Source: Leucosporidium creatinivorum
Taxonomy: Eukaryota > Basidiomycota > Microbotryomycetes > Leucosporidiales > Leucosporidiaceae
DNA length: 64,000 bases
Reading direction: 5' to 3'
NCBI GenBank assembly: GCA_001600635.1
Contig: BCKL01000004.1
Location: 310,001-374,000 of the forward strand
Position numbers and translations under genes: made by a program. The notes under the pieces were generated by a model, which did not search any database, was not told the DNA's origin, and saw only the letters and a program-made list of their open reading frames with translations. How positions within the stretch are numbered: position 1 is the stretch's first letter; every line of letters starts with the position of its first letter. Below are positions 1 to 64,000 of this stretch, piece after piece.

Positions 1-189
1 TTCTCCTCGGCTTCGCCTCCTCTCCCACTCGCCCACACCTCTTGCTTTCCAACACTCTCACCCTCCATCCGCTCTTCTCCTCCAACATTTCTCCTACACT
101 TTCGCCCGCTCGCCTTCACCGCTCGCGCCTCTTCCCTCGCCCTCCCTCACCTTCAACCGCCACTCCCTCACCGACCTCGCCGACCTCAG

Positions 190-956
190 GGAGTACGCCG
201 AGGACGAGTCCGACATCGACGACGACTGGATTCTCAAGCACGAGGAGCAACTCGTCGTCCTCGAGAAGGAGAAAATTACCAAGAAGTTCCAGAAGGAGCA
301 GAAGAAGCACGAGGAGGAGGGCACCAAGCCTCTGGCCGACTCGGAGCTCAAGGATCGTCTCAAGGCGGCGGACGACCTCGAGAAATCGCTCAAGAGCGAG
401 AGGAAAAAGGGATGGAAGGACACCAAGTTGACCGAGGCTAAGCTCATCGCCGCTATCGCCAAGATGGACGACAGGATCCAGGTCGCCAAGACGAACGCCA
501 CCGACAAGGATGAGGGCAAGGAGGTCTCGTTGGGCACTTCCAAGATCAACTACATCGTGAGTACCATTATTCGTTTCCCTACATCTTTCCCTTCCTCCCC
601 TACATCCTTCTCTGCGTTCTTTTCACTTCGCAGAGCTGACTCTCCCTTCCTCGCCGAACAGGACCCTCGCATCACCTTCGCGTGGTGCAAGAAGTTTGAC
701 GTCCCACCCAACAAGCTCTTCAGCAAGACTCTTGTCGAGAAGTGAGTCCAGTGCAGCAGAATGAGCAGACGGTGGCGATCTTCCGGTCGCTCGTCGAGCC
801 GAACGCCGAGCTGACTTGCTCCTCTTTTTCGCTCTCTCCCCTTCGCCTATCTCACCTCTCCATACACACTCACACCGCACCACATCACATCATCATTACT
901 ACCTACCATACAGGTTCACCTGGGCCGCCGAAGTCGAGGAGGATTTCGATTGGTAG
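190..956 (+). CDS. TOP1: DNA topoisomerase I, C-terminal part (5' end outside window)
   Basis: Type IB topoisomerase, which relaxes nuclear DNA supercoils through a 3'-phosphotyrosyl intermediate. Only the linker and C-terminal domain are present. Exons read as about 190-556, 662-741 and 914-956 (stop TAG 954-956); the pyrimidine-rich stretch before 190 looks like the end of an upstream intron. A charged coiled linker (DDDWILKHEEQL onward) is followed by LGTSKINY, whose Tyr codon (551-553) is the catalytic tyrosine of the family. Next come DPRITFAWCKKFDVP and the terminal KFTWAAEVEEDFDW, matching the conserved end of fungal Top1. The catalytic Tyr lies two codons before the first intron. Both introns carry a GAGCTGAC branch signal. 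Part of exon 2 and the following intron is duplicated at 4321-4530. The family assignment is secure; the exact 5' exon edge is not. Confidence 0.93.
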
Positions 957-2762
957 ACAGCCGCTCCTCGCCGAGTCACTCCTACTCGGACGTTCGACCC
1001 CACACCGCACACACGCCCTTCCCGCTTCCACCTGCTTTGTTCCTCGCTCGATAGCACATACCCTTGTCGCTTACTTCTTTTGATTGTGGTAATAGCCAGC
1101 CTTTTCGACTCGTGCTCGGCGGCGAGGGGGAGGTCGGCGAGAGAAATGAGAGTCAAGGAGAGCAGACGAGGCGGCCTAAATAGAGGTACACGCGGGAGGT
1201 GGCACTCAGCCTCTGCAGCTCACTCGGCGGATCGACTAGGCAAGCGAGATCGAAGCTGAACTTGGAGCCCTCGACCGAGGAAAGTGGGGCGAGCTCGCTT
1301 TCCGCCTCTTGGGCTTCGACCACGTCCTGCTCGTCTCGCTTCGAGCTTGGTCGCTGCTCTTAACCCTCGTCGCTAAACCACAGCTATCGCTCCACAACGC
1401 TTCTGTAGCGCAACAGTCCTTGTTCAGCTGAGTTGACTTCGCCGCTCGCGGGAGGCTTGCTCGCTTTCATCCCGCTCATTCGCACGAGACGGAGTCACAG
1501 GTGGGTCGGCGGAAGTGCTACCATACCTTGAGCGTGCTCGTCGGAGAACTGACGTTCCTTCCCGGCGTTGCCTTGCCCTACAGCGAACTCGCTTCGTCGC
1601 TCGTTCGGCTCCTCCAATCTCGTTGAAGCCGTTCACGACGCGAGGCGGGAGATGTAGCTGAATTGGGCGGCCTGCCGTACATTTCGATGAGCTGATAAAA
1701 ACTACAAGTTGATAAAACTATACGGAGGGCCAGTGAAACCTGCCCCTGCAGGGAAACTGTCCGCCCCGTGGTCAACGAGAGTAGCCGAGACGAGAAGGGG
1801 AGCGAGACTGAGAAGGGGAGATGAGACCGAGCCAAGGGAGAGAGAGCCGAGAGGCGAGAGGCGAAGGAAGTGTGAGATAAAGAGAGAAAAGAAGGGAAGG
1901 AGNGNNNNAAGTCAAAAACCGGCTCGATCTGAGAGATGGCGAGCGATTAGAGACGGTACAACAGGCCTAGGAGAATGAGCTGCGCGCACCTGAGAGATGG
2001 CGAGCGAATACGAGTCCTTGATCAGGCTCGTGAGAGTCGACGGGCGACGATCTGCGACGAGGGAAAGGAAGTCGTGTGAGCTGGGCTCGGCTCGACTGAG
2101 AGGCTAGGAGCGCGCTGAAAGCTCACCTTTGCACTGTTGTGAAGGCGCGAAACAGGCAGAAAGAAAGTGCAGCGACCGAAACCAACGAGCGAGAGCTGTG
2201 GCGAAGGAGAGGGCGTCTAAGGTCAGCTCGAGCTCGCTCGGAGGCGGGCAAGAGGAGACGTACCTTGTCAAGGCAACTAGACTAGCTGCAGGATCCGACG
2301 ATGTCGACGAGAGGAGACGACGATGCGGACGGAGCTCAAAAGCTGTCGAGGGACGAGTTCGACTTGAGCTCCTCAACCTTGGCTCTCGGAGAACAAAGAA
2401 CTCACTCGACACAAAGGCGCCGGCCTTGCGAGGGAACTTGTCTGAGAGGGAAGGTGGCGATCATGGCCGAGAGGCTGACTGATGTGATCGACTTGATGAG
2501 GTACAGGCTGCAAAGGCAATGGCGCTGTCTTAGCTCGGAAGCCGGATGCGAGACGGGCTCGGCGATGGGAGAAGAAAGGGAAAAACCCGCCGGACTCGGA
2601 AGTCTCGCGGCGCGGGGGGAGAGAGGATGTAGGAGAGTAAAGCTCACTGAGTGCGATTGAACTCCTGCGCCAATTCCCTCGTGCCTCCTCCAAAGGCGAA
2701 GCCGATCACCTCGGCCAGCGCCCTCAACTGCGGCCTCAACTGCGGCCTCAAGTGCGCTCGCT
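957..2762. other. 1.8-kb stretch without recognised gene; contains ambiguous bases
   Basis: No open frame here resembles a known family, and no splice-consistent model could be built. Ambiguous bases occur at 1903 and 1905-1908. An 18-bp unit (ctgagagatggcgagcga) occurs at 1929-1946 and again at 1990-2007. Several minus-strand donor-like sequences (agctcac at about 2118 and 2644, gtacctt near 2259) hint at an unrecognised spliced minus-strand transcript, but the conceptual peptides are low-complexity Arg/Ser-rich. Confidence 0.4.
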
Positions 2763-3873
2763 ATGAAGCCAACACCACCCGAGATCCTATATCGTATACT
2801 AGAGCTACTAGGCGAGGGCGAGAAACGACCCTGGGTGAACCCTGCGCTCGGTCGCCCACGCCAGGCTCGGTCCAGCCTCTACGACACCTCCCTCGTGTGC
2901 CGCGCTTGGAGGAGCCCATCCCAGGACCTACTCATGCTTTCTGCGGAACATCACTATCCTCCTCTTCGGAGTGAGGTCGAGCAGGACGCCACCCACCCAC
3001 CCTACGCCTCGCAAAAGATCAATGCGCTGCTGGTCGACCGAATCGACGACGAGGAGATGTGGGCAAGGCTCAAGGTCCAGCCCCGATCGCTGAGCTTCAC
3101 AGGGGAGCATGGCAGCTTTGATCCGGATGCGATCAGACCGGAGCTGCTGAGAGGTAAAGCCTGCTTCACGAGCTGGCTCGGCGACAAATTCGGAAGCTGA
3201 TCCAATCTCTACAGGGGTACAACGCCTCTCAATTCATACTCATATCTGCCACCGCTCAAATATGCCGGTCTTCCGTGATCAGCTGCCCCTCACAGCTCTA
3301 GAAGTGGACCATCACTATCCCCTTCCACGCTCGCTCTTCGACTCGCTCGTCGCCGCCTCGCCCAACTTGACCATGCTGTCCATCGATTTCAACTGCTCGG
3401 CCTTTCCTCCTTCACCGGACTATAGCCTGGACGCTCTCACCACTGCTGCCTCTCGACTGCACCACCTTACTCTTCGCTTTCAGCTCCGCAGAGGTGGCGA
3501 CTTCCCGACCCTCCTCTCGGACCTCCTCCTTGACGCCTCCTCACTTCAGGTGCTTACCGTTGAAAGCCTATCACCTACGGGGGTACTTGAAGTACTATCC
3601 TCTGTCACTGTACCCCTCGTTGCCCTCACCACCCGTTTTATCTGGAACGAGCACTTGCCGCTCCCAAAGTCGACCGTCATTGCGGCCGAGCTTATTCAGC
3701 TGTTCGACTTGCCTTCTATGCAAGTGCTCAAGAGGTGGAGACTATGTGCTGAAGATAATCCGATCCCGCTCGGCGGCCTGGAGGAGGAGGTCAGACGGTG
3801 GTGTCGCGCCTGCGAAGCGAGGGGAGTCGAGCGAGAGACGAGAGTCGAGCGAGAGACGAGATTTCACGGGTGA
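2763..3873 (+). CDS. F-box domain protein
   Basis: Two exons, 2763-3153 and 3215-3873, joined in phase 1 across a 61-nt intron (GTAAAG donor, AGCTGAT branch, CTACAG acceptor), give 349 residues. The N-terminus (PPEILYRILELLG ... TSLVCRAWRSPSQDLLM, residues 4-60) has the usual F-box layout: P-x-E-I-L, then S-L-V-C-R-x-W. F-box proteins normally recruit substrates to SCF ubiquitin ligases through Skp1. The C-terminal half (LPRSLFDSLVAASPNLTMLSI and similar) is leucine-rich and may form irregular LRRs, as in many fungal F-box proteins. The last 20 residues contain a perfect 18-bp tandem repeat (RVERET twice). The reading frame closes directly on a GTGAGC that could also act as a donor, so the C-terminus is less certain. 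The substrate is unknown. Confidence 0.75.
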
Positions 3874-4320
3874 GCTGCAGCCGTTTGGCTTTAGAGCGTG
3901 AGAAGCGATCACTGATTCTTCTACCAACCTGCAGATTAGCGTTGGGCTCGACAGGTACTTTCCATGGCTTGTTCGAACAGTGCTCGGCGCTGACTCGCCT
4001 CGGCGGCCACAGATTGAAGAGGCTCTGCAGACTGACGAGGCGGATGGAGTGGGCCGCAGGGAAGCAATGTAACCTAAACTCATCTGTGAGCTGCTTTCAG
4101 ACTCCGACGAGGCGCGCAGAGGGAGAGAGCTTCCAAGCAGATCGTTCGCCGAGCAGCAATGGCAAGTTCGAAGCACGAGCGCGGCGCCGATGCCTCCTTC
4201 TCAGTCGAGCAAACCCGCGGAAAAGGATCTACTCTAGTAAGTGGAGCTTACAGGTTTGCGAGGTCGCCCTCACCTCATCCTGTCGAGACGGCCGAGCACC
4301 TTCATCGCCGAGGCCGGCCT
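3874..4320. other. intergenic region, nothing recognised
   Basis: Between the F-box gene and the TOP1-derived fragment. A long uninterrupted frame runs 4159-4863, but it crosses the TOP1 fragment and the first exon of the next gene in a different frame, so I treat it as chance openness in GC-rich DNA. Confidence 0.4.
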
Positions 4321-4530
4321 TCCTTTCTCGCCGAACAGGACCCTCGAATCACCTTCGCGTGGTGCAAGCGCTTCGATGACCCGCCCAACAAGCTCTTCAG
4401 CAAGACCCTTCTCGAAAAGCAAGTCGTACAGCAGAACGACCAGACGGTGGCGATCTTCTCGGCCGTCGTCGAGCCGAACGCCGAGCTGACTTGCGCCTCT
4501 TTTGCTCTCTCTCCTCTTCGCCTCTTTGCC
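4321..4530 (+). pseudogene. duplicated fragment of TOP1 (exon plus flanking introns)
   Basis: This stretch repeats about 650-860 of the TOP1 gene in the same orientation: the end of the first intron (ctcgccgaacag), the whole 80-nt exon (4339-4418, encoding DPRITFAWCKRFDDPPNKLF...) and roughly 110 nt of the following intron, including gccgaacgccgagctgactt. Retained intron sequence shows a DNA-level duplication, not a retrocopy. Coding changes relative to the parent include K-to-R and V-to-D substitutions. The donor GTGAGT of the parent reads GCAAGT here. No upstream Top1 core, catalytic tyrosine or terminal exon accompanies it, so it cannot encode a topoisomerase. It may be transcribed as part of the leader of the next gene, which starts 220 bp downstream. 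Confidence 0.88.
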
Positions 4531-4750
4531 CTTGGTTCCCCTCTCCCCTCACGCTTGTCTCTCCTCCTTGCTCAGCGCTCATCCTCGAACCGCTCCTGCA
4601 CCTCGACGCCCCGCTGCATGCTCACCGCTCCGCTGCCGTCTCTCGCCTCCTTTGCCAACGCCCGTATGCCGAGGACTTGGCCTTTATACGAGGTTTCGTC
4701 GGTTTCGGCTCTTGCATTCTTCAAGTTCCCTTGTCACTGCTTGACTCGAC

Positions 4751-6519
4751 ATGTTTATCATCACCTCGATTTCGATTCGCGAGCAATGTACCGAGGTCAA
4801 GGAGGCATCGAAGGAGCTCTGGACGTTCGCAAGGACTCATCATTGGCGGCGCACCATGCGTAACAGTCTGAAGAGAAAGTATTGGGGTGAGCCGAGTCCA
4901 GGGACATGCTGCAGGCTACGCTGACTCTCGCTGCAGTGTACTGGGCGCTGCTCGGCGCGTTGATTGCCATCATGATCCTCGCCGCACTGTACCGCGAGAC
5001 CATCATTCATTGGCTGCAGCCGCACAAGGAGGATATAGTCGCAACAAGTTGGGCATGGATCGTCCCTATTGCGATCCTCGTAGTGCTCTCTATTCCTCCG
5101 CTAGTGAGTCTCGGCGCCGAAGTTGATCGCCGAAGCCACCTTTGGGCTCCGGAACGGCGCTGATGAGACTCTCGCGACGTACAGGGGGGTCATGAGATTA
5201 TTCTCCTACTTGTGAGCTCTTTTGGCAACAGTCAGCCCCCCCTCCACGATGGAACGAGCCGACTCGGCGAAAGTCTCGAGGCCATCGGGGGGTCAAAAAG
5301 GGCCCGAGCTCATCTTTACATTCTCTCTGGTCATTAACCGAACAGATCGGCGTATTCTGGGGGCCTTGGGTTGGCTTAGGCATCGCTACAGCGGGCACCT
5401 TCATCGGCGAGCTACTTTGCTTCTTTGTCTTCCGCTACTACTTCACCGAGAAGGCTCAGCAGTGAGTCGCGACTTTCAGCTTTATCGGGTCTTCTTCTCG
5501 CCCCTCTCCTCCCCCCTCAGCTTCCTTCCTTGGACTCTGAAGCTGACCGTCGGCGCTCTTTTTCGGTGCTGGCACTCGCAGAATCGAGGAGAGCAGTATC
5601 GCGTACGCTTGTATCGCTCGGCTGATGGGACAAGGAAGCCTGATCATGGTCACCCTGATTCGATACTCAGCGATTCCAGGTGAGCAGGCCTTTGCTCCGA
5701 GCTTCTCCTTCGGCGCTCACTCTTTCCCCTCCCCCCCCGCCTGTACCAGGCCACGTCGTCACCGCTCTTCAGTCAACGGTTGGGATGCATATAGTAGTGT
5801 ACATGGCAGCGGTGCTCCTCTCCATGGCCAAGCCCTTCGCCTTCGTCTACCTCGGCGTGGCCGTCGGCCGAGTTCACGGCGATGCAACAACTGAGCAGCT
5901 ACAAGTGCGTCTCGTTCATACAGAAGAGTACTTCGCTGACCATTCGCACTCGCAGGAGCAATCCCTCATCAACTGGGCCGTAACCCTCGGCGTCGCGCTC
6001 GCTACCATTATCTCCCTCTTCGTGACCTACCTCCGCGCCCGCCGACTCTACCCCATCATCCTCGCCGAGTCAATCTCTCGCCGCGCCGAGAAAGGAGGAA
6101 CAGCCGACTTCGAGGTCCTCAACATCAGCCTCGCCGAAGCGACGATGGACGGCGTCGACGCGCAAGGACACTTTGGCAGCCTCTCGGATGAGGAGGAAGA
6201 GAGGAAGTGGAGGGTGAGGGGAGAGCAGGAGCTCCAGTACCAGCCGATGGAGGGGAGGAGCTGGCAAGATGGGCCGGCGGTGCAGGAGGATGACGAGGAG
6301 CGGAGGAGGGCGAGGAGGAACGCCGAGAAGGAGAGGGAGGCCGAGGAAGAGATTCGGAGGATTGAGACGGTCGAGCTGACGCAGAGGAGCGATGAGAAGA
6401 GGTACTGGGGGTCTAGTGACGAGCGGGAGGAAGAGGAAGCCGCGCCGAGGTACGATCAGCTCTCGCTGCTCAGTCGGAAGGGGGAGAGGCGGAGCAAAGC
6501 GAGCGATGGGAGTTGGTAG
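4751..6519 (+). CDS. TVP38/TMEM64 (VTT/SNARE-associated) family membrane protein
   Basis: Seven exons: 4751-4886, 4937-5103, 5185-5211, 5346-5461, 5582-5679, 5750-5904, 5956-6519; 420 residues. The start ATG follows an in-frame TGA 9 bp upstream. Hydrophobic segments include VYWALLGALIAIMILAAL, WAWIVPIAILVVLSI, VGLGIATAGTFIGELL, GMHIVVYMAAVLLSM and NWAVTLGVALATIISLFV. The family core is visible: GVFWGPWVGLGI, then ARLMGQGSLIMVTLIRYSAIPGH and KPFAFVYLGVAVG. These match fungal Tvp38, a Golgi membrane protein; the VTT group in general includes lipid scramblase-like proteins. Exon 3 is only 27 nt. The C-terminal ~130 residues form a charged Glu/Arg-rich tail, longer than the conserved core requires and probably cytosolic. 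The family is confident; function here is inferred from homology. Confidence 0.88.
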
Positions 6520-6624
6520 AGATCGATATACACTCTTCAGCATGCTCTCGAGATCCTCTTCACGCCTTTTGTACTTATTGAGCCTTGATTTCAACGGAGC
6601 AGTGAGCGGTCTACGAGAGATCCT

Positions 6625-7619
6625 CTAGAGCTTGGCGAGCACGGCCTCGGCGCCCGAGACGGAGACACCTCCACCGGACTCAATGCCGACGTAGGTAACC
6701 TTGAGGTCGTCCACGATGAGGGCGAAGCGGGAGGCGCGCTCTCCGAAGCCAACGTGTGAAACTGCGAATTCGGCGATGGTTAGCGATGATCCGCTCGGCC
6801 GTGGTAGGCTCTACTCACGGTCCTGGGTAAGACCAGCAGCCTTGAGCCAGGTAAGGGACGAGTCGGCGATGGTGGTGACCTTGTCGGTGGTGTGGAGGGC
6901 ACGTCCCCAGGCCGACACTGCGAGGGAGGAGGGAGGGTCAGAGTCAGCTCGGCTTGCATTGTGATCGTATTCTAGTGAACAGAACACTACTCACTGACGA
7001 AGACGTCGTTCGAGGCGAGGCAGTAGATGGCATCGACTCCCTTGGCCTTGAACTGGTCGAACTCGGTAACGTAGGGAGGGAGGTGGTTCTCTGTCGGCGC
7101 AAATAAATCAGCTACACCTCTTTGAGTCTTTATAGCTTATAAGAACTCACCCGAGCAAGTAGGGGTGAAAGCTGAAGGGTTCGGGGCCAGACCGAGCCGG
7201 AAGCGTTAGTAATGCGATTTCGAGCCGAGCTGCGACCCCGGGAGCTGCTGCAGGCTCTGTAGGATCATGAACACTCACCGCCGGGCACTCCTACGATGAC
7301 CACCTTCTTTCCGGCGAACGAGCTGGTCTTAAGCTGGGAGGGCTTTCCGCAGACACTGGGGTCCTCGAGCTCCGGTGCGTACTCGACAAAGGCGAAGGTT
7401 CTGAAGTGCAGTAGTTAGCGTCTGTATTAACACCCTGATTGCGCCGGGCTGGTCCCCGCCGTCCCCGCCGCGAAAGAACGGGCGAAATCGACGGAGAGGC
7501 TGGCGTTTGACGTGTAGCTGCAGCTCACCCCTCGGGAATAGTGTCTCCAACTTGAATAGGTGCCCTGTGGAACTGCAGGTGAGTATAAGTCGAAAAGCGA
7601 GCAGGGAGGCTACCCACAT
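6625..7619 (-). CDS. type-2 (Prx5/Ahp1-like) peroxiredoxin
   Basis: Thiol peroxidase reducing H2O2 and alkyl hydroperoxides, of the Ahp1/PMP20/Malf2 fungal group. Exons in transcript order: 7614-7619, 7529-7572, 7279-7400, 7151-7171, 6995-7090, 6819-6917, 6625-6761; phases agree throughout and give 174 residues, the usual length. Visible motifs: IQVGDTIPEGTF at the N-terminus, KKVVIVGVPGAFTPTC (peroxidatic Cys in P-x3-T-x2-C), NHLPPYV, GVDAIYCLASNDVFVMSAWG, and the C-terminal GFGERASRFALIVDDLKV ... VSGAEAVLAKL. The second Cys (DPSVCGKP) is where related fungal enzymes also have one. The peroxidatic Cys sits in a 21-nt exon. The first exon encodes only Met-Trp before a weak GTAGCC donor, so the initiator is the least certain part. 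No obvious peroxisomal SKL, so probably cytosolic. Confidence 0.9.
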
Positions 7620-7882
7620 TGTGATGAGAAGTGAAGCGTAGGAAAGAGAGAGGGTCGGCGGTCGAAGGGCCTCGAGTAAGCGGGGGGGCTGGGATCAGCG
7701 ATGGCGCTACAGAACCAGCTGCAAGACTACAGAGCAGTGCAGAACAGTTTTGGCGCAGTCTCGGCGCAAACGGAGCTGGAGTGACAAAGAGGCCCCTTTT
7801 CAGGAGGATCGGCTGAGCATGACGACGAGCGAGGCGAATTCGACTCTTGACTTTCAACCACTCGCATCTCAAACCAGCAACC

Positions 7883-8996
7883 ATGGCCAGCACCAGCACC
7901 GACAACAAGCAGCAGAATGCTGGACTCGTACAGCGCAAAGCAAAGGAGCAGCTCTCCAAGGCTGCTTCCCTGGCGAAGGACGACATCGGCGCCATCTCGA
8001 GCGTGACGGGAGAGGCGCTCAGTTCGGGGGCTTACCTGTACCCTCTGTGAGTTTTGCGTACTAATCTCATACTGCTACCGCGGGCTGACGACTTTGCTAC
8101 AGCTATGGAATCGCCTACTTCGGTCGCAACCCCAAGCTGCTCGAGGGAGTCCTGCCCATCGTCTACAAGAGCGCGCTGTGGAGCGCAGGCATCACCATCG
8201 CCATGTTCATCTTCACTTACCTGCCCCAAGTCACCGTCTTGGCCTTCGTTTCTGGTCCCCTCGCCTTCATTGGAGCCTTCTTCGCCGTGCTCGCCGAGAG
8301 CTACGCCATCTCAATGTTCTGCGTCCGCGGCTTCCTCCTCCCTGGCGCCACGGAGAAGATCTTCGACGCCGTCTTGGTGCAGAAGGGCTACGGCGACCTC
8401 GTCGAGCGCGGCAGAACGCTCAAGTCTGGCCGAGGAGGCGGCACCGTTCTCGGCAAGTCTCTGCTCAAGCCTGTGACCAGCAAGTTCTCCACCGAAGGGC
8501 TCGTCCGCTACCTCATCACCCTTCCCCTCAACTTCATCCCCGGAGTCGGAACGGCCGTCTTCCTCTTCCTCAACGGTCAATCGGCCGGACCGTGAGTTGG
8601 ACTCTTCTTCGCTTCCTCGCCGGTGGCTCATTTTGCTCTCTCACAGCCACCACCACGACCGCTACTTCCAACTCAAGGGCCTGGACAAGTCCGCCAAGCA
8701 GCAGTTCATTTCGGCGAGACGTGGGGCTTACACTTCGTTCGTTGCCGTTGCCCTCGTCTCTCGCTTTCGCTCGCTCATCTTTCCCATCATCGCACAGTCT
8801 TGGCGCCGCTTCGGTCGCTCTCTCCCTCGTCCCCATCGTCGGCACCCTCTTCAGCTTCACCAGCGCCGTTGGAGCGGCCCTGTTCGCCGCTGATCTCGAG
8901 AAGAAGGAGAGGCGCGATCGCAACGGAGGCGATTCGGCCGAGGCGGGAGGACAGGACAAGGTCGAGGTTGGCATGGGCAACAAGGACGAGTTGTAG
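7883..8996 (+). CDS. EI24-domain membrane protein (Rrt8/Lds-like)
   Basis: Four exons: 7883-8046, 8103-8591, 8647-8736, 8798-8996; 313 residues. The ATG at 7883 (caaccATGgcc) was chosen over an in-frame ATG at 7847 on context. Hydrophobic segments: SAGITIAMFIFTYLPQVTVLAF, GPLAFIGAFFAVLAESYAI, LVRYLITLPLNFIPGVGTAVF and GAASVALSLVPIVGTLFSF. The P-L-N-x-I-P-G-x-G-T block followed by a loop with a His-rich start (HHHDRYFQLKGL) is typical of the fungal EI24-like proteins that include the yeast spore-wall/lipid-droplet proteins Rrt8 and Lds1/2. Residues 1-55 are hydrophilic; the C-terminus is charged (EKKERRDRNGG...). The third intron uses a GTTCGT donor, also seen in the GST, RPN9, kinesin and UTP13 genes here. 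The biochemical role of this family is poorly defined. Confidence 0.75.
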
Positions 8997-9270
8997 ATGC
9001 GTAGATAGTACCCCCACTGATTCTGAACAAAGCATACACGATTTGACTCTCGCACGGGCAGAAGGTCGGGCGAGGCGAAATGCAGCGTTGAGGGCTGAGA
9101 GGGATTTTTGAGGCTACCGCCACTAATCATACATTCGGAGGCAAAGGCAAGACTGTCATACTAAGCGCACTCCCCAGGTTACCATCCTTCGCTCGATGCT
9201 GGCTCAACCGAAGTACCTGCTCGGCGAAGGGTCAGTGACGAAGCTTGCACTTGTACTCAGCTTTCTTCGC

Positions 9271-10274
9271 TCACCTATCGCTCTTGAAGTACTCAGCAAT
9301 CTTAGGCCTCGCTTCAACCGCCTCAACGAGCTTCTTGAGCGCAGGGGCCTCCTTCTCGAGCAGCTCGGCGACGGGTCCGCCAAGCTCGCGTTCGTCGTGG
9401 TAGATTTGATAGAGGACAAAGTCGGCGTCTGCGGGGGTGGGGATTCGCTCTCAATCCAGCTCGGAAGGCGAGGTCGAGAGAGGAGAGCACGAACAGGTGA
9501 TGTCGGCGCCGAGGGTGAAAGGGCCGGACTTCGAGTAAGGCGACTCGGCGAGGTGCTTCTCGATGCCACGGACGTACTCTGCCAGAAGGAAGGTCAGCTT
9601 TTCTGCTCCCTCCGATCTTACGAAAACTTACTGGGCATCAAGTAGTCCTTGTGGTGATCAAACGCCGAAGAGTCCTTCGCAGGATTGAGGCCGTCCTTGG
9701 TCGTAGCGAAAGCGGCATCGACGAAGCGGGTGCGCCAGTCGAGCGCTTGATCGCAAATAACCTGGTGCGAGTAGCGCAACAGTGTCAGCGCCTCCCAATA
9801 CCGAGCAAAAACCGTCGACTCACGTCGGCGAAGTACTTCTCCTCGCTCGTCTTGCCGTCGTACTGGCCGAGCTGACGAGCCAAGTAGCGAAGGATGGGGT
9901 AGCTCTGAGTGAGCAGTTTTCCGTCGAGCTCAATGTAGGGGAGCGAGCCGGCGGGGCTGCGTAGGTCAAGATAAGTCAGTTTGCTCGGGATCTCGGCGAA
10001 GAGCTCGGACTCACTTGATCTTGGCGCGCTCTTCGACACTCTTGCTATTGTACTCGTCGAACGAGAAGCGGTGGTCGACGAAAGCGATACCAGCGTCCTC
10101 GAAGAAGAGACGAATAACCTGCGCGCGAGAAGATCAGTCAGCTGATGGAGAGCATGCAGGCAATCGACTCACTTCTCCTCGTCCTTTTGAGGTAAAGTCA
10201 TAGTAGTAGAACTGGGGTACGCCTCCAATGGCGTCGTTAGTGGCGCTGGAAGTGCCGATGGTGGTTGACTTCAT
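9271..10274 (-). CDS. glutathione S-transferase
   Basis: Exons in transcript order: 10173-10274, 10015-10118, 9824-9956, 9632-9761, 9495-9578, 9271-9428; 236 residues, normal for cytosolic GSTs. The N-terminal thioredoxin-fold half reads VPQFYYYDFTSKGRGEVIRL, with a Tyr cluster at the position of the catalytic Tyr. It then has the glutathione-site loop SLPYIELDGKLLTQSYPIL, with the cis-Pro (LP) and the Q-S pair, followed by RYLARQLG. The C-terminal helical half includes FTLGADITYADFVLYQIYHDE, the usual N-cap and hydrophobic staple region. The R-G-E-x-I-R motif after the first strand suggests a sigma/mu-like fungal GST. One intron uses GTTCGT. The product likely conjugates electrophiles or lipid peroxidation products; the substrate cannot be read from sequence. 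The 3' ends of this gene and the EI24-like gene converge 274 bp apart. Confidence 0.88.
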
Positions 10275-10614
10275 GCTGGTGTGGGGAAGAGCTGATGAGG
10301 TGCAGGTAGGTCGGGAGAGCTAGTCAAGAAGGCTGCTTGTATCGATGTAGGTCGAACCTGAAGAGGAGTAGGAGAGACGAAGCAGAGCAGTGAGAAGTCG
10401 AAGGGAAAGAAAGGTGGGGCTAGTTGCAACTTGAAGCAGCTCGAGATCGCTGGTTTCGGTGGGGTCGCTGAAGCACCCGAGACGAGCGAGGCCAAGTGCG
10501 ATGGGCTCTGGAGCTACACAGTAATTGATTACTGCGAAGCTGACAAATGAGACCGCATGCCGCTGAGCTCCCTATCCCGAGGCTCGGCTCAAGTTCGACG
10601 CTCGAACTGACTCC

Positions 10615-11608
10615 TCACCAGGGAAGCTCCTTGCCATCCCAGGCCATGAACGAGCCCGTCTTGGCACTTTCCAGCGTTTTGAGCATACCGGCGATGCTCT
10701 CCTTGGGCTCCAGCGGCGCATCCTCGCCGCCCATGTCCTGCGCCGAGCAGGGAGGATCAGCGTGTGCGCCGGCGAGGGAGGAAACCCAAGTGCAGGGAAC
10801 CAGAGACAAAGAGAAAGAAGCTCACCGTTTTGACCCATCCAGGGTGCATCAGGACGAGGTCGATACCGAGGGGCTTGAGCTCGAGGGTGAGCTTTGCGCC
10901 GAGCATGTTGAGAGCGGTCTGGCCAAGGCAGCGGCGTGAGTACTTGTCCTCGAAGGCTGAGCCTTGGGACACAAAGTCAGCCGAGCTCACCTTTGACACC
11001 GAATACGTAGGGCTTCGATCCTGGGCCTGCTTGACTCCTTCGATGCTGCCCAACCCCGAGCTCATGAGCATGATCTTCTTGCCATCTACCTCTGCGGCAG
11101 CCTTCTCCATCACCGGTACCAAAGCTCTGGCGGTCTTCAGCGGTCCAAGAACGTTAATTTCGAGGGTTTTGAGGAGATCGGCGGACATGTCGAGCGAGGG
11201 GGAGAGTAGATGCTCTCGAGATCCGTTGTAGCCGGCGTTGATGAGCAGGCGGTGGAAGGGCGGGAGAGTGGGTGCGAGGGCCTGTTCCACAGGGTAAAGG
11301 GCTGGTCAGGCAAGCGAGAGCTGAATAGCGAGCCGGCGAACTTACTGCGAGCGATTCCTCCGAGGTAAAGTCCAACTCGAACAGCTGCACCTTGTCACTT
11401 TCAGCGTTCTCCGCCAGCGCCTTCAACTCCTTAGCAGCAGAGAGATCGCGAGCCGTAGCAAGCACTCTGCATCCCTCCTTCTCCGACTGGCACAGCACGA
11501 CGTGTCAGCTATCGGCTCGCTGAGGCCCAGACAGAGGCTCACCAGCTGCCTGGCAAACTCGAGTCCTAGTCCACGATTAGCGCCGATGATGAGATAAGTG
11601 AGGGTCAT
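10615..11608 (-). CDS. short-chain dehydrogenase/reductase (classical SDR)
   Basis: Exons in transcript order: 11543-11608, 11346-11486, 10991-11281, 10826-10918, 10615-10737; 237 residues, all junctions in phase. A Rossmann start LTYLIIGANRGLGLEFARQL supplies the G-x3-G-x-G NAD(P)-binding motif (here GANRGLG). The adenine-ring motif region LLINAG and the catalytic Tyr-x3-Lys (YSVSK, with Ser in MLMSSG upstream) are present. The catalytic Lys is the last codon of exon 3. The C-terminal part contains HPGWVKTDMGG, as in the fungal C-factor/sniffer-like SDRs. Those enzymes reduce carbonyls using NADPH; the basic ATARD after strand 2 fits NADPH preference. The substrate is unknown. It is head-to-tail with the GST gene upstream in coordinate order, but nothing indicates a shared pathway. 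Confidence 0.87.
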
Positions 11609-11795
11609 GTCGAGGAGGAGCAGCGAGCAAGTGAAGCGCAGGAGGGAAAGAGGCGAGCTGAGGAATCGCCCCACATGGACACTCGGCCGACATGCGACCG
11701 ACGACCGAGGGCGATCGCCGACGACGGGTCGATGAAGAAAGCAAGGGGCACATACTATAGCACAACAAACGCGATAGAAACCGGCTACAGCACTA

Positions 11796-14191
11796 CTACT
11801 CATCACCACCGCCAACCCGCCTCCTCGCTCCCGCCCCATTCCCCGGATAAATGTCGCTCGTGTCGACCTCGGCGGGCTGCTGAGGGAAGAGAGGTGCGAG
11901 AGTGGTTGTTGGCGCGGCGACGTCGGAGCGTTTGGAAGTGATGGCGGTGTGGCAGGAAGGACACCAGGATTGGTATTGTAGCCAGGTGGTGAGGCAGCCG
12001 GCGTGGTCTGTTCGGGGGAAGCGGAGTCAGCTCTTGGTGAGTGAGCGAGAGTGTGAGCACGAGAGACTTACAGCGATGAGAGCAAGGCAAGCGACAGCGG
12101 GCCTTCATAGTCCTCTTGGCCGTCGAAGGCGTCGCCTCCCCGCCGAGTAGCGCCGGCGAGTTCCTACCCGAAGGCGAGGGCGAGTTGAACCCACTCCCAC
12201 CTCCCACACCCGCAACAGCAACGCCTTCCTCCTCCTCCATCCCCTCGAAGCAAATCGTGCACACCCAGTCCTCCTCCTTCTCCTCCTCCCTCTCCTTGCC
12301 CCCTCCCTCTCCGCCCTCCACCTCCGGAAACTCATCAAACACAACCCTCAAACACTCGACCGTCCTCCTCATCTTATCCCTCGTCTTCCCAATCGCAATT
12401 AACCTGCCTCGAATAGAGAGTAGAAGGATATGCGGCGCAGGATGGAAGAGCGAGTAAGTCGATCGAGGGAGCAGAGGGAGGAGAATGGCGAATTGAAAGA
12501 GGGAGAGGAAGGATTGAAAGAGGGAGTCCAGGTGGAGGAGGAGCCAGTGCGTTTCGAGCGCGAGGGGTGGAGGTGCGGGTGGGAAGGAAAAGTAGGCGCC
12601 GCTGCTGCTGCTCGGGCCGTGAGAGGGAGAGGGAGGGGAGGAGGAGGCCGGAGAGGTTGGAGTCGAGTGGTTGGGTGTCATAGCCGGTGAAAGGACTCGG
12701 GGAGTGGTGGAGCGCGAGGCGGATCTGCTGCTAGGGAAGAGGATGGCCGGAGGAGGCAGTGTCGGCGGAAGGATCGAGGTCGGGAGGAGGTGCTTGAGGG
12801 GTTGAACGAGCGAGAAGAGGGCGGCGAGGGTCTGTATAGGAGCACGAGGTCAGCATGGGAGCGCCAAAAGCGAGCTAGACCCGAGACCCACCTCAATGAC
12901 CACCAACAGCCTGAAGGGGCACCTCCTTCCCTCGCCCTCGACCACCTCCTCCACCATCCCGCTCACCCACCTCGCCGCGGGTACATCATTCCACCCCGAC
13001 CACTTTAGCCCTTCATTCACCATGACCGCCTCCCACCCGACCCACGCACAAACGACCGCACACCCTCCCAGCGCCGCCATCGCTCCCTTATACCTCCTGC
13101 CCAACTGTCCTCCCCTCCAACTCCACCTACTAAACCTCTTCCCCCACGTACTCCCCCTTGGCAATTCCTTTGGCAGGGGATCAGCCATCGTAGTCCGAAC
13201 GATCGAGTCCTCAACGAGCAGAGCGACGAGTTGAACGAGGCAGAGGAGGTGCATTAGGAGGGCGAAGAGGTGGAAGGGAGAGGGTCGCCACTCGAGGAGG
13301 GTGGTGATGAGGTCACGGAGGTTGGAGATCAGGAAGAGAGAGAACTCTTCGAAGGCGTCGGCGAGTTCGGAGTTGGGTGGAGGGGAAGTGAGGGCTAGAG
13401 GAGAGGGACGGGAGGGGAGGAAGAAGTCGGATGAGGGGAGCTGGGCGTCGTCTTGATTCTGTTGTGCATCCGAATGCTTGATGGCAGCGTCGGCGGCCGT
13501 ATCTGCTCCGCCGGATTGCTGAGGCCTTGGCGGAGGCGGCGAAATGGGAGGTGTAGCGGACCAGCTGGACGAAGAGTTGGCGTCCCTGCTAGTCGATCCT
13601 TTGACGGGCATAGCTTTGCGCCTAGTGGTTTCCTCCTCCTCCTTCAGGTTCCGTTGCTCGAGCGACGAAGAGGCCGAACCGTGCTCGTAGCGCGGCGTGA
13701 GCGGGGAAGGCGAGGCGGCAGCAGCATCCGCCGTGATTGCTTGTTGAGCTTCAGTGATAGCGCTGTGCTGCGGCGGTAGTTGATGCGGTGTAGGAACGAC
13801 AGTCGAGCTGATTGCGCTCTCAGTAGGGGTGAAGTCGTCCTTGGCGACTGGGAGGATGAGGTAGATGACGAGAAGCAGGGCGAGCTTGTGTCGATAATGC
13901 GCTTTCCATGCGTCCAGCGTCTGGTGTGTAGCGCAATACAACAAGGGTCAGCGATGTTTAAAAGTTGGGCTTGAGAGCGGCATGCGGGGGGAGGGCAGCA
14001 CAGGCTTCGCGGTGAGCTTTGTAGCGCTGCAGAGCAACGCCGCAGCTCTTGAGCATCGCTATCGACCTCCCGCCACTGCTCCGAATCGCGTACAGCTTGT
14101 CGGGACTGCACCCCAAGCTAGCGCCGGTTGGGAGCGAGCTCTTGAAGCGAGAGGGTGAGCTCACCTCTGGGTTTGCAGTGAAGAAGAGCAT
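11796..14191 (-). CDS. multispanning membrane protein with C-terminal RING-H2 finger (probable E3 ubiquitin ligase, RNFT-like)
   Basis: Exons in transcript order: 14165-14191, 12892-13920, 12072-12831, 11796-12007; 675 residues. Candidate membrane segments: LALLLVIYLILPV (near residue 21), FHLFALLMHLLCLVQLVALLV, AALGGCAVVCAWVGWEAVMV, LLVVIETLAALFSLVQPL and LFQSFLSLFQFAILLPLL. Between the first two lies a ~180-residue Ser/Pro/Gln-rich loop. After the last hydrophobic block, RLIAIGKTRDKMRRTVECLRVVF precedes CTIC, then a long insert, then CRLPCSHRYHAGCLTTW and CPSC. This is a complete C3-H2-C3 RING-H2 ligand set, completed only when the last intron is removed (HR|YHAGC). TM-then-RING order resembles RNFT1/2 and other ER or Golgi ligases. 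The insert between the second and third zinc ligands (about 45 residues, Gly/Ser-rich) is unusually long. Membrane topology and target are inferred. Confidence 0.78.
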
Positions 14192-14815
14192 GGCGCCTTA
14201 AGTCACAGCAGCGCCTGAAGAAGCCAGCGTTGCTGTAGCTCGAAGTCGGAAAGCGGGAGACGAGAAAACGGGACGAAGAAGAGAGGCGGCGAAGGGGCGG
14301 AGGGAAAGGCCGAGGCTTGGACGGAGAGCTGTAGCTCTATCAGCGCTCGCTAGTGCACAAAAAGCAGCTGAATCCACCAGCATAGTACTGGTTTGATACA
14401 GGGAACTTCCAACCTGCTCGGCTTCGGCGAAAGGGGTATCTGAGCTTCAGCCAACACACTCGCCAGCTACCACTTCTCGCCTCTCGCTGCATTCTCGTCT
14501 CGCTCGCTTCTTCGCCTTTCGACTCGGCTCAGAGGACTAGTCGGCTACAGCTCGATTAGAGCACAGCAGATTTACCGACCTACAGCGCAGCAGAGGCCAA
14601 CCGCACGCTCCTCCTCGCTCGCTTGAGCTCTCAACTCCCTTTCTCGCCCTTCTCCGCCTCGCTCTACATCTAGATAGCACCCAATCGCCTACAGTTCAAG
14701 CTCCGTACTCTCAAGCGGCTAGCGTAGACTCTGCTACATCTCAGCAACAGCGCGTTGCTCGCCTCCCCCTCCTCAACACGCCAGACTCGAGCGGTAGCTC
14801 CAGAGCTCCAGCAAG
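14192..14815. other. intergenic region between divergent RING and kinesin genes
   Basis: About 620 bp separating two divergent starts; presumably holds both promoters and the kinesin 5' leader. Pyrimidine-rich (cgcctctcgctgc, cttctcgcctttcg), without a clear TATA box and without a recognised gene. Confidence 0.4.
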
Positions 14816-17800
14816 ATGGTGCGTTTCTCGTATCAAGCTGTAGCTCTGTATCTCAAGCTAACCTGCCGCTACCCACAGTCGAACAACATCAAAGTCGTCT
14901 GTCGGTACGTCGCTCCAGCGCTCCAGCTCCACGCGTCCTTTGTAGCTCGCGCCGCTCACGCTCATCTTCCTTACAGATTCCGACCGCCCAACGCTCTCGA
15001 GCTGAAAGAAACGGGCGGAGAGTCGATCGTTTCGATTGATGCCGAGGGCACGACCGTCAAGATGAAGGGTCAAGAGTCGATGAAGGGGCCCGACTCGCAG
15101 GGATTCACCTTCGATAGGGCGTTTCAGATGGATACGAAACAGGAGGAAGTGTTTGAGTATGGTGTGAGGGGGATTGTTGATGGTGGGTTTGTGCTCGCTT
15201 TTGCTGGAAGGAGGGAGGGAAGCGCGCGACGGATTCGCCGAGCAGCAGCCGGCTACACCTCAACAGAGGGGCAGACCTCTCATTGGCCGGCTCCGAGAGA
15301 CTTGATTGAGTTGCGGACGATCCTCCACCAGCCTCAGTCTCTCCTCAGGCGCTGGTCGCTGCTGGGATGCAGCTCGGCGCGAGCTTGGAGGGCTCGTGGA
15401 GCAGCTCGACGCGTAGTTGGAGCATCAAGCTGACCTCTCCTTTCCCGCTAACAAGATGTCATGAACGGCTACAACGGAACCGTCTTCGCCTACGGACAGA
15501 CTGGATCTGGAAAGTCGCATACGATGATGGTGAGTGCCGAGCTTTCGCTTCTGGGGCTGCGGTCTCCTCGCCCAAGCTACAAGAGCTGATCATACTCTTG
15601 ATGCTCACAGGGACCCGACATCGACAACCACGAGATGAAGGGAATCATTCCCCGCATCACCGAGCAGATCTTCGCCTCCATCATGGCCTCCCCTCCCAAC
15701 ATCGAATACCTCGTCAAGGTCTCGTACATGGAGATTTACATGGAACGCATCCGCGATCTACTGGCTCGTTCGTCCCTTCTCGCTCTCCCTCTCTCGACGA
15801 GCCCCGCTAACGTTAGCGTCGAACAGCTCAAAACGACAACCTTCCCGTCCACGAGGACAAAGCTCGAGGTGTTTACGTCAAGGATCTTACCGACTTTTAC
15901 GTCTCGAGCTCGCTGGAAGTGTACGAGATTATGAGGCAGGGCGGAAACGCGAGGGCTGTAGCTGCGACGAGTACGTTCGGCTCGCTCTTGCTTCGCCTCA
16001 AGTGCGCTTGCTGACCTCGTCGCTTCTCTGCATCATCTCCTCGTTCTCCCTTCTTCGTCCTACCCTTCGCCGCCTCCCTCGTCATCCCTCTTCCCGCCTC
16101 AAATTTCTCGCCACTTAACAGATATGAACGCCGAATCGTCTCGCTCCCACTCCGTCTTCGTCATCACCGTTCAAGCCCGACACACCGAGACGGGCACGCA
16201 GAAGACTGGAACCCTCTACCTCGTCGACTTGGCTGGATCCGAGAAGATCGGCAAGACGGGCGCGACGGGACAGACGCTCGAGGAGGCCAAGAAGATCAAC
16301 AAGAGTCTGAGTGCGCTCGGAATGGTCATCAACGCGTTGACGGACGGCAAAGCGAGTCTTATCTCGCTCTTCTTGTCGCTCGAGAACCGCCTCGCTGACT
16401 CGCTCGGCGCTCGCTCTCGCAGTCCTCACATATTCCCTACCGCGACTCGAAGCTCACTCGCATCCTCCAAGAATCGCTTGGAGGAAACTCCCGCACCACC
16501 CTCATCATCAACTGCTCCCCCTCCTCCTACAACGAATCCGAAACGCTCTCGACCCTGCGGTTCGGAATGCGCGCCAAGTCGATCAAGAACAAGGCTCGCG
16601 TCAACGCCGAGCTCAGTCCCGCCGAGCTCAAGGCTCTGCTCAAGAAGGCGCAGCGGGATCACGCGAACGCAGGAGCTTACATCGGGCTGCTCGAGCAGGA
16701 GGTGGGCGTCTGGCGTAACGGCGGGAGCGTGGATAAGGAGCAATGGGCGACGATGGAGAAGGCGCTGGGACTTGCTCCGGGGGAGTTGGAGAAGCTCGTT
16801 GGGTCTGCGGGTGGGGCTGCACCGCCACCGCTACCGCCTAAGGCGCAGGGAAGTGGGTCGAGTACGCCGAGAGTGCCGGCGTTGGAGAGGATCGGGGAGG
16901 GAGAGACGTCCAGGCCGATGACGCCTAGTGTCGAGAGGGATGAGAGGGAGGAGTGGTTGAGGAGGGAGAATGATCTTGGTGATCAGTTGGCCAAGGCGGT
17001 GAGTTCAGCGTTGTCTCGTTCACTTCCTCCGCTGCCGTCCCTCCGCTTCGAGCTTCTGCTGACCCTCGCTCTCGCTTCTCGCCAACAGGAATCCCAAGTC
17101 ACCGACCAAGAGAAGCTCATCCGCGAGCTCCGAGACGAGGTCGCCGCGCTCAAGGAATCGGAATCCTCGGCGTCGAACGAGAACAAGAGCATGACGGGAG
17201 AGCTTTCGGACCTGCGGCTGCAGCTCGAGCGGTTGGTGTACGAGAGCAAGGAGGCGGCTATCACTACCGATGCGATGAGGGAGCAGAACTCGGACCTCGC
17301 GGGCGAGTTGGAGGAGATGAGGGTGAGTCTCGCTTTCGCTTACGCCTACCGACATTCGAGGACGAGGAGCTGACCCGCTTGTGGTGCACAACAGAAAACA
17401 ATGAACGACCTCAAGCTGTCGCAGAAGAGCGTCTCGCAGGAGGGCAAGGACAAGAAGAAGGCCGAGAAGATGGCTGCCATGATGGCTGGTCTCGACACCG
17501 TCCGTGTTCATCGCTCTCTTCTCCGCCTTCACCGCTGACCCGTTCTTTCTACAGGGAGGAATGTCCGAGAAGGAAGCCGAGATCCGCGCCTCCCTCGCCC
17601 GGCTCGACGACGCCGTCTCCGCCGACCGCGCTCTCTCGCAGGAGGACCTCGCCCTTCTTCGTCGCCAACTCGAGGAGAGCCAGATCCTCGTCCGCGAGCA
17701 GCAAGACAAGAGCAAGCAGGTGAACGAGGAGAACGAGATTCTCACGAGGAGGAAGGATGAGCTGGAGCAGAGGCTGGCGACGCTCGAGTCCGAGTACGAG

Positions 17801-19067
17801 GAGCTGCTCGGTAAGCTCAGGCTCGGTCGAGTTGTTCGGGAGCGGCTTGCTGACCTCTCGCCTCCCCCACACAGACAAGACGATCCAGAACGACGAGCGC
17901 GCCGATACCGACCTCTCGGCGAATGTTCAAGACATCAAGGTGTGTCTCGATTGCTCTTTATCTCACACTCGGGCTGACATCCCCTCGCTCTCGACAGAAC
18001 AAGCTCGAAGCACAGTACGCTATGAAGCTCGAGGCGGCTCTCAACGACGCCAGCGACCTCAAGCAGCAGCTCGAGCTCAAGGCGCAGGAGAACAAGAGCA
18101 CCACTGCTATGCTCGACCAGCTGCGAGGCAACCATGCCGAGCTCGAGCGCGCCTTCAAGATCACCGCCGCCGGCATCGAGGGCGGCAAGAGCCTCGCCGA
18201 GAGCGCAAAGGACATGGAGCGCGTACGCAAGACCATGGCTGCTCAACTCGCCGAATTTGATACGATGAAGAAGAGCCTCATGCGGGATCTGCAGAACCGG
18301 TGCGAGAAGGTGCGTTTGCGGGTGACTCGGCGCTGTCGACCCGGGCACGTAGCTGACTCCACACTTTGCTACAGGTCGTCGAGCTCGAGATCTCGCTCGA
18401 TGAGACGCAGGAGCAGTACAAGAATGTGCTCAAGAACTCCAACTCGAAGGCTCAGCAGCGCAAGATGGACTTCCTCACGCGCAACCTCGACCAGCTCACC
18501 CTTGTTCAGAAGCAGGTGCGTTGCTTAGCGAGTTCTCTACATCCTTGAGCTACCCGCTGACCCGTCGGATCTCCCACAGCTCGTGGAGCAGAACTCGTCG
18601 CTCAAGAAGGACGTCGCCATCGCCGAGCGGAAGCTCATCGCTCGCAACGAACGGATCCAGAACCTCGAGGCGCTCCTCCAAGATGCCCAGGAGAAGCTCA
18701 ACGTGCAGAACCTCAAGTTTGAGGCCCGTCTGCAGTCGGTTCGCGAGCGCCTGGATCAAGCGAGGGGTGAGTCGTTCCGCCGAGGTGGATACTGAGTAGA
18801 CGCTGACTTGTCCTCCGCTACACAGAGCAAAACAAGATTCTTCCCGCCGTCGGCAGCAATCTCAACTTTGGTCGCATCGCCAAGCCATTGCGAGGCGGAG
18901 GAGAGGCCGCCGAGCCGAGGTGAGTTTCAGCTGGTCCTCAGCCCATTGTGCTCGAAGCTAATCCTCCTCTCCTGCTTCTCACTTACAGCTCGGTCGACGC
19001 CAAGCGGTCAAGCACCTTCTTCTCTCGACCCGGCTCCTTCTTCGCCGGCGGAGGTGCTCGGTCTTAG
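14816..19067 (+). CDS. conventional kinesin (kinesin-1 heavy chain)
   Basis: Plus-end-directed microtubule motor. Seventeen exons: 14816-14818, 14879-14904, 14977-15182, 15456-15529, 15611-15767, 15827-15970, 16122-16351, 16423-16998, 17089-17322, 17395-17499, 17555-17810, 17875-17939, 17998-18309, 18375-18515, 18580-18766, 18826-18919, 18989-19067; 962 residues. Motor motifs in order: [13 protein letters not shown], the P-loop GQTGSGKS, switch [10 protein letters not shown], switch [31 protein letters not shown], and the neck-linker area. A long heptad-rich coiled coil follows, interrupted by a Pro/Gly hinge ([12 protein letters not shown]), then the tail [14 protein letters not shown] and a short Gly-rich end. 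Like other fungal kinesins it shows no light-chain-binding need. The first exon is only the ATG. The intron after DGK has a GC donor, and the 273-nt intron after GIVD ends in AAG. The last exons are duplicated downstream. Confidence 0.95.
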
Positions 19068-19471
19068 CACCCCTCCTGCATCTCCCCCATTCGGGGCTCT
19101 CCTTCATTCCGCGACCCTACTCGTTACAGCAACCCCTACACCCCCTCGATACCTCCCCTTCCGCCGACCGTCCGCTCGGCGCGCGCGAAGGGCTTATTTT
19201 AGTGATTTCCTCCCTCCCTCTTTGCGAGCTGCGTGCAAAGAGAACTTTCAAGACGTACGCTCCACTCGTATCAATCGGAGAGTGCACGCGAAAGTCGCCC
19301 CTTGGAACCTTTAGTCGCGACACGCGGCGCTCCTTTGTTCTCTTTCTTCGACCTCTTCTCCCTTGCTCTTCGCTCTCGTCGCTCAGCAAGCCACCATTCT
19401 CAACTTTGTCCACTACTCTACTGCTCTGCTACGCCTAGCCCACCTCAGACACCTCCACTTTCTCCCACACG
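19068..19471. other. spacer between kinesin and its tail-derived mini-gene
   Basis: About 400 bp, pyrimidine-rich toward its right end (ctccactttctcccacacg just before the next ATG), like other leaders in this window. No gene recognised. Confidence 0.35.
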
Positions 19472-20021
19472 ATGAGTGCCAACAATGGACTCGATCTCAG
19501 CTGCTCAGGCTGCCAAAGCGTGCGTCGATGCGTGATGCCACCCTTGTACCGCATTTCACTGACACTTTCAATCATCTTGCCCAGCTCATCGAGCAAATCA
19601 GCTCACTGAGAGCCGAGCTCGCGATCGCCGAGAAGGAGCTGCTCACGCGTAACGAGCGGATTCACTCGCTTGAGGCTATGCAGGAAGCTCATGTTCTGCA
19701 CATGGACGAGGCGGAAAAGAAGCTTTTAGACCGGATAGACAAGGTGAAAGGTAAATCGACTCGGGGAAGCGACGCTGAGCTTTTGAGAGTTCTGGGCGAG
19801 CTGGCAGTCTTTCGGCGCTCCACAGAACGTACCAGCAGGTCTCCCCCTTTCTACGATAACGCCAGCTCGGCGCATGTCTCCCAGCCCAAACAAAACGGGA
19901 AGCCAGCCGCTCCTGAGGAGAGCGCCGAGCCGACGTGAGCTCGATGGAGGCAATACGCTGCCCATGGGACGGCTGAGCTGACTCACTTCTTTCTAGAGAC
20001 TCGTGGAGCGCATGGGTCTGA
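19472..20021 (+). CDS. mini-gene derived from the kinesin tail exons (115 residues)
   Basis: Four exons (19472-19519, 19585-19750, 19826-19934, 19997-20021) splice into one open frame. Exon 1 encodes a novel start (MSANNGLDLSCSGCQS). Exons 2 and 3 are diverged copies of kinesin exons 15 and 16: LIEQISSLRAELAIAEKELL and RNERIHSLEAM against kinesin [20 protein letters not shown] and [11 protein letters not shown], then ...ESAEPT against ...EAAEPS. Intron phases are identical (0, then 1, then 2), so this is a DNA-level duplication, not a retrocopy. Exon 2 is 166 nt against 187 in kinesin; exon 3 is 109 against 94. The final exon resembles kinesin's last exon in another frame (SSFFAQRQP) but is read out of that frame and stops early. 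The product would be a short coiled coil without a motor. It may be a pseudogene or an expressed partner of kinesin; sequence alone does not decide. Confidence 0.6.
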
Positions 20022-20220
20022 GCTCTTTCTTCGCTCAGCGCCAACCTTAGTGCTTCGGCGATCAGGATGGTTGGGCCTTCACAAAAGGTTGAAAGCGGAT
20101 TGCGAGAACTAGAGAAGTGTTACAGGTGGGGTGGATCTTGTCTATTGACAAGTTTCCCAAGAGCTGACCCCTTCCGGTCTCTCCCACCTTTCTTCGCTTC
20201 CTTCATTCACTTTTATACAG

Positions 20221-20600
20221 GTCGAGACATGACTGCAGCCATCGGCTCGTATCCCTGGGACGTCGCTCACGTCAAGATCAACGAGAATTGGGCTTCCACC
20301 TTCCGTTCGGCTCTCAATGGGCCCAAGAAGTACTCGGTCGAGCAGCTGCTGTGCCTCGACCTGCTGGCCAGCGAGGGAATGCAGTCTACGCTCAGGACCT
20401 TCGATTGGATGTTCGAGGAGCCCGGGCTTAAGAGGGAGATGCTGGCTCATCTCAAGGTGAGTAGCATTGTCTGCCAAGCTCGCTCATCGCTGACCTACTT
20501 TGGCAACTCACTCGCTGTCGCCCTCGCAGGTCGTGTCTCCGCTGGTTCAGGAAGCCAAGTGAGCTTCCGGCTTTCGGTTCGGTATCGGCGCTGGACGCGG
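20221..20600 (+). pseudogene. 3' remnant of a MYND-family gene
   Basis: Positions 20221-20456 form an exon (GRDMTAAIGSYPWDVAHVKI, NENWASTFRSALNGP and LCLDLLASEGM blocks) clearly homologous to exon 4 of the MYND gene at 34285-35643 (HDMGMQLEGLLWDLPTLKIN, WPATFKAAVNGP, NVLDLLASEGM). It has the same entry and exit phases, preceded by a tatacag acceptor and followed by a gtgagt donor. A second exon-like piece from 20530 (VVSAGSG) parallels the start of that gene's last exon. No MYND finger, 19-nt micro-exon or long third exon precedes it. The frame happens to stay open from 20067 to 20960 without splicing, so a short product cannot be excluded. I read it as a truncated copy. Confidence 0.65.
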
Positions 20601-20699
20601 CGAGATGGGATAGACGCAGGGGACTTTCCGGGACCGTACATAGCCTGTTATCTGATATATAGCTACCACGAGAAGCCGTGTTGTGCGTTAATAACAAGA

Positions 20700-21405
20700 A
20701 GCTGCCGGAGAAGGAAAGCGAGCAGCCTTCGCCGAATCATCGACCGAGCCGGATTTGCGCTACAATGGCGGGCTAGCAACCAGAGAAGGAAGCTCATGAC
20801 CAAGCGTTGCTTAATGTTAGCTTCTCTCAGCCGCCTGCTAACGCAAGAGAGTAGCAGGCTCGCCGAAGCCCTTTCGGCGATGAGAAGGCGACCCCTTGAC
20901 GGGCTCGGCAACTACAAATGCATCAGAGAGCAGTACAAATCTTCTCAGAGCTTACTATGAGGTGTGATCCTGCGCTGCTCGAGGCCCACAGAGCTCTCTG
21001 CACCCGCTTTATGCTCTCTCTGCGCAATTCCAGCGAGCGAGAGAACGAGTTCGGCGATGATTGAATTGCTCACCACGACACTCGTCGCCTACCAACGAAA
21101 GTACCTAAAAAGAGTGAGGGGAAGGAGTCGAAATGTCCGTGACCAGCGAATGTGCGTTGCGAGAGAGGATACTGATAACACAAAGCATGCGTGGGAGAAG
21201 GGGAACGAGGAGGGGGGGTTGCAAATGCGAAGGTGGAGGAGGTGGAAGAGCGAGAATGAGGTATGGGGCTGCGCGGGAATAGGGAGACGGTGGATCTAAA
21301 AGAGTGCGGGTGTCGAGCGCGAAGAGTTAGGATGATAAGGACGGGAAGGAAGAGGGGGAAAGGGAGGGAGGGAAAGTCAAGGGGGAAAGAGGACGACCAG
21401 CGCTC
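20700..21405. other. intergenic, nothing recognised
   Basis: About 700 bp between the MYND remnant and the 3' end of the protease gene; the final 200 bp (21180-21390) is purine-rich (gggagggaggg-type), as expected downstream of a minus-strand gene. Confidence 0.35.
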
Positions 21406-24400
21406 CTAGGCTCCCAGCATCATCACCGCCGCCACCACGCTCAGCAGCACCACGCTCATGCCCGCCTTCACACCCTCAGCACCAGAAGCTGCCGGTCCTC
21501 CATCCGAGGGCGAGGCGTCCGAACCGGGCGAGCTGGACGTCTCGGTCTGCGTGACGATGGCTGCTTGGGCCGAGTCGGCTTGGTTCGAGTTGAATGATGA
21601 TGAGGATGAGGAAGTGGAGGTAGCGGCGGCGGTCGGTACGGCCGAGGCGGCGAAGACGGTGAAGGTGAAGCCTCTGCTCGGCGGAAGGAAGACGAGAAGA
21701 GAGAGAGAAGTCAGCGAGCTGTTCGCGTCCGGCACTCGCTCCCCAGACGTCACTTCAATCACTGAGCGAAGAGATTGACTCACCCTGCCACCTCCCCTCC
21801 GAGATCTCCCGCTCCAGCACTCGAGTCCGATACGGCAACCTTGGCCGCTCCCGGTCCAACAGCGCTGGCTGAGGCCTGCGCGTCGGGCACATATGCGCTA
21901 GCACTCGCGACAGGGTCGATAGTGACTTGAGCGACGCCAGTCGGAAGGTAGTCGGGAGTCGAGGAGGGTGCCGAGGCGAGGGGGGAGGACGAGTTGGTTC
22001 CCCTCGAGCCCGAGATCGAGGACGAGGAAGAAGAGGAGGAAGATGAAGAGGAAGAGCTGGTGCTGCTGGTGGAGGAGATTCCCGACGTGATCGAAGTGGC
22101 GAAGCCGACTGCTGGTGAGCCGTTGTGCGAGTAGTCGAAGACAGAGTAGACGGCCTGGAGGAGTGCGGGACGAGAGCGTCGGTGAGAGCGAGGCGATGCG
22201 AAGGCAAGCAAAACCAGGCGGAAGGAGGGAGGGGCAGAAACAAAGGTCAGCCCTCGACCTTTTTCGCCTCGCCCTCGCCGAGATCATCGCCGAGCTGGAG
22301 ATCTTGCTCACCTTCAAAAAGAGGTCGCCGACGATGGCGACCGTTTGGCCCTCGGCGTCATATTGGTCGATACCGAAGATTCCGAGGATGCACTTGTCGG
22401 TCGAGGAGGATGATGCGTCTGTAGCGCGGGCAGAGAAGGGTCAGCATCGGCTCAGCTCTTCTCGCGGCGAGGAGAAGCTCGTTTCCCGGCGGCGAGGGAA
22501 GCTCAACTCACACCCAAGGAACACATCCCTCAACGGGATCTGGAACTGCCTCCCACCAAAGCTCAACGCAATGCTCGAGAACGTCGAAGCGCAGGGCACA
22601 GTCCACTCTCCACTCGACCCCTTCTCGGTTCCTCCGAGCTTGCCGTAAAGAGCCTTGGCGGCGGCGCGAGGGATGTAGATGAGGGTCGTGCCCGTGTCGA
22701 TGGCGGCTTTGAAGGAGGTGCCGGGGACGAGGGCGCCGTTGATGGCGATGCCCTCGGAAGGGATCTCCCAGTAGCCTTGGGTTGAGACGGGGATGTAAGT
22801 GCTGTGGTGTAGTCGAGAGTAGAGTCGGTGGTAGAAAGAGATAAAGAAAGGCGGCGAGAAAGGTTCGAAGCGCGAAGACAGGGAAGAGCGAGGGGAGAAG
22901 GTCAGCGCCGAACTCAACTTCCGTCGCTCGCTCCAACCCCACGCTCGAGCTCAGACGACTCACAGCTCCCCCGTGTACTTCCCACTGTTGATGCACCCGA
23001 CGCACAGCTCTCCCCCTCCCACAGTGCCCGAGCTCTTCTTCGTCAAATCGCTCGCCCTCTGCAAATAAACGCTCACCATCTGCTGTCCCGCACCGAGCTG
23101 ACCCTGGGAGATCAAATTCTCAAACGGCGTCGGCGCACCACTAGTCGCAATCGTCGAGAAGCCCAATCCCATCAACCCATCGCAGGGCAGGGCTTCAATG
23201 ACCGCGGCAGTCTGGTCGGCGAGGGCAAAGATCTGCTTGGTGATGGTGTAGCCGCCGAGTTGGATCGTGTCCCGTGCGAGGTACCCTCGCGATGTGCCCG
23301 TGCCGTAGGTGATGTCCCAGGCGGCGGTGGAGGTTTCGATGGAGGAGGAGAGGGAGGTGGAGAAGTGGGTGTGCTTCGAGTTGGAGGTGGGGGAGGGGAT
23401 CCAGAGGCTGTAGTGAGAGTTGGAGGGAGTCGTTGTGATGAGCATGAGGGGAAGAGCGGGTCGGGCGAAAGGGAGAGGGGAAGGAGCGGCGGAGTCAGCG
23501 TGGAGTTAGTCGCCGAGCGGAGAGAACGAGAGCTTACTCGGCGGATCCGGTGTCAAAGTCAATGTCGAAGGACTGAGCCGGTGATCCTACGCCGAGGGTT
23601 CCGTAGTACATGGCATCGTGCCCTCCCGAGACTGATGAAACGACGAAAAGGTCAGCTCGGCGATGCTCGTCGAACCCGTCCCGCCTCGTCGCGAGCCGAT
23701 TAAAACAAGCGTAAGTACTCACAGTAGTCCTGCAACTCGATGCTACCCTTCTGCGCCCTCTTCTGCAATCCCTGGCCGTCACTCTCTGCCAACTCGAGCC
23801 CTCGGCGTTCCATCCCCCTCGCGATCTCGAGCACGCTCTCATGCCGTTTCCTGACCGTACTGTTGCCATGCAGCGACTCAAAGTTGATCTTGTAGTTCTT
23901 GGATCCTTTGGCGTACTTTGAGGAGGAACGAGTGAGGTCGTTGGTGAGGAAACTGAACAGCCGAGGAGGGACAACGGGTGACGGAAGGGAAGGGAGGTCA
24001 GTGCTGATAAAACGAGTTTGATGAGGTGAAAGAGCAGCGAGGGGGTGCCAAAGTATTGTGCTACAGCCTGCGTCCATCGCTGAGCGTGATCTGGTGCAGC
24101 GAACCCTCCAAGAGCTATCCCGAGGCGCGTCTCGCGCACGCGCCCCTTCAAGGTGATGCAGCTCTGCTGCTTGGGGGCGGCAGCCCAGTACAGCAGAGTG
24201 CGCTGCAGCACAATCTGCTCATACAGCTACCACTGCTCCCTGTACCCTCGTCCTGTCGCCTTCAAAGCCCTACTTCGGCGCTCGCTCCCCTCCTTCGCGT
24301 CCTTTCACTCGAATGCAGCTCGACTTACTCCTCATTGACTACACCGTCCAAGCTGGAAATGTCCAGCATACGCTTGCGGTTGAAGTGGTGCAGGCCGGGT

Positions 24401-24465
24401 TGAACATGGTTGGCGCTGGCGACAGAAACCAGGAGCGAGAGCGAGACGAAGGGGAGCGAGAGCAT
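21406..24465 (-). CDS. pepsin-type aspartic protease, secreted and probably GPI-anchored (yapsin-like)
   Basis: Eight exons in transcript order: 24329-24465, 23723-23952, 23538-23631, 22964-23407, 22512-22801, 22312-22418, 21784-22154, 21406-21673; 646 residues. It starts with a signal peptide (LPFVSLSLLVSVASA). A basic propeptide follows, with possible cleavage sites (KRAQKGSIELQDY just before the mature part). Catalytic motif 1 is DFDTGSADLWIP, split by an intron after SA; motif 2 is AAIDTGTTLIYIP. DAMYYGTLGVGSPAQ and DGLMGLGF are classical A1 landmarks. After the catalytic domain comes a ~200-residue Ser/Thr/Ala-rich region with an almost pure Ser tract, then a hydrophobic end (MSVVLLSVVAAVMMLGA) typical of GPI-attachment signals. 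It probably acts at the plasma membrane or wall. Intron 1 is long for this window (376 nt). Confidence 0.92.
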
Positions 24466-24740
24466 CGCTGAGGAGAGGGAGGAGCCGTCGAGGCTAGGAC
24501 CGAGACCGTAAAGGGAGACCGGTAATGAGCGACTAGGTGGAGATTAACGAGACTGAAGAAATGTAGCAAGCGGTAGAGCCTGAGCCAGCTTTCCCTTGCT
24601 CGTCTCCCCGCGCGAGCATCGACTTCGGCGCGCCCCGACCAACGCTCTTCGTCTCCCGCTTCTCACTCGTTTCATCTCGGCTCGGCTTTCAACGGGGGCG
24701 CCTGTAGGCCTCTACAGCACACCCACATCTCTACAGAAGC

Positions 24741-27700
24741 ATGTCGCGCACCTCCTCCAAGCGACCGCTCCCCACCGCCCCCTCCACCACCTCTCACACC
24801 TTCGCTCCCTCTCCGCTCGACGCCTTGCTGGCTCAAAACGGCCTAACACGCTATCATCTCGAACCACCGTCCTGGAGGGCGCCCTGGCTGCCTACACCGC
24901 TGCCACCGACTACAGCGCAAGCGACAAAGAACCAGGACAAGCGCACGCCGGTGGAGGATAAGGGAGGGGAATTGCAGGCTTGGCCACAGTTTTATCCGAC
25001 TTGTGATGGCCAGGAGGAGGATCAGTTGACGGAGCAGGCGGTCAAGGCGGGTTTCGCGGGCAAGACTGTGGTGCAGGTGCGTTGTCGTCTTGAGCTCGAA
25101 TCGTCTAGCTCGGAGCTGCTTCGATGGCTCGTTGAGCATTGCAGAGCGTCCGACTTTCAAGCAGAGAAGTAGCCCGCTAATCCCCGCTTTCCTGTCTGCC
25201 CTACACGCGCAGACGGAGACCTTCTCGGCCCATCAACTCATCTACGAGAAGCTCAAGTCCAATGACATCCTCAACAACCTCGCTCGACTCGCCGGTGCCG
25301 TCAAGAAACGACAAGAAAGCAGTGTACCAACCTACGAGTGCGTCACCACCATCCATCTCCTTGCTCTCGGTCGACCTCGGCTCTCAAAACTGACCATCTC
25401 TCATTCGCAGACCTCCAAATTTCCGCCTACCGAAACGTAACACCCTCTCCGACTCAAGACGAGAATCCTGGCTAGCAGATCTGGCCAACCCGGCGATCCC
25501 GCTGTCCAAGCTCTACTCGGTGATCCCTAATTCGGCCCGAGGGGTCGGCTTGTTGGACTTGATGTTCAATAGGAAGGTCGCGGTTGAACGAGCAGTGTGG
25601 TTCGTGAGAGCTAGTGGGGCTGCTGAGATCGTGAGTTGTAGATTGTGAAGCTCGAGAGGCTCGGCCGAAGGGAGTCGCGCCGAGCTTGGACTTCGCGACC
25701 GAGGAAGCTTGGACAGACAGCTGACTCCCCTCTCTTTGCTTTCCTTCCCTCCCCCCCGCGTCCTTTGCACCCTCCCTGCCTCCTCATCGCCTTGTCATCC
25801 TCTCCGTCCCCACCCGTCCTCTCAACCTCAACAGCAAGCCCTCTCCCGCACCCGCTCCCCCCACCTCTCCACCGCCATAACAACCTTCACCACCGAATGG
25901 ACCTCCCACGTCCAAGAATTCGTCCGGAAGCAATTAGTCGAGATCGCTGCAGATGCTCCGAGCTCGGCGCCTGGAGCCAGAAGAGTAGGGACGGCGACGA
26001 TGTTGGGCTTGCCGGCTGGAGCGACGGGAGGGACGGCAGTGGGGGGAGAGGGGAAGAAGGCAGTGTTGGTGGATGAGGAGTTGAGAAAAAGCTGGGCGAC
26101 CAAGTTCTCGTGGACGTGAGTTTGGTTCTCCGCTTCATTTCGCCCTTCCGCTTCTCGGCGCTGACTTTCGTCCCGTTTGAGCAGACTACAACTTCTCTCC
26201 TCCCTCTACGACGAAGCTCTCCTCTCACAAACCTCCTTTCTCCGCTTCCTCGTCCAGCAAATCGAATCCTCCGTCCCGTCGCAACTCCCTTTCGTCCTCT
26301 TCCTCGTCGAAGAGTACCTCGCCGAGTTCTTGCAGACGGAGCCACTGGCGGCGAGGATGGTCAGCGCGTGTTTGACGAGGGTGGGAGAGGTGAGTTCGTC
26401 GCTCTGGAGAAGAGGCCGAGCGGAGTTAATTCGGAGGATGAACAGCGCCGAGCCGAGCCGAGCTGACCCCTCGCTTCCCACAGCTCTCCCCACTCACCAC
26501 TCCCACCTCCTTCCAAACCTCCCTCCTCACAACCCTAACGACCCTCATCCGCTCCACCTTCCTCGCCCTCCCCGACGCCTTCGTCGCCTCCCCTCTCTGG
26601 TCCTCCCACCACCTTGTGCTCGAGAAGCTCTTGCTCGGTGTCGAGGAGCCAAAGTTGAGGGAGACGGTACTGGTGGACTTGGAGGAGCTGAGAGGGAGGC
26701 AGGAGGCCGCGGGGAGGGGAGCTGTCGCTTGTGGTGTAGTTGGTGAAGAGGGGGAGGGAGAGGAGGATGAGGCGGAGGAGTTGGAGACGATTCAAGTGGA
26801 TCGCTGTCCTGTTCCTTGTGACTCTGTACTATGCTGACCCCCTTCTCGTACGGTACAGATCCTCGACGCCCTCACCTTCCCCCTCTCCCTCCACGCCACT
26901 CACAAAGCCCTCTTCCGCCCCTCCCCACCCTCCCGTCGTCGTCGTCGTCCCCTCTCCTCGCCGATATCTCTCCTCCCCCTCCTCTTTACATGGTGCACCA
27001 CTCCCGACCGAGCAGGGCATCATCGCCGATTCGCCGTCGCCGGTTTGATCAGGCTCGAGTTGGAGGAGATGAGGAGCAGAGGGGAGGAGAGGAACGGTGG
27101 AGAGGTGGAGAGGGGTTTCGTTGAGTGGGTCGATGGGTTGGTGCTGCCTGGGGAGGAGGAGGAGGAGAAAGAGGAGGGAGAGGAGGAGGAAGAGGCGGGC
27201 GTTAAGGCCGAGAAGGGGAGTAAGAGGGAGGAGATGGTCGAGGGCGTGAGGAGGTTGCTGGAGGAGTTGTGTAGGAGTGGGGTAGTGGCGTTCTCGCTCT
27301 ACTTGCAGAGGATGATTGCGAGGGGGGAGACGGAGGAGAGAGGGGAGGGAGTGGTGAGTCGTCCCGTGCTCCGTTCCCGGCTCGTGCTTGGGTTCCTCGC
27401 CTAGCCATGCTAACTCAAGCTTTATAACAGACACCATCAATCCACCTCACGCTCCTCAAGACCGTGGCTCTCTATGAAGACGCTGGCAACCCTCTCGCTA
27501 AGCGCCGAGTCGCTTTGAGGTCGAGCCCAAGTTCCCGCGCCGAGACGGAGCGATTGGTACAAGGAGCCAAGAACGAGTTGTTCAAGCTAGTCCCTGGTAT
27601 CGCTGATGACAGCTGGCGAGGTGCGTCGTATCGTCTTGTCTTGCCTTGTCTCTTCGCTGACTTGACCTCTCGCTGGTCTCTATCAGCCCCCGCCGACTCC

Positions 27701-30700
27701 ACCTCCATCGTCGATCAAGACTGCACACCTCTCCTCTCCTCCCTCGTCCACCTCGCAAAGGACGGCACCCACCTCAACATCCAGCGACATGTCATCCTGT
27801 CGGGTCTCGCTCGTCTGATTCGTCCGAGCGGCGAGCATCTCGCTCTGTCGGTGGAGGAGAGTGCGGTGTTGACGCAGACGTTCATCGTCACTCGAGATTG
27901 GTGGGGACTGCTACAGGTGAGTCGCCTTAATGTGGAAAGAAAGGGAGCGTGGTAGAAGCTCGGACATGGAGCTGACAACTTCGCTTCGATTCGATTCGCA
28001 GTACACTCTCCTCCTTCTCCGTCAGTCTCCTTCCCGTGACCTCCTCATACACGCCCTCGACGTTCTCCAAGGCGACCTCGATACCTGGACGGCGATGGGC
28101 CAGCTCGGCGTGCTCGCTTCGGCCCTCTTCGACGCGCACAAGGTCCTCAAGAGCTCCGGAGTCAACGACAGGAGATTGATCGCACTTTTGAGGCAGCTCG
28201 GCGTAGCGGGTCATCTCGAGCAGCACGCCGTGACGCTGCTGGAGCAAGATTATCAGGAGTTGGTGCTGGTGAGTTTCAGCTCGCTCGGCGACGAGGAGAG
28301 CCGCAGGACAGCCCGCTAACCTCGCTCCGCCACAGTCTCTCTCCACCTCTCGACCCCAATCCCAAGGTCTCCCTCCCGGCCTCCCCGAACTCCAATCCCT
28401 CCTCGTCGACTCTTCACCCAGCGCCATCGCTCAACTCGGCACGACCCTCTGGTACCGATACCACTCGTACGAGAACTGGGGCATCGTAGCCTTCGACTCG
28501 GCCGTCCAACTCCTCTCCCACGTCTCCCCTTCGACAATCGCCACTTTCCTCCGCGAGATCAACGAGCGCTTGCCGACGGGATTGGAGGCCCAGATCGCCA
28601 AGTGGGTTAAGGGGTTGCAGGTCGGGGTGCTGGTGAGCACGTTTGGAAGCGTACTAGGAGTGAGGCTGGCGAGTTTGCTGGGCGACTTGGTGACGGAGGG
28701 AGTGTTGAGCGCGTCGGGAGCAGTCACGATGGTGCTCCTTCCTGCGTGGAAGAGCTTGCTCGTCGAGGCTACCAGTCAAGCCGCGACGTCGACCTCCGTC
28801 TCGACCGACACGCCCACGCTCGATCCGACCCTCCTTCAAGCCCTCGAAACCATCTCCTCCGTCTTCGGCTCTCTTCTCGGCGGTCCCGCCAGTCATTCGA
28901 CCACCGGCACCAACGGCACTCTCACACCCTTCCTCCTCGTCACTCGCCAACGCTCCTCCTCACACCGCATGTCGCTCTACACCCACTCCTCTCTCGCCGA
29001 CATCGGCCGCTGCATCGCGCTCCTCGTCGTCCAGCTCGAGGTCTGGACGGCCTTGGGACATACCGAGCGTGCGCAGGCGACGGCGACGCTCATTCAGCAG
29101 GCCACCGCTTGCCCTTCGTTCCAAATGGCGGTCGCTAGGGATCCTCAGACGCTCGCGACCTCGATGCTCGACTCGGCTTTCGTTACCAGCATCCCCAGCA
29201 TTGTCGTGTACAGGCCCAAGCTACTCGCGGCGCTGCTATTGACCCTCAAGGACGGCAATACTGGTGAGTTGGTCATGTATTTGCGTGACGCAGCGGCTCG
29301 AGCTGACCGCTTTCTCGCTTTCAGCCACGCCCGCCAACCTCGTCTCGACCGAAGACTGGGATCTCTTCCTCTCGGGATTGACCATGTGGCGACTCGCCGT
29401 CTCCAAGGTCGAAGTGCAGGCCTGCCTCGAGCGACTGGATCTCGACAACTCGCTGCAGGACGCCGAGAAGGCCGAAGCGCTTCACACGCTCTCTCGCCAC
29501 TTTCTCGACCGCGTCTGCTCGGGCGAGGGCCATACCTACCTCGGAGAGCAAGTCGTCAGGTGCTATCACGGACCCGCGTCGGATGAGGTGAGCTTTCTCG
29601 CTCTTCGTTGACGATGTCCGAGCTAATCTTCGCTCCTACAGCTCGTCAGCGTCGCCTTCACTCGTCTCGCCGAAGCCGTCGACGGCCTGTCGCCCACCGC
29701 CTCCCCCGAACGACGCACTCACTCGCTCACCACTCTTCGCTGCACCGGCCGAGTCCTCAACACACTCCTCCAGTCCGCCACGGCTTCCTCCCGCGCCGAG
29801 CCGCTCAACCTCCTCCTCACCGCCATCAAGGGCTGCCTCGATGGACTCGTCGAGGGCGAAGCGCAACCTGCGAGGGAGGCTGTCCTTCATGCGGCGCATC
29901 TGCTCGGAATCGCTCTTCGATGCTCGTCCAAGCCGACTTCGGCGGAGACGGCTGAGTTGTTCAAGGCATGCTTGATTCTCTGCGCCAAGCTCGCTGCTGT
30001 GGGTTGAATCTGCGTACTCTTTGTCGCTCTCGCTGACCTTGGACCCCTCGCAGAGCCTCGCCAAGGATCGCTGGCAAGAGTCGGACCTCTCCTCCGTCCT
30101 CCTCGACACCTGCTCCCACCTCCTCTTCGGTCTCACCGACATGGCGCCTACCGCTCGCCTCCCTTCCCTCCAAACCCTCCTTTCCTCGGACCTCGAGATT
30201 GACGCCCTCCCCGACTCGACCCTCTCTCGGCTCACTCGTTTGTTCGGCCCTTCCTCCTCGCTACTCCCGACCCTCGCCAATCCGTGGGAGCTCATCGAGC
30301 ACACCGACGGAGGAGCACCTGGAGCAGCAGGCGCCGGCGTCTCGACCATCGCTCCCTCAACCACTCGCTCCAACATCGGCCCCATCGACCTCGCCCTCTT
30401 CGACGCTCGAGTCGTTCAAATCATCCCCAAGTTTACCCCTCTCGACGCTCAGAGCACCGCTTCCTCCAGCAATGGACAGACGGGAGCAGCTTCGACCGCA
30501 GGGACGGGCATGAGCGAGCGAGGAAGGCAGGGCAACTTTGACTTTGAGACGCCATGCGTGGGGCTCAGCGTCGCGGCGAGGGACCACAGGAGGACTCTCA
30601 CCGGCGCGAGGAATCACAACCTCGCTCGCTACGACCCTCAGGCCAAGACGAGGAAGGCGCCCACTCCGAGCTCGACGACCGAGCTCATCATCGAGGATGA

Positions 30701-30872
30701 GCCGGTGGTGACGACGTCCAAGGGAGGCGTCAAGAGGAAGGAGCATCCCGAGGTGGTGGTGATTGATAGTGATGATGATAATGCGCCGTTGGCGACGAAG
30801 CCGGCCGCCAAGAAGGGAAACACGAGCGGCAAGACGACCAAGGGTGCAGCGAGGAAGAAGCCCAAGACTTGA
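24741..30872 (+). CDS. MED12: Mediator complex subunit 12 (Srb8)
   Basis: Kinase-module subunit of Mediator that links Cyclin C-Cdk8 to the core and mainly restrains Pol II transcription. Fourteen exons: 24741-25076, 25213-25337, 25411-25630, 25835-26115, 26185-26389, 26484-26795, 26859-27353, 27431-27620, 27687-27916, 28002-28268, 28336-29263, 29325-29587, 29642-29998, 30054-30872; 1675 residues. Diagnostic N-terminal block: QFYPTCDGQEEDQLTEQAV, GFAGKTVVQTETFSAHQLIY, EKLKSNDILNNLARLAGAV, then PPNFRLPKRNTLSDSRRESW, LADLANPAIPLSKL and ERAVWFVR (Med12 domain). Near residue 530, FTWCTTPDRAGHHRRFAVAG is the LCEWAV-type domain signature. The Arg/Glu-rich stretches around it are low complexity. The C-terminus is Lys-rich with VVVIDSDDDN. 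All intron phases agree, so the model is complete. Confidence 0.95.
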
Positions 30873-31102
30873 TGATGTGTAGTGCTGTTAGCTTCGTTTC
30901 GCAATTCGCATGTTGTTTGTACTCGAGTTCGAGTTGTGAGAAGCGAGGTTAGCTGCGAGAGAGCTCGCTAGTGAAACGTCGTCGAGTCGAGCGAGCGTCG
31001 AGATCATATCGCGCTCTTCTGCTCGCTAGTTCAAATTGTCGGATTAGGGGATCTGCGAGGGTACCATGACACAGAAAAGAAACAATCAAATAATCTCGCG
31101 TG

Positions 31103-32267
31103 CTACTCGTCTCGCTCCCAGTATGGAAGCCCCTGCAGAAGGGAAACGGTCAGCGCGGTGGACGCCGGCCGAGCGCCGAGATCGTTGGGCGCCGATCCCA
31201 GACCCTACAGCTCCTCGCTCGTCGAGAGAACCTGCTCACCAGTTCCCTGACACGCCTCTCTTCCTGTTGGCCCTCGCTCTCGATGAAGTCGAGCCTAACG
31301 AGGCCGTGAGTCGGCAGTCCGGGATCGCTGGAGAGCGAGTTCTTGAGCGTCCGCTCCCATTGGGGGTTGAGCTTGGTGGACTCGAGGGGCGCATAGATCC
31401 AGGTGTCTTTGTTGTGGACGCTGACATCGGTGAAAGCTAGTGAGTGGAAGGGCGCGGCGGAAGGGACGAAGAGGGAAGGCCGAAGGAGACGGTGGGAGAA
31501 GCGGGAGAGCGCAAGAGTCAGCGAGCCAGTAGCCGGAGCGGAATCTAAAACTTACTGCAGCTTGCCTGCTTGCCTTTGGGGTCGGTAGCGATGAAGCACG
31601 TCGTCGCCGACAAGGTCTCTCCCCTCCGGTCTTCCAGCTGTCGCCGAAGTCCGCCTGTGAGATCCTCCTCCTGGGGCATCCCTTGCGCGAGAGCCTGCTT
31701 GGACAGATGCTTTCGTCGATTCATCTCCTCCTCGATGCTGAGAACGTCGGCCTGAAGGAGTTTGAAGCTCTGACGAAGCGACGGCGCCTCTGCGTTGTGT
31801 TGGAAACGGAGAGCGAGGTAGTGCGTCCGATTCAGAGGGACACGGCCTAGTTCGAAAGCGGAGCGCCATGCAATCATGGCCACTTCCGCTGCCACAGACT
31901 TGGCGTACTTCTCGAAGGTGTCGGAGAAGGGAGCGGCGTAGGGCTCGGCGATGGCGCGAGCTTCTAGGTTTGAGGACTGCAGAGCCCATGCTCGGCAGTC
32001 TGATTTGTGCGAAGGATAGGCTGCGACCTATTGTGTAAAGCCGGGTCAGGCTGTGGTCGTGTGCCCTCTGAATCCCTTCGGCGCACTTGGCACTCCCTCG
32101 AGCAGCTGCGAAAAAAGGCGAAGGTCAGCTCGCGATTCGGCCGAGGCAAGCAATGAGCAGATCACTCACTACACAGCCTGAGAGCACCGAGAGCAGATTT
32201 TCGCCGCTCCTTCACTTCCGCACTGAGAACACGCGACGTCCGCTCCAGGAATGCGAGGCGCGGGCAT
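31103..32267 (-). CDS. MYND zinc-finger protein, paralogue 1
   Basis: Exons in transcript order: 32170-32267, 32087-32105, 31556-32027, 31240-31436, 31103-31132; 271 residues. The finger sits at the extreme N-terminus: CSQC, CSRC, YCSREC and HKSDC give the eight MYND ligands (C-x2-C, C-x2-C, C-x3-C, H-x3-C). The third pair is encoded in a 19-nt exon. MYND fingers are protein-interaction modules, found with SET domains or in ankyrin and other scaffolds. No SET motif follows here. The remainder (a helical middle with HYLALRFQHNAEAPSLRQSF and a C-terminal LNPQWERTLKNSL block) matches no domain I know but is shared with the two neighbouring paralogues. The last exon encodes only GLPYWERDE. Confidence 0.8.
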
Positions 32268-32848
32268 TGCTGGATGAGGGCGTAGATGGAGAGGGCGTGT
32301 AGCGAGAGTGTTCGAATGTGTGTAGTCTGCTACACTGCGCTGTGTCGAGACGAGGAAGACGAGTTGCAAGCAGCGAGAAGCGGGAGAAAGAAAGCAGCGC
32401 TCGCGGTTCGAGCTCCAACTCCGCGGTGCTGTAGGGCAGTGGGTAGTGGAGTTGAGGTGTACAGAGAGTGAAAGGGCTCGATTAAGCTACCTCTGCTCTC
32501 TTGAACTCTGTAGAGCTGTTCTCGGTCGCTCGCCTCCTTTTCGAAAGTCGCCGAGCACTTCGCTCTTCGTCCTCCGGCTCTCGCGCTTGCCGTGGACGTT
32601 TCAAAAGTATCGAAGACCTATGTAGAGCTCTCTCTAGCTCTCTGGCTTCGAGACTCAGGTATCAAGGCAGCAGCGTTCATTCCCTAAGCTCGGCGCCGAG
32701 CTCCAGCGTTCCCCCTAAGCAGCGAGCCTGCAGCTCGTCAGCGTCTGTGCAGGTTCACTAATAGAATTCTGGAGGTGAAAGAAGGGCAAGACCCACTCAC
32801 CTTCTTCCTTACTTCCTTGCGCTCGAGACCCTCCTTCGGCTACGTCCT
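32268..32848. other. spacer between MYND paralogues 1 and 2
   Basis: About 580 bp containing the 5' region of paralogue 1 and the 3' end of paralogue 2. No gene recognised. CT/AG-rich short repeats (agctctctctagctctctgg near 32630) are present. Confidence 0.35.
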
Positions 32849-33876
32849 TCAAGCCTGAGCGCTTCGGAGGGAGATCCCGCACATTCGAAGCAAGCGTTCC
32901 CTACCGAGCCTATGCACTTCCTTCTCTCCCACAACCGCAGCGTGATCTGTTTGCGAATGCGGGTAGTCGAGGGGGTGGACCTCGGCGAAGGAGTCGCGCA
33001 AAGTAGCGAGCCAGTCCTCGTTGAGGGGGATCTCCTCGATGGGAATATAATAGTGGCTCTTGAGTATCCATCGACGGCCGACTGAAGGAATCGCAGTGCT
33101 CAGCGAACTTCCCGGCAAGACCGAGAAGGGAGAACTTGAAGGGCAGCTCACCGAGATTGTAGTAGGCCATCTTGGTCTTCGTGTAGACCTTGATCAGTGA
33201 GACACCAAACAGGACTTCTCCCTCTTCTCCTCCTGCTGAGAACCGACCTGCCTCGTTGGCCATCTGCGACCGAAGGTTGGCGCAGAACTCTTCGTCGCCA
33301 TTGTTGAGGGCCGGGTCGGAGAAGGTGGCGGCGAACGATCGCACCTCTCCCTTGCGCAGCTCAAATCGAGCACGGAGGGGAGAAGCACGCTCCTTGTACT
33401 CGAGCTCCAGGTACAGGTAATGAGTGAGAGCGAGTGAATTGGAACGACCGAGGCGCAGGGCCGAGCGAAGGGCGAGCCAGGAGATCTTGCGGTCGATGTC
33501 GCCTCTCAGCCACTGGTGCAGGTCGTCTTGCATCATCGTCAAATGTGGCTTGGAGAGTCCCAAGCTCTCGGCGCGGTCGGCTGAGGTCTTGCAGGCGGCG
33601 CAGGCGAGGCGGTGCTTCTTCCAGTCAAGCTTCTGTGGTATAAGAGCACGTCAATTGTCTGCAGCACAGATCGGAGTCTTCTAATCTTACTTGACAGGTC
33701 GAAGAGCAGCTGTGAGAGATGGTACGGGTCAGCTTGCTATCTTCTTGCTTGTCCGAGGTCGTCGCCGAGCAAGCTCACTAGCCCGAGCCGCGACAGCGAG
33801 AGCATAGCTTGACGCCTCCTTCTACTTTGGTATCTCCCTTCCCACACCAGCTGCAGGTAAGCTCGTATCCTGTCAT
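32849..33876 (-). CDS. MYND zinc-finger protein, paralogue 2
   Basis: Exons in transcript order: 33779-33876, 33691-33709, 33152-33632, 32849-33081; 276 residues. The N-terminal finger is CSWC, CSRC, YCSSTC, then WKKHRLAC. Exon 1 is 98 nt and exon 2 is 19 nt, exactly as in paralogue 1, and the junction phases are identical (2, 0, 1). The middle part (WLALRSALRLGRSNSLALTH, YLYLELEY, RARFELRKGEV) aligns with the other paralogues. It is followed by a C-terminal exon with IPIEEIPLNEDWLATLRDSF. No enzymatic motif is visible. The tandem position and conserved exon structure point to local duplication. The function is unknown. Confidence 0.82.
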
Positions 33877-34284
33877 GGGGTCGAGCGTCGCGCAAGGGAA
33901 GGAAGTCGATCCGAGCGGTGAAGGGTGCGGGAGCAGGCGCTAGCAGTTGGGCAGTGGATCAGTCTCTGTGTTTGTCTATAGGTACTAGGAAGAGAGAGCT
34001 CACCGCGAGCGATTTGAGACCCCGCTTGCAAACGGCGTGCTCAACGAGTGAAGACGAGTTCCGAAGCTGTAACGACCCGGGCGATGGTTTGAGTAGACGT
34101 GGATAGCTTGGAGATTTTTACTCTGCTCCCTCGAGTAGTCCCGTCGAGACGAAGAGGTGGCGAAGCGAGCGACGAGGTGGTGGGAAAAGGACAAGGGGCT
34201 TTGATTCGAGTCGCTCGCTCATAGCTCGGGGGTCGTAAACTGTTGGAGGAGGCTGTGAGATGAGTGGACTATCCCCTCTTGTAG
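33877..34284. other. spacer between MYND paralogues 2 and 3
   Basis: About 400 bp, presumably the promoter of paralogue 2 and the 3' region of paralogue 3; no further gene recognised. Confidence 0.35.
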
Positions 34285-35643
34285 TCAGACTGTATTGTCT
34301 CCTTCCCTGCAATCAGCTTGCGAGAGCGAATCGCGAGTAGACACAACGCCGAGCCCGGTCGACTTTCGCCTCCTCGCCATAGTACAGCGCACTCCCTCCC
34401 AGTCCACGCCAACATCGCATATATTAAACGCTCTTCCCTCCCGAGCCAGTGTGCTCCAAGCTGATACGGTCTGCGAGAAGCGAGCCGAAGGAAAGTCAGC
34501 TTTTCGCCGAGCTCGGCGGTCAAGGCTAGAGCGAGAGCACTACACACCTCAAGATGACCCAGCATGCGCCGCATATCACCGGGTGGCCAGATGCCAGAGA
34601 ACGAATCCATCACCCTCCTTGCGCCGACCATGCCTTCGCTGGCGAGCAGGTCGAGCACGTTGAGCTGCTGTGGCTGCCTGAAGTGCTGGGGTCCATTGAC
34701 AGCTGCCTTGAACGTCGCTGGCCATTGAGAATTGATCTTGAGAGTCGGTAGGTCCCAGAGGAGCCCTTCGAGTTGCATTCCCATGTCGTGGCCTGTGCGA
34801 AAGCGGGTGGTCAGCCATCGCCGAGGCGGGCGACTAGTCACGTAGGTCCACCGCTTGGGTTCAGCAGCAGCCAGAGAAGGATAGAGATCAACTCACTGAC
34901 AATCCGAGTCACGTCTCGAGTAGGATCTCTCCCATACAGGACCATGAAGCTCATAGCCCTGCCCTTCCGCTGAGGCATCGTCGCCGGCTTGCGCTGGTCA
35001 AAAGCGTTCTTTGAGGGCATGGGACCAGAGTCCTCCTTGATAAACGTTTCCCGAGTAATCACGTCTCCTCGAACGAACTGCATCCTTTGGCGCACAGTTG
35101 TCGCCTCGCTGTCCCAATCGAAGAAGAGCCTCACGACCGAGGAATGATTCCTTTGCGTCGTTTTGCCTAGGTGGAGGGCCGAGCGCATGACTAGGGCGCA
35201 TATCTCCCACGTCACTTCCTCCGCCATGCTTTGAAGGTCTCGAACGAGCGCCGGATCACGAGGAGAGCTGAGTGCTCGCTCTTCCAGCTGTCGCAGCGGT
35301 CGCTGCAGCTGGTTACAGTGGACACGGTGTCCCTTCCAATGTGTGCGCTATATTCAATGTTCAGTCAGGCGAGCTCGACGGTCAGCAGTCCCCTCGGCCG
35401 AAGCAGAAGCGAAAGGGAAGCTCACTTGACATTCGGCGTTACAACTGGGCGATGGGGAGGGACGTTAGGACGGCAGCAATAGCCTTGCGAGGTAATAGAT
35501 ACTCACTAGTATGCCTGGTTGCACCGACTACACCTCAACAGCCTCTCCTCCGGGGTCGTTCGACACAGCCCTTTCAAGCAACCCGCGCATCCTGGTCCCC
35601 GCCGCTCGCTCTCGTCCTGGTAGTAGCGGAAGTCGGTGGACAT
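34285..35643 (-). CDS. MYND zinc-finger protein, paralogue 3
   Basis: Exons in transcript order: 35507-35643, 35426-35444, 34897-35347, 34548-34792, 34285-34470; 345 residues. Finger: CAGC, CSRC, YCNAEC, then HWKGHRVHC, with the third ligand pair again in a 19-nt exon. The middle exon has EEVTWEICALVMRSALHLGK and a region resembling the other paralogues (RQRMQFVRGDVITRETF). Exon 4 (MQLEGLLWDLPTLKIN, FKAAVNGP, LNVLDLLASEGM) is the segment also found as a remnant at 20221-20456. The last exon was chosen because it continues in phase from a GTGTGT donor/CAG acceptor pair; another frame there also stays open, so the final 62 residues are less sure. Confidence 0.8.
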
Positions 35644-36351
35644 AGTAGTCAATCGGTGCTCGGGCTGACGAAGTGAAGATGAGATGAGGCGGGAGAGAGA
35701 GAAGCGAAAGGCGGGGCGGGTTCGAACAAAAGGCCATCTCAAGAGGGGCTGCAGGCTTGAATCACTATCGACCAGCTGTCGGTCGCTCTGTAGAGCCTTC
35801 AAGATGGCTCTCCTGCTCGTACAGAACCTCCAGACCATCCAAGCACACGACTCCTCTTCGCCGAGCGCTGCGCCGAGGCTCACTTGCATCTGAAGTCGCG
35901 GGAAGTCTCTGAATCTACATGCATGATGGCAGACAACTTGTGAGCTCTGGGAGATGTATCGTCGAGCCGAGCCTCCGTAGCGGTTTCACGAGATCCGCTC
36001 GTTCCCGGCTCGGCGCTGCCTTCATCGCGTAGGAAGTCGACTGTAGCGGTCTTTCGCAAGCCATAGCGCTGAGAAAGCATTCAATAAACTGTTTGCGTAC
36101 TCTGGAGCGAGTTCAGGCGCTCAAGGTCAAGGTCTGCCCCGCTTGCAAGCCATCGCCGAACTCGTACCTTCGCCGAAGGCCCGCTCCACGCAGTTGCAGC
36201 TCTCCAATGTGTCGCTCGTGCGCTCTGATCTCGCAGGAAGCGTAGTCCCTTGCCATCCTTGGCCTCATGATGCGCAACGACGCTGTACAAAGCTGCCCGG
36301 CCTACTCGGATTCCTTCTCCCTTTCCCTCCCTTCCTCCTTGGTCCTCCACT
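35644..36351. other. intergenic, nothing recognised
   Basis: About 700 bp between the start of MYND paralogue 3 and the 3' end of COX8. A ggttcgaac string at 35717-35727 recalls a tRNA B box, but no tRNA can be folded around it. Confidence 0.35.
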
Positions 36352-36820
36352 TCACGACGCTTCGGCCTTGTTGATCTGGAAGGCGCAGGCGATGAAGGGT
36401 ACGGCGAACGCGAGGGTCATGCTGCCGCAGAAGAAGATGGTGAACTTGGTCTTGGCCTCGCCTTCGTACTCTGCTCGAGACGGACGGGTTAGCGGAGCGC
36501 GTGAGAGCTGCGAAGGGGGAGTGGGTAGCTGGGGTGGAGAGACGCACTAAAGGGAAAGTTCTGTAGTGAAGGGAGAGCGCAGAGGTCAGCCCAAAGTCCA
36601 GCGAGTCTACTTCCCTGCCCGAACACGACGAGACGGAGCAGCTCCCCGACTGCTGCTTTTACAGCACACACCTCGTCGACTTCCACTGCTACAGGAACGG
36701 TACAAACCTCACGTTGTTCACTCGATTGTCGACATGGAGGCGGCGCAAGGGAGCGCGGGCGCCAAGCTGAGCCGGACGAGCAGCGAGGCGGAGGGTGGGG
36801 AGTCCTTGACGGGCGAGCAT
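36352..36820 (-). CDS. COX8: cytochrome c oxidase subunit 8 (mammalian VIIc homologue)
   Basis: Exons in transcript order: 36713-36820, 36548-36560, 36352-36470; 79 residues. The N-terminal ~30 residues (MLARQGLPTLRLAARPAQLG, then ARAPLRRLH) are Arg/Leu/Ala-rich without acids, a mitochondrial presequence. The mature part has the family signature VNNNFPFKYEG, followed by one membrane helix (FFCGSMTLAFAVPFIACAF) and a short QINKAEAS tail. This matches yeast Cox8, with its N-I-P-F-K and G-F-A-V-P-F-x-A-C motifs. It is an inner-membrane subunit of complex IV. The conserved NFPF is encoded by a 13-nt exon whose removal would break the frame, which supports the model. Nuclear gene with normal length. 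Confidence 0.88.
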
Positions 36821-37513
36821 GGTGCTGTGCTGTAGTGTGGTAGTGGTGCTGATGTTGCTGTACGAGACGCGAGAAGCAGAAACGAGCGAGCAAGTTGTGG
36901 GAGGATGAAAAGAAGCGCCCGCGCGGTTTCGAGTCGACTTGAGAAGGAGCGAGCGGTGCAAAGGTGAGTGGTCACCGGAGCGCAGGAGGTCGAGTGGAAT
37001 ACTACAAAGCTACAAAGTCTGCAGAACCGTCGTTTATCTCAAGAGAGCTCGCCCTACGCTTGACCGAAGCGAGCTCGGCGCAGAGAGGGGGAGCAAGAGA
37101 GGCTTCAAAACAAGGGCTATCGTGGTGCAGCCTGTCTTCAAGCAGAGCACCAAGCCAATATCTTCAAACGCTGGGCTGAGGCGACTCGTCTCCAGACCAC
37201 CGAGAAACCGCTACAGACCGCCGAGAGCTTGCCTGCGAAGGGGCAGCATCGCCGAATCGCTCTGTAGGGCTCTCGAGACGACGAGAGACTGCAGAGGGTT
37301 TTCAAAGATGTCTAGCTATCTACTGAGCTACCCTGCTGACTTTCTGCACCGACTTTGCCTGCACCCCTTCTCGCTCGAGGTGACGCGGCCAGCTTGCACT
37401 CTCCCCCTCAATTTGCGCGTCTCTCAGCACCTCGACTACAGCTTATAGAGCACGTCTCGTACCTTCCTACAACACACCCTTCGACCCTCCTACACCCTCT
37501 CTCGCCGAACAAG
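36821..37513. other. divergent promoter region of COX8 and RPN9
   Basis: About 690 bp between two divergent starts. The last 150 bp before the RPN9 ATG is CT-rich (cgaccctcctacaccctctc). No gene recognised; it may hold untranslated exons. Confidence 0.35.
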
Positions 37514-39306
37514 ATGGACGTCGACTCGGATCCCTCGACTTACCTCGCCCAGGCGCTCACCAACCCCAACCTGCCGCAAGAGCTCAAGCCCTTCTACGAG
37601 GCTTTCGACCGCTTCTACAGTCACAAGTAAGGCGCCTTTTCGATGTACAGCACCGGGGATTCGATGAGGGCTTAGCAGCGACGAGCGCTTGCGTGTGTGT
37701 TCGACGAGCTTGGTGGAGCTGGCTGGGGGAGCTACAGAGAGGCGCAAAAGGCGGGCAGGGCTGCGAGAAAGCAGCTCACAAGATCATGAGGGACTTGTGC
37801 AGGCTGCAGCGCAAAGCCGAGGCGGACGAGCTGTGGCAGCGAGCTGGAGGATAGGTGTTGCCCAGGAAGCAGCGACTGGGAGGGCTACAAGGGCACAGCG
37901 ACGAAGGAGCAGCTACTGACGGACTCTCTCGTCATTCTACAGGCTTTGGTTCCAGCTCACAAGCACCATCGAGGCCTTTGTCGCTGCTCCTTCCTCGGGC
38001 CCCTTCCAAGTCGAGCTCTGGAACTCGTTCATCAAGGACTTTGCGAGCAAGCTCAACCAGCTCAAGCTCGTTAGCATTGGTATCACTGTCGCCCGTCAAT
38101 TCTCGGGTACGTTGCCTTCCTCGCTCGAAACGCGACCTGCCGCTGACGTTCTCGCGCTCACCTGCAGAGGGAAAGGATGGACGCGACTTTCTCGTGGCAT
38201 TGACGGAGAAGGTGGATGGACCCAACACGCAGGAGGCATTTGTGCTGGCGACGATGGAGCTGGCTCACTTCAAGCTGCTGCTGGGCGAGAACGACGCGAC
38301 CAAGGAGGACATGGACAAGTGCGAGAAGATCCTCGATATGCTGGACAGTGTCGATTTGGCGGTGCATGCGAGCTTCTACAGGGTGTCGGGCGACTACTTC
38401 AAGGTGCGTCGTCGCAGTCTGAGCCGCTTGGGCGAAGGCCGAAGCTGACCTTCTCGCTTTCGCTGCGCTGCTCATCAACAGGCTAGGGCCGAGTACGCCG
38501 ACTACTACAAGAACTCGCTCCTTTACCTCGCATGCGTCAACGTTGAGACGGATCTCCTACCGCAGCAGCGTTACGAGCGGGCACACGACCTCGCCGTCGC
38601 CGCTCTGCTCGGCAAGATCTACAACTTTGGAGAGCTGGTGGGTGTTTGCCGTCTCAATAGCAGTGAAGAGATAAAACTGACCTCCTTTCCATCATACAGC
38701 TGATGCACCCCATTCTTGACGCGCTGACGGGCACCGAGCACGAGACTGTCAAGAACCTTCTCTTCGCTTTCAACGCCGGCGACATTGCCAAATTCGAGAC
38801 TCTGGTCCCCTCCCTCTCTGACGAGGTTCGTCCAGCTCTTATCCTCTACGCAGTCCACCCCACTAACTCGCCCTTCGGCCGTCAGATCCTCCAAACCAAC
38901 TACGCCTTCCTCCGTCAAAAGATCTGCCTAATGGCTCTCATCGAGGCCGTCTTCCGTCGACCAACCTCGGACCGTGTGATCCCCTTCAGTGTCATCGCCT
39001 CGGACGCCCGCGTACCAATCGACGAGGTCGAGCACCTCGTCATGAAGGCTCTCTCGTTCGTCCCTCTCCTCGCTTCCCTCTTGCTCCTTCCTCTCGCTGA
39101 CATAACATCCCCTCGCCAGGCTCAAGCTCATCCGCGGTACCCTCGACCAAGTTTCTTCCACCACTTCCATCTCGTGGGTCCAGCCTCGTGTGCTCGACCG
39201 GACACAGATCGCTGGCCTCAAGGAGCGCTTGACGACTTGGAGCGACCGCGTTACGGGCGTGGGAGAGTTCACTCAGCAGCAGGGCGCCGAGCTTTTTGTG
39301 CAGTAG
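37514..39306 (+). CDS. RPN9: 26S proteasome regulatory subunit Rpn9 (PSMD13)
   Basis: Non-ATPase lid subunit of the 19S regulatory particle. Exons: 37514-37626, 37943-38106, 38168-38403, 38482-38637, 38700-39055, 39120-39306; 403 residues, the usual length. Recognisable blocks: ELKPFYEAFDRFYSHKLWFQ, FVLATMELAHFKLL, DSVDLAVHASFYRVSGDYFK and YYKNSLLYLACVN. These precede the PCI domain, with LFAFNAGDIAKFETL, LRQKICLMALIEAVFRRP and ARVPIDEVEHLVMKALSLKL. The winged-helix end reads WVQPRVLDRTQIAGLKERL. Intron 1 (316 nt) is the longest in the gene, near the 5' end. The intron between MKALS and LKLI uses a GTTCGT donor. The gene ends 193 bp before the convergent gene on the other strand. Confidence 0.93.
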
Positions 39307-39499
39307 ATGCAGAGGTGGTGAATAGTAGCTGGTAGTTTCGTTTCGAGTCTCGTTAGGCGAGCAGGGCGAGGACTTCGGCGAGCAGAGGGTTCGCCGAGCA
39401 GGTGGTCAATCCGCTCGCTGCTTTGCTGCAATCGCTGCGAGTGCTTCCAACGAAAGCTGTGCAAGGTTGCGATATCTTCTACCACAAGCCACATGCTCC

Positions 39500-40781
39500 T
39501 CAACCCTCCTTCGGTTCCGTCGAAACGAACTTTCGTCCCTCGGCGATGATTCTCGAATCCACCGCCGCCTTCAGCCTCTCTATCCTCGCCTCTCCCGAGA
39601 TGAGGAAGCGCCTCAAGCCCAACATGGCCGCGGTGGCGCCCTTGAGTCCATCGGCAGTGGCGAGGTCGAACGCGACGCTTCGGCGAAGGTCGATGTAGGG
39701 GAGGCGACGAGTTGTGCCCCTCACCATCTGGAAGACAGCGCTGGTAGCGTAGAAGTAGCGTTCGGGAATGTAGAGATAGTTGAAGCGGAGCATGCTGTGG
39801 TCTTCTAACGTGAGTTGGACTCCCTGGAAGCCAAGACGGAAGGTCAGCGATGAGCGCCGAGCACGATGACTGAAAGCTCGCCTCTTGGCTTTGATAGTGC
39901 TTGGCTGCTAGAATTTGCTGGTACAGCCCCCCGAGCATTATTCCGACTTGCTCTGCGGGATTGTTGCCAGTGTAGATCTGTCATGAGGAGAAGTCAGTGG
40001 TGCACCGAGCCGACCGCCGAGCTGCGGAGATTTACCGCTTGCGTCACCATGGGCTCCGCAATGTACAAGTGCTCCTCTCCCTCCAGTGTACTCTCGAGAA
40101 ATATGTGCCCGTGCGAATGAGCCTCGAAGTCGCGTAGAGCGCCGCCCATGGGCCAGTTGAGCGTCGAGACGGAGCGGCAGCTGCGAAAGGAGAGTAAGGA
40201 GAGTTCGATGAGCAACGGTTTCCTGGGGAGGAGAAGAAGCTTACACATGACCAAGTCGATGATGCGTAGGAAGGAAACTGTTCCCTTGGTGGTCGAAAGC
40301 CTCCAAGAAACCTGCAAGGATCGCCTCGCCGCCGTGTCGCTTGCCGACCCACCCCTTTTCGCGAACCTCGTTCAACGCGAGCTGAAGGGCGTTGTAGTGG
40401 TTAAAGGTTGGTGGTTCCGGCGAGTAGCGCAAGTTGATCTCTCGTCTGAGCTGCGAGAAAGCTGGAAGTGGGGTTCAGCGAGGGGTGAGGGCGGGAGAGC
40501 ATCGCCGAGCTTACCGAGATCGGGCGACTTGGGAAGAAAGCGAGCCGGGATCACCCTGTCGATGGGCAGGTCGTCCAGAGGAATCGCTCGAAGCACTTCG
40601 AGCTGGCGAATCCCCCACTTAGAGACGCCGAAGGGAACGCCGTTCGCCCAAAGTCCGTCGTGGGCACCTCGTGGCGCAGGTCGAAGGGAGGAAACTCCTC
40701 GCAGACTCCGGAAACTCCACCTTCATACCACAACTCGACTTCCTCGTCGGTTGATGTAAAGGCTGACTTCCATGGAGGCAT
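39500..40781 (-). CDS. protein of unknown function, head-to-head with a possible paralogue
   Basis: Exons 2-5 are consistent in phase: 40245-40450, 40036-40180, 39882-39977, 39500-39823. The first exon starts at ATG 40781 (MPPWKSAFTSTDEEVELWYE) but changes frame before SKWGIRQLEVLRAIPLDDLP. Either a 62-nt intron (GTGCCC donor, CGCCAG acceptor) removes part of it, or a one-base shift has disrupted it. The intron between exons 4 and 5 has a GC donor (GCGAGC). The protein has no recognised domain; visible blocks are FNHYNALQLALNEVREKGW, LRDFEAHSHGHIFLE, GIMLGGLYQQILAAKHY and LRRSVAFDLATADGLKGA. Several short blocks recur in the gene at 41165-42834. Status as functional gene or decaying copy is unresolved. 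Confidence 0.45.
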
Positions 40782-41164
40782 GTTTGAGGGAGAAACGAAG
40801 GAGAAAGCAGAGGGAAGGAATCGACATTCGGTCAAGGAGCGGCTCCGAGGAGGAGTGGAGAGGCGAAACGACTTGTCGTCCGCTCCTTTCCTTCTGCTCT
40901 TTCGCTCGTTTTCTTTCCCTTTCGGCTTGGACATGGGCTACGGTACCTATGAGGTAGGTCACAGCTGAGCAGAATGAAGGGAGGAACCAAGCCAATCGCC
41001 TCCTCCTGCAGAGCCGATGGAACCCCTTCACGCCAATCAAGCGTCTGCAGCCGCCGAGCACAGTAGTACTCTATTCAGACAGCAAAAGGGGTCATCAACA
41101 TCACCTGAGGCTGCGCCCAGCTCTCGCGCACCTTGCTCAGGCTGCTGTTCCTCCGCCTCCCTCG

Positions 41165-42834
41165 TTGTCACCGCCGCCTCGACCAGCCACTCTCGCCGCT
41201 CACGAATGGGAAGCCGTCTACCACCATTCGCCTTTGCCACCTCAGCGGTCCAGACTCTACTCGCTCGCCGAGTTCGAAGGGCAGGAGCAAAGCAATGGGT
41301 CACGCTGGGGAGCGCAGGAGTTGGAGGCGTTCCGTATCATGCCGCGCACAGGACAATCTGCGGAGCAAGTTATGCACTGGCCAAGTCTCCGAGCTACTAA
41401 GCCCAAATTCTCGAAGCGAGGTGAGTTACTCTACCGCTCGAAGCTTGAAGCTCAGCGCTGAGCGCTCGGCGCTCCAGAAATCGGCTAACCAGGAGCTTTC
41501 TGAGGCCCACAGTCTTCACAAGGGGGGAAAAGGAGCTCACCCACTACAACAACGCAACAACATGGATCGGCAAAGGGCCTGACAGCGAGCAGCTCTCACA
41601 AATGGGCCGAGAAGGTCACCGCTTCTACACCTTCTACCGCCGCCTTCGTGACATGACGGTGGCAGCTCACCTATCCAAAGACTCGCCCCTCGTATCGCGC
41701 GCCGGACAGAGCCAATCCACCCCTCAGATCCCGGTCTACAAGCATGCCGCCCTCGATCCCTCCCACCGAACTCCTACGCCGACTGGAATGGTCGACTCTC
41801 GCATACGAGGCCCTTCCTCTTCATCTGAACCCCGTTCAAAACCTCAACAGCACCTCCATGGCGCCCCTCGGAAAGCTCAGGGACCTACTTCGGCACTGGC
41901 AGCTGCTCGGGCGAACTCGACCTCGCCGACTGGGCGTGAACGTCAAGCGGACAGTTTTTCCCCAGCACCTCCTCGAAGTCGGGCCAAGCTTCAGCCTCAA
42001 GCGCTTGTCGACACTGACGAAACATACGCCTGGCTCCTCGTCGGCGCCTTCCTGGACGCGGTCTTCCAGCTCGCTACCATCTACGAATGGTCTACGCTCC
42101 AACAAGAAGGGGACATCCTTCATAAGTACACGTTCATCTACCAGTCAGCTTCCTACATACCTCCTACATGACCTTGAGCTGACCTGTTCTACTTTGCGCA
42201 GGCCGAAGCAGGAGAGCTTCACTACCTTTGTCGGTTCCTCCTCTTGGAAGAGCATTACAGACGGAGGAGTTTGCTTGAGCGAGTTGAGGTCTGGTTTGGT
42301 TGAGCTCAGGCATCCGTGTGCAGTGATTGAGGTTCGCCAGGCTGCATCGGCCGACAAGCTCGGCGCCGAACTGACCCTTCCTTTGTCACACTTCAGTGCA
42401 AGAAGAGCTCTTCAGGGACCAGTAAGCTACGCCTATTCGCTCAAACAACGTCCCAGATGATCGCTGCTGCTGCTCGTCACAAGGCGCTCGATGTACCGAC
42501 TGAGAAGAAGGACCGTTTTGAAGAGGTCCGTCTCGGCGGCTCTCGCTGTCCTCCCTTGCATCCTTGACACAGCTGATGCGGTCTTATTCGGTACCTACAG
42601 ATGTTCTCCATCATCTTAGACGGTACCGAGCTGTCAATCGCCTCCGCCGTCTTCACCCATTCCTACCTGGATGGCATTAAAGCCGGCCGAGCTCCCACTT
42701 CTCCTCTCGACGTACACGAGACACGGCGATACGAGCTCAAGACGGAAGCAGGTCGGGTAGACGCTTTGGAAGCGGTTCTTCAGATGCTCGCCGTCCCTGC
42801 GAGTGCGTCAAACGAACTCGATGATGCGCGATAG
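41165..42834 (+). CDS. protein of unknown function, possible paralogue of the 39500-40781 gene (model uncertain)
   Basis: Coding character is clear from about 41165 (initiator not found; probably in an upstream exon after ATG 41019) to 41420, then 41513-42125. Later pieces are 42202-42290, about 42409-42523 and 42601-42834. Junction 41420/41513 is in phase (GTGAGT, CACAG); later junctions allow two frames, so the C-terminal model is tentative. Blocks similar to the opposite-strand gene: SRWGAQELEAFRIMP (against SKWGIRQLEVLRAIP), LLVGAFLDAVFQLA (against GIMLGGLYQQILA), and ASAVF...YELKTEAGRVDALEA (against TSAVF...FDLATADGLKGATAA). No known domain was seen. The two genes diverge from a common ~240-bp region. 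Confidence 0.35.
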
Positions 42835-43220
42835 CTTCTGCACTCGCGACCGAGAAATGCGATGTGAGCTGCACCATATGGAGCCTGCTTGAGAATACAG
42901 GCTGACCATAATCGGTCTCTTTTTCTCCTGCAGTGGAGCAGCTTGGGTGGTGAAGACGGTCTCCCCTCGAAGAAGGGAGGACTCTGGCGACGGATCTCGG
43001 CGATGGGTCGGAGGGAGGCGTTGGCGTATAGGGTCATTCAGCAAGCTCCAAGCGCGTTCTAGTGAGCTCATACACTTTTTACGCTCTCTGCGAAAGCGAA
43101 AGACGCTATCTGTAGCCTGGTCAACATCCGCTGCAGACTTTCGTAGTGAGAGCTCGAACTCGGCTTGCCCTCCCGCCTCAATTTCTCGCCTAGCCACCTT
43201 CGCCTCGACGTTCGACCAGG
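42835..43220. other. intergenic, upstream of UTP13
   Basis: About 385 bp with no recognised gene; the right end is CT-rich (cttgccctcccgcctcaatttc) as before other starts here. Confidence 0.35.
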
Positions 43221-46200
43221 ATGAGCACCGCACGCCCCAAGTTCAAGACGAGGTGAGTGGAACATTGCTACTGCCCTACAACAGCTCTGCGCGACTGGGG
43301 AAGAATTGGAGGAAGACGCGAAAAGAGGTGGAGCGGAAGCCAGGAAGGAGCAGGGACGGCCAGTGAAAGGCGACAGGGCTGCAAAGCTACAGGAAGCTCT
43401 TTCAACGCCGGCCAGAGCTGCAGCTTGGCTCATCCCGCCGAGCAGGAGCGGCCAGCTGCTGGCCATGTTTTGCGGTCGTCGAGCAGCGACACGATGAGAG
43501 GACCAGAGCTGACCTCACAATACCCTCCTACAGCTTCAAAGCTGCTCGCACTTACGAGCCCATCCACACCGGCGGCAAAGTCGTCCTCTCGGGCGACGGC
43601 AGCTGGCTCGTTTCGACCCTCAACGAGCAGGCGCTGGTGACCGACATTGAGACGGGCAAGCGGATACAGGAGCTCAAGGGCGTGAGTGCATCGCTTTAGC
43701 CCCATCTCAGAGCATAGCTGACCCGCTGTAACAGGACACCTCGGCCGTCACGACTCTCGCCATCACTCCTTCGCCCGCCTCGCCCTCGGCTGGAGGTTTC
43801 CTCCTCACCTGTTCCCGGTCCCTCGCCCTCCAGATCTACTCGCTCCCTTCCCTCGAACTTCACCGCACCATCGCCAAAGCCCACGAGGCCCCCATCATCA
43901 CTTGCGCCGCCGACCCCACCGGCACTCTCTTCGCAACGGGCTCGGCGGATGGCATCGTCAAGGTCTGGGACGCTGCTCGCGCGCATTGCACGCACGTCTT
44001 CAAGGGACATGGAGGAGTCATCTCGGCGCTCGTCTTCGATATCCTGCAGGGCGGTAGCCGCGCGAGGCTCATCTCGGGAGCCGACGACTGCAAGATCCGA
44101 GTCTGGGATCTGAGGACGAGGGAATGTCTGCACGTCCTCGACGGCCATGTCAGCGTCGTGCGAGGACTTGACGTTACCGCCGACGGCAAGCTGCTCGTCA
44201 GTGGAGGTCGTGATAAGGTCGTCAACGTTTGGGATCTCGACCGAGGAGTGCTGAGGAAGACGATGCCCGTGTTCGAGACGGTCGAGTCGATTGGCTTGGT
44301 CGATGTGCCGACAGAAGGAGGAAAGGGCAAGGGCAAGGAGGGAGAGACACGGCGCGCCGTCTTCACCGGTGGCGACAAGGGAGTGATCCGCCTGTGGGAC
44401 CTCGCGACGAGTCAGCCCATCGCCGGCAAGACGGTCAAGACCTCGGGCAAGGTTCACGAGATCGTCGATGTCATGTAGGTTATGCTCTCCTCTCCGCGAC
44501 GAGATCTCCAACTGACCTCTCCATCCCTCGTAGCCACAACCCTTCGACCTCGACGCTCACCGCCATTTACGTCGATCAGAACATCATCACTCGCTCGCTT
44601 CCTTCCCTCGCCATCACACGACAAGTCATCGGTTTCAACGACGAAGTCATCGACACCGCCTTCCTCACCTCCCCTACCGCCTCTACCTCCACCTCTCCAG
44701 CCCCCGAATCGCACCTCGCCGTCGCCACCAACTCGGATCTCATCCGCGTCTACGACCTCGAGCGATTCAACACTACCTTACTGGAAGGCCACGAGGATGT
44801 CGTCCTCTGCCTCGCCAAGTCATCGGATGGAGAGCTCCTCGTTTCGGGCTCGAAGGACAAGACGGCGCGTGTGTGGAGGGGAGTGCCAGCGGAGGAGAAC
44901 GGCGAGGACGAGACTGCAGGACCGACATGGTCGTGCATCGGATCAGCAGAGGGTCACGTCGAGTCCATCGGGGCCGTCGCCGTCGCCCCTCGTGAGCGTA
45001 GCTTCATGGTCACCGCCTCGCAAGACCGAACGGCCAAGATCTGGGATCTTGCCGCCCTTGTCGACGGCGCCAGCGACGACGCCGACACACCCCTCGCCGC
45101 CATCCGGTCGCTCACGACACAGAAAATCCACGACAAGGACATCAACTCGCTCGACATTGCGCCGAACGACAAGCTCCTCGCTTCGGGATCCCAAGACCGC
45201 ACGGCCAAGCTCTTCTCCATCGCGTACACCGCCAAGACCAAGAGCACTCCCGCTACCGCCTCGCTGAACCTGCTGGGCACCTTCAAGGGTCACAAGCGTG
45301 GTGTGTGGAGCGTCAAGTTCTCGCCCGTCGACCAGTGCATCGCTACCGCCTCGGGAGATCGTACCGTCAAGCTTTGGAGTCTGCAGGACTTCACCTGCGT
45401 TAAGGTGAGTTCTCTTTGTCCCTCTTTCAGTCTCTGCTTGCTGACTCTTTCCTTCCCAACAGACCTTCGAGGGCCACTCCAACTCGGTCCTTCGCGTCGA
45501 CTTCCTCACTCGCGGCATGCAGCTGGCTTCCTGCGCCTCGGATGGCCTCGTCAAGGTCTGGAACGTAAAGGACGAGAATTGTGCAACTACCCTCGACAAC
45601 CACGAGGAGAAGGTGCGCCGTTTTTTGGGCTTCATCTCGCCCGAGCTCACTTAACACTCCGCTTCCTCGCTAGATCTGGGCACTCACCGTCGCTCGTGAC
45701 GAGAAGGTCGTCGTGTCGGGAGGAGCTGATTCCGTCATCACCTTTTGGGAGGACGTGACCGAGTCGGAGGAGCTCGAGCGGATAGCAGACCACGAGGCGC
45801 AGGTGCTCAAGTTCGTTGCTCCTTTCCTCGCCTCCATCGCAGTCGCTGACCTTTCTCTCGCTATAGGGAGCAAGACTTTGAGAACTTCCTCTCGATCAAG
45901 GACTACTCCAACGCCATCCTCCTCGCCCTCTCCCTGGACCAACCCCGTCGCCTTCTCAAGCTCTTCCAAGAAGTCCGCGCCGCCGCCTCCGAGGCCACCA
46001 CCTCCCTCACCGGCTCCCCTCACGTCGACGCCGTTATCAAAGCCCTCTCTCCCGTCGACCTTCGTCAGCTCTTGTTCTACATCAAGGACTGGAACACCGT
46101 CGCCCGGACGGCCGAAATCGCACAGGCCGTTCTGCACGCCGTGCTCAAGTACCACACTGCCGAGAAGGTTTTGGAGTGCTTGGAGCCCAAGAAGGTCGAG

Positions 46201-46458
46201 GAGGAGGAGCCGACGTTTGAGGAGGAAGAGGAGGAGGAGCAAGGGGACAAGAAGGACAAGAAGCGCAAGCCGAGGAAAAAGGTCGAGATGAAGGCGGGCG
46301 ACATCCTCAATGCTCTTATCCCTTACACGGAGAGGCATATGACTCGCGCAGACAAGATGGTGCGCGAGTCGTTCATTGTCGAGCACTTGCTGAGTCAGAT
46401 GGAGTCGTTTGAGGATATCGATGAGGATGAGATGGAGGTTGATCGGGCGGGGAGGTAG
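43221..46458 (+). CDS. UTP13: U3 snoRNP / small-subunit processome WD40 protein Utp13 (TBL3)
   Basis: Nucleolar protein of the UTP-B complex, needed for 18S pre-rRNA processing. Exons: 43221-43252, 43534-43681, 43735-44474, 44534-45404, 45463-45612, 45674-45810, 45867-46458; 889 residues. At least ten WD repeats are visible by their GH...WD spacing: GSADGIVKVWDAARAHC, GADDCKIRVWDLRTREC, GGRDKVVNVWDLDRG, GSKDKTARVW, ASQDRTAKIWDL, GSQDRTAKLFS, ASGDRTVKLWSL, ASDGLVKVWNV and GGADSVITFWED, i.e. two propellers. The C-terminus is the Utp13 domain (KDYSNAILLALSLDQPRRLL, LLFYIKDWNTVARTAEIAQA), with an acidic/basic insert (EEEEEEEQGDKKDKKRKPRKK) before YTERHMTRADKMVRESF. The first intron follows only 32 coding nucleotides. 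The gene ends 47 bp from the convergent RPR2 stop. Confidence 0.95.
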
Positions 46459-46505
46459 ATAGCTGTATCGCAACGCAGCGTTTGATATTGCTAGACTATT
46501 CGTGC

Positions 46506-47472
46506 TCAATCTCGAGAGACCAGCTCCCCTCCAGCAAACGTCAAATGACCCGCACGCTCGAAGAAGACTGGTCGCCGAGCTTGACGAGCCTCCTTCCTCT
46601 CCCGCTTGGTCTGCTTCCTCGCCGGCTCCTGCTCCTTCTCTCCCTCAGGGCGTTCCTCGAGCTCCATCGTATGCTCGGCGGGAGGTACATCTACGCCGTC
46701 CTGGGGTTCCATGGCTTCTGGCTCGTCTGGGAGGTGCTGAGGAGCTGGGAGACGGCGCCGAGTGCCGCAGCTGAGGCAGGTGTGAACGACGAGGTGGGCG
46801 TGGGGTCCAGACGCTGTATAAGAGAGTCGCGGTGAGCTGAGGAGCAGCAGCGAGCTTCAGGAAGAGCTCACGCTTGATGCGAACGGTCGAGGTTACGCCG
46901 GGGACGAGAACGGCGCTGCAGCCTTTGCACATAGTGCGCTTGACGGTGGGGTCCCTGACAAAACGCTCAAGTTAGCTCTTCACCCTGTACAGACATCCCG
47001 AGACGACTCACATCCTCACAGTGCCCTTCTTCGCAACATCGCCCATCGTCTTGATCAACAAGCGCGAGACGGGCCTCTCTGCCCTCTTGCCCGAGCTGCT
47101 AGGTGTGCTCAAAGGCTTCTTCCTCTTCGACTTGGCCGGCCCATTCCCATCCCCTGCTGATGCCGCCGTCGCCTGGCGCTGCTTTGCTCCTCCTCGCATC
47201 CTCCCCTCCCTTCCGCTCGCTCCAGCAGCCGAGGTCCCCTCTCCGAGATCCACAGGCGGTTTCGCGGGTAGCTGATTAGCCTGCGTAGGGATGAGGAAGC
47301 CCTTGCGCTTGGTCTGATGAGCAGCTGAGCTGGAAGCTGGAGACGAAGGAAGGACGTTGGAGAGGAAGACGGAGGCTTGGTAGAGGTAGGAAAGACGCTG
47401 TAGGATATCCTTGGAGGGTACTGTAGTCGATGCTGTTGGTGAAGGGACGGCACCGCGTTGCTTCTTGGCCAT
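46506..47472 (-). CDS. RPR2: RNase P / MRP protein subunit Rpr2 (Rpp21)
   Basis: Protein of the tRNA 5'-processing ribonucleoprotein RNase P. Exons in transcript order: 47012-47472, 46872-46954, 46506-46813; 283 residues. Family features: an N-terminal helix RLSYLYQASVFLSNV, RLLIKTMGDVAKKGTVRMDP (the conserved basic helix before the zinc ribbon), then VKRTMCKGCSAVLVPGVTST and VHTCLSCGTRRRLP. The pairs CKGC and CLSC supply four zinc ligands. Compared with yeast or human proteins (about 145-155 residues) it is enlarged by a Gly/Lys/Ser-rich insert (residues about 60-120) and by a charged C-terminal extension (ERPEGEKEQEPARKQTKRER). Its 5' region is separated from the ALDH 3' end by about 460 bp. 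Confidence 0.88.
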
Positions 47473-47936
47473 GGCAAGGCGAGACAAGCGCTCGAGGTTT
47501 AGCGGAGGCTAGCGAGGTAGGTGGAGAGGTGGAGAGTGATGTAGGAGGTGGCGTATAGTCGGTCCTGAGTGCACCGAGAGCTGCGTTGTGGAGCGCGAGA
47601 AAACGAGGTGATGTGAAAGAGGACAAGCCGAGAGTCTGCGAAAGCTCGCTTTCCAGGGCGGGCGACTGTGGGCGACTCGAACGCCGTTGAGATGGCTTGC
47701 CGAGCTGTCAGGGTATCTAGGTGCGCGTGTTACTCCGATATCTGCTGCACCGAGTGCCACACTGCCGTAGTGAAGTCGCGAGGTCCGACTACCGAGCTCG
47801 GCGATGGCTCTCGTGCGCTCTCTTCCCGCTGTTTAGCTGCTCGCGGCTTCATGTTCTCGTTCGATTGTGATACTGATGTGTACACTGCATGCTATCTCCC
47901 AGATCCCACTATTTCCCATTCTTTTCTCATCCCGGC
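47473..47936. other. intergenic between RPR2 and ALDH
   Basis: About 460 bp: the RPR2 leader/promoter on the left and the ALDH 3' region on the right; no other gene recognised. Confidence 0.35.
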
Positions 47937-50426
47937 TTAGACGGGCCACGAGATCTCCTCCGAGATGTTGTGCTGGACGGCCTTGACGACTGCAAAAGCA
48001 AGGGAGAGTTAGCGCAATACTTTGGTGGCGCGGTCCGAGCGAGCGAGTACGTACTGCAGTACTCGTGAACACCGGCGCTTCCGAGCTCCCTTCCAATGCC
48101 CGAGTGCTTGTATCTGTAAGCGAGAGCGTCAGCGGGAGAATTGTGGACAGCCAGAGTAGTGACTCACCCTCCGAACGGAACGGACTGCGGGTGCAGAAGT
48201 TTAGTAAGCGAAAACGGAGGAGCACGAGCGGGCAGCAGCAGCGCACCGAGTCTGCGAATGAGAAGAGCGTCAGCGAGCGTTCGAGGTACAACAGAGCGGG
48301 CAACATACGAAGAAGACCGTAAAGGTTGACCCAGACCGTACCCTGTTGGCGAGGAGCAGATCAGCTTCTGCTCCTGAACGACGCGGCTCGGACGCGAACT
48401 CACAGCTTGCAGCTCGCCCGAAACCCTCATCGCCTGCTTAGCATCACCAGTAAAGCATGCAGCTCCAAGACCGTAGGTCGAGTCGTTGGCGAGCTTGAGG
48501 ACCTCCTCCTCAGTTGAGAAGCGGCTGACGACGAGCACGGGCCCGAAGATCTGAGAGAAAGGGGAAAGTTAGCTCGGCGCTCGGCTTGTCTCCCGCCATC
48601 TCCGGCGGACTGAAGAGCTCACCTCCTCCTGCACGACCTTCATATGAGGCTTGCACTCGGTAAGAATGGTAGGCTCGACGTAGAATCCCTTCGACTCGGG
48701 CCACTTCTGACCTCCCGTCGCGATCTTCGCTCCCTCCGAAACGCCCGACTCAATGTACTTGAGAACCTTGTCGCGCTGAGCGGAGGAGATCTGAAAGGAA
48801 TAGAGAGGTCAGGGAAGGCTTCGTGGTATTAAGTGAGCCATGACAAGCTTGCGAGAGGTCCGAAGGAAGTCGCGTTGTCCCATGGCTGGAAGGGAGCGGG
48901 TCAGCGGAAGCTCGAGTGCAAGACGAGAGGGCGACACGTACGTCTCCAATAGCGCACGCTTTTGCCTTGGCAACAAGGAGCTCCATGAACTTGTCGTAGA
49001 CGTCCTGCAGGCGGATCAAGGTCAGCCAAAGCATCGCCATCGCCGAGCAGGCGGGGAGGGGGTGCACTCACGTCATGCACGTAGAGACGAGTACCGGCGC
49101 AGCACTGCAGACAGAACGATCAGCTGAGCTCTGATCGGAGAGGCCCCTTGGTTGGTAGCTCACATCCTGTCCACTGTTGTCTGCAGGCGGAAGAAAGGTC
49201 AGCTCCGATCCAAAAAGGTCGGACGAGAGGCTTGAGGAACCTACAGAAGACACCCATCGCCGACCAAGAGGCAGCCTGCTCAAGATCAGCCGAAGGGAAG
49301 ATGATGGAAGGCGACTGCAGAGCATGGAGCCAGTCAGCGCAATGCCCGCCGAAGCTGCGACGCTGGTCTCGCCCGACTCACCTTTCCTCCGAGCTCGAGA
49401 GTGACCTTCTTGAGGTTCGACTGAGCAGCAGCGACCATGATAGTACGTCCAGTAGCGACACTTCCGGTAAAGGCGACCTGAGAATAGGCGCAAGTCAGCC
49501 TTTCGAGATTCACCGAGTTCGAAGAGAGCCGTCGCGCACCTTATCAATGTCCATGTGGGAAGAGATGGCGGCTCCAGCGGTAGCACCGAATCCAGGGACA
49601 ACGTTGACGACACCAGCGGGGAATCCAGCCTCGACGATGAGATCGCAAAGAGCGAGAGCGGTGAGGGGAGTGAGCTCGGAGGGCTTCATGACGATAGTGC
49701 AGCCGGCGGCAAGGGCGGGAGCGACCTTCCATGCCCACATCATGATGGGGTAGTTCCAGGGGATGACTGCCGGTCGAGAGATAGGTCAGTGAAGCCCTTA
49801 GCTAGCGCCGAGCCCTCTCCATCGCTCACCCTGTCCGCAGACTCCGATGGGGTCGAGGGTGGTGTAGACCATCTTGGTCTTGGACGACACCTCGATGGTC
49901 TCTCCGGTAGTCTTTCCAGCCCATCCCGCGTAGTACCTCAGGCAGCCGACGGTGTCTCCAATGTCGAAATCGCGAGCGATTCGGACTCCCTTGCCTGAGT
50001 TGACCGACTCGAGCTCGCCGAGGTGCTGCTGATCCCTGTTGGCAGTCCGACATGTTAGCAAGTCGATTGAGGAGCTCGGCCGGACGCGATGTACCTCTCA
50101 ATGAGGTCGGCGAGCTTGTTCAGGAGGGCGGCGCGGGTCTCGGGCACCGAGTTGCGACCCCAGGTGGTGTTGAAAGCCTCGCTATTGATGATGAGAGGTC
50201 AGCTGAGGTCTCCTAATAGCAGATGCACGACTCACCGAGCAGCCTTAACAGCAGCATCGACGTCAGCCGCCTTACCCGACGAAACGTCGGCGATCTTCTC
50301 TCCGGTAGCAGGGTTGAGGGTTTCGAAGGTCTCGCCATCAAGTGAGTCTACCCATTCGTTGTTGATAAACAGCTGGGTTGGGGCAGAAGCCTTGCGGCCG
50401 GCCAGGAGGGTGAGCTGAGCGACCAT
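47937..50426 (-). CDS. NAD(P)-dependent aldehyde dehydrogenase (class 1/2 family)
   Basis: Seventeen exons in transcript order: 50236-50426, 50095-50181, 49830-50035, 49540-49766, 49382-49477, 49245-49314, 49164-49180, 49072-49104, 48942-49004, 48853-48885, 48623-48790, 48404-48550, 48309-48342, 48247-48251, 48168-48184, 48055-48113, 47937-47989. They sum to 501 residues, exactly the family size. Key motifs: [38 protein letters not shown], general base Glu in LELGGKSP, nucleophile Cys in [25 protein letters not shown], and [15 protein letters not shown]. Exons 7 and 15 are 17 nt and exon 14 is 5 nt. The intron after FGPL has a GC donor (GCAAGC). No mitochondrial presequence is apparent (starts [20 protein letters not shown]), so it is probably cytosolic, oxidising acetaldehyde-type substrates. 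Confidence 0.93.
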
Positions 50427-51008
50427 CGTGTCGATAAGCTAAGCGCGGTGTGTGGGGAGTGGGGAGGGGTTGTAGCGAAGTAGAGGGTTATTGGGACGGT
50501 GCTTGAAGTCGAGCTGTAGGCTTTGCTGGTGCTGGCTGGAAGGAAAAGCAGGCGAGCAAGGATGTGGGAGAGCGCAACCCCACTCGAGGCTAACCGCTCA
50601 GAGACGAGCGGCCAAAGCTGTTCCGCCGCCTAGCGGATCATTTTCCCTCTGCTATCGAGCGCAGGAGCTGCAGTACAGCTGCAAGCGGGTAGCTTTCATC
50701 GTGCGAAAGTGTGCTCTTGAACTTCGCCGAGGCGCTCGGTCCAGCTTGCTCGGCGCTCCCTCTTCTGCCCCTGCCTCGGAGCGCTCATCTGCAGACGCCT
50801 CGTATTCTCGCTCTGGTACCCCGCTCGCACTACGAATGAGTCGTGAGGTAGCCCTCTTTCACTATTCCCAGTCATCCTCCCCTCAGCGCACGCAATGCCT
50901 CGCTGTCGAGCTGGGAGCTCTTCGCCGAGCTGAAGCCGTTTGCTCAAAAAGTGGAGCTATATCTTGCTCAGAGCCTACACAGTACTATCTACACACCATA
51001 GTGCTACC
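50427..51008. other. intergenic between ALDH and permease
   Basis: About 580 bp upstream of ALDH and downstream of the permease stop; no gene recognised. Scattered TCGGCG/CGCCGA hexamers (near 50730, 50750 and 50920). Confidence 0.35.
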
Positions 51009-53602
51009 CTAATCGCTAGTAGTACTAACACGCTGCACCACAGGCGATGCAGGGGACTCCTTGCCCTCGCTTGGGCTCTTCTCGTCGGTGCTGATACGAC
51101 CAACGAGCGCTCCAGGCTCCTTAGAGGCCTCTTCGAGAGCGGCTATAGGGAAGGCTGGGTCAGCGTGTAGAGAAAGAGACCAGTAGCACTGCGACTCACC
51201 TTGACGAGGCCCGACGAACCAGTTCTTCGCCCACAAGAACCAAGACCCGAATGTGCCGAGGGCAACAATACCGCACGCTACGACAGTATAGTTCAGGGTT
51301 TGAGAGTCGACTGGGTTGGCCGTCGGTAGGCAGAACGCGATGGTGATGAAGGTGACCCATGCCTGTTGCGTTTGGCAAAGAAAGGGTGAGCGCCGAGCAG
51401 CAAGCTTCGAAGGCTCCGACGGGCAGAGCTTCGACCAGGCTCGGAGCAGCAAAGCTTGCGCCGCTCCGCCTCCGTGAATGGAAGAGCAATGGAAGAGTAA
51501 AGGAGGGCAAAGAAGTGTCATACTCACGATTGCGACGTAGGCTACAGGCAGACTGGCTCGACCGAGGTTGAAGGGTCCACGCATGGCCAAGAACCGAGAA
51601 TGATCGAAGGCAAGGATAGCGATGGGAATGGCGTAGCTGATGTAAAGACCTATGGTAGCGATGCTAGTAGCTGCAGCGTAGGCCACGGAGGATCCAAGGG
51701 CGGGGAGAGCGAGGATGAAGGCGAGCGTGCAGGCGAGCCAGACTGAAAGAGGCTGGGTCAGCGAGGGGGGAGCTACACGAGTACCGCAAGCCGTGTGACT
51801 CACCGGTTCGGATCGGTGAAGACCACTTCTTGTCGACATGGTCGAAGAAGCGAGGTAGAGCGCCATCACCTGCCAAGAAGGATTGTGCCGAGGTCAGCGC
51901 GAAGTCCAGAACGCGCGTCTCGAGTCGATCACGAGCGAGCGAAGGGTCAAGAGAGACTCACGAGAGAAAGCGTACATCATCCGACTGTTGCTGGTGATCG
52001 AGAACAATCCGCAATGCCAGATGCAGAGGCAAACGAAAGTCATGGCCACGGTCGCTCCCGTCTTTCCCTGCAGGTCGGTAAGAAGAGGTCAGAGCGTAGA
52101 CAAGCTGAAGGAGGTAGCTCGACTCACGAAGACGTCCACAAAGATCTGCAAGACGGGGTTGCCGAGCTCGGTGTTGACGGTCGCGTCGAAATCTTGAATC
52201 GAGAAGAGGTAGGAGAGGAGGAGGAACAAGCCGAAGAGGGAGGAGGCGCCGACAGCAGTGATGACTCCAATCGGGGCACTCTCTGCCGCGTTGTGCGTCT
52301 CCTCGCTCATGTGGGCTCTGGAGAGGGTTCGGCGATGGGTCAGCGAGGGGCCGTGAGAGCTCGAGGTATCGACTCACGAGGCATCGAAGCCGGTGATGGT
52401 GAACTGAGCGAGTAGCACACCGACTACTGCCACATATGCAGGTGAAGCTCGTACAGACCATCCTCCCGTGCCGTCGTAGAAGTGAGCGAAGACCTCCTTC
52501 GCCGTTCGGTGAGTCGGCGCCTTGGCAAGGAGGGCGATGGCGAGGCTTCCGACGCCGAGGGACTGTAGGGCAATACTAGTACGATTGAGGAAGCCCAACG
52601 TCTTGATGCCAAACGTGTTGATGATCCCATGCGAGACGAGGAGAGCGGCGTAGACTCCAATCTGCCGAGGAGCGGTCGTTTCGAAGCCGTAAAGGCCTGC
52701 TGTGGTGCAGATGAGTCCTGCTAGCCCGAAACTGATGCCGCATGTCACTGCCACCTGGCCTAGGAAGTTGGCCCAGCCTGTAGTCCATGCTGCAAAGGCC
52801 GAGTGCTGAGGTTTGGCGAGCAGGGCGGCCCAGTGGTAAGGCTGCGAAGGGCAGAAGGGCGGCGGTCAGCTCCCAGCTCTCGGACGAGTACTACTAGAGT
52901 AGTACATGGTGGTAGAAGTAAAGAGCAACTCACTCCTCCAGATGTAGGGATAGCGGAGACGATCTCGGCCATCGAGAAGGCGACGAACCTGCGAACGCCG
53001 AGCTGGTCAGCGGGGGCAGCTCGAAGGTGGGCAGCCCATCGCACGGTGGCAATGGACTCAGACTGCGTCCCATAGTAATCGACTCGGCGCGGCAGACCTG
53101 AAGAGAGCTACTCACATCGTAAAGAATGAGACGACGATCCATCCCACCGACATCACTCCTGGGCCTCCAGTGACGAGTCCGAAGCTGAAGAGTGTTGTGA
53201 TACCAGTGACGACTGTTGTGGTGAGTTGTGCAGCAGCGACAATGGGTCAGCGATCGTCTCTCCAAGTTGGCGCCGAGCAGGAAGCCTCGACGGCGCAAGG
53301 ACAGCCCTCAGCGACACTTTCGCCCCCTGCGGTTGAGCTGTAACGTACCAGAGATGATGGAGAATGACACTCCAAAGGATTCCAGCAGGCTCCATCCACG
53401 CTTCAACTCTGCGAAAAGCGGGGAAACTCAAGATAAGCTGGCTGCTCGCTGCCTGCTGTTCTGCACCTCGTTACGCTCGTTCGGTTGCTGCGAGCTGTCA
53501 CCCACCTTGATTATAACCTAGCGCTGCCAGACGGGCCGCGTCTGCTGCCTCTCCGTGGTGATGGTGACCTTCTGGGTCGACGTCAATGGCTCCCGCTGGC
53601 AT
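51009..53602 (-). CDS. APC-superfamily amino-acid / GABA-type permease
   Basis: Eleven exons in transcript order: 53506-53602, 53349-53408, 53116-53212, 52934-52988, 52378-52841, 52128-52317, 51962-52067, 51804-51869, 51528-51742, 51200-51362, 51009-51142; 548 residues. A His-rich cytosolic N-terminus leads to ELKRGWSLLESFGVSFSII, the usual opening of fungal GABA/choline permeases (Uga4/Hnm1 group). It is followed by TTLFSFGLVTGGPGVMSVGW, AEIVSAIPTSGGPYHWAALL, the signature FTITGFDASAHMSEETHNAA, and further helices (LACTLAFILALPALGSS, SIATIGLYISYAIPIAILAF). About 12 membrane segments are visible. The substrate is probably GABA, other amino acids or polyamines; it cannot be fixed from sequence. 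Part of exons 5 and 6 with their intron is duplicated at 62166-62556. Confidence 0.9.
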
Positions 53603-54243
53603 CTCGCTCGGGAAGGAAGGGGGAGAAGGAGCAAGGAGAAGAGAGTTGGCGAGGGTGAGTAGTCGAGGGATGCTTCAAGGCGGTGCAGAAATGCAAGCAG
53701 TGGTCAGTAGAAAGGCAAGAGATGCGCTGGGAGACTCAACTCTGATCTGCTGCTGCTCACACTAATCCCATGATAAGGTCGAGGCTTAGTGCACTCGGAC
53801 TTCGCCGTCGCTGTCGGTCAGATCTGTCCTGTGCTGCTGCTCTGCTGCACGTCTATAGTTCGTCTGCTGTTCTACATCAAGCTGTTATCTCTCAGCATCC
53901 TCTGTATCTCTCCAGCTCAACGGCCTATCCCCCTCGCTTCTAAATCTGGTCTCGGTCGATCGACCTTGTCCTTCCCGTCGGTTCACGGCGCTTGCTGGGA
54001 TGGACGAAACACTCCGGTGGGCGCAGACCGCTCGCTGTACACTACCCTTGTGTAGATTTGGCGAGGTGCAGAAGGGCTGCGGAGCGAGCAGGGAGCAGCT
54101 CAGGCTCGTGCGAAACATCGCCGAGGCAAGGAGCAGCAAGTTCAGATCGCTCTGCTCGCTCGAGGCTCCTGCAGGTGATGCAAGCTCATATAAGAGTACA
54201 ACTAAAGATCTACAACCCAAGTTATCTACCGAGGCCCCTCCCA
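53603..54243. other. intergenic between permease and MFS transporter
   Basis: About 640 bp containing the permease promoter and the MFS 3' region; no gene recognised. Confidence 0.35.
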
Positions 54244-56341
54244 CTACATAACGTAACGCCTGACGACCTTCTCCGAATCCCTCTCCTCGGTCGCCTCGTC
54301 GATCTTCTTGTTGGACCAGCGGTACTGGAAGTGCTGGAAGATGGCCACGAGGAGTCCGAAGGAAGTGAGGCCGACGCAAGCGCGGAATCCCGTGCGGTAG
54401 AGCGGAGCGTCGCCCTTGCGCATGATCTGAGATCCGACGGCCGCGCCCGTGTTGGCGGCCATCACGAACATGGCCATGGCGATAGATCGCTGAGTCGGTG
54501 ATGCGACATTCAGGCTGTGCAAGATGAAAGAGTCAGCGGGCGATAACGTGCAGAATCGATGCTCGGCGGAACAGATCGTGAACTCACGAGAGCCAAGAAG
54601 CGTTGAGAGGGTGGTAGGCGGCGTTGAAGGAGGTGGTGACGACGAGAAGAGCGTACTTGAGCCACTTGTCGGTAGAGGTGGAGACTTGCTGGAAGGCGAC
54701 CCACTGCGAGAGGCAGAGAGAGACAAGGTCAGCCAACTGGCTTCGGCGACGACGAGCGAGACGAGACGTACGAAGAGCCAGAAAAGACCGACGGCAGCGA
54801 TCACACTAGGTCCGCGAAGACCTGTCCTGTCCGAGAAGATTCCGAACGAGAGGGTGACGAAGAGACCACACCATCCGGCGACTGAGGAGAGGGCGTTGGC
54901 TTTGAGGGTCGTAAAGCCGAAGCCCTGTAGGAAGCGGCAGGGTCAGCGTCGGCCTCGCAAGGAGTCTCCTACACTTCTTACCTTGATCAGTGTCGGTACG
55001 TAAGCGGAGAGAGAAGCTGTGGCAGCGATGAGCGAGACGGCGAGGAGGACGTGAGGCCAGATGCGAGGGTTGGTGAGGGTGGAGAGGACCTCGGAGACGG
55101 TGACCTTCTTGCTCGACTTAGACTTGTTGGCATCGTCGTTGATGACACGAGCGGCGAGGATGTGACGTTGCCGTTCGGTGAAGTAAGGGAGGTTAAAGAA
55201 GAGGGGGCGAGGACTGAGCGGCGACGAGGGGAGGAAGAGGATGAAGAGGAAGGCGACAAAGATGGCAAGAAGTCCCTCGATGAGGAAGAGCCTGTATTCC
55301 AAGTGAGCGAGGACGGAGCAGGAGATCAGCGGCAGGCCGGCTCGGCATTGATCTCGGCGCAAAGTCGAGCACTCACCACTGCCAGCCAGCGAGTCCGTTG
55401 CGGCCTTCGAGCTGCAGGATCCCGTAGGCAAAGAGTCCAGTCACGGCTGAGGCGAGCCCTGAGCCGAGGAAGAAGGCAGCGTTACGAGAGGAGAGCTCGT
55501 TGCGCTTGTAGAAGGTCGAGATCACGTAGAGGGCGCCGGGGATGCTGAGGAGTGGCGAAGAGTTCAGCTCTGGGTGATTGAGGGAGGAAAGAGTGGTGCA
55601 AAAGCTTACTATCCACTCTCAGTCACACCGAGCATGATGCGGCAAGCGAGGAAGGAGCCGTACGAGTTTTGAAGGTATTGAAGCGTCGAGACGAGACCGA
55701 AGGCGAGGACCTGGAAGGAGATCCAGATGGGTGCACCGACGCGAAGAAGGAGAATGTTGGAAGGGATTTCGAGCAGCACGATGCCGAGGTAGAGCACTCC
55801 TTGACCCTGCAGAGCGGTTCGGCGATGAGCAAGCCAGTCGAGTGAGCGTCGATTTAGCTGGGCGGGAGTACTCACCGTGTTGAACTGGTTCTGGTCGATT
55901 CCTACATCTGCGAAGAAGGTCGAGGTGATGGCGTTGGAGATGTTGCCGCCTGCAAAAGAGAGAGGAGGGTCAGTTCGGCGACGACGGCGAGAAGCTACAG
56001 TCAACGTACGCTCTAGCTGGAACACGAAGAAGCCGAGCATGAGAAGAGGCATAACCAGCAGGTCGAGCTTGCGGCGAACGGCGCTCTCTTCAGCGTCGGT
56101 CCAGTCCTTGAGAGGTGCATCAAGCGAGTTCAAGGTGGATGCTCCGGGGGACTCGAGATCGCCCTTCTCGGAGGAGGCTGCAGCGGTGAAGGTACATCAG
56201 CCTCTAATCCCGCGATACGTCCGCCAGTGATTTTGCGGGCTGCGACGGTGGGTAGGGCAGGAAGAAGGAGGGCTCACCGAAGAAGGGGTCGGGCTTCTCA
56301 GCCGCGACGATGGGCGCGATGGGGACGTTGGGGACGCTCAT
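54244..56341 (-). CDS. MFS transporter, anion:cation symporter family (allantoate permease-like)
   Basis: Nine exons in transcript order: 56278-56341, 56010-56177, 55876-55949, 55610-55806, 55377-55544, 54982-55291, 54772-54924, 54588-54703, 54244-54514; 506 residues, typical of the Dal5/Tna1/Vht1 group. Features: RRKLDLLVMPLLMLGFFVFQ (TM1 preceded by the conserved R-R-K-x-D), RGNISNAITSTF, YLGIVLLEIPSNILLLRVGA, RIMLGVTESGYIPGALYVIS (the TESG motif after TM4), RNGLAGWQWLFLIEGLLAIF, YFTERQRHIL before the central loop, and a second six-helix half with NVASPTQRSIAMAMFVMAAN and MRKGDAPLYRTGF. Substrates in this family are carboxylates such as allantoate, nicotinate, pantothenate or biotin; which one is not evident. 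It is a same-strand neighbour of the permease, but no co-regulation is implied. Confidence 0.9.
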
Positions 56342-57068
56342 GGTCGGCGAGAGGGCGTACGAGGAGTGTGTGGAAGAGGAGCGAAGAGGCCGACCACTCT
56401 CTGCTTTGTTCTGCTTGCTTCAGCAGCACGCCTCACATCCTGGGGAGATGGCGAATCGTGATCGAGGGCTGAGGATGGCGACTTCGATTTCTCGCTGCAC
56501 ACCTTGCTCCTCCTTCTTTTCCGGCTGATCCTTTCCGCCCAGGACTTGGATCCGTGGCCACGGCCGAGCGAGAGAAGTGCGGAAGAAGGGCAGTTCTTGC
56601 CCCCGTTTCGAGCAATGGCGTGCGAAGCGAGAGAGAAGCCGAGGCAGGAGGAAGCAAGAAGAGCTGTAGTGCTGTACGCGTGTTGTAGAAGCTGCTAGAA
56701 CGAAGAGAGAAGAAGCAGAGAGGCGAGGAGAGAGACAAGGGTGTGGAGCTCGCAGAGGAGCCATCGACTCGGTCCCTTCTTCGCTAGCGCCCTTCTAGCA
56801 ACTCGCGTGATCCAGCTGTGTCGAGATCTGCATACGACGAGATCATCCATCTCTTGCTGGCTCTGCAGCCCGCTCCTCAGCTCCTCCTTCGCTTCCTCTT
56901 CACCTCTCTGCTCCTCGCCGAGCTTCGCTTCGCACAGTCGGAGAGCGATTTGTGATCACGGCAAGGGTCTTACACAATCTGACGCTATGGCCCGCTTTTC
57001 GTCTTCTGCCCTACTACTCTCGTTCTATACTATCAAGCTATCATCAAGAACTTCCCCTCGCAACTCGC
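56342..57068. other. intergenic between MFS transporter and eIF3c
   Basis: About 730 bp comprising the MFS promoter and the eIF3c 3' region; no gene recognised. The 56700-56760 stretch is purine-rich (gaagagagaagaagcagagagg). Confidence 0.35.
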
Positions 57069-60000
57069 TCAAGCCTGCACTGTCCGGCCCAAAGTGCCCG
57101 AGTTGAACTGCCGTGCTGCTCCTCCACGTCCGCGGGAGCCTGTAGCGATGTGAAAAGCGTCAGCACTCGACCTCGAGAGAAGATGAACGAGAAGAGAGAA
57201 GAACTCACCACGACCCCGTCCTCCTCCTCGCCTTTCCCTTCCACCCTCACGCTCGGTCCTCTCCCCACTCCTCACGCCATCGGCCCTCTGCTCCCCATTA
57301 CTAATCTTGCTATCCAAATACCTCTCACTGCCATCGGCCATCTGACTAGCCTTATCCGCGAGCTGAAGGGCCAGCCTCTGCAAGTGCGAGAGTTCGGTCG
57401 ATTGGAGGACGACGACGCCGGCGACTTGGTCGAGCGAGGCGTCGATCTCTTCGTTCCAGATCATCTTGGAGACGAGCGAGGTGGCGACCGAGAGGGGGAG
57501 GGAGAAGGTCGAGGCGAGGTGCTGGAGCGAGAGGGTCGAGTAGAAGGGAGCGTAGGTGAAGAGGTAGGTGCGGAGGCCTTCCTCCTGGATCTTCCTGTGG
57601 GACGAGACGAAGTTGAGGGTCAGCACTATTCATCGAGAAGCAGGCGACGAGCCAAACCTACTTGGTGAGCATCTCCTTGACGGCCTTCTCGCTCGGCATC
57701 AGGTTCCACACCTTGATCGAGTGGATCAGCTCGACACATCGCTGCCAATCGCCCTGCTGCAACGCCTTGGTCGCCTGCATCACATGATCCCTCTTGTTCT
57801 CCGGCGGGCCGGTAAACACCTGCCTGTTGGCGTAATCCAACATCCTCCTAAACGTCCTCGACACGACCTTCTTCTTCTGCATCTCGGCGTCGTTGCCCGC
57901 CTGGGCCATCAACGGCACCTCGAGCAACATGGACGAGACGAGGTAAGCGACCTCCAAGAGCTCGAGGTTGATGTGCATGTGGAACGGCAGCTGGCGTTGG
58001 CGCTCAATCTTGTCCTGCTCGGGCGTGAGGACCGAGTACCTCTGCGCCTGGACGCCCTGGGCCAAGAGCTCCTTGACGCGCTGGGTGGCGAAGATCTCCT
58101 GGAGGGTCGATTGACTCTCGCGAATGAGGCCGAGGCGGAAGGCGCAGAGGCCGACCTGGACGACCGTGCGGTTGTAGAGGATCTGCGTGCCGACGTCGGC
58201 GCCGCCGACCGTGTCCTGGAGATGGGACATGAGGAGCATGTCGCGGGCGGTGTAGTAGTTGTCGTGCAGGGCGTAGTGGTAGATGTGGGAGAGCATGGCG
58301 CGGGTGCGGAGGAGCGAGGCGTCCGTCTTGTAGAGGTGGATGCAGAGGGCGCGGACGAGAGCGAGGGCCGAGAAGGAGGAATCCGAGGTGCCGACTTGGG
58401 AAGGCCAGATGGTCGACTGAGCGGCGAGGACGGGGAGAGCCGACTCGAGAGCCTGGGTGACGGCGTCGGGCTGTGGTGTCGAGGCGAGGGTTAGTTCGGA
58501 GCTCCGTCAAAAGGAAAGAGAGCGACGAGGTAGCTCACCTTGCAGTAGATGTGCTCGAGACGGCGCATGACGACGCGGTCGAGGTGCTCCGCGAGCTTGA
58601 CCTGCTCAAAGTAGATCTGGGACTTGACGATGGTCTCGTAGATCTTCTTCTCGTCCTTGAGGCGATCAATGTACTCCCCAGTGTGAGGATCAATGTTCTG
58701 CAGGCTCTTGGTGAACTCGTCGTCGAGGCGGTCGACGAGGGAGATGACACTGCCGCGAACGATAATCTTGGGCTCCGAGTCGGAGGGGGCGCGCTCGACG
58801 GCATCGTCATAGTCGGGGGCGCTCTCCTGGACGACGTAGGCGCGCTCGGCGGTGAGGATCTCGAGGAGCGAGTCGAGGTGGGTGCGGGCGGCGGTCCACG
58901 CCTCGATGGGCATGTGGGTGTTGGTGGAGGGGTTGTAGTCGAGGAAGGCAGAGATGAGGGCGAGGAGGACGCGGATCTTCTGGTAGGGGGTGACGGCGAC
59001 GGTGAGGAGCTTGTCGAGGAGCTTGGTCTGCTCGGCGCGGTCGGTGTTCTGCGAAGGATGAGGCGGGTCAGCTTCGGTTTACTCTGGATGCTCGAAGGCG
59101 ACTCACCTTGCGTCCACGGGCCTCGAGGACCTGTGCGAGAGCCTTGTAGATGCCCTCGGAGGAGATGGCGATGGCCTTGCCCTTGTTGCCGACCGTCTCG
59201 AACGAATCGTCGTCCTCCTCGGCGTGGGCGGCCGAAGGGCCCTTCTTGGTCTTGGGCTTCTTCTCGACGGGAGCGGGGGTGTCCTCGGCGAGGGCAGCCT
59301 TCTCGAACGCCTCGGGGTCCTTGTAGTAGTAAACAAGATCAGCGACCAGTCTCGCAGAAGGAGCCAGCGATTCGAAGCTCACCTCCTTGTACTTCTTGAT
59401 GCTCTCCTCGTGGTCACGCTGGGTCTTCTTGAGCTTCTGCTTCATGGCGTTGAGAGCCTTGGAGTTGGTGGCGTTCATCTTCTTCTTGGCACCCTGAGCG
59501 GCGGCGAGAGTGTCGTCGAGCGAGACGAGGGCCTTGATGAAGGCGACGGGGATTCCCTCGCCGACGGTTCCCTGGCGAGCGACGAGACGTCCGAGCTTGT
59601 CGAACTCTGCGTGGTGTACATAAAGGTCAGTTTAGGTCTATATGTACCTGCGCTCCAGCAGCGACTCACCGTTGGAGATGGCCGACCAGTCGTTAATCTT
59701 GGAGCCGTTCTCGATGGACTTGATGCAGGCGTCGACCTCGTCGAGACGCTTGGACTTGGCCGACTTGACGACCTTGGTCCGCTCGTCGTCCGAGTCGGAA
59801 TCATCACTAGCAGCTCCTTTGAGGAAACGCGAGCCCATGGGCTTCTTGACCTCCGCCTTGTCCTCCTCATCCGAGTCCGAGTCCGAATCCGAGTCCGAGT
59901 CATCCGAGTCGTCGGATCCTTTGGCAGCGGCTCCTCCCTTCTTGGTCTGCTTGGCGTCGAGTCCCGAGTCGGATCCCGAGTCGGTGAGCTCCTCCTCCTC

Positions 60001-60444
60001 ATCAGAGGAAGACGAGTCGCTGTCGCTGACGGAGCGGAAGAAGGACGACACTGTAAAGTAACAGAGAGGTACGGATTAGTGACTGGAATCTCGGCGCACA
60101 CGCTGGGCTAATCTGCTACAGCTCCTGGCCCTCTGACACCCTCGAAAAGACGCCTCTTTGTTGCGGGCACGCGAGCTCGCTCGAGGGCTCCCAAGCTGCC
60201 TTCCTCACGCGCTCCAACGAGGTACAAGTGGCTGGGGAGCTCGACAAGAGGTACATCTTGATGCTGGCGAGTCGGCGGTAGCTGTGGTCTCGTGTACAAG
60301 GTGCCATGGACGCGAGCCTTGGTTTTTTCGAGAGTGTGAAGGTCGATTTGCGTGGAAGGTTGGGCGGTGAGGGAGGTTGTGTAGGACGGTAGGCGTAGGA
60401 GGGCTAGAGCTGTAGCTGTTTAAGCTGTAGCTGTAATACTTACT
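57069..60444 (-). CDS. NIP1: translation initiation factor eIF3 subunit c (Nip1)
   Basis: Core eIF3 subunit binding eIF1/eIF5 and the 40S ribosome. Exons in transcript order: 60444 (the A of ATG), 59670-60050, 59383-59606, 59107-59319, 58539-59048, 57662-58470, 57209-57594, 57069-57139; 864 residues, normal length. The N-terminus is an acidic Ser/Asp region after SSFFRSVSDSDSSSSDEEEE. Then FDKLGRLVARQGTVGEGIPV, YNPSTNTHMPIEAWTAA, RLKDEKKIYETIVKSQIYFE and HIYHYALHDNYYTARDMLLM appear. The PCI domain follows (LRTYLFTYAPFYSTLSL, LPLSVATSLVSKMIWNEEID), with a Gly/Arg-rich C-terminus ending QFNSGTLGRTVQA. No in-frame ATG begins the acidic region; instead TG follows an acceptor, and an exon ending in A at 60444 (GTAAGTATT donor) restores it. 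The intron before DPEAFEKAA ends in AAG. Confidence 0.92.
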
Positions 60445-60585
60445 GTGTAATGAAGTGGTCCGAGAGAAGCGGGTAGAGGGAGAGAGGCAGCCTGGGGACT
60501 TGGTCGCTCACAAAGGGCGCTGAGCTGTCGAGTAGTCGCCCAAGGGCTTGCCTTTCTCCTTCCCTTCTTCGCACTACTAGTAAAG
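60445..60585. promoter_or_regulatory. bidirectional promoter region of eIF3c and OSCP
   Basis: The transcription starts of two highly expressed housekeeping genes diverge from about 140 bp between the first eIF3c coding nucleotide and the OSCP ATG. No TATA box is evident; there is a CT-rich tract (tttctccttcccttcttc at 60553-60570) just before the OSCP start. Confidence 0.4.
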
Positions 60586-61970
60586 ATGAGCTTCGTGTAA
60601 GTGACTACAAATTGATCCCTACCCTCTTCTGCACCCTATCCCACTACACCACACTCCTCGTCGCCCTCACCTCGAAGCAAAACGAGCCCGACAGCGCCCG
60701 ACCTCGTCAACTGGCTTCAGCTCGCCCTGCACCTCTACCGTCCATGGGACATACTGTACCGTATTACAGCGGTGTCGATTCTCGTCCCTCTGCCGTCCTT
60801 CAGGCCTTCCCAACGCGACACCAGACGCGGCAGCAGCCCCCCCAAACGAGCCCACGCATCTCTCGCTCAGTCCGCTGATCTCGGGCGCTCCTACTTTCCT
60901 ACAGTCGCCAGGCCGTTCGCGCTACCCGTCAGGTTCGCACCTACGCCACCGCCGCCCCCTCCGTCTCCGTACGTCTTGAGCTACAGCTGCCTTGAATCCG
61001 CCCGCCGATTCGCTAATTGCGCCCCGTTTACCTCTCCTCGACCTGTGCTCGTCAACAGCTCCCCCAGATCCAGCTCAACGGTGAGCTTGCGCGTGGTTCT
61101 AGATCTCGTGGGATCAATCGGCTGACCCTCAATTGACTCTATAGGACTCTCGGGCAAGTACGCCGGAGCTCTCTTCCTCGCTGCCGCCAAGAAGGAGTGA
61201 GTTGCCCTTCTGCCTCATCAGCTCGGGCGTCGTGTAGCGTAGCATGCTACACGTCGATCCGAGTTGTTCCTACTCCTCATCGCTAACCTCGACTCTGCAA
61301 CAGCGCCGCCGCTCTCAAGAAGGTCGAAGCCGACCTCGTCGGCGTCAAGGCCGCCATCAAAGCCGAGCCCTCGATCCAAGACTTCCTCTCCAACCCCATC
61401 CTCTCCTCCTCGGCCAAGTCCTCCGGCATCGACGCCCTCCTCTCCAAGGCCTCGCCCAAGGCCGCCGCTTCGGACATCACCAAGAACTTCTTCGAGGTCC
61501 TCGCCGAAAATGGTCGTCTGTACCAGGCTTCCAAGACCATTGATGATTTCCTCGAGATCATGAGTGCCCACAGGGGGGAGGTCAAGGTCACCATCACCAC
61601 CGCGCAGCCTCTGGAGAAGGACCTTCAGAAGAGGCTCGAGGAGGCGCTCAAGGGATCCGCTCTTGCTGGATCCGGCAAGACTCTTATCATTGAGAACAAG
61701 GTCTCGGAGGCAATTCTGGGAGGGCTCGTGGTTGACTTTGGGGACAAGACGGTCGACTTGTCGGTCCTCTCGAAGGTCAACAAGCTCAACGCCCAGTTGG
61801 CCGGCAAGTCGAATTCCTTCCCTTTTCTTGATCCGAGTCGATTCCGCGTACTAACCTACACCTCTTCCCATCTTTTTCCCGCTTTCTGTACCCCTCCTCT
61901 CTCCCTTCTCCTCCCGCCAACCCCCCCTGCTCGGCGATCGCTCTTTCCCCCTTTCGCAGAGGCCATCTAA
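60586..61970 (+). CDS. ATP5: mitochondrial F1Fo-ATP synthase subunit OSCP (Atp5)
   Basis: Peripheral-stalk subunit joining F1 to Fo. Exons: 60586-60596, 60905-60968, 61059-61080, 61145-61196, 61304-61803, 61960-61970; 219 residues. Presequence MSFVRQAVRATRQVRTYATA is basic and lacks acids. Mature start LPQIQLNGLSGKYAGALFLA is the family hallmark (the yeast protein has P-P-x-x-L-x-G-x-x-G-x-Y-A-x-A-L). Further family blocks are DITKNFFEVLAENGRLYQ and HRGEVKVTITTAQPLEKDL. Near the end come LIIENKVSEAILGGLVVDFG and DKTVDLSVLSKVNKLNAQL. The last intron (61804-61959) has a GC donor, GCAAGT, and its removal is required to end the protein as ...QLAEAI. Exon 3 is 22 nt. Intron 1 is 308 nt and begins 11 nt into the coding sequence. 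Confidence 0.93.
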
Positions 61971-62165
61971 GCGACGAGTCGGCTGCAGTATAGGATAGAA
62001 GCAAAGGGTGTGGAGGATGATGGAGTGTCTGTGAAATGCAGAGACGAAGAATGTCCTGCAGTAACTCGTGTCGAAGTCTTTGGCGAGCGAGAGACGATTC
62101 GGCCGCCGAGAGTCAGCGTCAAGCAAACAGGCTGCAGCGACTTCGACTCGGATGAGCAGAGAGAA
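61971..62165. other. OSCP 3' flank
   Basis: About 195 bp between the OSCP stop and the permease-derived duplication; nothing recognised. Confidence 0.35.
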
Positions 62166-62556
62166 GTGATGGCTCCGATCGGGGCACTCTCAGCCGCGTT
62201 GTGTGTTTTCTCGCTCATATGGGCTCTGGAGAGGGTTCGGCGATGGGTCAGCGAGGGGCCGTGAGAGCTCGAGGTATCGACTCACGAGGCATCGAAGCCG
62301 GTGATGGTGAACTGAGCGAGTAGCACACCGACTACTGCCACATATGCAGGTGAAGCTCGTACAGACCATCCTCCCGTGCCGTCGTAGAAGTGAGCGAAGA
62401 CCTCCTTCGCCGTTCGGTGAGTCGGCGCCTTGGCAAGGAGGGCGATGGCGAGGCTTCCGACGCCGAGGGACTGCAGAGCGATACTAGTGCGATTGAGAAA
62501 GCCCAACGTCTTGATATCCCGAAGGTGTTGATGATCCCATGCGAGACGAGGAGGGC
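62166..62556 (-). pseudogene. duplicated fragment of the APC permease (parts of exons 5-6 with intron)
   Basis: This segment repeats 52257-52647 of the permease gene in the same orientation. Over about 250 bp (roughly 62220-62475), including the whole 60-nt intron, I see no difference from the parent; both edges carry scattered substitutions (for example gaaaca-type changes in the MSEETHNAAESAP coding part, read MSEKTHNAAESAP here). The rest of the permease gene is absent on both sides, so no transporter can be made. The sharp interior identity against diverged edges suggests either a very recent duplication with edge decay or gene conversion from the parent 10 kb away. Confidence 0.9.
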
Positions 62557-62995
62557 GCCTGACCTTCGAGAGTCATCGCCGAGCAGCGCTTTGCGTCGCT
62601 GTGCGCGAGGTTGGGCTTTCGTACAGCAAGCCAAAGCTGTCTGTGAAATGCACATTGGCTCTGCAGAGTTGTGGATACCTCCACTAACGATGTGCAGACG
62701 GCTCGCGCTCCTCGGCGACTCGGAGACAGCAAACCAAGCGAGAAACCTGTGCAAGAGCAAGTACGAGCTATGGGATGCTGTTCGAGCTCTTTCTTTGCTG
62801 TTCCACTACAGCTCCACAAGGTGTTTGACTTCGGACCCCGCTGACTTGGACTTGCCCCTCCGCGAGGAGCGAAGGACGGGCGAAGTTCGAATCGCCTCTT
62901 GCTCTCCAACTACAACTTGCTTCGCTTGACTCTCGCCTCCGACCGCTTCGGGATAGCACAGGACCGCTAGTCTAGGTCACTCGTATACGCCTACA
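62557..62995. other. upstream region of MYND paralogue 4
   Basis: About 440 bp with no recognised gene; the permease similarity ends sharply near 62556. Confidence 0.35.
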
Positions 62996-64000
62996 ATGTC
63001 CGCCGCGGCGACGAAGCAAGCACTGGCGACTGACAGCGAGCGTCTCATCCGCTGCTTAGGATGCGACGTCAAGATTGGCCGGGCACGCCTCACAAGCTAC
63101 TCACGTGCGGAGGATGTTTGGCTTTCTATTAGTGAGCAAGACTGCTTCGGATGTCGGAGCGAAAGCGGAGCTGACTTCTTGTCTCGCTTGCAGCTGCTCG
63201 GCGCCGTGCCAGGTGAGTGGCTCTCTCAGCTACATACAGAAGAGCGACTGAACCTATGGGATTCTCAGAAGCAACACTGGCCACAGCACCGAGCCGTCTG
63301 CAAGAGCCAACGCCGACAGCAGCTCGACCGAGAGGAGGGCGCCCTCATCGAGAAGGAAGCGACGATACGTCACCAGGATAAGGCCGACTATCGTCGACTG
63401 ATCGCAGCCGAGGCGGCGTTCATCGGCTTTCGCAGCGGATTGCTCGCAGGTAGACCCGAGACCCTCAACCTCACCCATCTCCTTCGCACCGACCACATCT
63501 ACCAACCCCAGGGCAAGACCTTGAGGGATAGGTTCAAATTCGTGAGAGCTGAGGTCGTGTCGTTCAAGCAGATGAGGAGGGAGCACCCCGGCAATGATGC
63601 GCTGTTTGACAAGGTGTTCCCGCCGACGAAGGGTTTCGGACCTCACCACGTCGGTTTCCTCGTCGCCATTCATGCCCTTCGCATTGTTGGAACTACCTCG
63701 AGTCCCTTTTCGTTGAACGAGCTACAGCGTGAGCTGTCCTTGACGGCTCCCCGGCGCGACAAGCTAACTCGGCGTTTCTGCGCTCTCCTTTCCTCTTCTT
63801 CTCCTCCGCACAGTGGCGGTCACCTCTCTCGGCGACAACATTCCGGGCATCCCTCCCGCCGCTCAGCGTCCTCTCAACCCTCACTGGCAGCAGACGATGG
63901 CGCGAGTGCTCGAAGCGCCTCAAGCCGAGATGGTCGCCGTGCTCCTAGAGGATGTAGCTGATACCGAGGGGGCAAAGAGAGCTGAGCAGCTTAGGCTTGG
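62996..64000 (+). CDS. MYND zinc-finger protein, paralogue 4 (runs off the right edge; frame conflict in exon 1)
   Basis: Exons: about 62996-63131, 63194-63212 (19 nt), 63269-63728, 63814 to beyond 64000. The finger reads CGGC, YYCSAPC, then HWPQHRAVC, and the 19-nt exon carries the third ligand pair as in the three tandem paralogues. The helical middle (AAEAAFIGFRSGLLAGRPET, LRDRFKFVRAEVVSFKQMRR) and the C-terminal exon (LNPHWQQTMARVLEAPQAEM) match the family. In exon 1 the first ligand pair (RCLGCDVKI) is in the frame of ATG 62996. The second pair (LLTCGGCLAFYY) lies in another frame, which opens at ATG 63061 and is the one that joins the micro-exon. So either one base differs from the functional gene, or the product starts at 63061 and lacks the first pair. 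Confidence 0.72.

Follow-up and report, generated by a model that had tools for sequence, protein, structure and literature searches.

Three neighbouring genes, all on the minus strand of the 64-kb window (the whole stretch of DNA analysed here), encode a MYND finger in which Cys5, Cys6 and the following Gln are supplied by an exon of just 19 nt. On balance we think it probable, judging from sequence, that these genes represent an old, apparently fungal, tandem MYND family whose micro-exon is constitutive and whose products are partner-binding adaptors.

The MYND finger of genes A, B and C

Gene A (31103..32267, minus strand) has five exons and encodes 271 aa, with the finger at residues 13–50; gene B (32849..33876, minus strand) has four exons and encodes 276 aa (finger residues 8–50); gene C (34285..35643, minus strand) has five exons and encodes 345 aa (finger residues 19–63). 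All three models are open, and in all three GC is highest at the third codon position (0.618/0.485/0.706 for positions 1 to 3 of gene A). Pfam zf-MYND (PF01753) matches A, B and C at 37.9, 36.6 and 41.1 bits (1.8e-9, 4.7e-9 and 1.8e-10), against a gathering cut-off of 22.7. The eight zinc ligands are complete and in MYND order. A finger at the N-terminus of all four genes, as the first-pass annotation had it, is thus confirmed for A, B and C; it does not extend to gene D, where the first two cysteine pairs lie in different frames as read.

The same annotation drew attention to an exon 1 of exactly 98 nt in two genes. The length is correct for A and B. We rejected it as a common constraint: with 8 residues between cysteine pairs 1 and 2 in A but 13 in B, the two exons probably match in length by accident.

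The 19-nt micro-exon

How secure is an exon of 19 nt? The pattern AG-N-TGY-N9-TGY-CAR-GT matches the window at exactly four places, the four predicted for the micro-exon in the first-pass annotation: 32087–32105 (minus strand, gene A), 33691–33709 (minus, gene B), 35426–35444 (minus, gene C) and 63194–63212 (plus, gene D). The mean expectation from 100 shuffles is 0.00. Allowing one mismatch returns the same four sites and no others (0.42 expected), and all four exons have GT/AG borders. Together with the TA that ends exon 1, so that the Tyr codon is split across intron 1, the micro-exon encodes YCSRECQ in A, YCSSTCQ in B, YCNAECQ in C and, in the finger frame, YCSAPCQ in D. The peptide YCxxxCQ is unchanged although the ligand codons alternate between TGC and TGT and the Tyr and Gln codons also vary in their third base. 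Part of the MYND finger was also sought in unsplit form by a direct pattern, with no match, and tRNA and Rfam scans across the window found nothing.

Exon layout, phases, splice signals and the homology of the copies are read directly from the DNA. The intron before the micro-exon is phase 2 and the one after it phase 0 in A, B and C; the claim that all copies have these phases fails for D, whose micro-exon is entered in phase 1 from its first ATG. By the usual definition, an internal coding exon no longer than about 30 nt with an intron on either side, these are micro-exon genes, as far as can be told from the sequence alone.

Splice-signal scans that are blind to the peptide gave a concordant result, under rules chosen with these introns already seen. 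In the strict scan 3 of the 12 candidates had length 19, those of A, B and C, and none of 60 Markov controls had at least three candidates at any single length. The relaxed scan placed 4 of its 21 candidates at this length, exactly the sites in A, B, C and D; 13 of 60 controls reached three at some length and none reached four. Could the exon nevertheless be an illusion, a chance AG...GT pair inside a longer intron? The four sites against an expectation of 0.00 and the support of these scans for length 19 speak against it, as does the fact that without the exon A, B and C lose two ligands and their reading frame. We regard it as exceedingly improbable.

Splicing of the micro-exon

The introns beside the micro-exon are short (56–78 nt), and in 7 of the 8 a branch-like site places its A 17–20 nt from the acceptor; the second intron of D has none by the pattern used. 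Intron 1 has GTGAGT or GTGAGC as its donor, with branch-like sites well placed in all four copies. The donor that follows the micro-exon of A is weak (GTGCGC), a point against our main reading. Since the flanking introns are short and carry good signals, constitutive inclusion is favoured; actual splicing, like zinc binding and partner binding, is something that we infer.

If the micro-exon is skipped or intron 1 retained, what becomes of the protein? On paper, skipping brings A and B to a stop right at the junction, after 32 aa in either gene; in C the product would be 90 aa long. The earlier proposal that the finger depends on the micro-exon, whose loss would cost two ligands and break the frame, is thereby borne out on paper for these three genes. 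With intron 1 retained, the reading frame runs into TAG at the exon border, leaving 32 aa in A, 32 in B and 45 in C; D, in the finger frame, meets the TAG as well. With an early stop at the end of the mis-splicing routes tested, a single splicing regulator might conceivably act on every member at once. Splicing might then toggle the finger proteins family-wide, and there is a precedent of a kind: a report on Trichoderma Xlr2 describes a 20-nt micro-exon, with two zinc-cluster Cys codons, that is regulated by glucose (PMC11121469). On the other hand, the TAG is automatic, because a split Tyr codon ending in TA meets a donor beginning in GT, and the donors and branch-like sites of intron 1 are good in every copy.

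The intron interiors also bear on a regulated switch. We compared intron interiors (the intron minus its donor and last 25 nt) between copies against 200 shuffles. For intron 1 the interiors resemble one another somewhat more than shuffles do (4/200 reach the observed score), a point in favour of regulation; the interiors of introns 2 and 3 are not (72/200 and 63/200), and the lack of conservation in intron 2 counts against it. Taken whole, with their signals, introns 1, 2 and 3 are more similar than every shuffle (0/200 each), which counts against our main reading. We consider regulated splicing of this kind distinctly unlikely, and the stronger proposition, that one conserved micro-exon gates the zinc finger of the whole family, very unlikely. 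Were splicing regulated, such a family-wide switch would be a useful model for fungal micro-exons. Most likely, on the signals described, the 19-nt exon is an ordinary, always-spliced structure and not a new switch.

Gene D and remnant E

Gene D (62996..64000, plus strand) is cut by the end of the window. Its micro-exon (63194..63212) was found by the pattern and by the relaxed scan, not by the strict one. From the first ATG (62996) exon 1 is 136 nt long and the micro-exon is therefore entered in phase 1; the two first cysteine pairs, CLGC and CGGC, lie in separate frames, and reading on from this ATG meets a stop after 95 codons. A later ATG (63061) is in the finger frame and omits the first pair. 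As read, D does not show in one frame the eight ligands that would place it in zf-MYND; its exon 3+4 part, the portion of D submitted to Pfam, had no match. An upstream exon restoring the first pair in frame was sought and rejected, as the plus strand from 62501 to 63000 contains no CxxC by pattern.

A remnant of the family had been proposed at 20221–20600, and rightly so: a segment at 20221..20457 (plus strand), remnant E, is a relative of exon 4, which encodes the C-terminal block, and shares 44% identity with C across the aligned block. It adjoins a kinesin-tail-like fragment.

Are the copies, then, mostly degenerate, and the micro-exon only a fossil left by two ancestral introns? The disrupted frame of D and the remnant beside the kinesin-tail-like fragment are what such decay would leave. 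A, B and C, however, keep open frames of 271, 276 and 345 aa, with their third-position GC and full ligand sets intact, and we think it unlikely that the family consists of decaying relics.

Age of the family

Exon 3 is 22–26% identical in all six pairs of copies, and no copy matches another by blastn at 1e-6; intron positions are kept despite this divergence. The copies in the window, so judged, are old or fast-evolving. The first-pass annotation saw an expanding family. With identities so low nothing shows recent expansion, and that claim cannot be upheld. Low identity, no blastn match, one frame-disrupted copy and one remnant together look like an old birth-and-death pattern.

Rhodotorula strains carry 24.7 ± 15.1 MYND genes and R. 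sphaerocarpa 7 (PMC10662464); as all MYND genes are counted, these figures are at most compatible with lineage-specific expansion. Nor is MYND expansion a fungal peculiarity, since in green algae orthogroups with HIT and MYND-type fingers are reported to have expanded to an extreme degree (PMC8226300). In a limited library we found no report of MYND zinc finger expansion in fungal genomes.

The post-finger domain

Exon 3 (A, 31556..32027, B, 33152..33632 and C, 34897..35347, all minus strand; D, 63269..63728, plus strand) encodes His7 and Cys8 of the finger and a common post-MYND domain, defined by alignment and a family HMM. In a six-frame search of the window at E up to 1 this HMM found copies A, B, C and D only. 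Intron 3, downstream of the exon-3 region, is in phase 1 in A, B and C and also in D in the finger frame.

That the part after the finger belongs to no known domain agrees with our searches: no cut-off was reached in Pfam (A, B, C, D exon 3+4 and E) or in NCBIfam (A, B, C), and zf-MYND was the only match at cut-off in A, B and C as a whole. A helical region had been proposed here. A long helix or helices are indeed predicted, but strands follow in both structure predictions, which are moderate or weak models (pLDDT 70.0 and pTM 0.55 for D exon 3; 56.7 and 0.49 for gene A). None of the 123 Foldseek matches to the D exon-3 model, 50 of which were listed, reached E 0.001; the model being only moderate, this says little. 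A scan of viral contigs with the exon-3 alignment gave 24 pattern matches, none confirmed.

How might these parts work together? We propose that the ancestor carried two introns 19 nt apart within the finger. Exon 1 would contribute Cys1–4, the micro-exon Cys5, Cys6 and Gln, and exon 3 His7 and Cys8 along with the unclassified domain, a predicted helix then strands, running through the phase-1 intron into the C-terminal block. Intron-definition splicing, with good signals and short introns, would most likely include the micro-exon constitutively. A short proline-rich motif of a partner is most likely what the completed finger binds, and the remainder of the protein would give it a second contact, making the protein an adaptor. 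This adaptor-like role is taken by analogy from MYND fingers elsewhere: they bind to PXLXP motifs, and the domain reportedly becomes disordered when zinc coordination is lost (PMC3136521).

Relation to known systems

Exons this short tend to escape gene finders (PMC12940212, on micro-exons generally; PMC11121469, on Xlr2), and MYND genes built in this way may therefore be wrongly annotated and miscounted. As a simple DNA signature, the conserved 19-nt exon could serve to recover them; the attached domain is without a family in any library searched. In fungi, micro-exons within conserved motifs are already known, Xlr2 being an example, and, apart from a schistosome genome paper, a search of a limited library gave no report joining micro-exon and MYND. 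The modest novelty here is a micro-exon conserved throughout a family of MYND genes whose partner domain is unclassified.

Genes A, B and C share the ligand order of zf-MYND, C-x2-C ... C-x2-C-x4-Y-C-x3-C-x7-H-x3-C; they differ in that the finger is spread over three exons and no other domain reaches the Pfam cut-off. SMYD methyltransferases, in which MYND splits a SET domain, provide the best PDB sequence match to gene C, the only gene compared (SMYD2, 2.4e-6), with matches confined to the finger. A, B and C are not of that class: no SET match was listed for them in Pfam at E up to 10, where filters drop most matches above 0.1. The micro-exon of Xlr2 (PMC11121469) is likewise not divisible by 3 and encodes two zinc-ligand Cys, and its omission destroys the domain; Xlr2 is, however, a single ascomycete Zn2Cys6 transcription factor with regulation shown on RNA, whereas the MYND family is known here from its DNA. 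The P450s of Phanerochaete chrysosporium, a basidiomycete multigene family, also have small introns and very short exons, some in conserved motifs (PMC1184071, PMC12940212). These are enzymes with variously placed micro-exons, whereas in the MYND family there is one fixed site per finger copy in the window.

The micro-exon and its genes

How constant is the 19-nt exon of the MYND-finger genes? The pattern AG-N-TGY-N9-TGY-CAR-GT matches four times on both strands of the 64,000 bases (0.00 expected), at 32087-32105, 33691-33709 and 35426-35444 (minus) and at 63194-63212 (plus), exactly where the first-pass annotation had placed its micro-exons; permitting one mismatch adds no site in the window. 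The adjacent minus-strand genes A (31103-32267), B (32849-33876) and C (34285-35643) give open models of 271, 276 and 345 aa. The micro-exon is entered in phase 2, splitting a Tyr codon, and left in phase 0, and its YCxxxCQ peptide is constant despite third-base codon variation. The finger of A, B and C reads C-x2-C-x(8, 13, 15)-C-x2-C-x4-Y-C-x3-C-x7-H-x3-C, respectively, with Cys1-4 in exon 1, Cys5-6 in the micro-exon and His7 and Cys8 in exon 3. The first and second Cys pairs are 8 residues apart in A and 13 in B, so the exactly 98-nt exon length that A and B had been noted to have in common looks accidental. Intron 3 is in phase 1 in all three genes, and likewise in gene D, their plus-strand relative, when read in the finger frame.

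Gene D begins at 62996 and extends beyond the window end. An N-terminal finger had been assigned to all four genes; it is present in A, B and C, but D has no intact finger from its first ATG. So read, its 136-nt exon 1 carries the CLGC and CGGC Cys pairs in different frames, and the reading stops after 95 codons. Of the further ATGs in exon 1, at 63061 and 63114 (plus), only the former is in the finger frame, and a start there leaves out the first Cys pair. Either a genuine disruption or a fault of the assembly could account for the frame break.

We also scanned for splice signals while ignoring the peptide, seeking exons of 3-60 nt between introns of 45-120 nt with donor, acceptor and branch-like site. 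The strict scan gave 12 candidates in the window; three, the micro-exons of genes A, B and C, were 19 nt long, and every other length present had one. Sixty first-order Markov sequences gave a mean total of 8.30 and a mean of 0.10 19-nt candidates, and none had at least three at any single length. Under a relaxed branch rule there were 21 candidates, the 19-nt ones being exactly the four pattern sites; 13 of the 60 controls then reached three at some length and none reached four. The scan is support rather than independent proof, because its rules were set after these introns had been seen.

GC content is 57.5-61.6% across the window (4-kb blocks), and introns of its modelled genes are 56-119 nt long; the DNA is eukaryotic and, in style, probably that of a basidiomycete fungus. 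Other genes encode a kinesin motor and a WD40 protein, and there is a match to eIF3c. A 408-nt repeat occurs in two 94% identical copies, at 52242-52647 and 62150-62557, the second ending about 440 bases ahead of gene D. The first (52376-52649, minus reading) has a weak AA_permease_2 match (8.8e-5; 22 bits, cut-off 27); with E up to 1, the second (62285-62560, minus reading) has none. At 629-858 and 4090-4863 (plus) lie an ORF with a topoisomerase C-terminal match (Topo_C_assoc, 3.4e-8) and, upstream of it, a partial copy that is 80% and 72.5% identical in two 40-residue pieces.

The domain beyond the finger

The region after the finger had been described as lacking a recognised domain, and the searches agree. 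A, B and C contain no domain except MYND at the Pfam or NCBIfam cut-off, and, at E up to 10, Pfam matches neither the exon 3+4 part of D nor remnant E, an exon-4 relative at 20221-20457 (plus). Gene C, the one compared with PDB sequences, has 37 matches at E up to 1, 36 of which cover the finger; the other, a tropomyosin row, is at chance level. In the window, an exon-3 profile with E up to 1 recovers the four copies alone, and the profile of exon 4, the C-terminal block, recovers A-D and remnant E. Exon-3 identity is 22-26% in all six pairs, with nine positions invariant in the four copies. Two AlphaFold2 models of the same four exon-3 sequences, one D-led (pLDDT 70.0, pTM 0.55) and one A-led (56.7, 0.49), both show one or more long helices, a strand, a short helix, a strand, a helix, a further short helix and a strand. 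Searched with the D-led model (pLDDT 70.0), Foldseek finds no solved structure with an E-value of 0.001 or lower.

Remnant E, taken over 19472-20457 (plus), seems to be a chimera of three parts: a short open stretch with a CxxC motif (MSANNGLDLSCSGCQS), a kinesin-tail-like peptide and the exon-4 relative, in that order. In tblastn with filters off and a 2-kb search space, the middle peptide, which is coiled-coil-like, matches the tail of the kinesin-region reading directly upstream at 2e-11, with 40% identity over 67 columns.

Splicing and the finger

What would the finger be without its micro-exon? An excerpt of PMC3136521 describes MYND as two interlocking zinc folds binding PXLXP motifs, reportedly disordered when zinc coordination is lost; a folded finger should therefore need the micro-exon. 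On paper, the products of A, B and C would be 32, 32 and 90 aa if the micro-exon is skipped, 32, 32 and 45 aa if intron 1 is retained, and 79, 60 and 75 aa if intron 2 is retained.

The flanking introns are short (56-78 nt), and a branch-like site stands 17-20 nt from the acceptor in seven of eight; on these features, splicing by intron definition with constitutive inclusion of the micro-exon is favoured. Might it instead be a regulated splicing switch? Taken whole, each of introns 1, 2 and 3 shows greater likeness from copy to copy than any of 200 single-base shuffles, which preserve composition alone; shared splice signals would produce this. With the donor and last 25 nt removed, the interior of intron 1 keeps a marginal likeness (4/200 shuffles reach the score), whereas those of introns 2 and 3 are not alike (72/200 and 63/200). 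A switch is thus possible but unsupported.

Divergence of the copies

Within the window, blastn at 1e-6 matches none of the copies to one another, which means that either the genes evolve fast or their duplications date far back. The family had been taken to be expanding; with its copies diverged, one disrupted as read and one a remnant, it is better explained by birth and death than by recent growth. MYND counts in the literature differ greatly, and none counts the A-D family itself: 24.7 ± 15.1 over Rhodotorula strains, with 7 in R. sphaerocarpa (excerpt of PMC10662464), and 26 in R. glutinis, 11 in Sporobolomyces roseus, 7 in Microbotryum and a mean of 41 in Agaricomycetes (excerpt of PMC4469406). 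Green algae likewise show expanded MYND-finger orthogroups, according to part of PMC8226300.

Comparison with known short exons

Our search of the literature on micro-exons with MYND and on fungal MYND expansion found no earlier report of such a conserved micro-exon. As far as that literature shows, what is new is a single micro-exon at a constant place in every copy of the finger within a divergent MYND family whose other domain is unclassified. Short exons within fungal genes and conserved motifs are already established: excerpts describe them in Phanerochaete P450 genes (PMC1184071) and, at one nucleotide, in Fusarium (PMC12940212). In Trichoderma Xlr2, a 20-nt exon encodes two zinc-cluster cysteines (excerpt of PMC11121469).
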